A stretch of DNA of 51,991 nucleotides, taken from the NCBI GenBank assembly GCA_018700525.1, contig JABITN010000067.1, positions 1 to 51,991 on the forward strand. The letters run 5' to 3'. Below, in pieces: positions 1-51,991 of the stretch (position 1 is the stretch's first letter; each line of letters starts with the position of its first letter). A program made the translations under genes and the position numbers. The notes below the pieces were generated by a model. That model was not told the origin of the DNA. It did not search any database and was given only the letters and a program-made list of their open reading frames with translations. This stretch comes from Opitutales bacterium. GTDB taxonomy: Bacteria > Verrucomicrobiota > Verrucomicrobiia > Opitutales > Opitutaceae.

Positions 1-43
1 ATGACTAAAACTATGACTGGTATCCATTCTATAATTAACCTCC

Positions 44-1180
44 ATGCATAAACTCATTCTTATCTTCGCTAAGACACTCCTTGTGCAACTAGCCTTAGGA
101 ACACTGCTTTGGGGAGTGGAAAAGTCTATCGAGACCCAAGTTCTCTTTCGCAAGGCAATTGATGGATACAATAATATTCGCATTCCCGCTATTTGCGTCA
201 CAAAGGCTGGGACGCTTCTCGCTTTCGCAGAAGGTCGCGAAGCTGGCGACAAAGGCGACATCGATCTCATATTGCGCCGCTCTGAAGACGGTGGCAAGAC
301 ATGGGGCGGTATCGAAGTAATTTGGGATGATAAAGACAATACCTGTGGAAACCCGTGTCCGGTTGTAGATCTGGATACAGGGACCATCTGGCTATTTCTT
401 ACGTGGAATCTTGGAAGCGATAGCGAGACCGCGATTATGACGGGAGCAAGCGAGCATCCTCGTTCCCCATGGGTCACTTATTCGGAAGACGATGGCAAAA
501 CTTGGGCGAATCCGAAAAAGCTTCCCCATCTTCGGAAGAAAGAGTGGACCTGGTACGCGACCGGACCGGGAAACGGTGTCCAGCTTTCGCGAGGCCAGTA
601 CAACGGTCGTCTGGTCATTCCTGCGAATCACGCCGATCGGGTCACTGCCAAACGCGATTCAAAGACCTACCGGTCGCATATCATCTATTCTGACGATCAT
701 GGAATGAGCTGGCAGCTTGGGGCGATCCAAGAACCACTTACCAATGAATCTACGGTGGTCGAGCTCGCTGACGGCTCGGTCATGCAAAACATGCGTTCCT
801 ATCATGGGAAGGGGAATCGGGCGGTTGCCTTAAGCAAGGACGGCGGGGCGAGCTTTGCGCCTCTCTATCTGGATAACGGACTTCAGTCTCCTGTTTGTCA
901 GGCGAATATACAGCGATACAGTTGGCCTGAGGAAAGCCGCAGTCGCATTCTATTTTCCAGTCCTACCGGAGAAAAACGCGAGGGCATTACTGTCCGCTTA
1001 AGTTACGACGAAGGAGAAACCTGGCCGGTCAGCAAAATGATACATGAAAGTCCCGGAGCCTACTCAAATATGGTCGGTCTTCCCAATGGCAATGTCGGTC
1101 TACTGGTCGAAATTGGAGAGTCTAGCCCTTATGAAACCATCAGCTTTATCATGTTTGACATCAATTGGTTGGAACATTGA
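44..1180 (+). CDS. Exo-alpha-sialidase (GH33-like), secreted
   Basis: Predicted to hydrolyse terminal sialic acids from glycans outside the cytoplasm. A hydrophobic N-terminus (about residues 3-24) looks like a signal peptide. The family's arginine motif appears as IRIP (R46), followed by GDIDL, where the acid/base Asp of GH33 usually sits. Five Asp-box repeats of the S-x-D-x-G-x-T-W type are present (SEDGGKTW, SEDDGKTW, SDDHGMSW, SKDGGASF, SYDEGETW). The NEST..MRS and YSNM segments match the usual nucleophile Glu, second Arg and catalytic Tyr regions. The 378-aa length suits a single-domain six-bladed sialidase. There is no clear Shine-Dalgarno site before the ATG. The aldolase gene follows 60 bases downstream on the same strand and may be co-transcribed. 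The fold is secure; strict substrate specificity is not. Confidence 0.85.
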   Translation: MHKLILIFAKTLLVQLALGTLLWGVEKSIETQVLFRKAIDGYNNIRIPAICVTKAGTLLAFAEGREAGDKGDIDLILRRSEDGGKTWGGIEVIWDDKDNTCGNPCPVVDLDTGTIWLFLTWNLGSDSETAIMTGASEHPRSPWVTYSEDDGKTWANPKKLPHLRKKEWTWYATGPGNGVQLSRGQYNGRLVIPANHADRVTAKRDSKTYRSHIIYSDDHGMSWQLGAIQEPLTNESTVVELADGSVMQNMRSYHGKGNRAVALSKDGGASFAPLYLDNGLQSPVCQANIQRYSWPEESRSRILFSSPTGEKREGITVRLSYDEGETWPVSKMIHESPGAYSNMVGLPNGNVGLLVEIGESSPYETISFIMFDINWLEH

Positions 1181-1240
1181 GTGTGAATCGCGAGAAAAGG
1201 CGATTAAAAATACGTTTCAATACTAATTTGAATTACCCAT

Positions 1241-2011
1241 ATGAAACAGAGTCGAGTTAAGGAAATTTGGAAGAAGGGGGGAGTCGCCATAGGCACTCTT
1301 GTTAAGTCTACGGACCCCGTGCACACGGAAGTGCTGAGCCAATCTGGGCTGGATTTTCTTTGGTATGATTTAGAGCACGCTGACAAAAGCGTTGAAACCT
1401 TCGCTAACCTCGCCCGGGCATCTCGGGTTGGCGACGTAGATATACTCGCTCGCCCGGGACGCTGGGAATACATGCGAATGGGTCGTCTTCTTGAAGCAGG
1501 AGCCCTTGGCATACTGTATCCGCGATGTGAGTCCGCGGACGAAGCTCGCGAAGTTGTTCGTTGGTCGAAATTCTATCCCGCGGGCGAACGCGGATTTGAC
1601 GGGGGAAGCCCCGATAATAATTACGGTCAATATCAAGCCGGAGACTATACGAATAGAGCAAACGAAGACACCTGGGTTACCACGCAAATCGAATCGCCCA
1701 AGGCATTGGTAAACGTTTCGGAAATCGCCGCAGTCGAGGGAGTAGACTGCGTTTTCTTTGGTCCCGGTGACTATTCGGCTCTCATAGGAAGACCTGGTGA
1801 TGTCAAAGGAGACGAGACGCTCAAGGCGGCTCGAATAATCGCTGAACAAACAATCGCCGAAGGAAAAGTATTTGGGACGCTCGCATTCGATATGGACCAC
1901 GCCAAACACATGAAAGACCTCGGAGCCCAGTTGATTGTTCATGGTGCCGATATTGTATTCTATAAAAAGGCATACGAAGAGTTGGTGGAAGCCTATCGCG
2001 ATTGGGCTTGA
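1241..2011 (+). CDS. HpcH/HpaI family aldolase (2-keto-3-deoxy sugar acid aldolase-like)
   Basis: A class II, metal-dependent aldolase of the HpcH/HpaI/citrate-lyase TIM-barrel family, which cleaves 2-keto-3-deoxy acids to pyruvate and an aldehyde. Visible family features are the N-terminal GTLVKS segment, WYDLEHA near residue 46, the LARPGR strand with the conserved Arg, GALGILYPR, FYPAGERG, the metal-binding QIES segment and GVDCVFFGPGDYSA. At 256 aa it is a normal full-length member. It follows the sialidase by 60 bases on the same strand, suggesting a joint role in breaking down a glycan-derived acid, but the substrate cannot be read from the sequence. It is not a NanA-type lyase: the family motifs are of the metal-dependent class. 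Confidence 0.85.
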   Translation: MKQSRVKEIWKKGGVAIGTLVKSTDPVHTEVLSQSGLDFLWYDLEHADKSVETFANLARASRVGDVDILARPGRWEYMRMGRLLEAGALGILYPRCESADEAREVVRWSKFYPAGERGFDGGSPDNNYGQYQAGDYTNRANEDTWVTTQIESPKALVNVSEIAAVEGVDCVFFGPGDYSALIGRPGDVKGDETLKAARIIAEQTIAEGKVFGTLAFDMDHAKHMKDLGAQLIVHGADIVFYKKAYEELVEAYRDWA

Positions 2012-2122
2012 TCCAACCAATGGTTAGCGGCTGGTGAAGTGCTGATAAATCTTGGCCTCAGGGTTTGACGAAGCGATCTGCAGCGCATTCGTCCACTGCG
2101 AGCTGAAATTCCCGAAGTCTGC

Positions 2123-3274
2123 TTATTGATTTTTCAACCTTCCGAATCGGATAGCAGTTCGGCGTTTGTCAGGGCTGTTGGAACTGTCCCAGACCGCGAG
2201 CCACTCTCCCGGCATATCTTCGACTAGAGTAGGGTAACTGTTCCGGTTGTCGTTGAAATAGAAGGTCTTTTCCTTCGACCAGTTGCCGCCGGGCTTCAGG
2301 GTCTTGTAATAGAGCCCTCTTCGATCGACTCTGTTGCTGTAAACGTAAATGTGATTTCCGTTGGCGTCTTTTCCAAAAAAGGCTTTGGAGCGATGATTCG
2401 GCAGGTCAGGTTCCGCTTTAGATATCGACCATGTAGTTCCCCCATCCTTACTGATTGACGAATAGGCGAGAGGCGGGTTCAAAGGGCGCTCGCGGTCCAT
2501 GGTTGCGGTTCTCATGACCATTTTCAGGATGTTGGGATCGTCTGTCTGGGCAATTTTGCCTTCGTGCAGAAAAACCGGGTCATCTCTAGCGTAAGGAACA
2601 TAACCCGCAAGATTCCAGTGCACGAGGCTGGTACTTTCCAGAACGAATTGTCTGCGATCGCCATGGAGATCATGACGCTGCGAATTGCGATGGGCGGGGA
2701 GAAGGTAGTGATTTACTCCATTTCTTTTCACCGTCTCGATCCCTGCGACGATTATCAAAGAACCCTGGTAGCCCATGGCCAGTTCGACGTGGTGCCAGGA
2801 GTATCCACCGTCTGCGGTATAAGCAGCCACCAGATCCGCGTTCTCGCTATCGCGGTAGTGCATAGGCGCGCGCATCGCATAAAGCCAAATGACATCCTGG
2901 TCCGGCGGACGGAAAAGGACCGCATTGTTGTAGGCGTATTGCACGCTGCCATTACGTTCTTGGTGATCAAATATCATGACCCTAGGGCTCCAGGTCTTCC
3001 CTTTGTCCAAGCTTATGGACGCGACCATGTCTCCCATATCTCCTTTTCCCCGTACCTGAAGTCCGTAAGCACAGATGTAGTGATCGTCAGACCACTTGGC
3101 GAAATGCGGTTCCCAGATTTTGTTGAAAGGGCCCGAGGGATCCAGCTCATCGATCGTTACAACGTCACTCAGATCTCCTTCGTATTGAGTCGAAGCTCCT
3201 TGGACGGAGCAAAGCGCGATTGAAAGAGACGCAATGGTCTTTATTGAGTATCTAATGTTGGATTTGAGGAACAT
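2123..3274 (-). CDS. Sialidase-like beta-propeller (BNR repeat) protein, secreted
   Basis: A 383-aa exported protein with a signal-peptide-like N-terminus (about residues 10-27) and at least two recognisable Asp boxes (SLDKGKTW, SKDGGTTW) plus a looser one near TADGGYSW. These indicate a sialidase-type beta-propeller. Unlike the GH33 gene upstream, it has no R-I-P motif, so it may belong to another propeller glycosidase or carbohydrate-binding family. It is convergent with the aldolase (111 bases between stops; I see no strong terminator there). The ATG at the right end is preferred because it places the signal peptide correctly. Specific function is unknown. Confidence 0.7.
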   Translation of the reverse strand: MFLKSNIRYSIKTIASLSIALCSVQGASTQYEGDLSDVVTIDELDPSGPFNKIWEPHFAKWSDDHYICAYGLQVRGKGDMGDMVASISLDKGKTWSPRVMIFDHQERNGSVQYAYNNAVLFRPPDQDVIWLYAMRAPMHYRDSENADLVAAYTADGGYSWHHVELAMGYQGSLIIVAGIETVKRNGVNHYLLPAHRNSQRHDLHGDRRQFVLESTSLVHWNLAGYVPYARDDPVFLHEGKIAQTDDPNILKMVMRTATMDRERPLNPPLAYSSISKDGGTTWSISKAEPDLPNHRSKAFFGKDANGNHIYVYSNRVDRRGLYYKTLKPGGNWSKEKTFYFNDNRNSYPTLVEDMPGEWLAVWDSSNSPDKRRTAIRFGRLKNQ

Positions 3275-3427
3275 TTTGATGGAATTTGAGTGAGTAAATT
3301 GCTGACGTGGCGGGTTCTGACTTTTAAAGCCTCCTCAAGCGTGATGGAGCAGGGTTGTCTTATCAAATTCGGATTGTTGGTATGGTAACCGGACCAAAGG
3401 AGAGTGTTCTTGCCTGATAAGCTCCGT

Positions 3428-3459
3428 GATTCTGCTTGAACAGACAGCAAAGCAGAATC
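3428..3459. repeat. Perfect 10-bp inverted repeat (hairpin)
   Basis: GATTCTGCTT at 3428-3437 pairs perfectly with AAGCAGAATC at 3450-3459 across a 12-base loop. A third copy of GCAGAATC lies just downstream, near 3476. No T-tract follows on either strand, so it is not a classical terminator. It sits between the start of the sialidase-like gene and a tRNA-like fragment, and could be part of an integration scar or an RNA element. Confidence 0.45.
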
Positions 3460-3492
3460 CTGTTGTTTGATTGCGGCAGAATCTACCATCGA

Positions 3493-3520
3493 ATGGGGTT
3501 CAAATCCCCTCTGTGCTACA
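3493..3520 (+). pseudogene. tRNA 3'-part-like fragment (T-arm and acceptor)
   Basis: The sequence reads like a T-stem-loop (TGGGG, TTCAAAT, CCCCT) followed by seven bases that could be a 3' acceptor strand (CTGTGCT) and a terminator three bases later. No matching 5' acceptor strand (AGCACAG) is found upstream, so a full tRNA cannot be folded. It resembles the displaced 3' end that remains when an element integrates in a tRNA gene. The outermost T-stem pair is a T-T mismatch and no CCA is encoded, so chance resemblance remains possible. Confidence 0.35.
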
Positions 3521-3523
3521 CGC

Positions 3524-3555
3524 AAAAAACGCTCCCAGTTGTGGAAGCGTTTTTT
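3524..3555. terminator. Bidirectional intrinsic terminator
   Basis: AAAAAACGCT at 3524-3533 and AGCGTTTTTT at 3546-3555 form a perfect 10-bp stem around a 12-base loop, giving a T-run on both strands. On the minus strand it lies 7 bases beyond the tRNA-Ser 3' end and would terminate that transcript; on the plus strand it directly follows the tRNA-like fragment. Confidence 0.8.
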
Positions 3556-3562
3556 ATAAAAA

Positions 3563-3650
3563 TGGCGGAGAGAGAGGGATTCGAACCCCCGGTTCCTTTC
3601 GGAACAACGGTTTTCAAGACCGCCGCATTCGACCACTCTGCCATCTCTCC
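3563..3650 (-). tRNA. tRNA-Ser (anticodon UGA)
   Basis: The minus strand holds a complete 88-base tRNA. A seven-base acceptor stem (GGAGAGA with TCTCTCC), a G discriminator and an encoded CCA are visible. The anticodon loop CTTGAAA gives anticodon TGA, which reads UCA serine codons. A long variable arm (TTCC..GGAA type) identifies the class II serine tRNA, and the T-loop is TTCGAAT. It is followed by a strong terminator. Confidence 0.95.
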
Positions 3651-3740
3651 ACAGTCAAATTAGAATGCGAAAGGCATATGCGCCTAATCGGGCGTGTCAA
3701 TGTTCGGTTTCAGTCAAATCAAACCAATGCCCATAAATGT

Positions 3741-3769
3741 AAAAAAGTCCCCGGATTTCTCCGAGGACT
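3741..3769 (-). terminator. Intrinsic terminator of the outer-membrane protein gene
   Basis: On the minus strand AGTCCTCGGA and TCCGGGGACT pair over 10 bp around a GAAA tetraloop, followed by six T residues. It lies 33 bases past the stop of the porin-like gene: a textbook rho-independent terminator. Confidence 0.85.
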
Positions 3770-3801
3770 GACACTACCCAGTATGAATTTCTATTTACCA
3801 A

Positions 3802-4728
3802 CTAGAAAGAAAAGATCGTCTCGAATGCGAACGAAGTAGCAGAGCCCATCGTATCGAAGTCGGTTTCGCTGATTTCGAAAAGCATTCCAAGGTTCTCGCC
3901 TACTGTCCAGCCTGGGCTGAGCGTGTACTTCATCGCCGATTCGCCACCGTCAATCGCATCGTCGCTCACGCGAGCAGTGATTCCAAAAGTATCGCTCAAT
4001 GCCCAGTTGCCCATTACGAGCCATTGGTTGCCTTCGACAGATCCGAAATCATAAGTGTTATACTCGACCGCGTAGGTCGCGTCGCCAACTTCGTAAGACG
4101 CCCAAAAATTGATCAAATCCTTATCTGGACCTGTATCCATCGAATCCTTCGCTAATCCCAAATAGAGCGTCAGCCCTTCAGCTGGAGTGAACACTGCCTT
4201 CGCTTCAATACCGTACTCGCTGTCCTGGATCGATCCATCAGCTGAATACACGGAATCCAAAAGGCCAAGGCCGAGCGTGACGAAATCATCGCTGTAATCG
4301 TAGGTGACACCATTATGGTAACCAGGAATCGTGCCCATGAGGTCGTAAGCGTACGAGTACTGGAACAGCCCAGTCGGCTCCGCCGTTTCCCAACCGTGGT
4401 AGCTAAGAAACTTACCCGCGCTAACGCTCGATCCATTATCGAGATCGTAAGTGATAAACGCTTGCTCCAAGCTGAAATCGCCCGTCGAGTTATCGCCCAA
4501 GTAGTTTAAATCGACCTGCCCAGTCACATCCTCGAAAGATAATATGAAATCGATTTCCGCCTGATCGAAATTGTACGAAGACGAGCTTCCGCTATCGTCG
4601 TCCGTACTCGTTGCGGACATATCGAAAAATCCGGTTACAGTGAGGTTTTCGTTCACCTCGATTTGACCATACATCGAACCCGCAGCCAATAAGGCCGAAG
4701 CGATGAATCCAGTTAGTATTTTGTTCAT
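3802..4728 (-). CDS. Outer-membrane beta-barrel (porin-like) protein
   Basis: A 308-aa protein starting MNKILTGFIASALLAAG, a clear signal peptide with cleavage near GQIEV. The rest alternates polar and hydrophobic residues in short stretches rich in Gly, Asp, Ser, Tyr and Thr and ends in F-S-F, typical of an outer-membrane barrel with a C-terminal aromatic residue. This ATG is preferred over the longer frame beginning at 4782, because the extra 18 codons would run through a leader hairpin. Monocistronic: it has its own terminator and no close neighbour. The transported substrate is unknown. It resembles small putative porins, but I cannot assign a family by eye. Confidence 0.7.
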   Translation of the reverse strand: MNKILTGFIASALLAAGSMYGQIEVNENLTVTGFFDMSATSTDDDSGSSSSYNFDQAEIDFILSFEDVTGQVDLNYLGDNSTGDFSLEQAFITYDLDNGSSVSAGKFLSYHGWETAEPTGLFQYSYAYDLMGTIPGYHNGVTYDYSDDFVTLGLGLLDSVYSADGSIQDSEYGIEAKAVFTPAEGLTLYLGLAKDSMDTGPDKDLINFWASYEVGDATYAVEYNTYDFGSVEGNQWLVMGNWALSDTFGITARVSDDAIDGGESAMKYTLSPGWTVGENLGMLFEISETDFDTMGSATSFAFETIFSF

Positions 4729-4758
4729 TATAATTAATTCAGTGAGTTTATCGTTAAT

Positions 4759-4780
4759 GCGGATCGAGAAACCGATCCGC
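4759..4780 (-). promoter_or_regulatory. Leader hairpin upstream of the porin-like gene
   Basis: GCGGATCG (4759-4766) and CGATCCGC (4773-4780) form a perfect 8-bp stem with a 6-base loop, about 30 bases upstream of the porin ATG. No T-run follows, so it is more likely a leader structure or protein-binding palindrome than a terminator. Confidence 0.45.
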
Positions 4781-5180
4781 AATTCGTCTCTAGCAAATCG
4801 CTTGCCAACTCTTCACAAGCTTTTGAATACAGCAAATTTTGATCGATCTTGATCCCATTATCTCAAAATTGAGCTTCTAAGAAACCCACTTTGATCATTT
4901 TCGCAGTCCTCAATTCTTCTTGATCTCCCACCCATCGCCAAGATCCTGAACATCTCTCCCCAACCGAATATGCCAAAAACCATCGACCTAACCCTATCCT
5001 TTCGGCCTGGAATGCGCGGATTCCAATCCGAGGTCGCCACTACTAAGGAACGCGATGGCTGGAACGCCCGCACTCTCTTACCTCGTGCCAATTAAGTCTG
5101 AGAAACCAAGACTCTAGCGTACCGTACTGCAGATGCTTGAAACATGCCGCACTAGTAAAATCGTAGGAATTACAAATTCC
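4781..5180. other. Gene-poor stretch, no supported gene
   Basis: Only short frames with arginine-rich, unconvincing translations occur here. I see no family motif, tRNA or terminator. The promoter of the porin-like gene should lie in its left part, but no confident -10/-35 pair could be picked. Confidence 0.5.
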
Positions 5181-5285
5181 GCCCGCAGATTACGCAGATG
5201 ATTTTGAAATCGAACAGTGAGATTCAGCTGATTGAACAAAAACCCTTAGAGCTTTTATCTGTGCTCATCTGAGCAATCTGCGGGC
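5181..5285. repeat. Intergenic inverted-repeat element with 21-bp arms
   Basis: The left arm (5181-5201) begins GCCCGCAGATTACGCAG and the right arm (5265-5285) ends AGCAATCTGCGGGC. The arms are reverse complements at 19 of 21 positions, separated by 63 AT-rich bases. The 'ATCTGCG..AATCTGCGG' type of element is a recurrent intergenic repeat in several environmental phyla, Verrucomicrobiota among them (from memory). It lies just past the last gene of the flagellar run and could serve as its transcription end. Confidence 0.6.
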
Positions 5286-5330
5286 AAAAAGCCAAATGCA
5301 GACAATTCTCTTTTTCGATAGAGAAACCGA

Positions 5331-5537
5331 TCAACACGCAGCCATGAACATACGGTTATCGGTACCTTTTTCGCCAATACGAGCTTGATAGCACTTACCG
5401 CATCGCGGGCAACTACCGACGTACGCCGTTCCTTCGTCGTTTTGATACAATCGCCCGTAGCAAGCACAATTCACGAAACGAACGCCAAGAAAACGTTTTC
5501 CCTTATTGGTTGTTTTTCGAGATAACTGAGAACGCAT
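5331..5537 (-). CDS. Small cysteine-rich, zinc-ribbon-like protein
   Basis: A 68-aa protein with cysteines at NCACYG, SCPRCGKCY and the C-terminal AAC. The C-x-C and C-x2-C-x2-C spacing suggests a metal-binding ribbon. A good ribosome site (GAGGAAGGG, about 8 bases before ATG) supports expression. It lies 24 bases after the preceding gene and is the last gene of the flagellar run. No function is recognised; a nucleic-acid or protein adaptor role would be a guess. Confidence 0.55.
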   Translation of the reverse strand: MRSQLSRKTTNKGKRFLGVRFVNCACYGRLYQNDEGTAYVGSCPRCGKCYQARIGEKGTDNRMFMAAC

Positions 5538-5561
5538 GATCCGAACCCTTCCTCTAATGTT

Positions 5562-6068
5562 TCAAGACGCGGTCGCCGCGTACTCGAACTGGCTAGCCAA
5601 TAATTCCATCGAACCGACTAGAGCCATCCAGTTGAAATCATTTCGTCCGTAAGGCTCCCAACATTCTGCGACAGAACCCTGACCGTCTTTCTGCCACATG
5701 AGCATATAATAGTCCATTCCTCGTTCGCCGTCGCTATGGTCCTGACACTCTTGCAGCAATGAACGGTTTAGAAAATTGAATACAGGATGGTCCGGTTTGA
5801 CTTTCGTTTGAAGCACGTCCACTTCGGGTGATCGATCGTCGGATCCAACTAATTCGCAATCCTCCAAAAGCTCCCAAACGGTTTCGCAATACCGAGCGAG
5901 CGTTAACACGTTCGAATCATCGTTGAAAACCACCGAATAAACCTGTTCAGGACCATTCGCCGGGACATGAATCAAACTAACGTAATCGCCGCTGAAGCGA
6001 TTATTTCGTTTGCGACAAGGCGTAAACGAGAGAAGTGATGAAAGATACTGATCAATATCGTTTGTCAT
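5562..6068 (-). CDS. Hypothetical protein downstream of flagellin
   Basis: A 168-aa soluble protein with no signal peptide or membrane segment. It is rich in acidic residues and tryptophan in its C-terminal half (WQKDG, AECWEPYG, NWMALVG). A GGAG ribosome site lies 9 bases before the ATG. It starts 22 bases after the flagellin stop, a position where flagellin chaperones or assembly factors often sit, but the sequence does not look like FliS. Function unknown. Confidence 0.65.
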   Translation of the reverse strand: MTNDIDQYLSSLLSFTPCRKRNNRFSGDYVSLIHVPANGPEQVYSVVFNDDSNVLTLARYCETVWELLEDCELVGSDDRSPEVDVLQTKVKPDHPVFNFLNRSLLQECQDHSDGERGMDYYMLMWQKDGQGSVAECWEPYGRNDFNWMALVGSMELLASQFEYAATAS

Positions 6069-6090
6069 ATAAAAAGTCTCCTACTGTCGA

Positions 6091-6984
6091 TTAAACGAGC
6101 AAACGAAGTACCGCCTGGGGTAAGCTATTGGCCTTGTGCAGCATCGAAACACTCGCTTCCGTTAGTATTTGATTCTTGGCCAAACACGTCGATTCGACCG
6201 CAACATCTACGTCGCGGATACGAGAATTCGCTGCCATCAAATTTTCTTGCTGTACTTGGAGTTGGGTTCCCACGACACCTAAACGAGATTGTTCCGCGCC
6301 GATATTCGCCCGCTCTTGGGCAACTTGGGCCACCGCAGCGTCCAGAGCTTGCAGAACGTTAGAACTGTCTACGTCGATATCCGACTGCGACCCGTCCACT
6401 GAGCTGTCCCAAATCAAGTCGGAAACTCCTGAACCAATCTCGCGTAAATTCACCTGACTCACGTTCATCGACTGACCTCCCGATGCGCCGACCATGACAA
6501 TCATGTCGGCCCGAGCCCCGAAAAGACTAATTCCATTGAATGAACCTATCGGTGTGGTGCCCGATGCATTCCAGTTCGGATCGCTATCCGTTCCATTATC
6601 TCCAACGCCGATCGTGTCACGCAATTGATCCTTCATCTGCTCGAATTCCAAACCATACAAATCGCGATCCTCCGCGGTCTTTGTTACATCGGAAGCCATC
6701 ACAGCCAATTCATTCATACGGTTCAGCACCTCGCCCATCGACTCCAAAAACCCGTCGGTCGTCTGCGAGAGCGATACGGCATTTTGAATATTCGTTTGCG
6801 CTGCTTCGATCCGCGAATTCTGAGCCTGAATTTTCTCTGATATCGACAAACCTGCCGTATCATCCGACGGTTTAACGATTTTGTTGCCCGTGCTAAGCCT
6901 AGCCATTGAGCGGTTCATCGCCGATTGGCTCCGCTGCAAAGCGGAAGTTGCTTCCACTGCATTCTGATTTGTATTGATAACCAT
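6091..6984 (-). CDS. fliC: Flagellin
   Basis: The filament subunit, 297 aa and thus a short flagellin of mainly D0/D1 domains. The N-terminus has the family's NTNQNAVEA, LSTGNKI and DDTAGLSISEKI segments; the C-terminus has NIGAEQSRL, ENLMAANSRIRDVD and a final LPQAVLRLL. The central variable region (about residues 125-200) is small. An AGG ribosome site precedes the ATG. It lies 43 bases after csrA, so fliW, csrA and fliC form a tight module. Oddly, Cys267 (TGT codon) lies in the C-terminal helix; flagellins usually lack cysteine. Confidence 0.97.
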   Translation of the reverse strand: MVINTNQNAVEATSALQRSQSAMNRSMARLSTGNKIVKPSDDTAGLSISEKIQAQNSRIEAAQTNIQNAVSLSQTTDGFLESMGEVLNRMNELAVMASDVTKTAEDRDLYGLEFEQMKDQLRDTIGVGDNGTDSDPNWNASGTTPIGSFNGISLFGARADMIVMVGASGGQSMNVSQVNLREIGSGVSDLIWDSSVDGSQSDIDVDSSNVLQALDAAVAQVAQERANIGAEQSRLGVVGTQLQVQQENLMAANSRIRDVDVAVESTCLAKNQILTEASVSMLHKANSLPQAVLRLLV

Positions 6985-7027
6985 ATTACGACCTCATCCC
7001 TTAGGTAGTTGCGAACAGTCTCGAACC
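6985..7027 (-). promoter_or_regulatory. Flagellin leader with possible CsrA-binding GGA motifs
   Basis: The 43-base csrA-fliC gap carries AAGGGATGAGG overlapping the ribosome-binding region. CsrA binds A-N-GGA-type sites and in Bacillus represses flagellin translation through such a leader. With csrA and fliW immediately upstream, similar control is plausible. Inference only; no sigma-28 promoter is seen in the gap. Confidence 0.35.
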
Positions 7028-7315
7028 TTACTCCGATTCTACTCTATCTTTGTCTTGCTTCCTGCTTGCCAAACGCTTAGCCAACCCAGAGAGCTGTGGT
7101 TTGATGGCAGATTCTCCTGTGGCGACAATCGGAGCGGCAACAGCTTCCAGATTAGTCGCGGAAACTTCTTCCACGAGTTCTTTCCGTACAATCGGTATCG
7201 AGCGCGGTGCGTCGATACCTAGCTTCACGACATCTCCATCGATGCGCGTAATGCGAATTTCTATATTGTCGGCAATGACTATTGCCTCGTTTACCTTCCT
7301 GGATAAAATGAGCAT
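7028..7315 (-). CDS. csrA: Carbon storage regulator CsrA, translational regulator
   Basis: An RNA-binding dimer that blocks ribosome access to target mRNAs, very likely flagellin here. The family core is plain: [32 protein letters not shown] and the basic VRKELVEEV helix, with the key Arg in SRK and in VRK. The protein is 95 aa, longer than the usual 60-75, with a C-terminal tail rich in Lys and Arg. It is placed between fliW, its antagonist, and the flagellin gene. Confidence 0.95.
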
Positions 7316-7333
7316 GGCTGTTTCCTTCCTGGG

Positions 7334-7783
7334 TTAGCCGTTAACAGAATCTTTTAAAATCGAATGCTTGGTTGAAAACCTCATATGGTTCGAAACAATC
7401 ACTTGCTTTCCGAGCAACGTATTGCGATTAAGTATAATAGGAGCAACAAGATTGACGGTTGCGGATTCGATATCCCCGCCTTCGCGTATCGTTACTATAT
7501 TCAAAATTAGAGCGTCACCGGCCTTTTCAATACCGAGAGTCTCCGCATCATCGTCCGCCACTTCGATTTCATAGTCGCGCAATATCTCGGAGGGCTCGAT
7601 CACAACGAACCCGAGCTCATAATTTCTCTTAGAGCGAATCCACATAAATGGAAGCTCCTCGCCGTTTACCAATAATTCGAATTCAAGATCCTCTGGAAAG
7701 CCTAGCATTCCTTTCGATATACGAAACTGGATTGGTCTTACCCAAACTTCCTTATCCTCTAGCGATTCCGTTGCTAATCTCAT
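7334..7783 (-). CDS. fliW: Flagellar assembly factor FliW
   Basis: FliW binds CsrA and flagellin and links flagellin export to its translation. The 149-aa sequence has the family pattern of a small beta-barrel: IQFRISKGMLGFPEDLEFEL, PFMWIRS in the usual '(F)xWLqS' place, LNIVTIREG and the ending VNLVAPIILN..LGKQVI. It lies 18 bases before csrA and 30 after flgL, the usual neighbourhood in FliW-containing genomes. Confidence 0.93.
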   Translation of the reverse strand: MRLATESLEDKEVWVRPIQFRISKGMLGFPEDLEFELLVNGEELPFMWIRSKRNYELGFVVIEPSEILRDYEIEVADDDAETLGIEKAGDALILNIVTIREGGDIESATVNLVAPIILNRNTLLGKQVIVSNHMRFSTKHSILKDSVNG

Positions 7784-7813
7784 GGCTTATAAATTTCAAT
7801 AATTCTCTTTGCT

Positions 7814-8737
7814 TTATATATAATTAAGCAGGGATGAGTTAAGCACCTTGCCAGCACTTTGCAGCGAGGCCTGGTATGAATTCTGTATTTGCGTTAGACG
7901 AACGATCGTCTGCGCTAGATCCACATCCGCTTCCGCCGATATATTCTCTTCCAAGTCCGTGAATCGCTGCTGACTCAAATTCCTATCGAATTCGATTCGT
8001 AGCTGAACCGAGCCTTGTCGACTCAACGAGAAAATCAAATCATCTTCTGAGGCCTCAAGCCCCTCTCTCATCGTAGATGTCACCGCATTTTGATTACCGC
8101 CTTCCAACGCATCACGCAACTCCACCATCCGATTGATAAATTCGCCGAATTGCTGATTCGTGGTCCCATCGGTAAAAGGCGACACCTTACCCGACTCAGA
8201 CAAATGAAACTCCGGACCTTTTGCAGCCCCCTGATAAGTAATAGCCGCTCCGACTCCAGTTCCATCCGGATCTTGGATTTTTCCGGCAACGTCTACATTG
8301 ACCGCGAAGGGTTCCGTTCCACTAGCCGTACCTCCAAAAATGTATTCGCCATTGAATTTGGCATTAGCGCTTCCCAAAGCGTGCTCGATCAACTCATCGA
8401 CCTCCTCCGCATAAGCCTGCAAGCCTTCTTTACCCGTCAAGTCATTGGCCAAAGTAGAAATTTCGCCAATACGATCCGATATTCGAATAAAGTTCTGAAC
8501 CTGAGAAATCGTCGTACTATTTATATTCTGAGCACGAGACGCATTCTTCGAAAATTGAGTTAGCTTACCCTTTTCCTCCTGCATATCCAGGATTCGGTTT
8601 CCCGCAGCTGAATCATCGGAAATATGAGTGATCCGTTGTCCAGTCGCCGCCTGCTCTTGCAACGAATTCATTTGATTGGTAATTCGCTGCAAATGACGCA
8701 AGAGGGTGTCGGGATAGGTATTGTTAGTAACTCTCAT
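7814..8737 (-). CDS. flgL: Hook-filament junction protein FlgL (HAP3)
   Basis: 307 aa with flagellin-like ends. The N-terminus carries MRVTNNTYPDTLLRHLQ and NSLQEQAATGQRI; the middle has the family's NAKFNGEYIFGGT; the C-terminus has LAQTIVRLTQIQNSYQASL and VLNSSLLNYI. It links hook and filament together with FlgK, encoded 27 bases upstream. No anomalies seen. Confidence 0.95.
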   Translation of the reverse strand: MRVTNNTYPDTLLRHLQRITNQMNSLQEQAATGQRITHISDDSAAGNRILDMQEEKGKLTQFSKNASRAQNINSTTISQVQNFIRISDRIGEISTLANDLTGKEGLQAYAEEVDELIEHALGSANAKFNGEYIFGGTASGTEPFAVNVDVAGKIQDPDGTGVGAAITYQGAAKGPEFHLSESGKVSPFTDGTTNQQFGEFINRMVELRDALEGGNQNAVTSTMREGLEASEDDLIFSLSRQGSVQLRIEFDRNLSQQRFTDLEENISAEADVDLAQTIVRLTQIQNSYQASLQSAGKVLNSSLLNYI

Positions 8738-8764
8738 GACGGGATTTCTTTTCAGTGCACTCTA

Positions 8765-10219
8765 TTATATCAATCGATTGATGATCACATCGAGCATCTC
8801 ATCGATCGCTTTTATATGTCGTGCCGTTGCTTCGAACGCTCGTTGAAACTTCATCATGTCAGTCATTTCCTCGTCAATGGAAACGCCAGACACGGAATCC
8901 TGCTGCTCCTTCAAAAGATTGAACACAATACCTTCGTCTTCCAAACGAGATTCGACCGTGGCTACATTCTGGGCCAAGTCGGAAACAGTCGCTCGGTAGT
9001 AGCTGCTAAACGAACGTTCACCCAATCCCGTAAACTCAGCGTTATCCAATTCTGCGATGGCTAGAACCAAGGTATTGTCTCCTTGTTCCTGAGCACCATC
9101 GTTCGTCGTGCGCAGGGTTGTCGTAGACAAGGTAGCATCCAAGGAGATTCCTGCAGCAGTCTTCTGGGCAGCGTCTCCCGTATCCGTAAAGAAATTCGTG
9201 TTCCCCGGCGCTGTTCCAGTATTGTACAGACCGTTGACCTGGACAACCAGCTCGGAAGCTAGACGATCCAACGATCCGATATAATCCTGTATCCCTTCAT
9301 CCCGAGCCTTTAACGCCCCGTGCATGCTTCCTCCTTTTATGAGGATCTGTTCCCCACTGCTTTTGATCGAAAACTTCGGAGCGCCAGGAATACTATCATC
9401 GAAACTAATTTGCATCGAGCGACCTTGTTCAACTAATTTGAAAGAGCCGTTGATCGTCGAAACCGAAACGCTCACTTGCCCACCGCTTCCTTTGATATTA
9501 CTGACATCAATCTGAATAAATTCGGAAAGGGCCGCCAATCGAGCTTGTCGTTGATCGCGCAAATCCAGGGCCTGGCCCGCATTGCTAGCCTCGGCCCGGG
9601 CTACTTCTGCATTCAAACGCCCGATTTCTTCAATTAGACGATTTGCATCACCCAAATCCGTTTCCACTTCGCTGGAGAGGTCGTCTTTCAAATCCGAAAA
9701 GCGGCTCGAAGTCACATTTAGCTTCTGAATAAGCATCTCGGATTTCTGTAGCAAAGACTCCTTCTCCGCGTCCGAACTCGGATTTGCTGAGAGCGAGTGA
9801 AGCGAATTGAAGTAGTCATTAAGCACCTCAGCCAATCCGCCCGCTCCCGAACCATCATTAGAAACTCCATTGATAAACGCCGAGTCGCCAGTACGGTTGA
9901 TTTCCTGCCCCATGTTAGCTTCCGCTTTCGCCAAGGCGGCGTATTGCGACTGAAGGGAACTATTGATACTCGTTTCGCGCAGGACCTCACGATCGAGGAC
10001 CGTATCGCGCATTTGAGCGAAGCCTACAACCTCAACACCTAGGCCACGAGGACCTGTTATTGTTTGAATCGTACCGCGATCGCCAAGAATTGCTCTCTGG
10101 CGCGCGTAATCGGGATTGTTCACATTGGCGATATTCGTACCGGCCGTCGTTACGCCGAACCGATGTGCATTCAACGCTTTGGTAGCGTTGGCAAGATCAC
10201 CCATTATGTTAGAACTCAT
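8765..10219 (-). CDS. flgK: Hook-filament junction protein FlgK (HAP1)
   Basis: 484 aa, on the short side for the family. The N-terminal rod-type signature is clear (ATKALNAHRFGVTTAGTNIA, NNPDYARQRA), as is the C-terminal SGVSIDEEMTDMMKFQRAF followed by a helix ending DEMLDVIINRL. It joins the hook to FlgL and the filament. It lies 31 bases after flgN, its predicted chaperone gene. Confidence 0.96.
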   Translation of the reverse strand: MSSNIMGDLANATKALNAHRFGVTTAGTNIANVNNPDYARQRAILGDRGTIQTITGPRGLGVEVVGFAQMRDTVLDREVLRETSINSSLQSQYAALAKAEANMGQEINRTGDSAFINGVSNDGSGAGGLAEVLNDYFNSLHSLSANPSSDAEKESLLQKSEMLIQKLNVTSSRFSDLKDDLSSEVETDLGDANRLIEEIGRLNAEVARAEASNAGQALDLRDQRQARLAALSEFIQIDVSNIKGSGGQVSVSVSTINGSFKLVEQGRSMQISFDDSIPGAPKFSIKSSGEQILIKGGSMHGALKARDEGIQDYIGSLDRLASELVVQVNGLYNTGTAPGNTNFFTDTGDAAQKTAAGISLDATLSTTTLRTTNDGAQEQGDNTLVLAIAELDNAEFTGLGERSFSSYYRATVSDLAQNVATVESRLEDEGIVFNLLKEQQDSVSGVSIDEEMTDMMKFQRAFEATARHIKAIDEMLDVIINRLI

Positions 10220-10250
10220 AACCCGTATTCTCTATGTAAATACCAATATC

Positions 10251-10760
10251 CTACACGAAAGTCTTGTAGGTCGCTGGCATACGACCAGCCATTCCCACTT
10301 GACCTTTTCGCGAATAGGTCTTCGAAAAATTGTCCGGCTCAGCCATTCTCAGTGCTTCTTGCGTAATCTCCATCGTCCGAGATAGAAGCAAGTAGTTCTG
10401 TCGGGCCTTGCGTCGCGTACGGTTCACCATGCCATTCACCTCGTCGATCAATGCTTTCAACATTGGCCTAATGAATTCCGGAAAGCACAGTAGCATTTTC
10501 GTCAACGACAAGGAGTCGTCGCAAGAACAACTGTCAGCCATATACTTCACTTGGTCCTCTCGGCGTTCGCGCAGAACATTCATCTCCCGCATGTGCAATT
10601 CGATGTCCTCATTCGTCTGCATAACCAATTCTGGTTCGCGGTTGAAGATTTCGTTCTGCTGACGATCCAGCAAATTATACAATCCTCCGTACTCCTGAAC
10701 TTCTTCACGTAAAAGATCAACGAGGGGATCCCAATCTTTTTGATTGAAAGTCATATTCAT
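10251..10760 (-). CDS. flgN: FlgN-like export chaperone for FlgK/FlgL
   Basis: A 169-aa all-helical protein. The N-terminal helix (LVDLLREEVQEYGGLYNLLDRQ) and the later helix with NRTRRKARQNYLLLSR match the general FlgN pattern. It overlaps the rod-binding gene by 4 bases and directly precedes flgK and flgL, its expected clients. Similarity across FlgN proteins is low, so position adds much of the support. A DSCSCDD segment in the middle is unusual. Confidence 0.75.
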   Translation of the reverse strand: MNMTFNQKDWDPLVDLLREEVQEYGGLYNLLDRQQNEIFNREPELVMQTNEDIELHMREMNVLRERREDQVKYMADSCSCDDSLSLTKMLLCFPEFIRPMLKALIDEVNGMVNRTRRKARQNYLLLSRTMEITQEALRMAEPDNFSKTYSRKGQVGMAGRMPATYKTFV

Positions 10761-11089
10761 TTTTTATCCGATTTCTGGACTTCGCTTGCTGGCTCACTGC
10801 CCAACTGAGCCTGCAAAACGGACGATAACCCGAGTGAAGTTCCTTGAGTGATGCTATTGGCCAACGTGTCCTTAATTAAATGATCATACATAGGAACAGA
10901 CGAACCAAGAAGCCCGCCTTCGCCATCCGTATTTTTCAACGCCTCATCAAGAAACTGGCGCATCAATATCCCTTCGAACTGCTTCGCAGCCTGGTCGATT
11001 TTCGCAGTTTCACTCTGTGGTCCACCCTGTAAGCCCTGATTCCATTTTCCACTCTCAAAGGCAGAAACTCCTGTCACTATAGGGTCCAT
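10757..11089 (-). CDS. flgJ: Rod-binding protein (FlgJ N-terminal domain only)
   Basis: A 110-aa protein with the rod-binding core: AAKQFEGILMRQFLDEAL, followed by MYDHLIKDTLANSI and a Leu-rich helix. It lacks the muramidase domain of enterobacterial FlgJ, so peptidoglycan opening for the rod must come from another enzyme, as in many other phyla. It lies 2 bases after flgI and overlaps flgN by 4 bases. Confidence 0.9.
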   Translation of the reverse strand: MDPIVTGVSAFESGKWNQGLQGGPQSETAKIDQAAKQFEGILMRQFLDEALKNTDGEGGLLGSSVPMYDHLIKDTLANSITQGTSLGLSSVLQAQLGSEPASEVQKSDKK

Positions 11090-11091
11090 AC

Positions 11092-12198
11092 TTACTTGAT
11101 TATTAGTTCTGCCTGAAGCGCTCCAACGCTCTTCATCTCTTGCAAGATAGACATCATCTCGCGAGTGGTCACTCCAACGGCATTCAAAGCCGACGTCACT
11201 TGCTGAATAGTAGGATACTCCTCGACGATCTTAAAGCCTCCTACCATTTCCGTAATATCGGTTTGCGTTGATGGCGTAACCGCAGTTTCGCCTGCATCTC
11301 CGAAACCAGTTGGCTGCGAGACATTCAAATTCTTCGATATCGCAATCGTCAAAGCCCCATGACTGATCGCGACAGTCGATACCCTTACATTCTCGGTAGC
11401 AACGATCACGCCGGTCCGTTCATTGATTACGACTCGAGCAGGTATATCAGGATTAACCGTTATGGCTCCAAGCGAAGAAATAAAATCAACTTCACGGCCT
11501 TCGTATATATCGGGGATCGCTACCCTGATAGCCGCCGAATCCAAAGCCTGGGAACTCCCAGGGAAAATTTCATTGATAGCCTCCGACATTCTCGAAGCAG
11601 TTCCATAGTCGGGATTATAAAGCAGCCAGCTAAGGAAACCAGAGCTTACCACTTCCATCGCAATCTCGCGTTCGACAATCGCTCCATTCGCCAGAATGCC
11701 AACCGTTGGATGATTCTTCTGAACAGTAGCACCGCCAGGTCCCGTCGCTCCACCAAGGAAACCGCCAACTTGGACGCCACCTTGAGCAACCGCATAGACG
11801 AGATTGTTTGCGCCGAACAATGGCGTCTGAACCAAGATGCCTCCCTGTAGACTATCTGCATCTCCAATCGACGATACGGTAACTTCAATCCGCGTACCCT
11901 CGCGAGCATATGGTGGGATATCGGCTGTAACGATTACTGCCGCAACATTGTCGCCTCGCAAAGTTGTTGAATCAACCGTCAATCCAAAATTCTTCATGGC
12001 ATTTGCCAAACTATTGACGGTCACATCCGAAGTACTGTCCCCATCGCCCGACAAGCCGATCACGAGACCGTAACCGACGAGCTGATTGTCTCGACTACCT
12101 TTAAGGGTCGCCAAATCCTTAATACGCGAACCGCCAAAAGACGTTCCCGCGAACAAACAAGAAGCGATTAAAAAATAAACTACGATTCGTTTAAGCAT
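11092..12198 (-). CDS. flgI: Flagellar P-ring protein FlgI
   Basis: The periplasmic ring surrounding the rod. The sequence opens with a signal peptide (MLKRIVVYFLIASCLFAG), then the family's SRIKDLATLKGSRDNQLVGYG motif, and continues with FGLTVDSTTLRGDNVAAV, TPLFGANNLVYAVAQG and the final MMSILQEMKSVGALQAELIIK. The ATG at 12198 is chosen because AAGGA lies 5 bases upstream; a longer frame needs a TTG codon overlapping flgH. At about 368 aa, it is the normal family length. Confidence 0.96.
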   Translation of the reverse strand: MLKRIVVYFLIASCLFAGTSFGGSRIKDLATLKGSRDNQLVGYGLVIGLSGDGDSTSDVTVNSLANAMKNFGLTVDSTTLRGDNVAAVIVTADIPPYAREGTRIEVTVSSIGDADSLQGGILVQTPLFGANNLVYAVAQGGVQVGGFLGGATGPGGATVQKNHPTVGILANGAIVEREIAMEVVSSGFLSWLLYNPDYGTASRMSEAINEIFPGSSQALDSAAIRVAIPDIYEGREVDFISSLGAITVNPDIPARVVINERTGVIVATENVRVSTVAISHGALTIAISKNLNVSQPTGFGDAGETAVTPSTQTDITEMVGGFKIVEEYPTIQQVTSALNAVGVTTREMMSILQEMKSVGALQAELIIK

Positions 12199-12206
12199 AT
12201 AAATCC

Positions 12207-12812
12207 TTACCAAACATTCGCTACATCCAAGAGCTTAGCGATCCAGCCTTGCTTTTGAGCGGAAGCGATCGCTCCCTTATCTAAAAATTCCACTTTAGCG
12301 TTAGCTATCTTGGAAGACATCACCGTGTTATCGCTAGCGATATCGTCCCTTCGCACAACTCCACGTACGACTACGTATTGCGTTTCCCCTGAGACCACCT
12401 GCTCGCGAGCGCCTTCGATAATCAAATTTCCATTTGGCAAGCGGTCGATCACGAGAACCGATGCCGTAGAAACAGCCGAACGTATACTGCTTACATTACC
12501 AGTTCCGTTCGAGGTCGAATTCAAAGGCGTTGCAATAATGCCTTCAGTAAGTCCTCTTCCTATATCAACACCGAAAAACGACCCAATCGTTCCTCCGGAA
12601 AGCGTACTACCCGAATTGGTGAGCTTACTTGCCGTGGCGCTAACAATCGTCGATTCATCTATCATCACCGTAAGGATATCACCAACTACCGCTGCCGTTC
12701 GATCCGCAAAAAGGCTCGTCTCACGAGTGGATTTCGAAAGCCAAAGCGACTCCCCGGTCACTACCGAGATCGCAAGGACCGTCATTCCAAGACTGATTAA
12801 TAGTGCTTTCAT
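12207..12812 (-). CDS. flgH: Flagellar L-ring protein FlgH
   Basis: The outer-membrane ring. The family core is present: SLFADRTAAVVGDILTVMI near the N-terminus, LPNGNLIIEG, a GVVRRDDI segment and the C-terminal GWIAKLLDVANVW. FlgH is usually a lipoprotein with a lipobox Cys. Here the N-terminus has a signal-like hydrophobic stretch, but the whole 201-aa protein contains no cysteine, so it cannot be lipidated in the standard way. It lies between flgA and flgI. Confidence 0.93.
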   Translation of the reverse strand: MKALLISLGMTVLAISVVTGESLWLSKSTRETSLFADRTAAVVGDILTVMIDESTIVSATASKLTNSGSTLSGGTIGSFFGVDIGRGLTEGIIATPLNSTSNGTGNVSSIRSAVSTASVLVIDRLPNGNLIIEGAREQVVSGETQYVVVRGVVRRDDIASDNTVMSSKIANAKVEFLDKGAIASAQKQGWIAKLLDVANVW

Positions 12813-12827
12813 ATCGCTATATATTAT

Positions 12828-13706
12828 TTAGAACGTTACTTGCACACGCCCTTCTCCGATAACCTCGCCAGAAAAATCTTTGCTAGAATCCAAATTTCTC
12901 ATAAAAACGACATCTCCTAGAACACCATCTCCCTGAGCCATTGCTCGCATCGAAATCGCGATCATTCCTTGGTAGGCGTTAACTTCAACTACCTGACCCT
13001 TGCGAACCAAAGAACGTTCGTTAAGGTCACTCCACTTGAGTGGGTAACCTGGATGAAGGTCTCGGCTGTATTCATGTTTTTGCAACACATCTAATTTTGC
13101 ATTCACCGCATCCGGCTCTACCAAAAGATCTACGCGCCGCGTCTCGAAATCGGACTCCGATGCCACATCCCCTTTTCGCAAATGCCCTCTAGCAAACCAA
13201 GCCGCACTTATAAGGTGAGGACGAAACGTCAAAGCCCAGTTTCCAACGACGCCTTCGTCGTTCTCAACTTGTATATTCAAATTCATCGTACTGCTACGCG
13301 AAAGACGCACGGGTACTCCACTCACTCGGACATTGAATGGTTGGCTATAGTCCGAAAGATTCGGGAGGGAGCGCAAAGGAGACAGCGAGACTTCCCCAAC
13401 AGGTCGAATTCTTCGTTGAACCTCCTGCTCAATGGCGTTAAGAAAGTCCTCCCGAGTAATCGGAATTGATGGGTAGACATTTTCCAATAGAGCCGGAACT
13501 TCACCTGTTCGAACACGTTCAACTGGACTATTTAATTGTGTTTCTCGAACCAATGCCGAATCAGTATTATCCGAACTGACCTCAACTGCCTTTTCGACAA
13601 CACTTGCTATCGCAATTGCCGGAAGCGGTGCTAATACGTCTTCCAAGGAAGCACGAGTTGCACAAGAAGTAGCGATAAAAAAAGCGATAATTGTAAATTT
13701 ATTCAT
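12828..13706 (-). CDS. flgA: Flagellar basal-body P-ring chaperone FlgA
   Basis: A periplasmic chaperone for P-ring assembly. At 292 aa it has a signal peptide (about residues 1-19), a long N-terminal part and a C-terminal SAF-type domain with VASESDFETRRVDLL, HPGYPLKWSDL and LVRKGQVVEVNAYQGMIAISM, typical of FlgA. It lies 7 bases after flgG and 15 before flgH. Confidence 0.92.
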   Translation of the reverse strand: MNKFTIIAFFIATSCATRASLEDVLAPLPAIAIASVVEKAVEVSSDNTDSALVRETQLNSPVERVRTGEVPALLENVYPSIPITREDFLNAIEQEVQRRIRPVGEVSLSPLRSLPNLSDYSQPFNVRVSGVPVRLSRSSTMNLNIQVENDEGVVGNWALTFRPHLISAAWFARGHLRKGDVASESDFETRRVDLLVEPDAVNAKLDVLQKHEYSRDLHPGYPLKWSDLNERSLVRKGQVVEVNAYQGMIAISMRAMAQGDGVLGDVVFMRNLDSSKDFSGEVIGEGRVQVTF

Positions 13707-13713
13707 CGTCCAC

Positions 13714-14493
13714 CTAGCGTTTTAGCTGACCAATTTGCTGCATCATCTGATCCGATGTTTGTATCGATTTGGAGTTGATTTCGTAGGCTCGTTGAGCTAC
13801 GATCATATTCACCATTTCCTGCACAATATTGACGTTGGAATTTTCTACGAATCCTTGCCGAAGCGATCCGAAACTTTCAGTTCCTGGAGTACCGACATCA
13901 GGAACCCCACTCGCGGTCGTCTCTCTAAAAAGATTACCGCCCAATGCGGCTAACCCCGACGGGTTGTTAAAACGTACCAATTTCAATTCAGCCGTTCCAA
14001 GCGGATTCGAGTCCTGCATAAAGCTAACCGTACCGCTCTCGCTAATCGCAATGTTATTCGCTGCTGGATCGACCGTAATCGGAGGGTCCAATACTTTGCC
14101 CTGGCTTGTTGTCAACAAACCCGTTGGTCCGCGTTTCAAGCTGCCATCTCTAGTATAGAGGTCCTCGCCATTTTCGTCTTTCACCTTAAAGAATCCTTCG
14201 CCAACAATTGCGACATCCAGTTCCTCGTCCGTGCGATTGACTTGCCCTTGCGTGTAAACTTTTGACGTCGCCACAACTTGGGTACCACTACCAACTTGAA
14301 TACCAGTAGGAAGAATGTCGCCGCCCGTATCCGCCCCAACCGCTTTGGGCATTTGGTAGAACATATCTTGAAACTCGACTTTGCTCTTCTTGAAGCCAGC
14401 CGTATTCACATTTGCGATATTATTCGAAATCACGTTGAGGTTCGTTTGCTGAGCCTCCATTCCACTTGCTGCTGAATATAACGATATACTCAT
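13714..14493 (-). CDS. flgG: Flagellar distal rod protein FlgG
   Basis: The distal rod subunit, 259 aa as expected. It shows the rod signature SLYSAASGMEAQQTNLNVIS with NNIANVNTAGFKKS, a central DLYTRDGSLKRGPTGLLTTS segment, and the C-terminal EMVNMIVAQRAYEINSKSIQ helix. It lies 34 bases after flgF. Confidence 0.97.
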   Translation of the reverse strand: MSISLYSAASGMEAQQTNLNVISNNIANVNTAGFKKSKVEFQDMFYQMPKAVGADTGGDILPTGIQVGSGTQVVATSKVYTQGQVNRTDEELDVAIVGEGFFKVKDENGEDLYTRDGSLKRGPTGLLTTSQGKVLDPPITVDPAANNIAISESGTVSFMQDSNPLGTAELKLVRFNNPSGLAALGGNLFRETTASGVPDVGTPGTESFGSLRQGFVENSNVNIVQEMVNMIVAQRAYEINSKSIQTSDQMMQQIGQLKR

Positions 14494-14527
14494 AATTCGT
14501 TGTCCTATTTAAGTTAAAATTGCCCGC

Positions 14528-15289
14528 CTAAACGCGGCCTCCCAAAGACTGAATAGCTTTCCCGATCAAATCATCGCGTCCGCGTATTACTTGTTGATTG
14601 AGCTGAAAAGCTCGTGAAACATGAATAAGATCCACCATTTCCTTCGTACTAGTCACATTACTCTCTTCGAGCGCTGCGTGGCGAACCATGATACGATCCG
14701 GCTCTACTGACTCCGCGTCGATAGCGAGAGACGGATCAATTACAAAGCCGCCGTGAGAACGAAGTAGGATGCTTTTATCATCCACATTACGAACGCCTAA
14801 AATGGCCAATGGTCGTCCGTCTTGGCTCAAAGAACCATCGCTTTTACCTACGAGTGAGCCTCCTTTAGGAGTCATCTGAATCACCGTCCGAGCATCGCTC
14901 ATCACGTGATACCCCTGTTTACTCACCAACTCCCCGTCGCCGTTGATCTTAAACTGTCCATCACGTGTATAGACCAGTTGCCCTTCTGGAGTTTTCAATT
15001 CGAAGAAACCGTCACTTTCGAGGGCGAAATCCGTGGGGATACTCGTACTATGCACACCTCCCGCTGAAAAATCTATACCATCCTTGCCCGAGGCGGCAAT
15101 CGTCTCTCGGAAAAGCGTTTTTTCGAATGATCCCTGATAACCAATCATTCCGTTAGCCTTACCCTCAAACGAAAGCGTGGCCTTCTTGTATCCTGGATTC
15201 GAAGACTGCGCCAGATTCTGAGCGATCGCGTTATTCCACGATTCAAGCCCATCCATGGACGACGCATTCTGATAGATACCGTTCAACAT
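14528..15289 (-). CDS. flgF: Flagellar proximal rod protein FlgF
   Basis: A rod protein of the FlgF/FlgG class, 253 aa. The chosen ATG gives MLNGIYQNASSMDGLESWNN, matching the usual rod N-terminus; the longer frame adds 18 unlike residues. The segment DGFFELKTPEGQLVYTRDG and the C-terminal KEMVDLIHVSRAFQLNQQVI fit the family. The N-terminal asparagine motif is less standard (NLAQSSNPGYKK). FlgF is preferred over FlgG because of the order flgF-flgG and greater divergence. Confidence 0.88.
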   Translation of the reverse strand: MLNGIYQNASSMDGLESWNNAIAQNLAQSSNPGYKKATLSFEGKANGMIGYQGSFEKTLFRETIAASGKDGIDFSAGGVHSTSIPTDFALESDGFFELKTPEGQLVYTRDGQFKINGDGELVSKQGYHVMSDARTVIQMTPKGGSLVGKSDGSLSQDGRPLAILGVRNVDDKSILLRSHGGFVIDPSLAIDAESVEPDRIMVRHAALEESNVTSTKEMVDLIHVSRAFQLNQQVIRGRDDLIGKAIQSLGGRV

Positions 15290-15430
15290 TTCGACTATCA
15301 CTAAGCAGTCGACATGCCAGATACATAAGTATCTAACCAACAATGATTAAAAAATAATAATGCATCAAAGGGCAGTTTTTGCCTCCCCCAATAGCGGCAA
15401 TTCGCGCCGCAAGGCCTCTTTTCCGAGGAA

Positions 15431-15685
15431 CTAGCCCTCGTACTTGCAGTCGATTTCGGTCAATTGGCCACAAGCGCAGGTAACGACGATTTTCTGAACC
15501 CGACCCTCTTCCATCACGTATGAAACGCGGCTACCGGCTTCGCCAGTTACTTCTTCCAACTGGGCATTCTCTATTGCCTGTTGCAGTTGAAAATCGCCCA
15601 AAACACCCTTGGAAGTGCTTGGAGTTTCCTCCTTGGGCTTCGGTTGATCACCTACGTGCTCACGTCCTGAAAGAAAACTGTCCAT
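15431..15685 (-). CDS. Small hypothetical protein with C-terminal CxC motif
   Basis: An 84-aa protein. A polar N-terminal half is followed by a beta-like segment (RVSYVMEEGRVQKIVVTC) and the cysteines of TCACG and DCKY. It lies 19 bases after motB, before the 141-base gap preceding flgF. The Cys spacing suggests metal binding. No family recognised. Confidence 0.55.
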   Translation of the reverse strand: MDSFLSGREHVGDQPKPKEETPSTSKGVLGDFQLQQAIENAQLEEVTGEAGSRVSYVMEEGRVQKIVVTCACGQLTEIDCKYEG

Positions 15686-15704
15686 CTATTCTACTAATCT
15701 AAAT

Positions 15705-16469
15705 TTACTTAACGAGTGAGTCGAAACCATCCTCAAATCCTAGAGTATTGAAGGTTTCCGACAAGACAAGGCTGATCGACACCCGATCGTTAGCGTCAGC
15801 AGTCGGAGGCATAAAAGGAAGCGGTTGCGAATCGCCATAAGAGCTGACTCCCTCAAACTGTTTGCCGTCGACCCCATAGAGTTGCATCATACGCCGTGTA
15901 ACATTCGCTCGATCGCTAGACAGTTCCCAAACCGTGTAGTCCGTATTTTGGCCCTCAAAACCCTCCGAAACAAAACCTTCAACTCGCACCTTGAAGCGAT
16001 GGCGATGGACAAGCCATGACATAGTTTCGACTACAAATGCCCCCCACTCCGTGTAATCCGCCGTATTATCGACAAAGAACGGATTAGCGTCTCTGTCGTA
16101 AAGGGTCACCCTTAGGCCATCGCTCGTCACTTCCAATTCGATCGATTTTTCAGGATCGGAATGGTCGATATTCAAGAGTTCCATAAAGGCCTGGGCCATA
16201 TTCGTAAGGACCTTCATATCCGAGATCTTAGCCCGACCGCGCTCCCTGCCCATGCTTTCTTCGCGAGGAGATTCTTCTCCCTCCAGAATACCCGAAGACT
16301 TATCCATAGGCGTATTGAAGGGATCCTGGAAGACCTTGGCCATCTCCACTAGATCCTCATTGTCCTGAGCCGTCAGCCACAAAACCATGAACAACGCCAT
16401 CATTGCCGTCACGAAATCCGCGTAGGCTACCTTCCAAGCACCGCCATGATTTGTTCCTAACTGAGCCAT
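15705..16469 (-). CDS. motB: Flagellar stator protein MotB
   Basis: The stator subunit that carries the ion-binding Asp and anchors to peptidoglycan. The single membrane helix (about residues 15-33) contains AYADFVTAMMALFMVLWL with Asp18, the proton-type signature. The C-terminal OmpA-like domain has WELSSDRANV with Arg187 and YGDSQPL. The usual GHTD peptidoglycan-binding motif is replaced by GFVSE (165-169), so the anchoring Asp is missing. It lies 16 bases after motA. Confidence 0.95.
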   Translation of the reverse strand: MAQLGTNHGGAWKVAYADFVTAMMALFMVLWLTAQDNEDLVEMAKVFQDPFNTPMDKSSGILEGEESPREESMGRERGRAKISDMKVLTNMAQAFMELLNIDHSDPEKSIELEVTSDGLRVTLYDRDANPFFVDNTADYTEWGAFVVETMSWLVHRHRFKVRVEGFVSEGFEGQNTDYTVWELSSDRANVTRRMMQLYGVDGKQFEGVSSYGDSQPLPFMPPTADANDRVSISLVLSETFNTLGFEDGFDSLVK

Positions 16470-16485
16470 TAAAATTCGCCTGAGC

Positions 16486-17346
16486 CTACTTGCCCCCGCT
16501 TGACTTTAGAATATTTTCTAGATCGTCCGCATTCGGAACCAATCCCGCCTCTAAACTGCGACGAGCCAACTCTACCGCCATAATCGGGGCTAAACCGCGA
16601 GCAAATGCTCCAATAGCGCGGGACATACAAATGTAGTAATTTTCCTCAGCTTCATTGCCGAACTCGATCATATTGCAAATCGGATTAACAAAACCATACG
16701 CTCCGAAAATCCCGTAGAACGTACCACTCAAAGCAGCCGAAATCTTGTAGCCTATAACCGCCGGTCCCTGGTCGATAACGCTCATTGTCAAAATGATACC
16801 CATAACTGCCGCGACTATCCCAATCCCAGGAAGCGAATCGCCCACCAAATGCAGGACGTTGATTGGGCCATGAGCCGTATTCTTCTTCGCATCGATCTCA
16901 GCTTTGAGCAAAGGCTCTAGCTGATCGGGCTTAATCTTACCATCGATAATCGGTCTCAAAGCCGAGCAAAGGAAAATCACTTTTTCCTCGTCCGCTAGAA
17001 AATTCGGATAGTTCTGAAAAATAGAGCTCGATTCCGGAGCGCTCACATGCTCGTCTAAAGCCAACAGACCATTGCGACGCCCCAGCATAAACATCTCGTA
17101 CAAAACCTTCATCAGATCCAAGTAGTCGTCCCTTTTCGGACCAGCTCCCTTGAGCACGCCAAAAACCGCACGCATAGTACGCTTGAGCACGTCCATCGGA
17201 GCACTCACGAGCAACATACCACAGGTGATACCTACGATTGCTATGGCTTCCGAATTGTGCCACAACAACAGTACGTTTCCGCCTGCCATAGTGAAGGCCG
17301 TTGCTGTAGCCGCGATAACGATTATGTATCCGATTATTATAAACAT
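16486..17346 (-). CDS. motA: Flagellar stator protein MotA
   Basis: The four-helix stator subunit, 286 aa. Helices lie near residues 1-21, 31-50, about 168-190 and 203-225. The family's SLPGIGIVAAVMGI and GAYGFVNPICN contain the two functional prolines, and the cytoplasmic loop holds GRRNGLLALDEH with the Arg and Glu that contact FliG. A strong AGGAGG ribosome site lies 9 bases before the ATG. It is paired with motB downstream. Confidence 0.96.
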   Translation of the reverse strand: MFIIIGYIIVIAATATAFTMAGGNVLLLWHNSEAIAIVGITCGMLLVSAPMDVLKRTMRAVFGVLKGAGPKRDDYLDLMKVLYEMFMLGRRNGLLALDEHVSAPESSSIFQNYPNFLADEEKVIFLCSALRPIIDGKIKPDQLEPLLKAEIDAKKNTAHGPINVLHLVGDSLPGIGIVAAVMGIILTMSVIDQGPAVIGYKISAALSGTFYGIFGAYGFVNPICNMIEFGNEAEENYYICMSRAIGAFARGLAPIMAVELARRSLEAGLVPNADDLENILKSSGGK

Positions 17347-17361
17347 AGCTCTCGGCCTCCT

Positions 17362-17388
17362 TTATCGGCTGGATTCCAAGGAGCTTAA
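17362..17388 (-). promoter_or_regulatory. Candidate sigma-28 (FliA) promoter before motA
   Basis: On the minus strand GCCGATAA (17369-17362) matches the sigma-28 -10 box perfectly. TTAAGCTC (17388-17381) matches 5 of 8 positions of the TAAAGTTT -35 box at exactly 11 bases' spacing. It lies in the fliA-motA gap, and motAB are classic sigma-28 targets. A caveat: the ribosome site AGGAGG follows the -10 box at once, so a start at the usual distance would remove most of it. Confidence 0.4.
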
Positions 17389-17405
17389 CACCAGATCTGC
17401 GGAGG

Positions 17406-18215
17406 TTACTTATGCATCACGCTCGTGATGTAGCTTCGCAAGCTTATGATGGCCTGAGAGTGGATCTGACAAATGCGAGATTCGGTAAGCCCAAATACCT
17501 CCGCGATTTCCGCCAGGCGCATGTCCTGAAAGTAATACATAGCCAAAACCTTGCGCGGAACCTCAGGCAATTGATTGATTCGCTCGGCGACCAACTGCGT
17601 GACCTCGTCCTTCTCCATTTTGGAGGTTACCGGCACGACGCCTTCATCTGGAATGATCTCGTTGAGATCCGCCGAATCGGAATCCACGCCGCCCGAAGAA
17701 GACGCACTATCTAGGGGTAAAAAACTTATCGGACGCACTTCAACCATGAGCTGATTGTACTCCTTATGGGTCAGGCCCAACTCCGTGCGGATCTCATCCT
17801 CTTCCGCTGGGCGACCGAGCCTTTGCTCGAGCTCCTCTACGGTTTTACGAAGTTTCTTGAAATTCGTGCGGGCATTGCGAGGCATCCAGTCCATTCGACG
17901 CAATTCGTCGAGAATAGAACCACGAATGCGCATCGCTGCATAGGAGCCGAAAGATTTCTTTTGCTCAGGATCGTATTTCTTGAGTGCGCTGATGAGCCCG
18001 GTAATCCCAACGCTGTTAAGATCCTGTTCGTCGATGTGAGGGGGCAAATTAATTTTGATGCGGGCGACAATCGACCTCACCAATGGTAGATAGGTTTCAT
18101 ATAGAGCCTTCTGTTGAACAGGTGGTTTCGACGATTCGTCTTCGTATGCTTTTGCTGCGCTTGCCTTTTTCATTTTCGACGTTTCGTTACGGCTCCTAGA
18201 TATCGTTTGGTTCAT
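17406..18215 (-). CDS. fliA: RNA polymerase sigma-28 factor FliA
   Basis: The flagellar sigma factor, 269 aa. Region 2 is clear (LVRSIVARIKINLPPHID, DLNSVGITGLISALKKYD, FGSYAAMRIRGSILDELRR), then region 3 (EDEIRTELGLTHKEYNQLM) and region 4 with ALAMYYF-like RKVLAMYYFQDMRLAEIA and FGLTESRICQIHSQA. A 35-residue polar N-terminal extension precedes region 2. It lies 11 bases after orf90. No flgM anti-sigma gene is seen in the window. Confidence 0.96.
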   Translation of the reverse strand: MNQTISRSRNETSKMKKASAAKAYEDESSKPPVQQKALYETYLPLVRSIVARIKINLPPHIDEQDLNSVGITGLISALKKYDPEQKKSFGSYAAMRIRGSILDELRRMDWMPRNARTNFKKLRKTVEELEQRLGRPAEEDEIRTELGLTHKEYNQLMVEVRPISFLPLDSASSSGGVDSDSADLNEIIPDEGVVPVTSKMEKDEVTQLVAERINQLPEVPRKVLAMYYFQDMRLAEIAEVFGLTESRICQIHSQAIISLRSYITSVMHK

Positions 18216-18226
18216 GGCGTGAGTAC

Positions 18227-18499
18227 TTATGCGGGTTTTACAACTGGGTTTTTAGCTTCTTGTCGTTTGCGCTCTTCAGCTTCGGCGATCGCTGCTACGG
18301 CGGCCTGTTGCTTTTCCATGAGCATTTGTTTCACATTCCTTATCCAAATTAACGAGACCCATCGAAAAAGCAGACCGATAACGATACTGCCAATACTCGC
18401 ATGAACAAGCGAATCGACGGGCGGTTTTCCCGCAACCAAACTTGTCGCGAATATCACGACAAAACCCAAAAGGCCTCCTAGACACATCGCGTATTTCAT
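18227..18499 (-). CDS. Small two-helix membrane protein between flhF and fliA
   Basis: A 90-aa protein with two predicted membrane helices (about residues 5-23 and 33-53) and a C-terminal Ala/Lys/Glu-rich cytoplasmic helix. It overlaps flhF by 4 bases and precedes fliA by 11, so it is translationally coupled. This is the place where flhG usually sits. It has no nucleotide-binding motif and no recognised family. Confidence 0.65.
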   Translation of the reverse strand: MKYAMCLGGLLGFVVIFATSLVAGKPPVDSLVHASIGSIVIGLLFRWVSLIWIRNVKQMLMEKQQAAVAAIAEAEERKRQEAKNPVVKPA

Positions 18500-19812
18500 G
18501 CGCTGGCTATCGCCTCTCGGTTGATTGCTCCGTTCTCGACAGGCTTACGAGCCGCCGATTTTGCAGATGCGAGCGAGCGCCCCTGCGGGAAAGTCTTTTC
18601 TAAAAGATAGCTGTACGGATCCATAGTGTACTCCCCAGCTGGGTTGGGTCCGTAACTAAAAAAGAGCGGACGAGAACCGCCGTTCAAAGCGAACTTCCAC
18701 AATTTGCCGGCCCTTCTGGCTTCATCCAAATGCGAAAAAACCACATGTCGGGCTCCCATTTTACCGCCAACCGCGATAGACTCTGCTATCAATTCCGTCT
18801 CATAGGCAGCGTTCACCACAACAACACTCTCGTCGACCTCCATCTCTTCGAGTATCTGCGAACATGCGCCGACAGACGCAGCATCTGAAAAATTCACTCC
18901 AGGCAAATCCAAATAAAGAGGGCGACGCACGGGGTCTTCCGCCGCTTCCTCGATCGAACGATACAATGGAACACCCAAGATATCGCAAAACGCCTCCAAC
19001 CCATCCGAAGGATTCGGGACCGAACCATCTATCTTCAAAACCGCAGTTTCCAGGCCGTTAACGAAAACGTCAGCCGATAAGGCTTTGCACAAAGCAGAGG
19101 TCTTACCAACGCCACATCCGCCAATGAATGCACGTCGCGAGCCGGTCAATTCCTGCTTTTCGCTAGGGAAACGACCTCGCAACCAATCGCAGATCCGGCT
19201 GTAGATCTCCATAGTAGGCAAATCGCCAATACTGCTGAAGTTCAACTCGTAACGGATTCGCTCGATCAATGAATCGTCGAACCCAACCGACCGCAGCATT
19301 GAAACTGCACGGTCAACGTGTTCCATCGTTCCCGAACGAACAGGATTAGCCGCCGTTCCAAGAGGCGCTTCCATCGCAGCAACATCCGACTTCTCCATAT
19401 CCGAGAAATACGATTTCGAGCCATTTTCTGAATACAGATTCTCGATCGGCTTCTTTGGTTTGGGTACCACTGATCCCGACTGGGCATTTTTTTCCTCTTG
19501 TTGGGAAATAGGTTTATCTTTGCCTGCTTGAAAAAGCGGTTCCGGTTCTGTAGACGGCGACTGCGCATTCGGTTCTGCCTTCGCCTTTGAATCCAAGTTG
19601 GATCGAGGAACTTCTACTAGAATTTCTAAACGTGGCTTTTTCAAAAAGCGTTTCAATCCATCCGCTTCAACTTGCGTTACCGACAACACTTTTGCCGCTT
19701 CCCCAAATTTCTCCTGAATCGCCTGAACCGCTTCGCCAGCACTATCTGCAACAATCTTGATTTGCATCGTTTCCGATTGGGTCTGAACTGCTTGGGAAAT
19801 AGTGGTATTCAT
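18496..19812 (-). CDS. flhF: Flagellar biosynthesis GTPase FlhF (divergent)
   Basis: An SRP-type GTPase that places flagella at the pole. The N-terminus (KIVADSAGEAVQAIQEKFG, then LSVTQVEADGLKRF) and helical linker match FlhF. The G1 loop GGCGVGKT (231-238) is intact. Other motifs are degraded: the TYR-containing G2 region is not recognisable, DTAGR has become DLPGV (302-306), and the guanine-specificity TKxD has become SHLD (360-363). At 438 aa, length is normal. It lies 21 bases after flhA. GTP use may be altered or lost. Confidence 0.88.
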   Translation of the reverse strand: MNTTISQAVQTQSETMQIKIVADSAGEAVQAIQEKFGEAAKVLSVTQVEADGLKRFLKKPRLEILVEVPRSNLDSKAKAEPNAQSPSTEPEPLFQAGKDKPISQQEEKNAQSGSVVPKPKKPIENLYSENGSKSYFSDMEKSDVAAMEAPLGTAANPVRSGTMEHVDRAVSMLRSVGFDDSLIERIRYELNFSSIGDLPTMEIYSRICDWLRGRFPSEKQELTGSRRAFIGGCGVGKTSALCKALSADVFVNGLETAVLKIDGSVPNPSDGLEAFCDILGVPLYRSIEEAAEDPVRRPLYLDLPGVNFSDAASVGACSQILEEMEVDESVVVVNAAYETELIAESIAVGGKMGARHVVFSHLDEARRAGKLWKFALNGGSRPLFFSYGPNPAGEYTMDPYSYLLEKTFPQGRSLASAKSAARKPVENGAINREAIASA

Positions 19813-19833
19813 GCGAGTGTAGAGATTTGCTTA

Positions 19834-22038
19834 TTAGTTACTGAAGGCCATTTCCGGAGCACGCTCGGTGGTTGCGTTCCCAGCCATTTCCTGCATCTGC
19901 GACTGGATAAAATCCGGCAAGACTATGATTGCGTGATTTTGTATCTCCGTCGAAGACGGCAATTCCTGATAGCTCAGGATATTCAGCTTGGGCAGCGAAG
20001 GCTCGAAGAAGCGCTTGAATGGGAGCCTAATCTCCGCCGCGGTCACTAACACTGGTAATAATCCATTCTCTATCATATCGTTCGCTTTCAATGCCAATTC
20101 ACGTAGCAAATGCTGCGCCAACTGCGGATCAAGCGACAAAGTATAGTCCGTATTCGTTCTTTGGATTTTGGTAGCGATCACTTGTTCCAATCGAGGATCC
20201 ATAGTGATTGCCTTTAATACCCCTTTTTCAGACTCGTATTCCGCTACGAAAAACTCCCCTAGCTTACGGCGAACATATTCGGATAGGTCATCCGGATTCT
20301 TCGAAACACTCGCAAAATCTCCGATCGCCTCCAGGGCCAAGGTCAGGTTTCGAATCGAAACGCCTTCTTTTAACAAATTCTGAAACACTCGATGGATAAT
20401 ACCAACAGTGACGAGATCAGGCAACAATTCTGAAACCAATGCCGGGTGACTTTCCTGCACATGATCCATTAACTTCTGCACATCTTGCCTACTCACCAAA
20501 TACATAGAATTGGTCTTAAGAATCTCAGATAGATGCGTAACTAGAACTGAGCTCGAGTCTACGATCGAAAATCCGCTTAATTCCGCATTCTTCTTCTCCT
20601 CTTCATCCACCCAAACCGCTTCGATTCCGAAAACCGGCTCAACAGTTGGGATTCCGTTCGGCTGTGTCTCGCTATTCGATACATTCATCGCCATCCAGCG
20701 ATTCGGCATAACCTCGCCACGAGCGATTTCCTTGTTATGCAACAAAAAACGATACTCATTGCTTTCGAGTTCCAAATTATCACGCACTGCAATCGGTGGA
20801 ACGACTATCCCCAATTCCCGAGCAAGCGTTTTGCGAACTCCCGTTACACGTTCAAGAAGATCGCCTCCTTCGGCTTTATCTGCTAGGGACAACAGATTGT
20901 ATCCAATTTCCAAAGCAAACACATCAACTTCGATTAGCTTTTCGAATTCGCCCGGCAAATGTTTCCCATCCAACTCACCGTCTTCGCCAGCAGCTTCCGC
21001 TTCCCCAGAAGCAGATGTTCCTCCATCCATTCGCGCTGCTTCATCTTGTTTCTTTTTGCTGTTCTTTCTCAAAACATACATCAAACAAGCAAAAAGAAAT
21101 CCCATGAAAAAGAACGGAGCCTTTGGCATACTTGGTATCAAACCAAGCCCGAACATCATAGCCGAAAGTAAACCAAGAGCTTTGGGATAGGCAGAAAGCT
21201 GACCGCCAATTTGATCTCCAAGGTTATTCGAATCGCCCGAGGTCCGTGTTACTAAAACACCCGCTGCCAACGAAACGATCAATCCGGGGATTTGAGAGAC
21301 AAGGCCATCTCCAATCGAGAGCAATGTAAATTTCTGCACAGCATCGCCAAAGCCCAAACCATGCTGGATCATCCCAATCGCGATCCCGCCAAGAACATTG
21401 ATGGCAGTGATCAGAATACCAGCTGTCGCATCCCCACGAACGAATTTACTCGCACCATCCATTGCTCCATAGAAGTCGGCTTCCTTTTGAATCTTTTCCC
21501 GTCGTTCGGTCGCCTTAACTTCGTCGATAATTCCTGCGTTCAATTCCGCATCGATCGACATCTGCTTACCAGGCATCGCATCCAGCGTGAATCGAGCTGC
21601 CACTTCCGCAATACGCCCGGAACCCTTTGTGATGACCATAAAATTGATCGCCACCAAAATCAAAAACACGACCGTACCCACCAAATAATTATTGCCTACT
21701 ACGAAGGTGCCAAAAGATTCGATGACATTACCTGCGTCACCCTTTAGTAAAATCAGTTTTGTCGAAGCTACGTTCAGGCCTAATCGATAAATCGTCAGTC
21801 CGAGTAAAATCGTTGGGAAGCCAGTAAATTCGGAAGGCTCTTTAACGTAGATGATAACGACCATCACCAAAAGCGCCGCACCAATGCTGCCAACCAAAAG
21901 GAAGTCCAACATCAAACCCGGCAATGGCACGAACAACAACAATACCGTGCCAAACATCCCTAGCGTTACCAAAGTATCGCCACTTTTCAATGACCCAAAT
22001 ATGCTTTTTAGGTCGAATCCGTTATTCTTCTGATCCAT
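19834..22038 (-). CDS. flhA: Flagellar export gate protein FlhA
   Basis: The major export-gate subunit. Eight membrane helices fill the first ~330 residues; the family signature GSGRIAEVAARFTLDAMPGK and IQKEADFYGAMDGASKFVRG is intact. A large cytoplasmic domain follows, ending LPSSTEIQNHAIIVLPDF. The ATG at 22038 is preferred over a TTG two codons upstream, which overlaps the flhB stop. About 734 aa, with a charged linker near residues 335-365. Confidence 0.97.
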   Translation of the reverse strand: MDQKNNGFDLKSIFGSLKSGDTLVTLGMFGTVLLLFVPLPGLMLDFLLVGSIGAALLVMVVIIYVKEPSEFTGFPTILLGLTIYRLGLNVASTKLILLKGDAGNVIESFGTFVVGNNYLVGTVVFLILVAINFMVITKGSGRIAEVAARFTLDAMPGKQMSIDAELNAGIIDEVKATERREKIQKEADFYGAMDGASKFVRGDATAGILITAINVLGGIAIGMIQHGLGFGDAVQKFTLLSIGDGLVSQIPGLIVSLAAGVLVTRTSGDSNNLGDQIGGQLSAYPKALGLLSAMMFGLGLIPSMPKAPFFFMGFLFACLMYVLRKNSKKKQDEAARMDGGTSASGEAEAAGEDGELDGKHLPGEFEKLIEVDVFALEIGYNLLSLADKAEGGDLLERVTGVRKTLARELGIVVPPIAVRDNLELESNEYRFLLHNKEIARGEVMPNRWMAMNVSNSETQPNGIPTVEPVFGIEAVWVDEEEKKNAELSGFSIVDSSSVLVTHLSEILKTNSMYLVSRQDVQKLMDHVQESHPALVSELLPDLVTVGIIHRVFQNLLKEGVSIRNLTLALEAIGDFASVSKNPDDLSEYVRRKLGEFFVAEYESEKGVLKAITMDPRLEQVIATKIQRTNTDYTLSLDPQLAQHLLRELALKANDMIENGLLPVLVTAAEIRLPFKRFFEPSLPKLNILSYQELPSSTEIQNHAIIVLPDFIQSQMQEMAGNATTERAPEMAFSN

Positions 22039-22040
22039 GG

Positions 22041-23147
22041 TCAACGACTGCTTTTAACTGCTCTCCTAGCCTTCAGTTTGTGAAAGTAATATTTATGTGT
22101 CTTATAAACGAATGCCAAAATTTCGGCAACCGATTGGTACATTTCTGCTGGAATCGATTGCCCGACTCTACCAACTTTGTATAGCATCCGAGCCACCAAT
22201 TTATTTTCAACAATCGGTACGCCACTTTCCTTCGCGACTTCCTTGATACGCAAAGCGAAAGCATTTTCACCCTTAGCTAAAACCATCGGGGCTTCATCAA
22301 CGCCGCGCTCGTATTTCATAGCAACAGCATAGTGAGTCGGATTCGTTACGATAACATCAGCCGTCTCCACTTCGTCTAACATTTGCTTTTCCATCAAACG
22401 CATCGACATCGCCATGCGAGCCTTCCGGACTTCCGGACTCATATCCATGTCTTTCCGTTCTTGCTTAACCTCCTCCTTCGTCATCTTGAGGTCAGTTGCC
22501 GTCTTTATCTTAGAATAGATATAACTGATTGCTGCGATCATTGAAACAAAAATCACAAGACGAATAAATACATAAATAATTGTATCCGTTATAAAAACAC
22601 CGATATGATTGAAATCGATAGGCGCATAGAAAATCGGATCGCCCACAATCTTCTGTACCGCTCCGTATAGCACGATACCAATGGCGACGAGTTTCAGCAC
22701 ATCAATACCGAACTTAACCAGAGTATCTTTAGAAACGAGACGTTTGGCCCCTATAATCGGATTAAGTTTCTCGAAACCGAATTTCAAGGCTTTCGGAGTG
22801 AGACGGAATCCAGACTGCAACCCACCTGCAATAATCGCCGCAATAAATCCCGCTAACAGAAAAGGTCCTGAAAGCCGAGACATTGTAGCCAATGCCTGGA
22901 GGGACCAATACTCTATACCGTTCTCGCTAAGATTGACGCTAGAAAGATTCGTGAAAATCTTAACCGTCAGATTCATGACGTTCATTGAAACGCCTTTCCC
23001 GAACCAAGCCACGACAAGCAGGCCGGCGAATAATGTAAACGCCATGCCGATCTCGGGAGACTGAGCGAAATTTCCCTTCTCGAATGCTTCGTCAACACGT
23101 TTTGATGAAGCTTGTTCTGTTTTCGAATCTTTATCGGTCTCAGCCAT
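22041..23147 (-). CDS. flhB: Flagellar export protein FlhB
   Basis: The substrate-specificity switch of the export apparatus, 368 aa. Four membrane helices are followed by a cytoplasmic domain with the self-cleavage motif NPTHYAVAMKY. The N-terminus (DKDSKTEQASSKRVDEA) has the family's T-E-x-A-S/T pattern. It shares one base with fliR and ends 2 bases before the flhA ATG. Confidence 0.97.
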   Translation of the reverse strand: MAETDKDSKTEQASSKRVDEAFEKGNFAQSPEIGMAFTLFAGLLVVAWFGKGVSMNVMNLTVKIFTNLSSVNLSENGIEYWSLQALATMSRLSGPFLLAGFIAAIIAGGLQSGFRLTPKALKFGFEKLNPIIGAKRLVSKDTLVKFGIDVLKLVAIGIVLYGAVQKIVGDPIFYAPIDFNHIGVFITDTIIYVFIRLVIFVSMIAAISYIYSKIKTATDLKMTKEEVKQERKDMDMSPEVRKARMAMSMRLMEKQMLDEVETADVIVTNPTHYAVAMKYERGVDEAPMVLAKGENAFALRIKEVAKESGVPIVENKLVARMLYKVGRVGQSIPAEMYQSVAEILAFVYKTHKYYFHKLKARRAVKSSR

Positions 23148-23917
23148 CAGAATGCAGGGCGAAACATAATGAAACGCATCATCATCTCAGGCAACTTTTC
23201 AGTATACCTGAGAATATAGCTTACGATCATCAATGATGAGAAGGAGAAAATAGCGGTACCCGCAAGGATCCGCACCGAAAAGCTGAGAATGAAAACATTG
23301 AGCTTTGGAACAACTTTGCCTAACACGGCAAAAACGAGGTTGACCAGAAAGTTGACCGCGATGACCGGTGCCGCCATCAATATACCTACTTTAAATACTC
23401 CTGCAGTCTGCTCGACTAAAAACTCTAGAGCATACCCATTTTCTACCATGTAACCAACCGGAGAAACTTCGTAGCTCGATATAAACGCTCGAAAAACATT
23501 GTATTCTCCTCCCGTCAACAAAAGCACCATCATTCCGAGAAAGTACATCATCGAGCTCAACGGTCCTGCTCCTCGAGCACTTGACGGATCGAATTCAGCG
23601 CCAGGAGTAAGACCTATTTCGACAGTCAGAATATAGGCAGCGAAATCCAAAACGAAAAAGAGCATTCGTACAGCGAAACCCATTGCCAAACCAACCGCGA
23701 TTTCTTTTGCCATCCAAATCGCCAACACCCATAAGGAACTCGGCATCGCTACATTGATGTCAACTAAAGGAAAAACAATAATAGCGAAAGCTACTGAAAA
23801 ACCAGCTTTGGCAATCAGAGGTATAGCGTCATGGGCGAAGAACGGTACGTACAAAAAGAGCCCAACCATTCTGGTTAGGATTAACATGAATACAAATACG
23901 TCCGCTATTTCAACCAT
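23147..23917 (-). CDS. fliR: Flagellar export protein FliR
   Basis: An export-gate core membrane protein, 256 aa, with about six helices. The N-terminal FMLILTRMVGLFLYVPFF and later MAAPVIAVNFLVNLVFAVLG are typical of FliR. It lies 4 bases after fliQ and overlaps flhB by one base. Confidence 0.95.
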   Translation of the reverse strand: MVEIADVFVFMLILTRMVGLFLYVPFFAHDAIPLIAKAGFSVAFAIIVFPLVDINVAMPSSLWVLAIWMAKEIAVGLAMGFAVRMLFFVLDFAAYILTVEIGLTPGAEFDPSSARGAGPLSSMMYFLGMMVLLLTGGEYNVFRAFISSYEVSPVGYMVENGYALEFLVEQTAGVFKVGILMAAPVIAVNFLVNLVFAVLGKVVPKLNVFILSFSVRILAGTAIFSFSSLMIVSYILRYTEKLPEMMMRFIMFRPAF

Positions 23918-23921
23918 GGAT

Positions 23922-24191
23922 TCAAAAAGGGATTTCAGGGATTTTGGTTAAAACCGTGATCGTAAAATTCATTAGCGTCTCCATCAACCAGGACGCGGAA
24001 AATACGAGTACGCCACCCACTGCGAACAACTTCGGCGCAAACGAAAGCGTCTGCTCTTGAATACTTGTAACCGCCTGAATCAAAGAGATCGCAAGACCCA
24101 CGACAATCGTCGTCAACAGGATAGGACTCACAAGCAGCAACGCATTGTAGATGGCTTGACGAAACAATTCTATGGCCATTTCCAAACTCAT
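23922..24191 (-). CDS. fliQ: Flagellar export protein FliQ
   Basis: An 89-aa export-gate protein with two membrane helices. The family pattern is plain: ALLLVSPILLTTIVVGLAIS, LIQAVTSIQEQTLSFAPK and SWLMETLMNF. It overlaps fliP by 4 bases. Confidence 0.96.
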   Translation of the reverse strand: MSLEMAIELFRQAIYNALLLVSPILLTTIVVGLAISLIQAVTSIQEQTLSFAPKLFAVGGVLVFSASWLMETLMNFTITVLTKIPEIPF

Positions 24192-24958
24192 ATATTAAAA
24201 CTCTGTACGAGGTTTTTGATGACGAGCGTCCATCCGTCCACCAAGACGAATAACAATAGCTTAAAAGGCAAAGAGATAACAATTGGTGGCATCATCATCA
24301 TGCCCATAGCCATTAGAGTCGTACCTACGAGGAAATCGATTAGAATAAAGGGAAGGAAAATCAAGAAACCCATTTGAAACGCGGTTCGGATCTCGCTCAT
24401 TACAAATGAAGGAACCACTACTCGCATCGGAAGCTCATCCGTTGAAGTAGGCCCCATCCGTGCCAATTCCAAAAAGAACTCCACGTCATCTAATTTCGTT
24501 TGCTTCAACATAAACTCGCGCAACGGACCAGAACCATTTTCAAGTGCTTGCTCGGTCGTAATCGTCTTATCGAACAAAGGCTGCAAAGCGTTTTGATTCA
24601 CATCCTCAAACACAGGCTGCATGACGAAAAATGTAATAACGAGAGCTAGCCCAACAATTAGCTGATTCGATGGAGCTTGATGCACTCCCAGAGCCGTTCG
24701 AACAAAACCGAGAACTATAATAATCCGAGTAAAACTAGTCATCAAAACGATGATCGATGGACCCAGCGTCAAAAGGGTCATCAAAAGTAAAATCTGAATA
24801 GCGGTACCCACATCCTGAGCACCATCTGCCTGATCTCCCATATTCAGACTTAACTGTACCCCCGACGTGCCAACGCCTCCGGAAGCCTGTCCGTAGGCGA
24901 CGGAAGAAAAGCTCAAAAAAAAGAGTGCAACCAAGATTATGGATACGATTTTCTTCAT
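24188..24958 (-). CDS. fliP: Flagellar export protein FliP
   Basis: An export-gate core protein, 256 aa with a cleavable signal peptide (about residues 1-24). The family signatures are present: TSFTRIIIVLGFVRTALG, QLIVGLALVITFFVMQPVF, VVPSFVMSEIRTAFQMGFLI and MMMMPPIVISLPFKLLLFVL with the final VQSF. It is coupled to fliO and fliQ by 4-base overlaps. Confidence 0.97.
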   Translation of the reverse strand: MKKIVSIILVALFFLSFSSVAYGQASGGVGTSGVQLSLNMGDQADGAQDVGTAIQILLLMTLLTLGPSIIVLMTSFTRIIIVLGFVRTALGVHQAPSNQLIVGLALVITFFVMQPVFEDVNQNALQPLFDKTITTEQALENGSGPLREFMLKQTKLDDVEFFLELARMGPTSTDELPMRVVVPSFVMSEIRTAFQMGFLIFLPFILIDFLVGTTLMAMGMMMMPPIVISLPFKLLLFVLVDGWTLVIKNLVQSFNI

Positions 24959-25440
24959 GCTATTTCATTAACGGAACTTTTATCGACTTGAGGCTCAAGG
25001 TTTGGAAAACCATTCCGATATCCATCTAAAGAGGTTAGATAATCTATCTTACCAGGGCCGACTCCCAAAAGAATTTTCTTATCCTCGTATTCGACGACCA
25101 TAATGTACTGCCGATTTCCAAGCATCCGACTTTCAGCGACTTTGAGCTTTCCCTCTTTGTTAGCGAATGGCTTGCGAAGAACGCCTCTCTTAAAAAGATA
25201 CCAAGCTGCAACAGCCATCGCTCCAAGAATGAGCAAGTATCCAAAGATAGTTACAATCATCCCAGCAGGCGAAGAACTCTCAGAAACAAGATCCGCATAC
25301 GGACTGTTCGAATCGGAATTCTCTTCGGTAGGGGCGTTTTGGGGATAAACTACTGTTGGCTCGTCAGCGGACTCTTCTTGCGCGTACGCGGTCGGCAGGG
25401 CTATCGAGAAACAAATAGCGAATATAGCTAGTGCACGCAT
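24955..25440 (-). CDS. fliO: Flagellar biosynthesis protein FliO
   Basis: A 161-aa accessory export protein. It has a signal-like N-terminus ending AYAQ, an acidic periplasmic stretch, one membrane helix (about residues 59-80) and a cytoplasmic domain with LKVAESRMLGNRQYIMVVEY and ILLGVGPGKIDYL, the pattern of FliO. It lies 7 bases after fliN and overlaps fliP. Confidence 0.88.
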   Translation of the reverse strand: MRALAIFAICFSIALPTAYAQEESADEPTVVYPQNAPTEENSDSNSPYADLVSESSSPAGMIVTIFGYLLILGAMAVAAWYLFKRGVLRKPFANKEGKLKVAESRMLGNRQYIMVVEYEDKKILLGVGPGKIDYLTSLDGYRNGFPNLEPQVDKSSVNEIA

Positions 25441-25447
25441 TTCGATA

Positions 25448-25705
25448 TCAGGTGCTAGCCATTTCAGTTATCTTTATTCCAAAATTGTCTTCCACGACAA
25501 CCACCTCTCCATAGGCAACGAGCTTGTCGTTTATAAAGAGACCAACAGGATCCTTTGCTTCTTGATTTAGTTGAATCACAGAGCCAGGCACGAGCTCCAT
25601 CACTTCGCGCATTGGCATGCGACACGATCCAAGTTGAACCGTCATTTTTACCCTTACGTCCATAAGAAGGCTGATATCCTTCTCTTGCTGCATTAAATCA
25701 CTCAT
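25448..25705 (-). CDS. fliN: Flagellar switch protein FliN
   Basis: An 85-aa protein with the SpoA/C-ring domain: LLMDVRVKMTVQLGSCRMPM, VMELVPGSVIQLNQEA, PVGLFINDKLVAYGEVVVV and FGIKIT. It is short and lacks the N-terminal extension seen in some phyla. It overlaps fliM by 4 bases; the products form the C-ring with FliG. Confidence 0.96.
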   Translation of the reverse strand: MSDLMQQEKDISLLMDVRVKMTVQLGSCRMPMREVMELVPGSVIQLNQEAKDPVGLFINDKLVAYGEVVVVEDNFGIKITEMAST

Positions 25706-26733
25706 TTTTCTTCGTTTCTTTTCTTAAGTTTTTCGCTTATCCGGACAGCAACTTTATTGTTATCTAATCCAACTTCCCCTCGAAATTTGCATGTGTTCGC
25801 TAATCTTATGCGCGTTTCATTCAATACGGTTCTCGGGAACCGAATTACGTCACCTGGACGTAAATGAGATACCTCTTTTACGCTCATGCTATCAGCGTCC
25901 CACTCGGCTCGAATCGGAATATCAACATCATCGAACGTACCTTGCCAAATTTTCTTAGAACCAACGATTTCCGGATTGATCTCCTTCTCCTTGTTCTCGT
26001 ACATCTTTCTGATAATTGGCTCCAATGTATAGTAAGGAATGCCGATCTTAATCGACTCCGAACAATCGCCAACCCCAGCCTCCATCGTCAATACAAGCAT
26101 AATCGAATCTGCAGGAGCGGTTTCCAAGAAACGTCCATTGCTCTCATGTCCAATAATAGAAGCATCGAGCTCTTGCTCGACTTTCCACTGACGACACCAT
26201 TCATCCAAGACGATGCTTACAACATCATCTACCAAATTCATTTCGATCTCGGTAAGGTAACGCTCGCCTTGAACGGAATGTCCCTTACCTCCAAGCATTC
26301 GATCAACCATCGTCAACGCTAGACGTGGATTGATATCGATCACGCCTACTCCAAAAAGCTGCTCCATCTTAAAGAGAACAACATGAGCGGGATTTGGAAT
26401 CGTTTCGGTAAACTCCGCATAGGTCGACGTCGAGAGACTAGACATTTTTAGCGAATACTCCAACCGAAGAAAAATAGAAAGTCGTGCAGCGAGATACCGA
26501 ATAAACTCCTCATTGCGAATTCGAACGCGGCGCAACTCAACCTCTGTCAGGAAAATCGGGTTTCGAAAATCGTAGGGTTCAATGCGCGTACCCTTTTGCG
26601 TTTTAACCTTATTGCCCTCAGGATCGTAGATAATCTCGTCCGGCTCATCCATTGCCTCGGAAATGAGGGCATCGATATCGGTTTGGTCGAGCAGTTCGCC
26701 TTCACCGGAGACATCTTGGAAATCATCAGCCAT
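25702..26733 (-). CDS. fliM: Flagellar switch protein FliM
   Basis: A C-ring protein, 343 aa. The N-terminal LLDQTDIDALISEA fits the CheY-binding and EIDALL motif, implying chemotactic switching. The middle domain has YDFRNPIFLTEVELRRVRIRN-like residues and the C-terminal SpoA domain LRPGDVIRFPRTV. A Leu/Lys-rich tail follows. It lies 16 bases after fliL. Confidence 0.97.
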   Translation of the reverse strand: MADDFQDVSGEGELLDQTDIDALISEAMDEPDEIIYDPEGNKVKTQKGTRIEPYDFRNPIFLTEVELRRVRIRNEEFIRYLAARLSIFLRLEYSLKMSSLSTSTYAEFTETIPNPAHVVLFKMEQLFGVGVIDINPRLALTMVDRMLGGKGHSVQGERYLTEIEMNLVDDVVSIVLDEWCRQWKVEQELDASIIGHESNGRFLETAPADSIMLVLTMEAGVGDCSESIKIGIPYYTLEPIIRKMYENKEKEINPEIVGSKKIWQGTFDDVDIPIRAEWDADSMSVKEVSHLRPGDVIRFPRTVLNETRIRLANTCKFRGEVGLDNNKVAVRISEKLKKRNEEK

Positions 26734-26749
26734 TAATCCTAAGTATTGA

Positions 26750-27277
26750 TTATTGAACTACCCATTGAGAGAAATAGATCTCATCGACCATAAGGGGTTG
26801 CAAAATTTTATTGAACCCTTGCTTAATCTGGTTGCGAATCGCATTTTTGGTACCAGCTTGTTCATGGTCCGCCAAGGTGAGTCCTCCTAGAATGGTACCC
26901 GCCAAGTCCGTTAAGGCAGCTAAATTATCCCTCACTTCGTGATCGATATCCGGATTCGAACTTTCGATCGTAAACGTCGTAAGATGAAAACGGCTTAAGC
27001 TCACTCCTTTAACATTAACGATCACATCAGGAAAATCGACTCGATAGGTTTCACCCGACTCCGCGTGAATTTTCTTCGGGTCAATCCCTTCATGATGAGT
27101 TGTCGTGCCCCCTTCCGGAACTATTTTCTTCAACTCTGGCAGAAATACGAATTTAAACATCGCATAGGAAACCACCGGCATCAAAGCGATAATAAGCAAT
27201 GCAGGAAGCATTCCTCCACCGCCTCCGCTCTTTCCTGTCTTTGCTGCTACTTCCTGATTTTGAGTTTCTTCTGCCAT
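26750..27277 (-). CDS. fliL: Flagellar basal-body-associated protein FliL
   Basis: A 175-aa stator-associated protein. One membrane helix (about residues 23-45) is followed by a periplasmic domain with DFPDVIVNVKGVSLSRFHLT and a C-terminal IYFSQWVVQ, typical of FliL. It stands between flgE and fliM. Confidence 0.92.
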   Translation of the reverse strand: MAEETQNQEVAAKTGKSGGGGGMLPALLIIALMPVVSYAMFKFVFLPELKKIVPEGGTTTHHEGIDPKKIHAESGETYRVDFPDVIVNVKGVSLSRFHLTTFTIESSNPDIDHEVRDNLAALTDLAGTILGGLTLADHEQAGTKNAIRNQIKQGFNKILQPLMVDEIYFSQWVVQ

Positions 27278-27332
27278 AAAGACGTCCGCTTTCTATTAAT
27301 TCAATTAGTTAACTATTCGCCGATCGTTGAAA

Positions 27333-28799
27333 CTATCGTTTAAGGTTCACTACTTCCTTTAATATGTCATCGGATACAGTGATAATCCTGGAACCTGCCT
27401 GAAAACCACGTTGAGTAGTGATCATTTGAGCAAATTCTTCAGTCAAATCGACATTCGACAATTCCAAAGCTCCTTGCTGGATCCGTCCAAGACCTTCACG
27501 GCCCGCTACTTTCAAACCAGACAACGCATCGCCATTGCTATCCGAACCCTTCAATCCCGCCGCTCCAAATCCACTAAAAAGATTACGACCTTCACGGATT
27601 AGAGCCGATGTATCATTGAAATCAACCAACTTGATTTGGCCTCGATTATAAGAAGAACCATCGGATAGGAAGAAAGTGATCATTCCTTCCGGATCGACCG
27701 AGTAGTTATTCAAATCAGGAGACTCATCGTTTCGTACTCCGCTAATCCGCTGAAGAGCAGCCGACTGTCTTTGGGCGTCCGTTCCTCCCGAGGGAATCAA
27801 CCCTTGAAACGCAGTAACGTTATTTCCCTGAGCTGTCGCATCGCCCAAATGACTGAGGTCTATTTGCGCCATTAAATCGGTAATGGCCGTCCCCGTTAAA
27901 CCGTGCGTTCCAGCATCTGCGGAAAATACCGCATGGAACATATCCTTGGATACAGCATTTTTAATATCCTGATCTGATATCGCATCCGCTTGGGTAGAGC
28001 TTTGGTTACGTTGGGCGATAATCGCGTTTACCGCGTCTTGAGCAAAAGTATGCCAGCCAGGAACCTCATCAATAGTACCGTCAACATTTAGAGTCATCGA
28101 TCCTGCACCAATATTATGATTGCCATCCCAAACCATCTTTTCATTACTGTCAGTTGAGATCAGATGGTTCGTATAGTAGATCGAATTACGAGCCACGCCA
28201 TTTGGTTTATAAGGACCTACCACTTCTTCCGCTTGGTTCTTTTCGAAAGAAAGAGAAATATCTCCAACTTTGGTAGGGGCGATTGTCCCTGAAATCGAAT
28301 CGTTGTTCTTATCGAAACTCCAGTTCCCATTCGCATCGACACTTGCATTGAATCCGATGGCGCCATCGCTCGTACCTTGAACTCGGAAACCTTCAGACGT
28401 CACAAGATTGCCCGTGTCGTCGATCCTAAAATCGCCACCACGAGTAGCGAATTTCGTGCCCTGGTTACGAGCATCGCTCACAAGAAAAAAACCTTCGCCG
28501 GAAATCGCCAAGTCCGTCTTCTGATTCGTAGTAGTTAGACCGCCTTGGTGAAAGAGACCTTGAACTGAAGACACTTGAACACCTAAACCAACTTGAGAAG
28601 CGGTAACATTCGAACCTTGTCCATCTTGCGGGGAAGGTGCAGAGTGCGTTAAAACTTGATTGAAACTCTCCGCGTATTTAATACGAGATCCCTTGAAAGA
28701 AACCGTATTTGTATTTGCTATATTATTACCGATTACTTCCATGCCTCGCGTAAAACTCCGTAAGGCGCTAATTCCACTGCTTAATGCTCCAAATGCCAT
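27333..28799 (-). CDS. flgE: Flagellar hook protein FlgE
   Basis: The hook subunit, 488 aa. The N-terminal ALSSGISALRSFTRGMEVIG and NNIANTNTVSFKGSRIKY, the DLAISGEGFFLVSD strand and the C-terminal EFAQMITTQRGFQAGSRII helix are family hallmarks. The central domain is Asn/Asp-rich. It lies 44 bases after flgD. Confidence 0.97.
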   Translation of the reverse strand: MAFGALSSGISALRSFTRGMEVIGNNIANTNTVSFKGSRIKYAESFNQVLTHSAPSPQDGQGSNVTASQVGLGVQVSSVQGLFHQGGLTTTNQKTDLAISGEGFFLVSDARNQGTKFATRGGDFRIDDTGNLVTSEGFRVQGTSDGAIGFNASVDANGNWSFDKNNDSISGTIAPTKVGDISLSFEKNQAEEVVGPYKPNGVARNSIYYTNHLISTDSNEKMVWDGNHNIGAGSMTLNVDGTIDEVPGWHTFAQDAVNAIIAQRNQSSTQADAISDQDIKNAVSKDMFHAVFSADAGTHGLTGTAITDLMAQIDLSHLGDATAQGNNVTAFQGLIPSGGTDAQRQSAALQRISGVRNDESPDLNNYSVDPEGMITFFLSDGSSYNRGQIKLVDFNDTSALIREGRNLFSGFGAAGLKGSDSNGDALSGLKVAGREGLGRIQQGALELSNVDLTEEFAQMITTQRGFQAGSRIITVSDDILKEVVNLKR

Positions 28800-28843
28800 A
28801 ATATTTCGTTTTTAAAATTCTCAGTTTATAATTCGATTACCGC

Positions 28844-29287
28844 CTAACCTTCGGGCAGCTCCACTTTAAATACCGTATCGATATTGTACCCTTTGCCGTC
28901 TACAAAAATGCGTGTGTCGCCCCGATCATCCTCGATGCCTGTTGCCAGACCAGAAATCTCTCCTTCTTCCGATTGCAGTGTCACGTGCTTTCCGATGTAG
29001 CCCTGGGCCGCTTGGAATTGCTGAATACTAGTGAATTCTTCGAAATTCGTACTCAGCTTTGACATCATTTCCAACTCGCTAAAATTGGCCATCTGGGCAA
29101 TGAACGCTGTGTCGTCCATCGGCTTCAAAGGATCCTGACTCGCAAGCTGCGTAGTCAACAGTTTGAAGAACTCCGCTTGACCTAAAGCCTTCTGCGTAGA
29201 ACGTTCGGCTCCAGTGCTTGTAGGATTTGCAAACACCCCATCAAGGGCCTGCGATGAATTTGGTAATGCTGTTGCTATATCGGACAT
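28844..29287 (-). CDS. flgD: Hook-capping protein FlgD
   Basis: A hook-assembly scaffold, 147 aa. The N-terminal conserved block ALGQAEFFKLLTTQLASQDP and FIAQMANFSELEMMSKLSTN are intact. The C-terminus is short and lacks the usual Ig/FLG domains, as in many minimal FlgDs. It lies 3 bases after fliK. Confidence 0.95.
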   Translation of the reverse strand: MSDIATALPNSSQALDGVFANPTSTGAERSTQKALGQAEFFKLLTTQLASQDPLKPMDDTAFIAQMANFSELEMMSKLSTNFEEFTSIQQFQAAQGYIGKHVTLQSEEGEISGLATGIEDDRGDTRIFVDGKGYNIDTVFKVELPEG

Positions 29288-29290
29288 GGC

Positions 29291-31375
29291 TTATGCGTAC
29301 GTTTTCAATTCTTGTTCTCCCGCCCCTTCAGACTCGTCAGCGTGGGAAACTGATTCGGATTGAGAAGCACCGACGTTCGATCCAACTACTGCTGTTTCGC
29401 TGCGACGGTTACCTCGTGAACCGGATTTTCCGGAAAATTCGTTCTGCGACTGGCTTTCACGCTGAAAAAAATTACCAGAACCCTCTTCCCGAGCTAATTC
29501 GCCTTCGCTATTCGTAAACTGGGGAGCGGTAAGCTTCACACCCTTGGCATTCCAGTCGGCGGCTAACTCTGACCAGTTGGATTTGATCATTCCCTCAAGG
29601 CCCGGAAGATCCGTTTGCATCATCGTCTTGATCTGTCCGCCTTCCATGGATATTTTTAGTGCCATCGAACCACCTTGATCGAAATTGATTCGAACATTAA
29701 TCGTTTCACCTTTTGTATTCACTAATCGATCAACGCTCTTCGACAATGCAGTGTAGACTTCCTTAACTTCTTCAGCGCTTTTGCTAGAATAGCTGATTGA
29801 TTCAGTCTTCACCGCAAATTGCGACTTACTAGAAGACGCGCTAATCGAGCTGTTCATCTGAAAACCTTGAAGTTCGCCTTTCGGAGAAACCGTATTCGTT
29901 TTCGGAGCGACTTCGCGCACCGCGCTAATATCGAAATCCTGCTTCCCGGAATTTCCGAAAGAGTTTCCTTGAGACTGAGCTTCCATGCCCGCCTTGGGAC
30001 TAGGTTCTCCACCAGAAGGAGCTGAGAGGCTGCTAGCAACCATCCTTAAATTCGTTGGACGCGGGGCCCCACTTACCTGCGACCGCGGATTGCCGGGGCG
30101 TATTTCACGAATCATTTCATGAAGAGAATGCGTACCGACTTTCTTGGTCGCTGAAATCTCAGAGGCTCCATTGTCTCCATTCGCAGACATTTTAGACTGA
30201 CCTGCAGGCTCAGTTACTTCCGCTCGATCCAATTTCGCGTTTGAATTCGCTTCTGCGGCCTTTCCCTGTCGTAGTACATCCAGTGAAACGCTTTTATCAA
30301 AAGCCTTCAACAAATTGTGTTTCACTTTTTCAGAATCAAAAGTCAACTCGCCACCATTTTTGCCAAAAGTCGTTCTAGCTTCGGAATCAATTGCTTCAGC
30401 CTTATCTTTGACCGCTTGTTCCCCTAAACCCTTGCGCTGTACCGATTGAGCTGTTTGAGAAATTACTTCTCCCGAAACTCTCGAATCCTTACCAATCCCA
30501 GATTTTTTTTCCCAAAAAGCGTTTGCTCGGACCGATTTTGCGGCACCGGTTGCCGCTGACCCATGTTGCGCTTCCTTCGAAGAGCTTTGGTCACCCTCAA
30601 CCGAAGTCAATGAACTAGGTTCATCAGTCAGGGGGGTTAAATTGGCGGTTAAAGAAGGCATGTTCGGATCTATTGCGGTTTGTTTAGCATGGTTGATGCC
30701 AACTGATTCCAAACCTAACGTAACATCCTCTCTATTAGAGTTTAATAAATTACAACTTCTAGCATTCATCGCTATTTGACCTACAAACGGAAACGGGCGT
30801 ACTGACTGCTCGGCAACTTTTGCCTTGTTACCTTCGATCTCATCTTCTTCAGATAATTCGTCCTGATGGTCCTCAGGATCCACAGCGCTTGCTAGAGATT
30901 CAACGGTCGCTTCGTCTGAATTACGTCTTCGACCCTCGGAACGATCACCTAAGGCTACTTCCCGACTTGTCTCCTCGCTAGACGAAGCATCAAAACTTCT
31001 GCCAACCGATCCAATTGCGAGCATACCCCCAATCCCATCGAGCCTGACCGTCTGCAACAAACGCCCTCCAAGACTAGAGCCCGAGAAACTCGATGCCAGT
31101 CGTGAATGCCCGCTGGGACGGTTTTCCGAGTAGGCCTCTTCCCCACTCGGATCGTCGCCATTATCAAGGCCGCTCGCTTCCGAGTCGTCATTCGACGATC
31201 TCTCCATTCCAAAAAATTTCTGAGCACCGAAAACGGCTTTATCCCAAAAACTACCAAATTGTCCTTCCTTGCTACCGGTAGCGCTTCCTTGCGTTCCTCC
31301 TCCCGTGCTATGCAGGGAGCCATTGTCATTATCGCGTATCACCAGGCGAGATACGCTAGTGGTTTCTATAGACAT
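29291..31375 (-). CDS. fliK: Flagellar hook-length control protein FliK
   Basis: A 694-aa ruler protein, long for the family. About 550 residues are disordered, rich in Ser, Glu, Asp and Gly. The C-terminal FliK domain (about residues 560-640) shows ETINVRINFDQGGSMALKIS, MMQTDLPGLEGMI and NWSELAADWNAKGV. The location between motE and flgD fits. Its ATG follows a 35-base spacer of almost pure A+T with no ribosome site. Confidence 0.85.
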   Translation of the reverse strand: MSIETTSVSRLVIRDNDNGSLHSTGGGTQGSATGSKEGQFGSFWDKAVFGAQKFFGMERSSNDDSEASGLDNGDDPSGEEAYSENRPSGHSRLASSFSGSSLGGRLLQTVRLDGIGGMLAIGSVGRSFDASSSEETSREVALGDRSEGRRRNSDEATVESLASAVDPEDHQDELSEEDEIEGNKAKVAEQSVRPFPFVGQIAMNARSCNLLNSNREDVTLGLESVGINHAKQTAIDPNMPSLTANLTPLTDEPSSLTSVEGDQSSSKEAQHGSAATGAAKSVRANAFWEKKSGIGKDSRVSGEVISQTAQSVQRKGLGEQAVKDKAEAIDSEARTTFGKNGGELTFDSEKVKHNLLKAFDKSVSLDVLRQGKAAEANSNAKLDRAEVTEPAGQSKMSANGDNGASEISATKKVGTHSLHEMIREIRPGNPRSQVSGAPRPTNLRMVASSLSAPSGGEPSPKAGMEAQSQGNSFGNSGKQDFDISAVREVAPKTNTVSPKGELQGFQMNSSISASSSKSQFAVKTESISYSSKSAEEVKEVYTALSKSVDRLVNTKGETINVRINFDQGGSMALKISMEGGQIKTMMQTDLPGLEGMIKSNWSELAADWNAKGVKLTAPQFTNSEGELAREEGSGNFFQRESQSQNEFSGKSGSRGNRRSETAVVGSNVGASQSESVSHADESEGAGEQELKTYA

Positions 31376-31410
31376 ATTTATATCATTATATATATATTTA
31401 AATATATTTA
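31376..31410 (-). promoter_or_regulatory. 35-base A+T-only spacer before fliK
   Basis: 34 of the 35 bases are A or T, with a 16-base perfect palindrome (31392-31407) centred on TTTAAA and a TATAAT-like hexamer close to the ATG. It may act as an unstructured translation leader or an internal promoter. No Shine-Dalgarno site is present. Confidence 0.35.
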
Positions 31411-32007
31411 TTATTCTTCGGTAAAAAGCCTGAGGAGGTTCGAGAGTTTGGCTGCACGTTTCACGAGACCTTCATTACCTCCGTTTCGAGTAGCCATTTC
31501 ACCTAAGATTTCTCCTACGGTCTTCGTATCCATGGAGTGCATAATTTTCGCTACAGTCGAATCGTCCATTTCACTGAATATGCTAATGGCTGCTTCCGCA
31601 TCTAATTTATTATAAGTCGTAGCGAGAGTCTTTAGGTTTTTCTTTTCCCATTCCTCAACCTTCATTATCTCGCTCATCAATGAGTCACGCATTCGCTCGA
31701 CTTCGGATTTGATTGCTTCAATCTCCGCCCGATCCGAGTTCAATCTTGCTTCATGACTAGCCAACCCAGCCTCCTTCGCGTCAACTGCGGCCAAACGATT
31801 TTCAAGTTCCGTCTTCAATCGCCCAAGATCTTCGCTCGAGAAACTCCAATGAATTGACTCAGGATCTTCGCGCTTAACGACAAGCAAATCCCTTGGAGCG
31901 GGAGATAATTGAGCCCAATACACATAGAAGGCTCCTGCTTGAGTCCCTAGCAGAATCACTAGAGCCAATGTCGCCAAGAACCACGGTTTCGTTAGTAGAT
32001 TACTCAT
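31411..32007 (-). CDS. MotE family protein (periplasmic, MgtE-N-like)
   Basis: A 198-aa protein with an N-terminal membrane helix (about residues 9-30), a long coiled coil (about 58-125) and a C-terminal MgtE-N-type domain (KLDAEAAISIFSEMDDSTVAKIMHSM, KTVGEILGEM). This is the architecture of MotE, a periplasmic chaperone of stator proteins encoded beside fliJ. It overlaps fliJ by 4 bases. Confidence 0.8.
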   Translation of the reverse strand: MSNLLTKPWFLATLALVILLGTQAGAFYVYWAQLSPAPRDLLVVKREDPESIHWSFSSEDLGRLKTELENRLAAVDAKEAGLASHEARLNSDRAEIEAIKSEVERMRDSLMSEIMKVEEWEKKNLKTLATTYNKLDAEAAISIFSEMDDSTVAKIMHSMDTKTVGEILGEMATRNGGNEGLVKRAAKLSNLLRLFTEE

Positions 32008-32453
32008 GAGACACCCCTTCTTTTTCTTCGAGCATTATAGATATCTTCGATTTCAAGACCTTCACGTAAAATGCTCTCCACTTTGTACGCCTCTAAGCGC
32101 CGCTCTTTCAAATTTTCTACAACTTTCTTATTCCGAACGGCTTGCGTTACTTTCGCCAATGCCTCTTCTCGCTTTAGATTCGCCGTTTTCAACGAAGCCT
32201 TCGTCTCAAGTTTCAGAAGACGCAGCGCATCCACGCTCCCCATCAGAGCCAATCGATCATTCCGATTAAAAACCTCGACATGCACAGCATTCCATTTCTC
32301 GCATACTCCGGCTGACTCGTTTTCCATATTTCGGATACGCTCTTCGAGAAGCGTCACTTCGCTGGAAATCTCATTGAATTCGAGGCGAGAGACTTGCTCC
32401 TCCCATTCCCGTAATCCAAGCACCGACTCAAGACTGAATACAAACTGCTTCAT
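32004..32453 (-). CDS. fliJ: Flagellar export chaperone FliJ
   Basis: A 149-aa protein that is almost entirely a coiled coil, beginning FVFSLESVLGLREWEEQ, the usual FliJ N-terminus. It acts as the stalk of the FliI ATPase. It overlaps fliI and motE by 4 bases each. Assignment rests on shape plus position. Confidence 0.85.
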   Translation of the reverse strand: MKQFVFSLESVLGLREWEEQVSRLEFNEISSEVTLLEERIRNMENESAGVCEKWNAVHVEVFNRNDRLALMGSVDALRLLKLETKASLKTANLKREEALAKVTQAVRNKKVVENLKERRLEAYKVESILREGLEIEDIYNARRKRRGVS

Positions 32454-33775
32454 CTAAGCGCCTCCGCAAGCTGACCATAGGCATCCGTTCGGGAGATCTT
32501 TTCCGTAAACTTCTGTCTCAAAGTATCCATAACCTTTTCATTCACTCTAACAGCCCTATCTATCCGAGCGTTCGTACCTTGAGTATAGGCTCCTAGATTA
32601 ATAATGTCCTCGTTCTTCCGATACATAGATAAGCAATCTCGAGCGGCACTAACCACTTCGATCTCTTCAGTCGTCGAAACATCATTAACAAGTCGACTGA
32701 TACTCTCGAGCACGTCAATTGCAGGAAAGTGATTCGCCGTAGCCAAACGTCTGGAGAGCACAATATGGCCATCCAAGATACCTCTCACCGTATCTGATAT
32801 CGGTTCATTTAAATCGTCGCCTTCAACCAAAACCGTATAAAACGCTGTAATTGATCCTTTTTCAGAATTCCCAGAACGCTCTAGTAATTTCGGAAGTTTA
32901 GAGAAAACAGACGGAGTGTAGCCCCGACTCGCAGGAGGCTCTCCAATCGCTAAACCTACTTCACGTTGAGCCATAGCATAGCGCGTAACCGAATCCATAA
33001 GAAAGAGTACTTTCTTCCCAGATTCTCGAAAATTTTCGGCAATCGATGTTGCCAAGCTAGCAGCACGCAACCGCATAGGCGCTGCTTGATCCGAAGTCGC
33101 GACTACGATAACGCTTTTCTTCATTCCCTCAGGACCCAAGTCTTTTTCTATAAACTCCCGTAACTCGCGACCACGTTCCCCAACTAGAGCAATCACATTA
33201 ACGTCAGAATCTCCACCCCTGGCAAGCATGCCCATCAAAGTCGATTTACCAACGCCACTTCCTGCGAAAACCCCTAAACGCTGGCCTACCCCTACCGGAC
33301 TAAACAAGTCTATAGCCTTCACTCCTGTTTCAAACGTATCGGTTATTCGCTTACGTAAAAGTGCATTGGGAACTTCCCGGCTTTGCACCTTTTCTTCGCG
33401 ATAATGGATCAGACCCAAGGCATCGATTGGCTTTCCCAAACCATCCAACACACGACCAAGTACTTCCAGACCTACAGGAACTCGATTCAATCCAGAACTC
33501 ATAAGAACATGGCAACCAGGATGAACGCCTTCCATATCCTCCAAAGGCATTAACAAAATGCGATTATCGCGAAACCCCACGACTTCCGCATGAAACCTTA
33601 AGTCCGATGAAGGCGATACAATGTCGCAAATATCCCCCAAACTCGCCTGAGGACCTTCCGACTCGACAACCAAACCTGTAACCTGAACAACCTTACCCCA
33701 ACGTTCAACCGTATCCGAAGAGCCGATATGAGCGCCGATATCTGCAGCCCAGTCTGGAAGTAATCGATTATTCAT
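32450..33775 (-). CDS. fliI: Flagellum-specific ATPase FliI
   Basis: The export ATPase, 441 aa. The Walker A loop is GSGVGKSTLMG, Walker B is KVLFLMDSVTRYAMAQREV, and the family's GEPPASRGYTPSVF and YTVLVEGDDLNEPI segments are intact. It overlaps fliH and fliJ by 4 bases. No anomalies seen. Confidence 0.98.
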   Translation of the reverse strand: MNNRLLPDWAADIGAHIGSSDTVERWGKVVQVTGLVVESEGPQASLGDICDIVSPSSDLRFHAEVVGFRDNRILLMPLEDMEGVHPGCHVLMSSGLNRVPVGLEVLGRVLDGLGKPIDALGLIHYREEKVQSREVPNALLRKRITDTFETGVKAIDLFSPVGVGQRLGVFAGSGVGKSTLMGMLARGGDSDVNVIALVGERGRELREFIEKDLGPEGMKKSVIVVATSDQAAPMRLRAASLATSIAENFRESGKKVLFLMDSVTRYAMAQREVGLAIGEPPASRGYTPSVFSKLPKLLERSGNSEKGSITAFYTVLVEGDDLNEPISDTVRGILDGHIVLSRRLATANHFPAIDVLESISRLVNDVSTTEEIEVVSAARDCLSMYRKNEDIINLGAYTQGTNARIDRAVRVNEKVMDTLRQKFTEKISRTDAYGQLAEALR

Positions 33776-34365
33776 CTTGGGGCCAACCCATCCTTAAGGC
33801 GATTCATTTTTGTCGACAGCAATCCGTCTACTTTTCCAAACCGGCTGCTCAATATACAATCTCCACGATTCAGCGATTCATCGCTCGAAAACTCTAAACG
33901 CGGATGTTTCGATTTCAACTCGGCCTCGAATTCCACGAGAAAATCTAAATCTTTTGGATTTAGCCGAATTTCCATTCGCTCTTCGTCCAACCCAGATTCT
34001 TCGATAACCGAGTTTACGATCGAGAGAATGATTTCCGAACCGATATCCAAGCCTCCAATCGTACGAACGACACATTCGTGAGTCAACGTGACGAGAGCGT
34101 CTCTCGCTTCCTTCAATATCGAGCTGAACCTTTCCTCTAACGCAGAAAATGTACCTTCACGTAGATCATTTACTTCCGACCTAAAATCTAATATCTGTTG
34201 ATTGTACTGAGAACTGGCCTCATCATATCCCTTACGATATGATTCCTCGACAACTGATTGATGGGCAGGTGCACCGACGCGTTCCGCCCCATCGTAACCG
34301 ATAGAGAGTCCGACGATAGACTCATCAAGCCGCAATACTTCTTTAGACTGTCTGGCTGCCACCAT
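33772..34365 (-). CDS. fliH: Flagellar assembly protein FliH
   Basis: A 197-aa regulator of the FliI ATPase. The central region (about 45-110) is helical and the C-terminal domain has ECVVRTIGG and a LNPKDLDFL segment, consistent with the FliH/HrpE family. It overlaps fliG by 23 bases and fliI by 4. The ATG overlapping fliG is kept because no later Met offers a better start. Confidence 0.85.
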   Translation of the reverse strand: MVAARQSKEVLRLDESIVGLSIGYDGAERVGAPAHQSVVEESYRKGYDEASSQYNQQILDFRSEVNDLREGTFSALEERFSSILKEARDALVTLTHECVVRTIGGLDIGSEIILSIVNSVIEESGLDEERMEIRLNPKDLDFLVEFEAELKSKHPRLEFSSDESLNRGDCILSSRFGKVDGLLSTKMNRLKDGLAPR

Positions 34366-35350
34366 CTAAGCTGATCTCCTCTTGTTCTTCGAGTCTTCGT
34401 ACTACCTGGATAACTCGCTCTTGCGCTGCTTCGACAATCGTCAACTTGACTGGCCCCATCATTTCCAATTCTTCTAACAACGTCTCAGCCGCGCGTTTCG
34501 AAACCGCCTGCATCACAAAATCGCGCAACGTTTCCGAAGCTAACTTGAGAGCCAAAGTAAGATCGCCCGAATCTACTTCTCGCATGATCCGCTGTAGATC
34601 TGGAAGTTCGAGACGGATAAGGTCGCCGAAGCTGAACATCTTCTTTCGAATTTCCGATCCTAAAGCTGAATTGCGTTCTTCGATATTAGCAAGAATCGAC
34701 TTACTGTCATCCTTCTCCAAAGTGTTGAGCAGATCAGCGACCATACTAACACCGCCACTGCGATTCATCGTAACCTTACCGCCTATATCTAAATTTTTAC
34801 TCAAAGAACCAGCGACCTTATTTATGATTTCAAGCGAAGTCGGCTCGAGCATACCTAAACGCTCAATCACTTCCTCGCGAAGTTCTTGACTGAACATACC
34901 CAAAATCAAGCCGGCTTTGTCATTCTCCAAATAGGAAAGCACAAAGGCTATCGTCTGCGACTGCTCCGTCTTAATCATATTGAAGATCTGCTGAGGTTCC
35001 ATCTGCTCGATTTCCTTAATGACTTCAGCTGAATTGCTGCTCGGCGCGATACGCTCCAAAATACTAGTGGCTTTGAAATCTCCTTTAGCTATTTCCAATG
35101 CTTTCCGAGTATAACGCGACCCGCCAAGCAAAGAACTGTAGCTCGAAAGGACAACCCCTGAAAATTCTTCAATAGCCTGCTTCTGATCGTCCTCTTCGAT
35201 CGCCATTATTCCGGTCATCTCCCGGCAAATTAATTCGATCTCATCATCTTCGAATTCCTTCAAAAGATGTGCCGCAGCTTCAGGACCGATAACGATCAAG
35301 AATGTCGCCAATTTCTGAGTACGTGAAAGGGTATTGTAGACTCCAGCCAT
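34343..35350 (-). CDS. fliG: Flagellar motor switch protein FliG
   Basis: A rotor protein, 335 aa. All three domains are seen: N-terminal (KLATFLIVIGPEAAAHLLKE), middle, and the torque domain LTLALKLASETLRDFVMQAV followed by SKRAAETLLEELEMMGPVKL. The EHPQ motif of the middle domain, which contacts FliM, is EQSQ here (129-132). It lies 5 bases after fliF. Confidence 0.96.
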   Translation of the reverse strand: MAGVYNTLSRTQKLATFLIVIGPEAAAHLLKEFEDDEIELICREMTGIMAIEEDDQKQAIEEFSGVVLSSYSSLLGGSRYTRKALEIAKGDFKATSILERIAPSSNSAEVIKEIEQMEPQQIFNMIKTEQSQTIAFVLSYLENDKAGLILGMFSQELREEVIERLGMLEPTSLEIINKVAGSLSKNLDIGGKVTMNRSGGVSMVADLLNTLEKDDSKSILANIEERNSALGSEIRKKMFSFGDLIRLELPDLQRIMREVDSGDLTLALKLASETLRDFVMQAVSKRAAETLLEELEMMGPVKLTIVEAAQERVIQVVRRLEEQEEISLDGGSQTV

Positions 35351-35355
35351 AACGC

Positions 35356-36921
35356 TTATCTCTTTTCAGATTCGCCAATCCACTCGCGCAAAGAAACACC
35401 AATATTGGCAGGCTTTTGACGTATCAGCTCGTTAAGCATTTCCGGAGTAACTGTTCCGGGATCCTTGAGTTTACGGCTTTGTAGAGCTTCCTGAGGTTGT
35501 AATAGTTCAATTGAAATTTGTTCCGGCACGTTTTTCTTCAGCATCTGAAGAAAGAAAAAGATAACACCAATACCCAAAGCGATTCCTGCGACGTTCTTAC
35601 CCAATTCGATCCACCTCTGGTAATCGACCTCCTTTTGCATGAACATCGTCTGGACAGCGAATGGGTCCGCAGCGAATTCCATTTCCGTTACCGTTACTAA
35701 TTCCTCAGAAGACTGGTCTTCCTTCAATTCGATACCCAAGGCATTAATTACGATCTGCCTCAATTCTTGAATTTCCTCCGGTGTCCTATTGATCGGAGCG
35801 CCTGAATCTCCCATACGGTTCGAAACAAACAAAGATGCCGTCAGTCTTCGTATCGTACCTGGACTCTGAATACGGCTACTGACAACTTTTCCAACTTCAA
35901 AATTTTCGGTTATTTGCTCGGTAGTATCTTCCTTGTCTGTAAATACCCCTCCTGCACCTTCTCCCTGGTTCGTCAAATTGGAGATCACACCAGCGGCACC
36001 GCCTAAGCCACTGCCGCTCTCTCTCTCGCTCATCTTTTTTTCGTCCGTAACAGACGACCGTAAAACCTTTTTATCGGGATCGAAACTTTCTTCAGTTGTC
36101 TGGCTAGATGAAGTGTCTACATCCACAGCGACTCGTACCTCCGATTGATTCGGTCCAAGTACTCGATCCAACATTGATTGTACTTTCGTCGTGAAATAAA
36201 CTTCAAGCCCTTTTCGATAACGAATCACGTCATTCGAAAGCCCTCCGTTTAGACCAGTACTCTTTAATTCTTCGCTCAATACAACACCCTGACTATCAAC
36301 AACAACAACATCATTTACATCCAAACTCTGAATGGAATTTGCCACCAAATGCCGGATTGAATTCACTGAAGATAAATTCATTCCGCCTTTCGTATCCACA
36401 AATACGGACGCTGTTGCTCGCTCCCTTCCCTCGCTTGAAACAAGGATCCGGTTTTCTGGCATGACCACCATCACGCGAGCCGAACGAACTCCGCTAAACT
36501 GAGTAATGGTTCGCTCCAATTCGCCCTTAATAGCTCTCAAATAATTCGTGCGCTGAACAAAATCGCTGATACCGAAACTTCCTTCGTCAAACAACTCGAA
36601 GCCAGGACCTGTGCCAGATGGCACCAAACCCTCCGAAGCCAATTGCCAACGCAAGCGATGCACTCTAGACGCTTCGACGTAAATCGAATTGCCATTCTTC
36701 CCAGTCTCTGGATTCGAGCCCAATTGCTCAAGCTTCTCCATAATCTCACCGGCTTCTTGAGGATCCAGATTGCCGTACAGCAACTGCATGTCCGGTTTAC
36801 CCGCCCAAACGACCATCGCGATCATCGCCATGGCCACTAGACCCGAAGCAAGTGCTAACGAAATTTTCTGATTGACGCCTAACGGCTGCCAAAGGTCTTT
36901 AACTTGATTAATCAGTCCCAT
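35356..36921 (-). CDS. fliF: Flagellar MS-ring protein FliF
   Basis: The MS-ring, 521 aa. Two membrane helices (about 22-42 and 437-458) flank periplasmic ring-building domains containing LYGNLDPQEAGEIMEKLEQL, RALEGELERTI-like RAIKGELERTI and ARVMVVMPEN. The ATG at 36921 is preferred, since GGAG lies 9 bases before it; the longer frame starts with TTG. The C-terminal tail binds FliG, encoded next. Confidence 0.96.
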   Translation of the reverse strand: MGLINQVKDLWQPLGVNQKISLALASGLVAMAMIAMVVWAGKPDMQLLYGNLDPQEAGEIMEKLEQLGSNPETGKNGNSIYVEASRVHRLRWQLASEGLVPSGTGPGFELFDEGSFGISDFVQRTNYLRAIKGELERTITQFSGVRSARVMVVMPENRILVSSEGRERATASVFVDTKGGMNLSSVNSIRHLVANSIQSLDVNDVVVVDSQGVVLSEELKSTGLNGGLSNDVIRYRKGLEVYFTTKVQSMLDRVLGPNQSEVRVAVDVDTSSSQTTEESFDPDKKVLRSSVTDEKKMSERESGSGLGGAAGVISNLTNQGEGAGGVFTDKEDTTEQITENFEVGKVVSSRIQSPGTIRRLTASLFVSNRMGDSGAPINRTPEEIQELRQIVINALGIELKEDQSSEELVTVTEMEFAADPFAVQTMFMQKEVDYQRWIELGKNVAGIALGIGVIFFFLQMLKKNVPEQISIELLQPQEALQSRKLKDPGTVTPEMLNELIRQKPANIGVSLREWIGESEKR

Positions 36922-36943
36922 TAAAATTGTCTCCAAAAGTTGG

Positions 36944-37288
36944 TTATACCGGCATTCTCATCAGTTCCTGATAGGACTGAACTAACTTATTGCGCACTTC
37001 CACCAACATCGTAAAAGCGAGTCCTGACTCTTGCATAGCGATCATCGATTGATGAATATTGTCCGTTTCTCCAAGGAGCAGCTTATTCGTTTCGGTCGCA
37101 GCGATCTTGCCCTTACTGTCAACTTCCTTGACGAGGTCGCCGATCATATTGCCGAACGACTCGCCAGAACCGCTATTCGGCAGACCTTGCAACTCGCTCG
37201 GCTGCAACGAATCTTTCCCCTTCAAATGGGAAAGCATCGATTGGCTGAATGCTTGTTGAGCCGCTATATTGGAATTTGCTTCGATCAT
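36944..37288 (-). CDS. fliE: Flagellar hook-basal body complex protein FliE
   Basis: A 114-aa rod-MS-ring adaptor. The C-terminal half has the family pattern ASGLAFTMLVEVRNKLVQSY with the final ELMRMPV; the middle contains SFGNMIGDLVKEVDSKGKIA. It lies between flgC and fliF, its standard place. Confidence 0.95.
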   Translation of the reverse strand: MIEANSNIAAQQAFSQSMLSHLKGKDSLQPSELQGLPNSGSGESFGNMIGDLVKEVDSKGKIAATETNKLLLGETDNIHQSMIAMQESGLAFTMLVEVRNKLVQSYQELMRMPV

Positions 37289-37322
37289 TGTCGCTCTATA
37301 AAAAGATATACTTCTCTAATAA

Positions 37323-37751
37323 CTATTTCCCGATTCGCAGTGCCTGCTGCGCCATTTGCTTTGCCGTTCTCACTACTTGCAAATTCGCTTCATAGCTTCT
37401 CGAAGCAGCGATCATATCCACCATTTCGTGCGTCAAATTGACGTTCGGCAGCTGTACGTATCCTTTTTCATCTGCGTCGGGATGGGTGGGATTATAGACG
37501 AGACTACCAGCGCTCTTATCGCTATCGATAGATTTCACATGAACGCCCGTGGTCATTATCTTCGTGCCATCTTCTTTTACGCCAACTTCCATAAGCTTCG
37601 ATTCAAAACTAACCACTTGACGGGCATACGGCTTTCCGTCGGGCCCGCGAGTAGTGTGAGCGTTCGCTATATTCTGGCCGATAACGTCCAATCTCACTTT
37701 TTCGGCAGCTAAAGCGGATGATGTACTTTCAAGTCCAGGTAGAATATTCAT
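37323..37751 (-). CDS. flgC: Flagellar proximal rod protein FlgC
   Basis: 142 aa. The rod N-terminus (ESTSSALAAEKVRLDVIGQN) and IANAHTTRGPDGKPYARQ, with the C-terminal VNLTHEMVDMIAASRSYEAN, are standard FlgC. It lies 26 bases after flgB. Confidence 0.97.
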   Translation of the reverse strand: MNILPGLESTSSALAAEKVRLDVIGQNIANAHTTRGPDGKPYARQVVSFESKLMEVGVKEDGTKIMTTGVHVKSIDSDKSAGSLVYNPTHPDADEKGYVQLPNVNLTHEMVDMIAASRSYEANLQVVRTAKQMAQQALRIGK

Positions 37752-37777
37752 AATAATTCGTTCTTAGTAGAGTCGGT

Positions 37778-38158
37778 CTACACTTGGCCCGTAATAGCGG
37801 TCTTAATACGGTTGAGAGAGTTGGAAGCGTATTGGGCGAGAAACTCGAATTGCATAGAATTCTGATTCATTTTCAGAAGTTCCGCATCGAGCTGAACGTT
37901 GTTTCCGTCAGGCCGCACACTCGGCGAGTTTAAATCGACTTCGACTGGCGCTTCGAGTTTCGAAATACTCGCAAGGTCATTGCCCGAAGCTAGTTTTTGC
38001 AGCTCCTGAGCGAAATCGGCTTTAATGTCACTCCGCTTGAACCCAGGAGTCTCGGCATTCGCCAAATTTCCCGCCAATGCTTGGTGGCGAGCATGAGACA
38101 CGTCCAACAGCTTTTTCGCTAGGACGTAATTCTCGCGCTCTAAGATTTGATCAATCAT
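37778..38158 (-). CDS. flgB: Flagellar proximal rod protein FlgB
   Basis: 126 aa, the first gene of the flagellar run. It shows HARHQALAGNLANAETPGFK and the C-terminal FEFLAQYASNSLNRIKTAI. The ATG at 38158 is preferred over GTG three codons upstream, since AGGTG lies 6 bases before it. Confidence 0.95.
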   Translation of the reverse strand: MIDQILERENYVLAKKLLDVSHARHQALAGNLANAETPGFKRSDIKADFAQELQKLASGNDLASISKLEAPVEVDLNSPSVRPDGNNVQLDAELLKMNQNSMQFEFLAQYASNSLNRIKTAITGQV

Positions 38159-38187
38159 GCCATGCACCTAGCAAAACGCATGCCCAC

Positions 38188-38196
38188 ATTGTATCA
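38188..38196 (-). promoter_or_regulatory. Candidate extended -10 promoter of the flagellar operon
   Basis: The minus strand reads TGATACAAT, an extended -10 box (TG-N-TACAAT) about 30 bases before the flgB ATG. No convincing -35 box is seen. A start near 38181 would leave a leader of some 20 bases containing the AGGTG ribosome site. Confidence 0.35.
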
Positions 38197-38272
38197 ATTA
38201 GCCACAAAACCCTAATGACCAATGGTTTAAAATTTCAAAATAAGCTGAAATCGAATTCAAAACGATCCCATT

Positions 38273-38285
38273 GGCAATTATTGCC
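38273..38285. promoter_or_regulatory. Perfect 13-base palindrome upstream of flgB
   Basis: GGCAAT-T-ATTGCC is a perfect inverted repeat about 115 bases upstream of the flgB start. It could be an operator or activator site for the flagellar operon; the binding protein is unknown. Confidence 0.35.
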
Positions 38286-38292
38286 TACCTTG

Positions 38293-38326
38293 AAAACGTG
38301 CTCGGAAAACAGACTTTCCGTGTTTT
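38293..38326 (-). terminator. Possible terminator downstream of the ferritin pseudogene
   Basis: CGGAAA and TTTCCG pair around a 6-base loop, with outer AAAAC/GTTTT pairing and a short T-run on the minus strand. The stem is imperfect. The position, 13 bases past the stop, fits termination before the flagellar promoter. Confidence 0.35.
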
Positions 38327-38338
38327 GAAAATCGAAGA

Positions 38339-38845
38339 TTACACAGGTTCTTCACTCTTTCGGTCCATGGCGTAGCGATCGATAAAAAGCAGCGAATCCG
38401 GATTTCCTTCAGCCATCTTGAGTTTATCGATCATATCCGAAACCGTTTTCTCTTCCTCGACTTGCTCATCCACAAACCGTTTCAAAAATGAAACCGTAGC
38501 GAAATCGGATTCATCCTGAGCCAGCTTGTACAATCCATAAATATGCTCCGTAACGGAGTGCTCTTGATCAAGACTCGCCTCGAAAACTTCTCTCACAGAA
38601 GAATACTCCCAACGAGGAGCTTCGATAGCAGGCAAACGAGCCACACCGCCGCGATCATTCAAATAATGATAGAATTTCATCGCGTGTTGGTGCTCTTACG
38701 TGCTTTGCAGGTGCATCCATTGGGCGAATCCATCGAAGGCATTCCGCTCGAAATAAGCCGCCATCGATAGGTATGAGTGCGAAGCCGAAAATTCTATACC
38801 GATCTGCCCGTTGAGCGCCGCTTACAATTCCTTGCTGATATTCAT
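38339..38845 (-). pseudogene. Ferritin-like protein, interrupted by two in-frame TAA codons
   Basis: Reading from the ATG at 38845 gives a full-length 168-residue ferritin frame. It starts MNISKEL, then has LNGQIGIEFSASHSYLSMAA, YFERNAFDGFAQWMHLQST, EHQHAMKFYHYLNDRGG and the C-terminal FLKRFVDEQVEEE. Codons 8 (38822-38824) and 50 (38696-38698) are TAA. The second replaces the first Glu of the E-E-x2-H ferroxidase motif. The frame is otherwise undamaged, so loss looks recent. A Met after the second stop could give a 113-aa fragment lacking the first helices. TAA ends many genes here, so recoding is unlikely. It begins 23 bases after the sulfatase-like gene. Confidence 0.85.
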
Positions 38846-38868
38846 GCTAAAAAGCTAGAGCGTCGTTC

Positions 38869-40071
38869 CTAATGATCGAGCTCGAAACTATCGCCATCAG
38901 CGGTTTTCACACTTGTCTTGGCTATCGATCTAAGCCCCCGCCAGACATACGGGCATTGCTTAGCAAACGGCGGAACGCTCGGCATCGATAGAAATTGAGA
39001 GTTAGGCCCCAGTGCCTTCAAACAAATCGCCCAAGCCAAGTTCTTCCCATGCCCCTCGCCCTCCGCCAAGAAACTCGAAGTTCCTAAGGCCAAGCCTAGG
39101 AGAGACGGTCCAAGATCGATTAAACTCATCAACATAGGATCGCGGCGAGCTTTGCCCAAACCGTTCGGCCAAGAAATTAGCAACGGAACGCGAACCGCTT
39201 CTTCGTAAGGCCATCCTTTGCGGAAAACGCCATGCGATCCATGCATATCTCCGTGGGCCGAAGTGAAAACGAACAGCGTGTTCTCCCAATCGCCACTCTG
39301 CTTCAACCGCTCGATTAAACGCCCAATCGCACGATCCGTAGCTTCGATATGAGCATAATAACCGGCTAGCTCTGCCCGAGCAATCGAGCGGATCGAATCT
39401 TCCTCGGACACATTCTCATCAAGCAGAACCGTATCCGGAGCGCTAGCCGTAATTCCAGCAGCATCTGCAGCATAAGGCGGATGCGGCGCATCTAAACTCA
39501 AAAACGCAAAGAACGGAGTTTCCGAAGCACGTATATCCAAGAATTCAACAGCGCGATCGACAACTACGTCTGACTGATAGCCTCTCAATTGCCGAGGAGA
39601 GCCCAGATTTGAACCGTGATAATAACCGTCATTCAACAGGAACCCCGACTCGAAGCCTTCCCAAAAGCTGAACCCTCCTCGCCGATCGGCAGGAACTTCG
39701 ATCTTCGCATGCGCTTCGCCCACGACCGGATCACCCGGATCGCGCTCATACAGCTGCCATTTCCCGAAAAACGACGTCTCATAGCCGCGTTCTCCAAAAC
39801 AATGAGCCAACGTTCTAGCATTTTCTGGAAGTGGATCGTAGTAATCACGAATTCCGTTTTGCGGACAAACCGTTCCCGTTAAAAACGCCGCTCGAGCAAA
39901 AACACCGAAAGGATGAGGCGTAACAGCTTGGCAGAAATCAATCGCTTCTTCCGCCAACGCATCCAAATGAGGAGTCACTGCATTCCCATCGCCCGCATAT
40001 CCCGTCGACTGAGCCCTCCATTGCGTCGTCATTACAACAACTACATTAGGTCTCTCTCCAAGGTCGCTCAT
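38869..40071 (-). CDS. Sulfatase-family pseudoenzyme
   Basis: A 400-aa protein of the sulfatase/alkaline phosphatase fold, start MSDLGERPNVVVVM. Family landmarks are strong: WRAQSTGYAGD, TPHLDALAEEAIDF, RAAFLTG, GYETSFFGKW, LDAPHPPY (His197), GDMHGSHGVFRKGWPYEEAV. Every hallmark catalytic position I can align is changed: metal Asp to Thr16, formylglycine Cys to Gly56 (GVFAR for CxPxR), GKWH to GKWQ (Gln106), SDHG to SAHG (Ala272). It has no signal peptide and is short at the C-terminus. It is thus probably inactive as a sulfatase. ATG at 40071 is chosen over an upstream TTG. Confidence 0.85.
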   Translation of the reverse strand: MSDLGERPNVVVVMTTQWRAQSTGYAGDGNAVTPHLDALAEEAIDFCQAVTPHPFGVFARAAFLTGTVCPQNGIRDYYDPLPENARTLAHCFGERGYETSFFGKWQLYERDPGDPVVGEAHAKIEVPADRRGGFSFWEGFESGFLLNDGYYHGSNLGSPRQLRGYQSDVVVDRAVEFLDIRASETPFFAFLSLDAPHPPYAADAAGITASAPDTVLLDENVSEEDSIRSIARAELAGYYAHIEATDRAIGRLIERLKQSGDWENTLFVFTSAHGDMHGSHGVFRKGWPYEEAVRVPLLISWPNGLGKARRDPMLMSLIDLGPSLLGLALGTSSFLAEGEGHGKNLAWAICLKALGPNSQFLSMPSVPPFAKQCPYVWRGLRSIAKTSVKTADGDSFELDH

Positions 40072-40140
40072 TCTTATCAAACCCCAGCGCTCCAATGTTG
40101 ATATCGCAAGCGAATTTGCTCAGCGTCCCTGAAATGAAAA

Positions 40141-40191
40141 TCCCCCCGCAGAACCGGCAGATATCCCGAGTATCATTTCGATGATACGGGG
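40141..40191. repeat. Hairpin and degenerate repeat between the sulfatase-like gene and the coiled-coil gene
   Basis: GTATCAT and ATGATAC pair (40170-40176 with 40181-40187) around a 4-base loop, with flanking CCC/GGG. Beside it, the minus strand at 40141-40165 reads ATCTGCCGGTTCTGCGGG, which resembles an arm of the inverted repeat near 5181. No T-run follows, so terminator function is doubtful. I see no gene in 40072-40292. Confidence 0.35.
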
Positions 40192-40292
40192 GATTGCTGA
40201 TTACGAAAAGTTCAGCGATCAACTCGAAATCCGAGCATCTAAAAGGATTTCTCCTATGCGAAATCAGGAGCACACGAGAAAGCGCATAAGAC

Positions 40293-41750
40293 TCAGCGTA
40301 ACTCTTCCGGAAGCTGTTCGTATCGATACCTTAAGGACGAAACAATATTCTTGAATTCATCCCTATCGAAACTCTCTCCCAACGAAAGCGACTCTTCGTT
40401 CAGTAGATTATTTATCAACGCACAATATCGATTATCGACCATCAGACCAAGTAACTCTCCCGTTTTTGAGAAGACCAAATCTCCCTTCGATGGAGAGAAG
40501 TCACCGAAAATACGACTAAACACCTTAGACTGCATTCGAACGTAACCAGGAGTATTCGCGGTCAATTTGAACTCGACCTCGCCGTAATAATCACCCTTCT
40601 CGTCTATCAGAATCGCTTCGGAGAACTTAAATGGCTCAAGCGCCGTATAGAACAATTCTCCCCCAAGCGAGTCCGCTTCTTCCTTCGAGATCCGTGTCGC
40701 CGCAATCCGAGGATCCAAGGCCAAGAACTCCAGTACCGATGGCACCAGTCGAGCCTCTCCTCTCACAAGCTCGGCACGCACTTCGCGATAGCCCAAGGTG
40801 CTTTTACTCAACCCCAAAGGAGTCGAACTTAAATGAGAAAGCGCGTAGATTGACTCGCCATCAGATACGAGAATTGTCATCGCCCGCTCTTCATCCTGCA
40901 AATTCTGCCCACGATAATAGCGATTCGATGCGAACATAGTTACAATTCGGCTAGCATTGAATTTCGAGAACAAGGTATTCGCATTTACCGGCAGACTCGA
41001 TCGAAACTCCTCTGTGAGATCCTGCGAACGTTCTGCCAATTGAGTAATTCCTTCCGCCATCTGCGTAGTTTGAGCCTGCAACTCCTTGCGTTCCGTTCGT
41101 TCAGCAATAACTTCGCCCTTAAGCGTATCGACATTCTCTTGAAGTATTCGTTTCTGTTCATCCGATACGCGGACCTGTATATTGAGTTCTTGAATACGAT
41201 CCTCCACTTCTTTCTTAGCAACTTGCTCCCGCTTCAGAGCTTCTTCCTTTTGCTTGATCTGCTTAAGTTTATCATCCAGCTCCTCCTGCAGCAAACGAGC
41301 TTGAGCCTCGGTCTGTTTCGCTTTCGTTTCCAGCGACTGGTATTTGGATTCCAAAACGACAATCGATTCCTTGGCTTGATTCGTCCCATCCAAAAGTGTT
41401 TTCTTCTCTTCAGCTAGCGCATTCTCTCGCGCACTCGCCAACTCCAAGTCATCCCGCAAACCGTCAATGGACGCATTTCGTTCATCAATGAGCTTCTCTG
41501 CTTCCTCAAGCTCTTTCTGCGATCGAGCTGTCTTATCCTGCAATTGTTCCTGAGCTACTTGCTCTTCCTCCAACGAAGCTTTCAATGTATCCAACAAATC
41601 CTGCTCCATCATAGCCATCGCGGAAACACTCTGCTCTCCCGACTCGGCAGGCGGCGTATCATCCGACTTCTTTTTCTCCTCCCAATTGACAAGCGACAAA
41701 AGAGTGAGAAGCAGAAAATCGCAAAGGATCAATAACAGCGTCTTATTCAT
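40293..41750 (-). CDS. Membrane-anchored coiled-coil protein with protease-like C-terminus (possible MotB/ExbD-type partner)
   Basis: 485 aa in three parts. (1) An N-terminal helix with a buried acid, LLILCDFLLLTLLSLVNW (Asp11, Trp23), resembling the ion-carrying helix of MotB/ExbD; MotB in this window has ADF..W in the same arrangement. (2) A long coiled coil, about residues 45-250. (3) A C-terminal beta-rich domain (about 255-475) with trypsin-like traits: ILVSDGESIYALSHLSS (His306) and SPSKGDLVFSKTGELLGLM in place of the G-x-S-G-G-P loop, so the Ser is missing. It lies 5 bases after the polytopic partner gene. Domain readings 1 and 3 are inference. Confidence 0.55.
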   Translation of the reverse strand: MNKTLLLILCDFLLLTLLSLVNWEEKKKSDDTPPAESGEQSVSAMAMMEQDLLDTLKASLEEEQVAQEQLQDKTARSQKELEEAEKLIDERNASIDGLRDDLELASARENALAEEKKTLLDGTNQAKESIVVLESKYQSLETKAKQTEAQARLLQEELDDKLKQIKQKEEALKREQVAKKEVEDRIQELNIQVRVSDEQKRILQENVDTLKGEVIAERTERKELQAQTTQMAEGITQLAERSQDLTEEFRSSLPVNANTLFSKFNASRIVTMFASNRYYRGQNLQDEERAMTILVSDGESIYALSHLSSTPLGLSKSTLGYREVRAELVRGEARLVPSVLEFLALDPRIAATRISKEEADSLGGELFYTALEPFKFSEAILIDEKGDYYGEVEFKLTANTPGYVRMQSKVFSRIFGDFSPSKGDLVFSKTGELLGLMVDNRYCALINNLLNEESLSLGESFDRDEFKNIVSSLRYRYEQLPEELR

Positions 41751-41755
41751 CGTCC

Positions 41756-43450
41756 TTATGCAGACTTCACCTTCGAACTAAGGGCAGCGAGTTCATCTTG
41801 GCTTAAGAGAATCAATTTGTTCTTGAACGGACGCACCAATTGAATTTTCACAATTGCCACCCCGAGAATCCCGAAAAGATTGGAACTGTAGGCGGCAATC
41901 AAATTCGCCTCAATCAGCCCCAATACCTGAAGGACCAAGGATATGCAGGTCCCAGCAATTCCAACATAGAGCCCGGAGTCGAAAAGGTTCTCTTCGTTCT
42001 CCATCAACTTTAACTTGATAAGATTTTCATAATCGCCTCGATCTATTTGACGCACTTTCAAGAGACAGATCATAAAGACCAATATCTGAAGCGTAAAAAA
42101 GAAGGAAACGGATAGCAGTGTTGCGGGTTCCATAGATGCGGTAGGTTCAGTTTCTAAAATAACGGTTTCGCCATCTACTTGTGCAAGTACAGGCATTACA
42201 AATTTAAAGGAGTATCCTTGAATCTCGCCATTGCCAGCCAGATAGGGTTCACTCAGGATGACGAGGACGATAACAGATGCGAGCGAAACGAACAATCGTT
42301 GAACATTAGCAAGTAAAACTGGGTTCGATTCACGATACGGACGATTAAATCCACCCATTCCCCAGAATGCCAAAAACGCTCCAACGAAATAAGCAAGATA
42401 CTTGATCGCGAGTGACGACTTTGGATTCTGCAGACTATAGCCAACAAGATATGCCTCTAACGAAGAAACCTCCGGCGACCCCGAATCCGGCTCCAGGGGA
42501 AGCTGCTCTCTTACGAGCATTTTGACCGAATCCACTCCATATCCAGCCGCGACGCGCAAGGCTTCAACTCCATCATCGCCAAATAGTCCGAGAAATTCCA
42601 TCACATGCGCCGGATCATCCACAATCATGGCTGACGCGTAAATCAATGGAGCTACATCCGCTCTCCGGTGAAACGAATAACGTAATTCCTTCACAGTATT
42701 CAAACCTTCGATCCTACCGAAAAGCGCTTCGTACTGACCCCAGTCGAACGAACGGGCCAATGAAAGCGCATCAAGATAGAAATCTTCTAGGGAAGCCACA
42801 TCGCCCGATGCCAACACATTCTCAAACCGATTTCTTAACTCCCGCTTCAGCGACGGTTTCAACCGATCGCCTTGAACCAATAGTCCAAGCGTCAATAACG
42901 TCGCCTCTAACGGCCTGCCTGAAACGCTCTGAACTGGGAAAAGCCGTTTATAAGTAGTTAAGTTACGCGTTCTCAACAAGTCACGCACCATTGGGTCGCG
43001 TGAATTTTCAAGCAAGCCCCTCAAGGCATCGCGGCAAGGTTTCGAAAGCGCTATACCCAGAACACCCGGTTGATCCGAATAATCGGCGAACGCTACTCCA
43101 TCGAGAGCCGCTTCCAGAAAGGGATCCCAAGCCCCCCAGTGGCTCAGCGTTGGATTCAAGCCTTCCCACTTGCTGAGTTCAGTTTCGATCTCCTCAACAC
43201 CATCCAAACCAGATATCCGCCCGGCCTCGAGATACATACGAGCAAGTCCAGCCTCCTCCTCTTCCACTGCCATCTTCGCCAAGTCAATGATCGAGACCGA
43301 ACGTGCACCCGCCTCGTGGAGGATCGCTCTTGGTATCGATTTGAATCGCGACGGAATCAGCCAACCGAAGCCCACCAAAACAACTCCAAAGATCACGAGA
43401 ACCAAGGAGCGAACGATACGACTGCGATTATTGTTTTTGAGAGAAGCCAT
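41756..43450 (-). CDS. Polytopic membrane protein with MotA/ExbB/TolQ-like C-terminus
   Basis: 564 aa. A first membrane helix (about 13-33) is followed by a roughly 300-residue helical-repeat domain, two helices (about 345-400), another near 441-463, and a final pair. That pair, LYVGIAGTCISLVLQVLGLI (493-512) and IAAYSSNLFGILGVAIVKI (517-535), resembles the last two helices of ExbB/TolQ (G-x-x-GT and A-x-x-x-x-x-x-x-G-L-x-x-A-I). The short charged segment KLKLMENEENLFDSG precedes them. The gene is coupled to the coiled-coil partner. I propose a stator-like channel; similarity is remote. Confidence 0.5.
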   Translation of the reverse strand: MASLKNNNRSRIVRSLVLVIFGVVLVGFGWLIPSRFKSIPRAILHEAGARSVSIIDLAKMAVEEEEAGLARMYLEAGRISGLDGVEEIETELSKWEGLNPTLSHWGAWDPFLEAALDGVAFADYSDQPGVLGIALSKPCRDALRGLLENSRDPMVRDLLRTRNLTTYKRLFPVQSVSGRPLEATLLTLGLLVQGDRLKPSLKRELRNRFENVLASGDVASLEDFYLDALSLARSFDWGQYEALFGRIEGLNTVKELRYSFHRRADVAPLIYASAMIVDDPAHVMEFLGLFGDDGVEALRVAAGYGVDSVKMLVREQLPLEPDSGSPEVSSLEAYLVGYSLQNPKSSLAIKYLAYFVGAFLAFWGMGGFNRPYRESNPVLLANVQRLFVSLASVIVLVILSEPYLAGNGEIQGYSFKFVMPVLAQVDGETVILETEPTASMEPATLLSVSFFFTLQILVFMICLLKVRQIDRGDYENLIKLKLMENEENLFDSGLYVGIAGTCISLVLQVLGLIEANLIAAYSSNLFGILGVAIVKIQLVRPFKNKLILLSQDELAALSSKVKSA

Positions 43451-43530
43451 ACACTAGAAATCAATTCTTCCATCGAAAGAATTTGCCCTAACCTGAGTCG
43501 GAGTTTTGCTTAGGTCAAAATCGAAGACCT

Positions 43531-44097
43531 ATGACCCTAGAAATTGTTCATTACGGAGAAGACGTGTTGCATCAAAAAGGCGAAGCTGTAACTCGTTTCG
43601 ACGGCGAGTTGAAAACTTTGTTTGAAAACATGGTCGATACGTGCATCGAAGCCGAAGGCATTGGGCTCGCTTCCCAACAAATCGGCAAAGCATTAATGTT
43701 CTGCGTCGTAGATTTACGAGACGTTGAAATCGATTTCGAATACAAACTAGACGGAACCTCCCCTCCGTTAGAACTCTTCAATCCAATTGGAATGTGCAAT
43801 CCAATCGTTACCATTCTCGATTCCCCCAAAACAACCTATGAAGAGGGCTGCTTGTCCTTTCCAGGTATTCGAGGCGATGTGGATCGCCCTGATTGGGTTC
43901 GCTGCGAATACCAGGAGATCGACGGCACACCCCATATTATCGAGTGCAATGGATTACTTGGTCGCTGTATTCAGCACGAAGTCGATCACCTCAACGGGAT
44001 TCTCTTCACCGAACGAATGAAGAAAAAAATCTTCAAACAAATTCAACCGGCAGTAAACCAACTTAAGGCAAAAACCATAATTCGGCTTTCCAAATAA
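43531..44097 (+). CDS. def: Peptide deformylase
   Basis: Removes the formyl group from nascent proteins; a cytoplasmic metalloenzyme. All three motifs are intact: GIGLASQQIG (43-52), EGCLS (105-109, metal Cys) and QHEVDH (148-153, metal His pair and catalytic Glu). At 188 aa, length is normal; a short insert (about residues 68-85) lies between motifs 1 and 2. It is divergent from the membrane gene pair and followed by a terminator. Confidence 0.97.
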   Translation: MTLEIVHYGEDVLHQKGEAVTRFDGELKTLFENMVDTCIEAEGIGLASQQIGKALMFCVVDLRDVEIDFEYKLDGTSPPLELFNPIGMCNPIVTILDSPKTTYEEGCLSFPGIRGDVDRPDWVRCEYQEIDGTPHIIECNGLLGRCIQHEVDHLNGILFTERMKKKIFKQIQPAVNQLKAKTIIRLSK

Positions 44098-44166
44098 TCG
44101 CTAACCAAGTCTATGGCGATTCGCCTAAAGCGTAACAGTTCGGGACCGAATCCCCGAAAAGAAGAT

Positions 44167-44206
44167 GGCGGACTGTCTACCCCTAAACAGCCCGCCTTGG
44201 TTTTCT
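44167..44206 (+). terminator. Intrinsic terminator of def
   Basis: GGCGG-A-CTGT (44167-44176) pairs with ACAG-C-CCGCC (44187-44196) with one mismatch, and a T-rich tract follows. It lies 70 bases past the def stop. Confidence 0.65.
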
Positions 44207-44212
44207 TCTTTA

Positions 44213-44466
44213 CCCCAAAATCCCGCTAAGCAGGATTCTACTGTTTACTAGATATACGTCTTTCTGTTTCAAAATCAAGCATAAGTTTAGATTTTTTCAT
44301 ATATATATTTTTTACAAGTAGTTTTCCTAATAACTACGGTCGAGTCACTTATCATTGCTGGCACGACAATCGACCTTTACGAAGAGTTCATTTGCTTCGA
44401 TAATGGAGTATTTATTAGAGTATCCCTTTGGCATTCAGAAACAAGTAATGAACCGCGAACCCTGAA
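44213..44466. other. AT-rich intergenic stretch, no gene seen
   Basis: A strongly AT-rich run (TTTTTTCATATATATATTTT near 44290) lies between the convergent def gene and the minus-strand unknown gene. I see no ORF with credible composition and no RNA-gene signature. Confidence 0.5.
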
Positions 44467-44910
44467 TCAACCGTCGAAACCATATTCCGCCAGAAACTTC
44501 GAAACCCCCTCAGGAAAGGAATACGGCGATTGTGAGCTCGATAGAAATTCTCCAGAACAAGCTAAAAAACCCATTTGAACTTCGAATGCAGAAGAGCGGT
44601 TTTCTCGAATCAGGAATTGAAGGAGCGATTCCGATGCTCGAATCCACTCGCTGGTCGAATAAACGGAATCATTCGCATAGGTCTCGATCATACTCAGGAC
44701 AGATCTCTTCCTGTCCCCCCCTAACATAGCCGTCGATTCGCACAGTTTGACCAAGCTGGCAGGACGTTCAATTTCACACGCGATGCCTAGAATCGTTTCA
44801 TTCGACCAACCAGCTTGTTCGGCAACCGAAAACGCGTACCTCCAGGCGATCTGCATCGAGCGAATTCCCCCTGAGCGTTCTACGATCCATTCCTTCAGTT
44901 CAGTCGCCAT
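44467..44910 (-). CDS. Hypothetical helical protein
   Basis: 147 aa, soluble, with no signal peptide. It is mostly helical, with WIVERSGGIRSMQIAWRYAF at the N-terminus and a Ser-rich C-terminal half. It follows the acidic membrane protein gene by 68 bases on the same strand and is likely co-transcribed. No family recognised. Confidence 0.6.
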   Translation of the reverse strand: MATELKEWIVERSGGIRSMQIAWRYAFSVAEQAGWSNETILGIACEIERPASLVKLCESTAMLGGDRKRSVLSMIETYANDSVYSTSEWIRASESLLQFLIRENRSSAFEVQMGFLACSGEFLSSSQSPYSFPEGVSKFLAEYGFDG

Positions 44911-44978
44911 TTACAGCAACAGGCAATTAACGAGCACCTCTCTTCAGTCAATCGCCGAACGCGATTAATCCGCTTTGC

Positions 44979-47042
44979 CTACATGCTACGAATCAACCTA
45001 AGCGAGATCTCTTCTCCGTCACCTTCCATTCGGTAGCCATCCGTCTTCAATGCGAACCGGGAGACCGTTCCCGGCTTAAAAAAAGCGGGGGCTTCGCCAG
45101 CAGGCTGATTCTCGAACGCTACCGTCGTCAAACTCAACAGAGCCTGCGGGTTGCCATCCTCCTTTTCTACGATGTCTAGGATTCCCGTAAAATGCTTCGA
45201 GTGCTTGTGATTCGAATCGAGCTTGAGAACTCCCTTTATCATGGCGCCTTCGTTTCTGGTTTCCGTTATAATCAAAGAGATTTCCCGAGCATCTGCTCCG
45301 TCTTTGCCGGCAATCGCCATCCCCTGGAAAAAAGAGCCTTTCGATAATGAAGTAGCCAAGTGGTTGCGACGTTCAACGCGCTCACGCTCACGTTTGATTT
45401 CTTCCGTTACAAACTGAGCTTCTAGGACTTTTACTTTCTCAAGATAGCTTTGGGCGGCTAGCTTATACGTCCTGAGCCTATATTGAAACTCCTGAGAAGA
45501 TACTTCCATGGAAGTATCTTCATCAAGATCCACAACCTCACCTTTACCCCAAATCAGGCTGGAACCGTCTGCCTTTACATGCAAATTCGAGAATGACCAC
45601 GCCTTCCTTGCCGAATCTCTCGTAAGCCGAAAATTCGCATTCAGCGGAAAGCTCTCACCCTTGTGAGACGACAGTCGATAGAGATTTTTCCAAGGCTGCT
45701 CAGGCGGCGTCAACGATTCCTTTGGATACACTTTCGACACAAAGGACGCCGCGGTCTCAAGGTCGCGGGGGGCGAACTCAATTTGGGAGTATACGAGAGT
45801 ATCTTCCACTGGAAGGTATAGATCGGTCGTTAAATGAGCTTCCATCTTCACTTCGATGAGCACCTCCGTATCCGAAGTCTGTCGAATTTCCGTTTTAAAG
45901 TCGTTTACATGATAGTAGCGCGTATCTTCCAATTCCTCGAAGACTTGCTTCGCAATCGTAGCCACGTGCCAGCTAATCGTCGCCTCCTCAAGACTACTGC
46001 CCTTGAGGTATTCATACAGTTCATCTTTGACGAACGCCAAGGTGATCCCCAAACCGACGAATAACAATCCTGCCGCCAAAGTAGTCGATTGAAGCATTCG
46101 TCCGAAGATTCCTCGCTTCGAGACGGATGCTGAATGACTTCCAATTCCCAAGAATGAAGCTGAACGAGCCTCCAAGGGCTCTTCTCCATCCGAACCTACA
46201 TTAAATCCATCAAAGGATGACCCCGCAGCCATAAGATCATCATCCTCCATCAAGAACGAAACGTCACCCGAGACACCCTCAGAGACCGACAATTCATTGG
46301 TCTCCGTATCCTCAGAAGCCAAATTTTGCTCATCAGCCGCAGCTTTTTCTTTCGGCGGCTCAGCTTGGACAAACTCATCTTCGACGTAAATCTCTCCATC
46401 ATCCAAGCACACTGGAACTGGAGGCGGAGGGGGTAAATCTCCAGCCCGATCCGCAATATTCGAAGCGGCATTCATTTTCGGCAAGTCGGTAACTTCGCCT
46501 GGATTGTCGCTGTCAGGGTTCATGAGAGCCTGAGGGTCAGGCATCGCCATTAACGCGTCTCCCTCGATCTCCCGAGGCTCCGCTATTTCCTCGACTGGAA
46601 GCTTGAAATCCGCCCCATTCAAAATGCTCCCAGCCTGGGCCAATAGATCTTCCGCTGTCGGCAATGAATATTCCATCTCGTCCAGAATTTCTTCTACCTC
46701 TTCCTCAGCAAAAGCACCTGATACTTCATTACGAATATCAGCTGCGGCGAGTTCATCTACAAGTCGCTCGTCTACCGCATCCTGTTCGGATACCTCCGAA
46801 TCCGCATCTTCCGCATCGAACTCATCTACCAAAGGGTCGGAATTAATATCAATCGACCCGAGCATATCGTCGATCTCACCGTCAAACATTTCCTCTGAAA
46901 CCGCCTGATAATCTATTGATTCCGAACCATCGCCCAAGGCAGGCTCAAACCCTTCCCCGTCGTCATCGGAAGGGACCACTGAATCGAGATCTGAAGAATC
47001 AGGTTCTTCAAACTCGGCGCGTTGGGAATCGGACTGAGCCAT
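44979..47042 (-). CDS. Single-pass membrane protein with long acidic disordered N-terminus
   Basis: 687 aa from the ATG at 47042. Residues 1-300 are extremely acidic and low in complexity, with recurring E/D-rich short helices (such as EEEVEEILDEMEY) and a PPPPP run. A single membrane helix (about 320-338) follows basic SKRGIFGR, giving a cytoplasmic acidic part. The outer part (about 340-687) contains a beta-rich domain and a coiled-coil-like segment (QSYLEKVKVLEAQ). The layout resembles proteins whose acidic tail contacts a soluble partner. Function unknown; a longer frame needs a TTG start. Confidence 0.6.
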   Translation of the reverse strand: MAQSDSQRAEFEEPDSSDLDSVVPSDDDGEGFEPALGDGSESIDYQAVSEEMFDGEIDDMLGSIDINSDPLVDEFDAEDADSEVSEQDAVDERLVDELAAADIRNEVSGAFAEEEVEEILDEMEYSLPTAEDLLAQAGSILNGADFKLPVEEIAEPREIEGDALMAMPDPQALMNPDSDNPGEVTDLPKMNAASNIADRAGDLPPPPPVPVCLDDGEIYVEDEFVQAEPPKEKAAADEQNLASEDTETNELSVSEGVSGDVSFLMEDDDLMAAGSSFDGFNVGSDGEEPLEARSASFLGIGSHSASVSKRGIFGRMLQSTTLAAGLLFVGLGITLAFVKDELYEYLKGSSLEEATISWHVATIAKQVFEELEDTRYYHVNDFKTEIRQTSDTEVLIEVKMEAHLTTDLYLPVEDTLVYSQIEFAPRDLETAASFVSKVYPKESLTPPEQPWKNLYRLSSHKGESFPLNANFRLTRDSARKAWSFSNLHVKADGSSLIWGKGEVVDLDEDTSMEVSSQEFQYRLRTYKLAAQSYLEKVKVLEAQFVTEEIKRERERVERRNHLATSLSKGSFFQGMAIAGKDGADAREISLIITETRNEGAMIKGVLKLDSNHKHSKHFTGILDIVEKEDGNPQALLSLTTVAFENQPAGEAPAFFKPGTVSRFALKTDGYRMEGDGEEISLRLIRSM

Positions 47043-47210
47043 ATAAGGTTTTGCCAATCCCGCCAATTCGCGATTGAACGGGAAATCTAATAAGCTTATC
47101 GGTTTAATTCCGACAGGTCTTTAGTGTCCGACCGCAATTGAGAACTCCTTCTCCAAATGTCCAACAAGCTTTGCAAAAGCCATTCTACCAATTTTCCACT
47201 AAAATCCTCT

Positions 47211-47411
47211 ATGAACCCCGAGTCATTCCAAGATCTTGAAACGAAAATCGCATTTCTCGAACGCCACATCGAAGAGCAAGACCGCGTGATCATGAAGTTC
47301 CACCAAAAGGTCGAAACCATCTTCCAAGAAATTGGCCAATTGAAGACTACCCTTCAACAGGCCTCATCCTCATCCTCCGAGATCCCCAACGAAAAGCCGC
47401 CTCACTACTAA
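47211..47411 (+). CDS. slyX: SlyX family protein
   Basis: A 66-aa coiled-coil protein with the SlyX pattern: LETKIAFLERHIEEQDRVI, then a Gln-rich helix (QLKTTLQQ) and the proline-containing C-terminus ending PPHY, which is the SlyX signature. The ATG at 47211 is chosen, since the longer frame adds 18 unrelated residues. Cellular role poorly known. Confidence 0.85.
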   Translation: MNPESFQDLETKIAFLERHIEEQDRVIMKFHQKVETIFQEIGQLKTTLQQASSSSSEIPNEKPPHY

Positions 47412-47520
47412 AGCTAAGCCCCAGAAGGCCAATTTTCCTATAGACCCGCTCCCCAAGAGGCACTACGCAGTACCGATACCCAAAGCCACTCTCCCTTCGG
47501 GGACGCTTCGCCTCCGCCGA

Positions 47521-49491
47521 ATGACTGACAATAAAGATCGAATAGACTCCCTGAAAAAGGAATTAGCAACCGTTCGATCCCAACGAACCGAAGAACCGGA
47601 ACGGACGAATCGAATGCGCAATTCTCTATCATGGTGCCTAACTCTGCCTTTTCGCGCTCTACGTCGAGCGATTATCGATCCCTTCACTCGCTCAGAGCAA
47701 AACGAGCAATCTACGATCGCTCCCCCCTCGCCTATCGTAGACGAACCTACAGAACCCGCCGCACCAAAAGCTGGACCGCCGCCAGCTTACCGAGACTATC
47801 GAGACTTCTGCAAACGCATGAAACCATTGATAGAAGACTACTCGAGCAATTTTGTCCAACGCCTAGACCGTCTTGAACTCCAACCGCTCGTCTCCATCGT
47901 TCTACCGGTCTACAATCCCAATCCCAAATGGCTTCGAGAGGCGATCGACTCCGTACTACTGCAAATCTATCCCCATTGGGAATTGTGCATAGCCGACGAC
48001 GCCTCGACCAAACTCACCGTTAAAGAAACGCTCCTTGAGTACTCCGAATTTCACAAAAACATCAAAGTCGCTTTTCGCGAACAAAACGGCCACATCAGCC
48101 AAGCCAGCAATACAGCGTTGGAACTGGCCACGGGTGAATTCGTAGCCCTGCTCGATCACGACGACATTTTACCCGCTCACTCTCTGGCTCGTGTGGTCGA
48201 CTGCATAAACGAATACCCTGATGCTTCCGTAATCTACTCCGACGAAGACAAAATCGACGAATCAGGCCATCGTTCCCAACCGCACTTCAAATCCGACTGG
48301 AACCCAGACCTTCTAATCGGTCAAAACTTCATAAGCCATCTTGGCGTGTACCGAAGGTCGGATGTAGAAGGAGTTGGAGGATTTCGCGAAGGTGTAGAAG
48401 GTGCCCAAGATTGGGACCTCGTTCTGCGAGTTTCCGAACGATGCAGCCCTCAGCAAATTCGCCATATCCCGGAAGTCCTCTATCACTGGAGGTCCATTGA
48501 AGGATCTACCGCAATGGATATTGGCGAAAAGAACTATGCCCATACGGCAGCCGGCAAAGCGATCGAAGACCACCTCAGCCGAATCGGAAAGGCGGCAACA
48601 CTGGAACCCGTCGATCGTTACTATTGGCGTCCCCGGTATTCGATACCCGAGCCAGCACCACTGATCGCCATCGTCATACCAACCAAAGATCACATAGATC
48701 TACTCAAAACCTGCATCGATTCCATCCAATCGAAAACGAGCTATCCGAATTTCCAAATAGTCGTTGCCGACAACGAGTCAGAAGACGCATCATCTCTAGA
48801 ATACTTCGAGGAAATACAAAAACGCGGCATCGAAGTTTTTCGAATTCCAGGCAAATTCAATTTTTCGAAAATCAATAACTCCATTATAAGCGATAGATCC
48901 GAGTCGCTCATTTGTCTCCTTAATAACGATACAACAATTATCAATGAAGACTGGCTCGACGAAATGGTCATGCACGCTTGCCGAGACGAAATCGGAATCG
49001 TCGGAGCCAAGCTCCTTTTTCCGCATGACCACGTGCAACACGCTGGTATCGTCCTGGGTATTGGCGGAATCGGAAGCGAAGCATTCAAATACATCCACAA
49101 AACCGATGACGGATATATCCACCGTGCTTTTCTAATTGGAAACTACAGTGCAGTAACAGGGGCCTGCATGCTATTCAGAAAATCAATCTGGGAAGAATTA
49201 CACGGACTCAATGAAGACGAAACACCCAACGCCTACAGCGACGTCGATTTCTGCCTAAGGTGCCAAGAAAAAGGATACAGAATCCTATTCACTCCATTCG
49301 CCCAGCTCTACCATCACCAATCCGCTTCACGTGGCCAAGATAGCAGCGAAGCCCTTCAATCCTCGACGAAATACATGCAAAAGCGATGGGGCAGCTACAT
49401 TCAACGCGACCCTTATTACAATCCAAACCTAACCTGGGATCGCGAAGACTTCACTCTAACTTTCCCGCCTAGAGACTATTCTACGAAATGA
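47521..49491 (+). CDS. Tandem GT2 glycosyltransferase
   Basis: 656 aa with two GT-A domains in one chain. The first (about 121-330) has VSIVLPVYNPNPKWLREAID, the ADDAS strand and the LLDHDD metal motif. The second (about 375-620) has IAIVIPTKDHIDLLKTCIDS, VVADNESED and LLNNDT. The N-terminal 110 residues are charged and proline-rich. Tandem GT2 proteins usually build O-antigen or other surface glycans. The stop overlaps the next ATG (ATGA), so the two genes form an operon. Sugar specificity is unknown. Confidence 0.88.
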   Translation: MTDNKDRIDSLKKELATVRSQRTEEPERTNRMRNSLSWCLTLPFRALRRAIIDPFTRSEQNEQSTIAPPSPIVDEPTEPAAPKAGPPPAYRDYRDFCKRMKPLIEDYSSNFVQRLDRLELQPLVSIVLPVYNPNPKWLREAIDSVLLQIYPHWELCIADDASTKLTVKETLLEYSEFHKNIKVAFREQNGHISQASNTALELATGEFVALLDHDDILPAHSLARVVDCINEYPDASVIYSDEDKIDESGHRSQPHFKSDWNPDLLIGQNFISHLGVYRRSDVEGVGGFREGVEGAQDWDLVLRVSERCSPQQIRHIPEVLYHWRSIEGSTAMDIGEKNYAHTAAGKAIEDHLSRIGKAATLEPVDRYYWRPRYSIPEPAPLIAIVIPTKDHIDLLKTCIDSIQSKTSYPNFQIVVADNESEDASSLEYFEEIQKRGIEVFRIPGKFNFSKINNSIISDRSESLICLLNNDTTIINEDWLDEMVMHACRDEIGIVGAKLLFPHDHVQHAGIVLGIGGIGSEAFKYIHKTDDGYIHRAFLIGNYSAVTGACMLFRKSIWEELHGLNEDETPNAYSDVDFCLRCQEKGYRILFTPFAQLYHHQSASRGQDSSEALQSSTKYMQKRWGSYIQRDPYYNPNLTWDREDFTLTFPPRDYSTK

Positions 49492-51991
49492 AAGTCTCAT
49501 TCATAATACCCGTTTACAACCAAATCGAATTAACACTTCGATGCATCAAAACGCTTCAAGAAACAGTTGGATCCCACGACTACGAAATAATTATCGTTGA
49601 CGATTGCAGCGATTCCGAAACCCGAAAGAAGCTCGAAATATTCCGAAGCGATCGAATTCGACTGATTTCCAATTCGACGAACCTCGGATACGCAAAATCC
49701 AACAACATAGGCGCGAACGAAGCCAAAGGCAGAATTCTGATTCTCGCCAACAATGACCTGGAATTCCTTCCAGGCTGGCTAGAGCCGATTCTCAAATGTG
49801 TCCAAGAAACAGGCACCGGTATTGTAGGTAACATTCAGATAGACAATCGAACGGGAAAGATTGATCACGCAGGGTTTCTCTTCGACGGAAAGGGCACGCT
49901 ACAACACAAGCGCACAATCAACGGCAGAAAATTCTACAAACCCAGATTGTCGTCATTCCATGCCGCGACCGGAGCCTGCCTCGCTATTAGCAAAGATCTC
50001 TACCTTCAATTGGGTGGTCTCGACGAAGCATTTGAAAATGGATGCGAGGACATCGATCTTTGTTTCAAGGTCCAAAGCGAAGGCAAATCCGTCGTCGTTG
50101 CAAACCGTAGCGTTGTTAAACATCACGTCAGCTCTACACGTGGCTTAAACTCTCTTCGGGATGAGCGAAACATGAGGCGCTTTCAGCAAAAGTGGCACAA
50201 TCGTATTGCCGAAATAATGATCGCAGATTGGCCCAAGACCTACTTAAAAGAAATCCTAAAGGATAAAAGCGTATTCGATTGGAATCGTTTTAAAGAAGCG
50301 TTCGCCCATTGGCTTCCATATAACTCGACACTCTCGAAAACCGGCTCGCTAATCGTCGAAGCCAAATTGAAACGCAACGAGCGCCATTGGCTCTCGATTC
50401 TGGACGGAAAGTCAGATGAAATGATCAAAGCAAGCTATCAATCAAAAGCGAAGCAATGGCTTCATAAACACCTTGCCTACAACGGACTCGAAGGAAGTCA
50501 ATCGCTCGAAAAGGGTCGCTGGATTAAGGAGAAAGCGTCCCTTCAAATAAAGTCGGGTCTCTTCATATCGAGTGTGCAGATAGCCGGCACCATTCTACCG
50601 CCAGGCGATAAAGTCGAAGCAAGAGGGCAACTAGGCTTGCGCATCACGACCAACGGAGCGGAGTCCAAAACTTATTATCCACTCGATGAAGGAGACTTCG
50701 AAATCAATATCGAAGACCTTCCTGATGTTCCCGAAAAGGATACCCTTATAGAATTCGAACTCGCCGGTATCTGGCGGACCAATGCCTATGCATATCTTGG
50801 GCGCATTACGCGTAAGTGGTTCTTTCTTTCACGCAAACTCCGCCAATTTTGGAAATCGCATAGGGAGCAGAGGAAGAACCAACGATTGCTTATCAAGCGA
50901 ATCGACCTCAATCACGAAAAAATTCTTGATTTCGAATCGCAGCCCACTTCGCCGGTCAATTTCGATTTCCTGAGACGATATCGCAATATCGGGATCAATC
51001 TAGTCGGTTGGTTCGACGCTGAACTCGGAATCGGCGAATCTGTTCGCCTAGCTGCGAAAGCCCTAGATACCACAACAATTGAAACGAATCTGATTTCGCT
51101 TAAAGTCAATTGCCTAGCAAGTCGCGAGGACAAAACCTACACGAACCGACTCGTAAGCCGAAACACCTACCCCATCAATGTCTTCCATATCGATGCGCCC
51201 CAATCCGGAGATATCGACCATCATCACGGAGCGCATTTCCGGAAAGACCGCCGCAACATAGCCTACTGGGCTTGGGAACTCCCTGAATTTCCGGATCACT
51301 GGATTCAATATTTCGACTATTTCGACGAAATCTGGACGCCTTCGAATTTCGTCCGAGATGCAATCGCTATAAAATCGCCCCTGCCAGTCCTAACGATTCC
51401 GCACTGCATCGATTTCGAAATCCCAAGCCAAACCGAGAGAGCAAAATTCGGATTGCCTGAAGATCAGTTTCTATTTCTCTTCGCCTACGATTTGAACAGT
51501 TACCAGGAGCGCAAAAACCCGATGGCGATCATCAAAGCGTTTAAGAAAGCGTTTTCCGGGACCGCCGGCAAAGACATTGGCCTCGTTATTAAAACGCATT
51601 CAATACAACAAAACCTGGAGTCTTTTGAGCTACTCAAGAAAGACCTCGCTGGCATCCACAACGTTCACTTGATCGACAAAAGACTATCCAGGAGTGACGT
51701 CTACTCTCTGATGCATTCAGTGGATTCCTATGTTTCCCTCCATCGATCAGAGGGTTTTGGACTTACGGTCGCAGAATCAATGTTCCTAGAGAAACCAGTA
51801 ATATCAACGGATTGGTCAGCCACATCGGAGTTCTTAAATTCCACTAATGGTTGCCCGGTCAGTTGCGAACTGATCAAGATCAAACAAGATTTCGGCCCCT
51901 ATTCTCAAGGACAATATTGGGCGGAACCCCACAGCGACCATGCAGCGTCTCAAATGCTCAAACTCGTCAACGATTCCGATTTTGCGAAACA
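49488..51991 (+). CDS. GT2-GT4 fusion glycosyltransferase, partial at the window end
   Basis: The frame is open from the ATG at 49488 to the window end (834 codons, incomplete). The N-terminal GT2 domain (about 1-240) has VSFIIPVYNQIELTLRCIKT, IVDDCSD, LANNDLEF and a GCEDIDLCFK acceptor motif. A middle domain (about 340-430) is beta-rich with no clear family. From about residue 500 a GT4-like domain follows (GINLVGWFDAELGIGES, YWAWELPEFPD, SLHRSEGFGLTVAESM, with the E-x7-E motif). It overlaps the previous gene by 4 bases. Probably surface polysaccharide synthesis. Confidence 0.88.
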   Translation, partial: MKVSFIIPVYNQIELTLRCIKTLQETVGSHDYEIIIVDDCSDSETRKKLEIFRSDRIRLISNSTNLGYAKSNNIGANEAKGRILILANNDLEFLPGWLEPILKCVQETGTGIVGNIQIDNRTGKIDHAGFLFDGKGTLQHKRTINGRKFYKPRLSSFHAATGACLAISKDLYLQLGGLDEAFENGCEDIDLCFKVQSEGKSVVVANRSVVKHHVSSTRGLNSLRDERNMRRFQQKWHNRIAEIMIADWPKTYLKEILKDKSVFDWNRFKEAFAHWLPYNSTLSKTGSLIVEAKLKRNERHWLSILDGKSDEMIKASYQSKAKQWLHKHLAYNGLEGSQSLEKGRWIKEKASLQIKSGLFISSVQIAGTILPPGDKVEARGQLGLRITTNGAESKTYYPLDEGDFEINIEDLPDVPEKDTLIEFELAGIWRTNAYAYLGRITRKWFFLSRKLRQFWKSHREQRKNQRLLIKRIDLNHEKILDFESQPTSPVNFDFLRRYRNIGINLVGWFDAELGIGESVRLAAKALDTTTIETNLISLKVNCLASREDKTYTNRLVSRNTYPINVFHIDAPQSGDIDHHHGAHFRKDRRNIAYWAWELPEFPDHWIQYFDYFDEIWTPSNFVRDAIAIKSPLPVLTIPHCIDFEIPSQTERAKFGLPEDQFLFLFAYDLNSYQERKNPMAIIKAFKKAFSGTAGKDIGLVIKTHSIQQNLESFELLKKDLAGIHNVHLIDKRLSRSDVYSLMHSVDSYVSLHRSEGFGLTVAESMFLEKPVISTDWSATSEFLNSTNGCPVSCELIKIKQDFGPYSQGQYWAEPHSDHAASQMLKLVNDSDFAK

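Follow-up and report, generated by a model that had tools for sequence, protein, structure and literature searches.

A conserved pair of membrane-protein genes from an Opitutales bacterium whose anatomy resembles that of ion-driven stators

Two neighbouring genes of an Opitutales bacterium, here called A and B, raise the question of whether they encode a further ion-driven motor of the bacterial inner membrane. They are located on contig JABITN010000067.1 (GenBank assembly GCA_018700525.1), in a stretch of 51,991 nucleotides that was analysed as a whole and is termed the window. An initial annotation of this DNA had proposed such a motor, with a giant coiled coil and a protease-like C-terminus. 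The reading frames, their coordinates and the 5-base gap between the genes (Table 1) are as claimed there, except that the genes had been called overlapping, and they do not overlap. A and B are not chance reading frames: of 57 related genomes, 41 match A and 41 match B, in most cases along the entire protein. Matches to A were likewise found in 74 of 286 genomes of the class and in 128 of 387 genomes of the phylum.

Table 1. Positions in the window of the two genes and of their principal features.
Feature	Position	Strand	Description	Basis
Gene A	41756..43450	-	Polytopic membrane protein, 564 aa	ORF list, hydropathy, AF2 model
A residues 34-342	42425..43351	-	Helical domain after first helix	Hydropathy, AF2 model
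A residues 442-563	41762..42127	-	Last three core helices; homologous to stand-alone short A proteins	AF2 model
A motif G497-IAG-T501	41948..41962	-		Core alignment
A motif A520-YSSNLFGI	41867..41893	-		Core alignment
Gene B	40293..41750	-	Bitopic protein, 485 aa; begins 5 bases past A	
B residues 4-22	41685..41741	-	Sole membrane helix	Hydropathy, alignment
B Asp11 codon	41718..41720	-	Candidate ion-binding residue	Alignment
B residues 46-250	41001..41615	-	Coiled coil	Period 3.5, coiled-coil matches
B residues 251-485	40296..41000	-	C-terminal domain, fold not assigned	Alignment

The A-B pair is a two-gene module that is maintained throughout the phylum of the window. The survey of gene neighbours suggested in the initial annotation showed that B directly follows A in 96 of the 101 loci examined. 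Of the 41 loci in the first set (the window and 40 others), 37 contain both genes, which are adjacent in every case, with gaps of -11 to 125 bases, and five of the six further order-level loci show the same arrangement. The genes are also adjacent in all 20 class-level loci (18, and two more found by six-frame search) that were fetched from the 36 matching genomes of the class that lie outside the order, and in all 34 loci fetched from the 81 genomes of other classes with a match, where the gaps range from -4 to 31 bases. Two exceptions, G051 and G377, possess both genes, not side by side. The contig scan employed one short pattern, and the 80 relatives kept from 91 were entered as of the Lentisphaeria type (Lentisphaerae, Victivallis and their kin) or as uncultured bacterium. 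Among the 57 genomes, which are not independent of one another, 40 contain both genes, 15 contain neither, and A alone and B alone occur in one genome each (Fisher p = 1e-11); the latter two are G005, with a broken A and no B, and G044, with a fragment of B and no A. The distances among A cores correlate closely with those among B proteins across 92 loci (Mantel r = 0.93, reached in 0 of 999 permutations).

Five membrane helices are predicted by hydropathy in the A protein of the window and six in some of its relatives; the AF2 model also contains six (pLDDT 83.0, pTM 0.69). The domain that follows the first helix is probably periplasmic, as judged from the charge distribution, and the short A proteins found in other classes lack it. 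Because A comprises just 171-282 aa in 30 of the 34 other-class loci, its last four helices can be considered the core. The last three of these span residues 442-471, 476-490/492-509 and 517-563, and the third core helix is broken at residue 491 in the AF2 model; in one account, a broken TM3 is typical of ExbB/TolQ (PMC12505986). A likeness of the last two helices to ExbB/TolQ had been noticed earlier, and residues of that type are indeed present, in the form GxGT and A..S(T/N)..G. In an alignment of 208 core rows, which include repeated genomes (the same contigs entered twice, e.g., L128 and L191), every row contains T or S in position 501 (189 and 19, respectively), T or N in position 524 (176 and 32), G in position 527 and D or E in position 491.

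B contains a single hydrophobic helix with a buried Asp near its N-terminus, as had been described, and within the family of the window the N-terminal motif is MN(K/R)(T/S)LLL(I/V)xCDFLLL. The initial annotation had let its interpretation hinge in part on this residue. Asp11 occurs in 37 of 37 sequences of one set and in 96 of 97 B sequences overall (95 by script, the 96th by eye), and the one exception lacks its N-terminus. The opposite outcome envisaged there, a variable Asp11 and removal of the N-terminal segment as a signal peptide, is not what the sequences show: no other stretch of B is as conserved as its first 15 residues. Asp is also present in position 11 of the L342 protein, which is outside the 97 sequences; the L152 protein is cut by a contig end, and the L142 and L148 reading frames, which give weak matches to the B profile (E values of 0.02 and 1.2), were counted by their position and N-terminal motif.

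The sequence MNKTLLLILCD superficially holds an L-x-x-C segment followed by Asp. One could thus read the N-terminus of B as an export signal peptide, or as that of a lipoprotein processed ahead of Cys10, with Asp at +2. We consider either reading extremely improbable: in 19 of 95 sequences L, V, M or I takes the place of Cys10, whereas Asp11 shows no replacement, position 9 is occupied by I, L, M, V or T and never by a small residue, and the hydrophobic stretch runs beyond Cys10 up to residue 22. The lipoprotein reading of C10-D11 was rejected.

The membrane helix of B is followed by the coiled coil that had been noted earlier, about 200 residues long or longer, with a heptad period of 3.5 residues across its length (power 2.19 versus a maximum of 2.15 in 1000 shuffles). 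The best 60 of its 258 matches are mostly to myosin, tropomyosin and other coiled coils, and the charge pattern fits an N-in topology with the coil outside. The C-terminal domain that follows is characterized by the motifs DPR, PFkFseA, YGE and GDlVfsktGellG, and profile comparison demonstrated its homology to the equivalent region in other classes (98.5%, E 1.6e-15).

This domain had been described as a pseudo-protease with a trypsin-like His. On that reading, B would be a protease or pseudo-protease tethered to the membrane, with a trypsin-like domain displayed by its coiled coil. A short GD-LV...G-E-x-x-G stretch does resemble the end of the trypsin-like fold, and the residue in question, His306, is present in 31 of the 39 aligned rows of the window family. 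It is absent, however, from the other 8, and none of the 39 rows exhibits a GxSGG-type serine motif; the catalytic His and Ser of trypsin-like proteases (PF13365) are not conserved in B. Moreover, hhalign comparison with 29 Trypsin_2-family proteins gave at most 0.4% probability, over a stretch of 14 columns. A protease-like role is therefore very unlikely, and that part of the initial annotation is not upheld by the sequence.

Comparison with known stators was made at several levels. The curated stator family models do not match the pair, in keeping with its earlier designation as undescribed. The MotA/TolQ/ExbB family (PF01618) gave no match in the A protein of the window (E up to 1) or in 37 long and 27 short A proteins (E up to 0.1). 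The hhalign comparison of A with ExbB, TolQ and MotA reached at most 9.3% probability, and among 200 shuffled controls 3 attained its ExbB score and 21 its MotA score. In single-sequence comparisons, the mean scores were 18.8 for ExbB and 15.6 for MotA versus 13.9 for 76 membrane controls (Mann-Whitney p = 1e-12 and 0.004, respectively), where the ExbB rows are mutually related and one control (L051_1) is itself an ExbB-like reading frame. The fold comparison of whole A, with no stator among the 50 matches listed, carries no weight either way. The pattern G-h-x-G-T-x(10,45)-A-x2-[ST]-T-x2-G-h is present in 68 of the 128 A entries and in 42 of the 66 entries for ExbB/MotA, and is absent from all 2856 other reading frames; it was composed after both families had been seen, the ExbB rows were partly picked by their GT motif, and entries repeat across files.

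We do not claim membership of A in the MotA/TolQ/ExbB family. The anatomy of the pair nevertheless appears similar to that of a 5:2 ion-driven motor, in that the A and B genes are adjacent and B has one N-terminal helix with a near-invariant Asp. Both features are shared with ExbBD/TolQR, as are the broken third helix of the AF2 model and, in its strict form in 68 of 128 A entries, a helix pair of A that carries G-h-x-G-T and A..[ST]T..G. Unlike ExbBD/TolQR, to which no profile homology of A was detected, A has a very short cytoplasmic loop, and B possesses a long coiled coil of its own, its C-terminal domain being unrelated to the short one of ExbD/TolR. ZorAB has been reported as a 5:2 motor with an Asp surrounded by Ser/Thr, and the same source presents a ring of Ser/Thr residues that encircles the B-subunit Asp as the core common to ZorAB and MotAB (PMC11890865). 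The long tail of ZorAB is cytoplasmic and belongs to ZorA, as opposed to the long arm on B in the present pair, and the PADLOC models of ZorA and ZorB do not match the pair. As a separate observation, phage defence was rejected as a function: PADLOC matched B to coiled coils from SMC-like and other proteins and gave no match on A.

Like MotA, A has a four-helix core with both ends predicted to be cytoplasmic, and B, like MotB, has one Asp-bearing helix. The very short cytoplasmic loop of A is a difference from MotAB, as is the composition of B: the B protein of the window has no Pfam match at E up to 1, the matches of 22 distant B proteins (E up to 0.01) include no OmpA-like family, and hhalign of the C-terminal domain with MotB gave 0.1%. 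The flagellar locus reported about 2 kb away is indeed present, its genes beginning some 2.1 kb from the pair (the reading frame taken as flgB ends at 38167, with a FliF match at 36274-36801); as for its own MotAB, claimed earlier, a MotA match lies at 17068-17337. The pair could thus be a flagellar accessory system, and in six relatives (G007, G009, G010, G018, G022 and G029) it lies within approximately 10 kb of FliF. We regard this as exceedingly unlikely, since the presence of FliF/YscJ (PF01514) does not track that of the pair. Both occur in 27 genomes, many of the genomes being drafts in which genes may be hidden, but 13 of 40 pair-containing genomes have no FliF/YscJ match and 8 of 35 FliF/YscJ genomes have no pair, with neither in 9 (Fisher p = 0.23).

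Taken together, A and B probably constitute an ion-driven, stator-like motor of the inner membrane that works in the manner of ExbBD, TolQR or GldLM, in which ion flow could move a long rod that extends into the cell envelope. Several copies of A, probably five, would enclose two B helices, and ions would enter the cell by way of the Thr/Ser ring and Asp11. The resulting motion may be transmitted along the coiled coil, which would measure about 30 nm if straight, to the C-terminal domain, and this domain would engage a partner in the envelope. Since the Asp helix, the coiled-coil arm and the C-terminal domain occur in one chain, B may combine the Asp helix of ExbD with the long arm of TolA/TonB, as does GldM.

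Alternatively, the pair may be a trans-envelope scaffold or sensor, wherein A anchors B, the Asp serves in helix packing and the coil places or senses some periplasmic component, for instance as input to an adjacent kinase. Ion conduction and motion are inferred, the profile and fold comparisons with known stators give no clear match, and the gene right after B encodes a Ser/Thr kinase in 18 of the 34 other-class loci. On the other hand, a near-invariant membrane Asp combined with Thr/Ser positions in the last two helices of A and with strict pairing is common to ion-driven motors. Nor can the kinase be a general partner, since the 46 order-level loci searched gave no match to it, and neither did 19 of the 20 at class level (the window being outside this search). 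We view a scaffold or sensor as distinctly less probable than a motor.

In 16 of the 18 loci with a kinase gene, a match to an FGE domain accompanies it. PorK, the ring protein of type 9 secretion, has this fold. According to one report, FGE-fold PorK, GldK and GldJ are parts of the GldLM/PorLM machinery (PMC12421860), and in another GldLM/PorLM is described as a 5:2 motor whose sequence shows no obvious homology with MotAB (PMC9389320). The proposed motor resembles GldLM/PorLM both in the periplasmic shaft formed by the B-type subunit and in the FGE-domain kinase that adjoins A-B in many other-class loci. It differs in that B is mostly coiled coil rather than composed of four domains, and in that the FGE domain is fused here to a Ser/Thr kinase. 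Nothing in the A-B data implies a type 9 system.

In Lentisphaeria, the FGE-fold domain of the neighbouring kinase is a candidate partner of B. A bolder proposal, which we judge rather unlikely, is that the pair represents a separate lineage of ion-driven envelope motors in this phylum, with B as both Asp-bearing axle and long arm, and that in Lentisphaeria the moving C-terminal domain of B binds to the FGE-fold domain that the transmembrane kinase exposes in the periplasm, such that force or load across the envelope is converted into protein phosphorylation. The presence of such a kinase beside the pair renders this link between force and signal directly testable. If the motor reading is correct, a phylum-wide family would join the few known ion-driven envelope motors, including a very small version in which an A subunit of about 180 residues would offer a minimal system for the conversion of ion flow into motion. 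An A protein of this size is about as short as the shortest ExbB-like reading frames fetched.

The candidate stator-like membrane motor is encoded by two neighboring genes of the window, A and B (see table). The initial annotation had them overlapping in an operon with a 5-base gap; that gap was confirmed, and the genes do not overlap. In A, an N-terminal helix precedes a helical domain of approximately 300 residues, after which come further membrane helices. Long helices in its AF2 model (mean pLDDT 83.0, pTM 0.69) span residues 7-31, 343-369, 378-400, 442-471, 476-490/492-509 (a single helix, broken at 491) and 517-563. By hydropathy alone, five of these are membrane helices in the window copy, and six in the copies at loci L036 and L047. 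The hydropathy and charge of A are compatible with a core of four helices joined by short loops, with topology N-in and C-in. B contains one hydrophobic helix (residues 4-22) that holds Asp11, followed by a coiled coil and a C-terminal domain. The coiled coil of about 200 residues proposed earlier is borne out by a clean 3.5-residue period across residues 46-250.

Locations of the A and B genes and of associated features
Feature	Location	Strand	Length
Gene A	window, 41756-43450	minus	564 aa
Gene B	window, 40293-41750	minus	485 aa
Ser/Thr kinase gene directly after B (C-terminal match to an FGE-sulfatase domain in most)	L131:2534-5146 and 17 similar loci		
B ORF, C-terminal domain only (genome G044)	L057:7214-8033		271 aa
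A fragments with several stops (genome G005)	contig 12, 288469-289279		
ORF after B, running off the locus	L142:1-3459	minus	1153 residues

Asp11, whose invariance was to be checked, is present in 96/97 B sequences (95 by script, plus that of L340 by eye), the sole exception being the L057 ORF, which lacks the N-terminal part of B and comes from a genome in which A is not matched. The N-terminus of this ORF is hydrophobic and, by eye, secretion-like, and the C-terminal domain of B may thus act alone in the periplasm. A lipoprotein reading of the B N-terminus was ruled out, because Cys10 is conserved in only 76/95 sequences.

A and B form a unit in nearly all loci compared. In the window and the 40 first loci, both genes are present in 37 and adjacent in all 37; the remaining four comprise the two halves of G051, the G044 fragment and the broken copy of G005. 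We also fetched 34 loci from other classes of the phylum and six further order-level loci, in which B lies directly 3' of A in 34/34 and 5/6, respectively, as it does in 20/20 class-level loci. The two genes are separated in G051 (by ~70 kb) and G377 (on different contigs). The distances among A cores (the last four helices) and among B sequences agree closely (Mantel r 0.93, 92 loci, 0/999 permutations as high), which is what vertical co-inheritance would give.

Among 57 genomes related at genus to order level, A and B are each matched in 41, both in 40 and neither in 15; A occurs alone in G005 and B alone in G044. The G005 copy of A is fragmented and its B match is absent, and the pair there seems to be decaying jointly. 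Across the phylum, the long-A profile matches 128/387 genomes (47 in the order of the window or nearer, 81 in other classes), and the profile of short A, the stand-alone core protein, matches 74/286 genomes of the class, 36 of those outside the order. Nearly all other-class matches to the long-A profile are restricted to the C-terminal part of A, with exceptions (e.g., G118, and N-terminal-only matches in G191 and G210). In 30/34 other-class loci A stands alone as a short protein (171-282 aa), whereas it has 542-601 aa in the other 4; public records assign contigs of this set to Lentisphaeria, among them Victivallis vadensis.

The last two helices of A had been likened to ExbB, TolQ and MotA. 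They carry GLYxGLxGT...AYSSxLxGI in most aligned rows, and among 208 rows, which include repeated genomes, position 491 is always D or E, position 501 T or S and position 524 T or N; Gly500 is replaced by L or V in 13 rows and Ser523 by Ala in 10. A two-part motif derived from A and ExbB occurs in 68/128 A entries, 42/66 ExbB/MotA entries and 0/2856 other ORFs; since it was composed after inspection, with the ExbB rows chosen partly on their GT motif, it demonstrates that other proteins lack the motif but is not a test fixed beforehand.

Stator models of Pfam and NCBIfam gave zero matches on the proteins of the window, Pfam gave only scattered weak matches and no stator family on the aligned A and B sets, PADLOC matched no stator model on four proteins, and no stator was among the listed matches of a PDB sequence search. 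Aligned with hhalign, A reached a probability below 10% with ExbB, TolQ and MotA. Shuffled controls attained the score in 3/200 cases for ExbB, 4 for short ExbB, 8 for TolQ and 21 for MotA, which is suggestive of likeness to the first three and weak for MotA. Because the models were unmatched, hhalign stayed below 10% and fold comparison of the whole of A was uninformative, we do not assign A to the MotA/TolQ/ExbB family. According to PMC9389320, GldLM is a 5:2 motor with no obvious homology to MotAB; on that account such a mechanism in A and B would not require detectable homology. No title or abstract opening among the open-licence PMC matches listed describes the pair. The genome of the window itself has ten PF01618 (MotA/ExbB) matches, placing the pair amid many ordinary stator-type genes.

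Beyond the pairing, conservation, topology signals and coiled coil established for A and B, we propose that several A copies would surround two B helices, that ions would pass the Thr/Ser residues and Asp11, and that motion would be carried outward by the coiled coil. Long arms are known from TolA, TonB and GldM. If straight, the 205-residue coil of the window would measure ~30 nm (at 1.5 angstrom per residue), which is long for a periplasm, so that it may run obliquely or fold back. By a crude count, the median coil length is 332 residues in other classes versus 217.

The C-terminal domain of B is homologous between classes (98.5%, E 1.6e-15), and trypsin-like, ExbD and MotB profiles give no detectable homology to it. 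Its proposed protease-like character was not upheld at sequence level, the trypsin-like His being absent in 8/39 rows of the B alignment (manual count).

A putative peptide deformylase gene occurs in 31/81 loci, usually divergent and adjoining A, a recurrence that looks like shared ancestry. A flagellar link, suggested by the neighborhood in the window, was not supported: FliF/YscJ does not track the A/B pair among the genomes compared. Pfam (E up to 0.001) matched nothing in the long ORF after B at L142.

A Ser/Thr kinase gene directly follows B in 18/34 other-class loci, 16 of them with an FGE-domain match; the 46 order-level loci have no kinase match, and of the 20 at class level only L334 has one. 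Of three of these adjacent proteins scanned with Pfam, all three were confirmed as kinases and two as carrying the FGE domain; the remaining one is truncated where its locus ends. In 14 chosen genomes, the single FGE match lies at the A/B locus in five (G057, G061, G114, G196 and G288); G126 has none and G330 twelve. A hydrophobic stretch separates the kinase and FGE domains, and we therefore read the latter as probably periplasmic. According to PMC12421860, FGE folds serve as docking hubs in three proteins of the PorLM-powered type 9 system, namely PorK, GldK and GldJ. By analogy, the A/B pair and its FGE-kinase would form a specific parallel to PorLM with PorK, GldK and GldJ.
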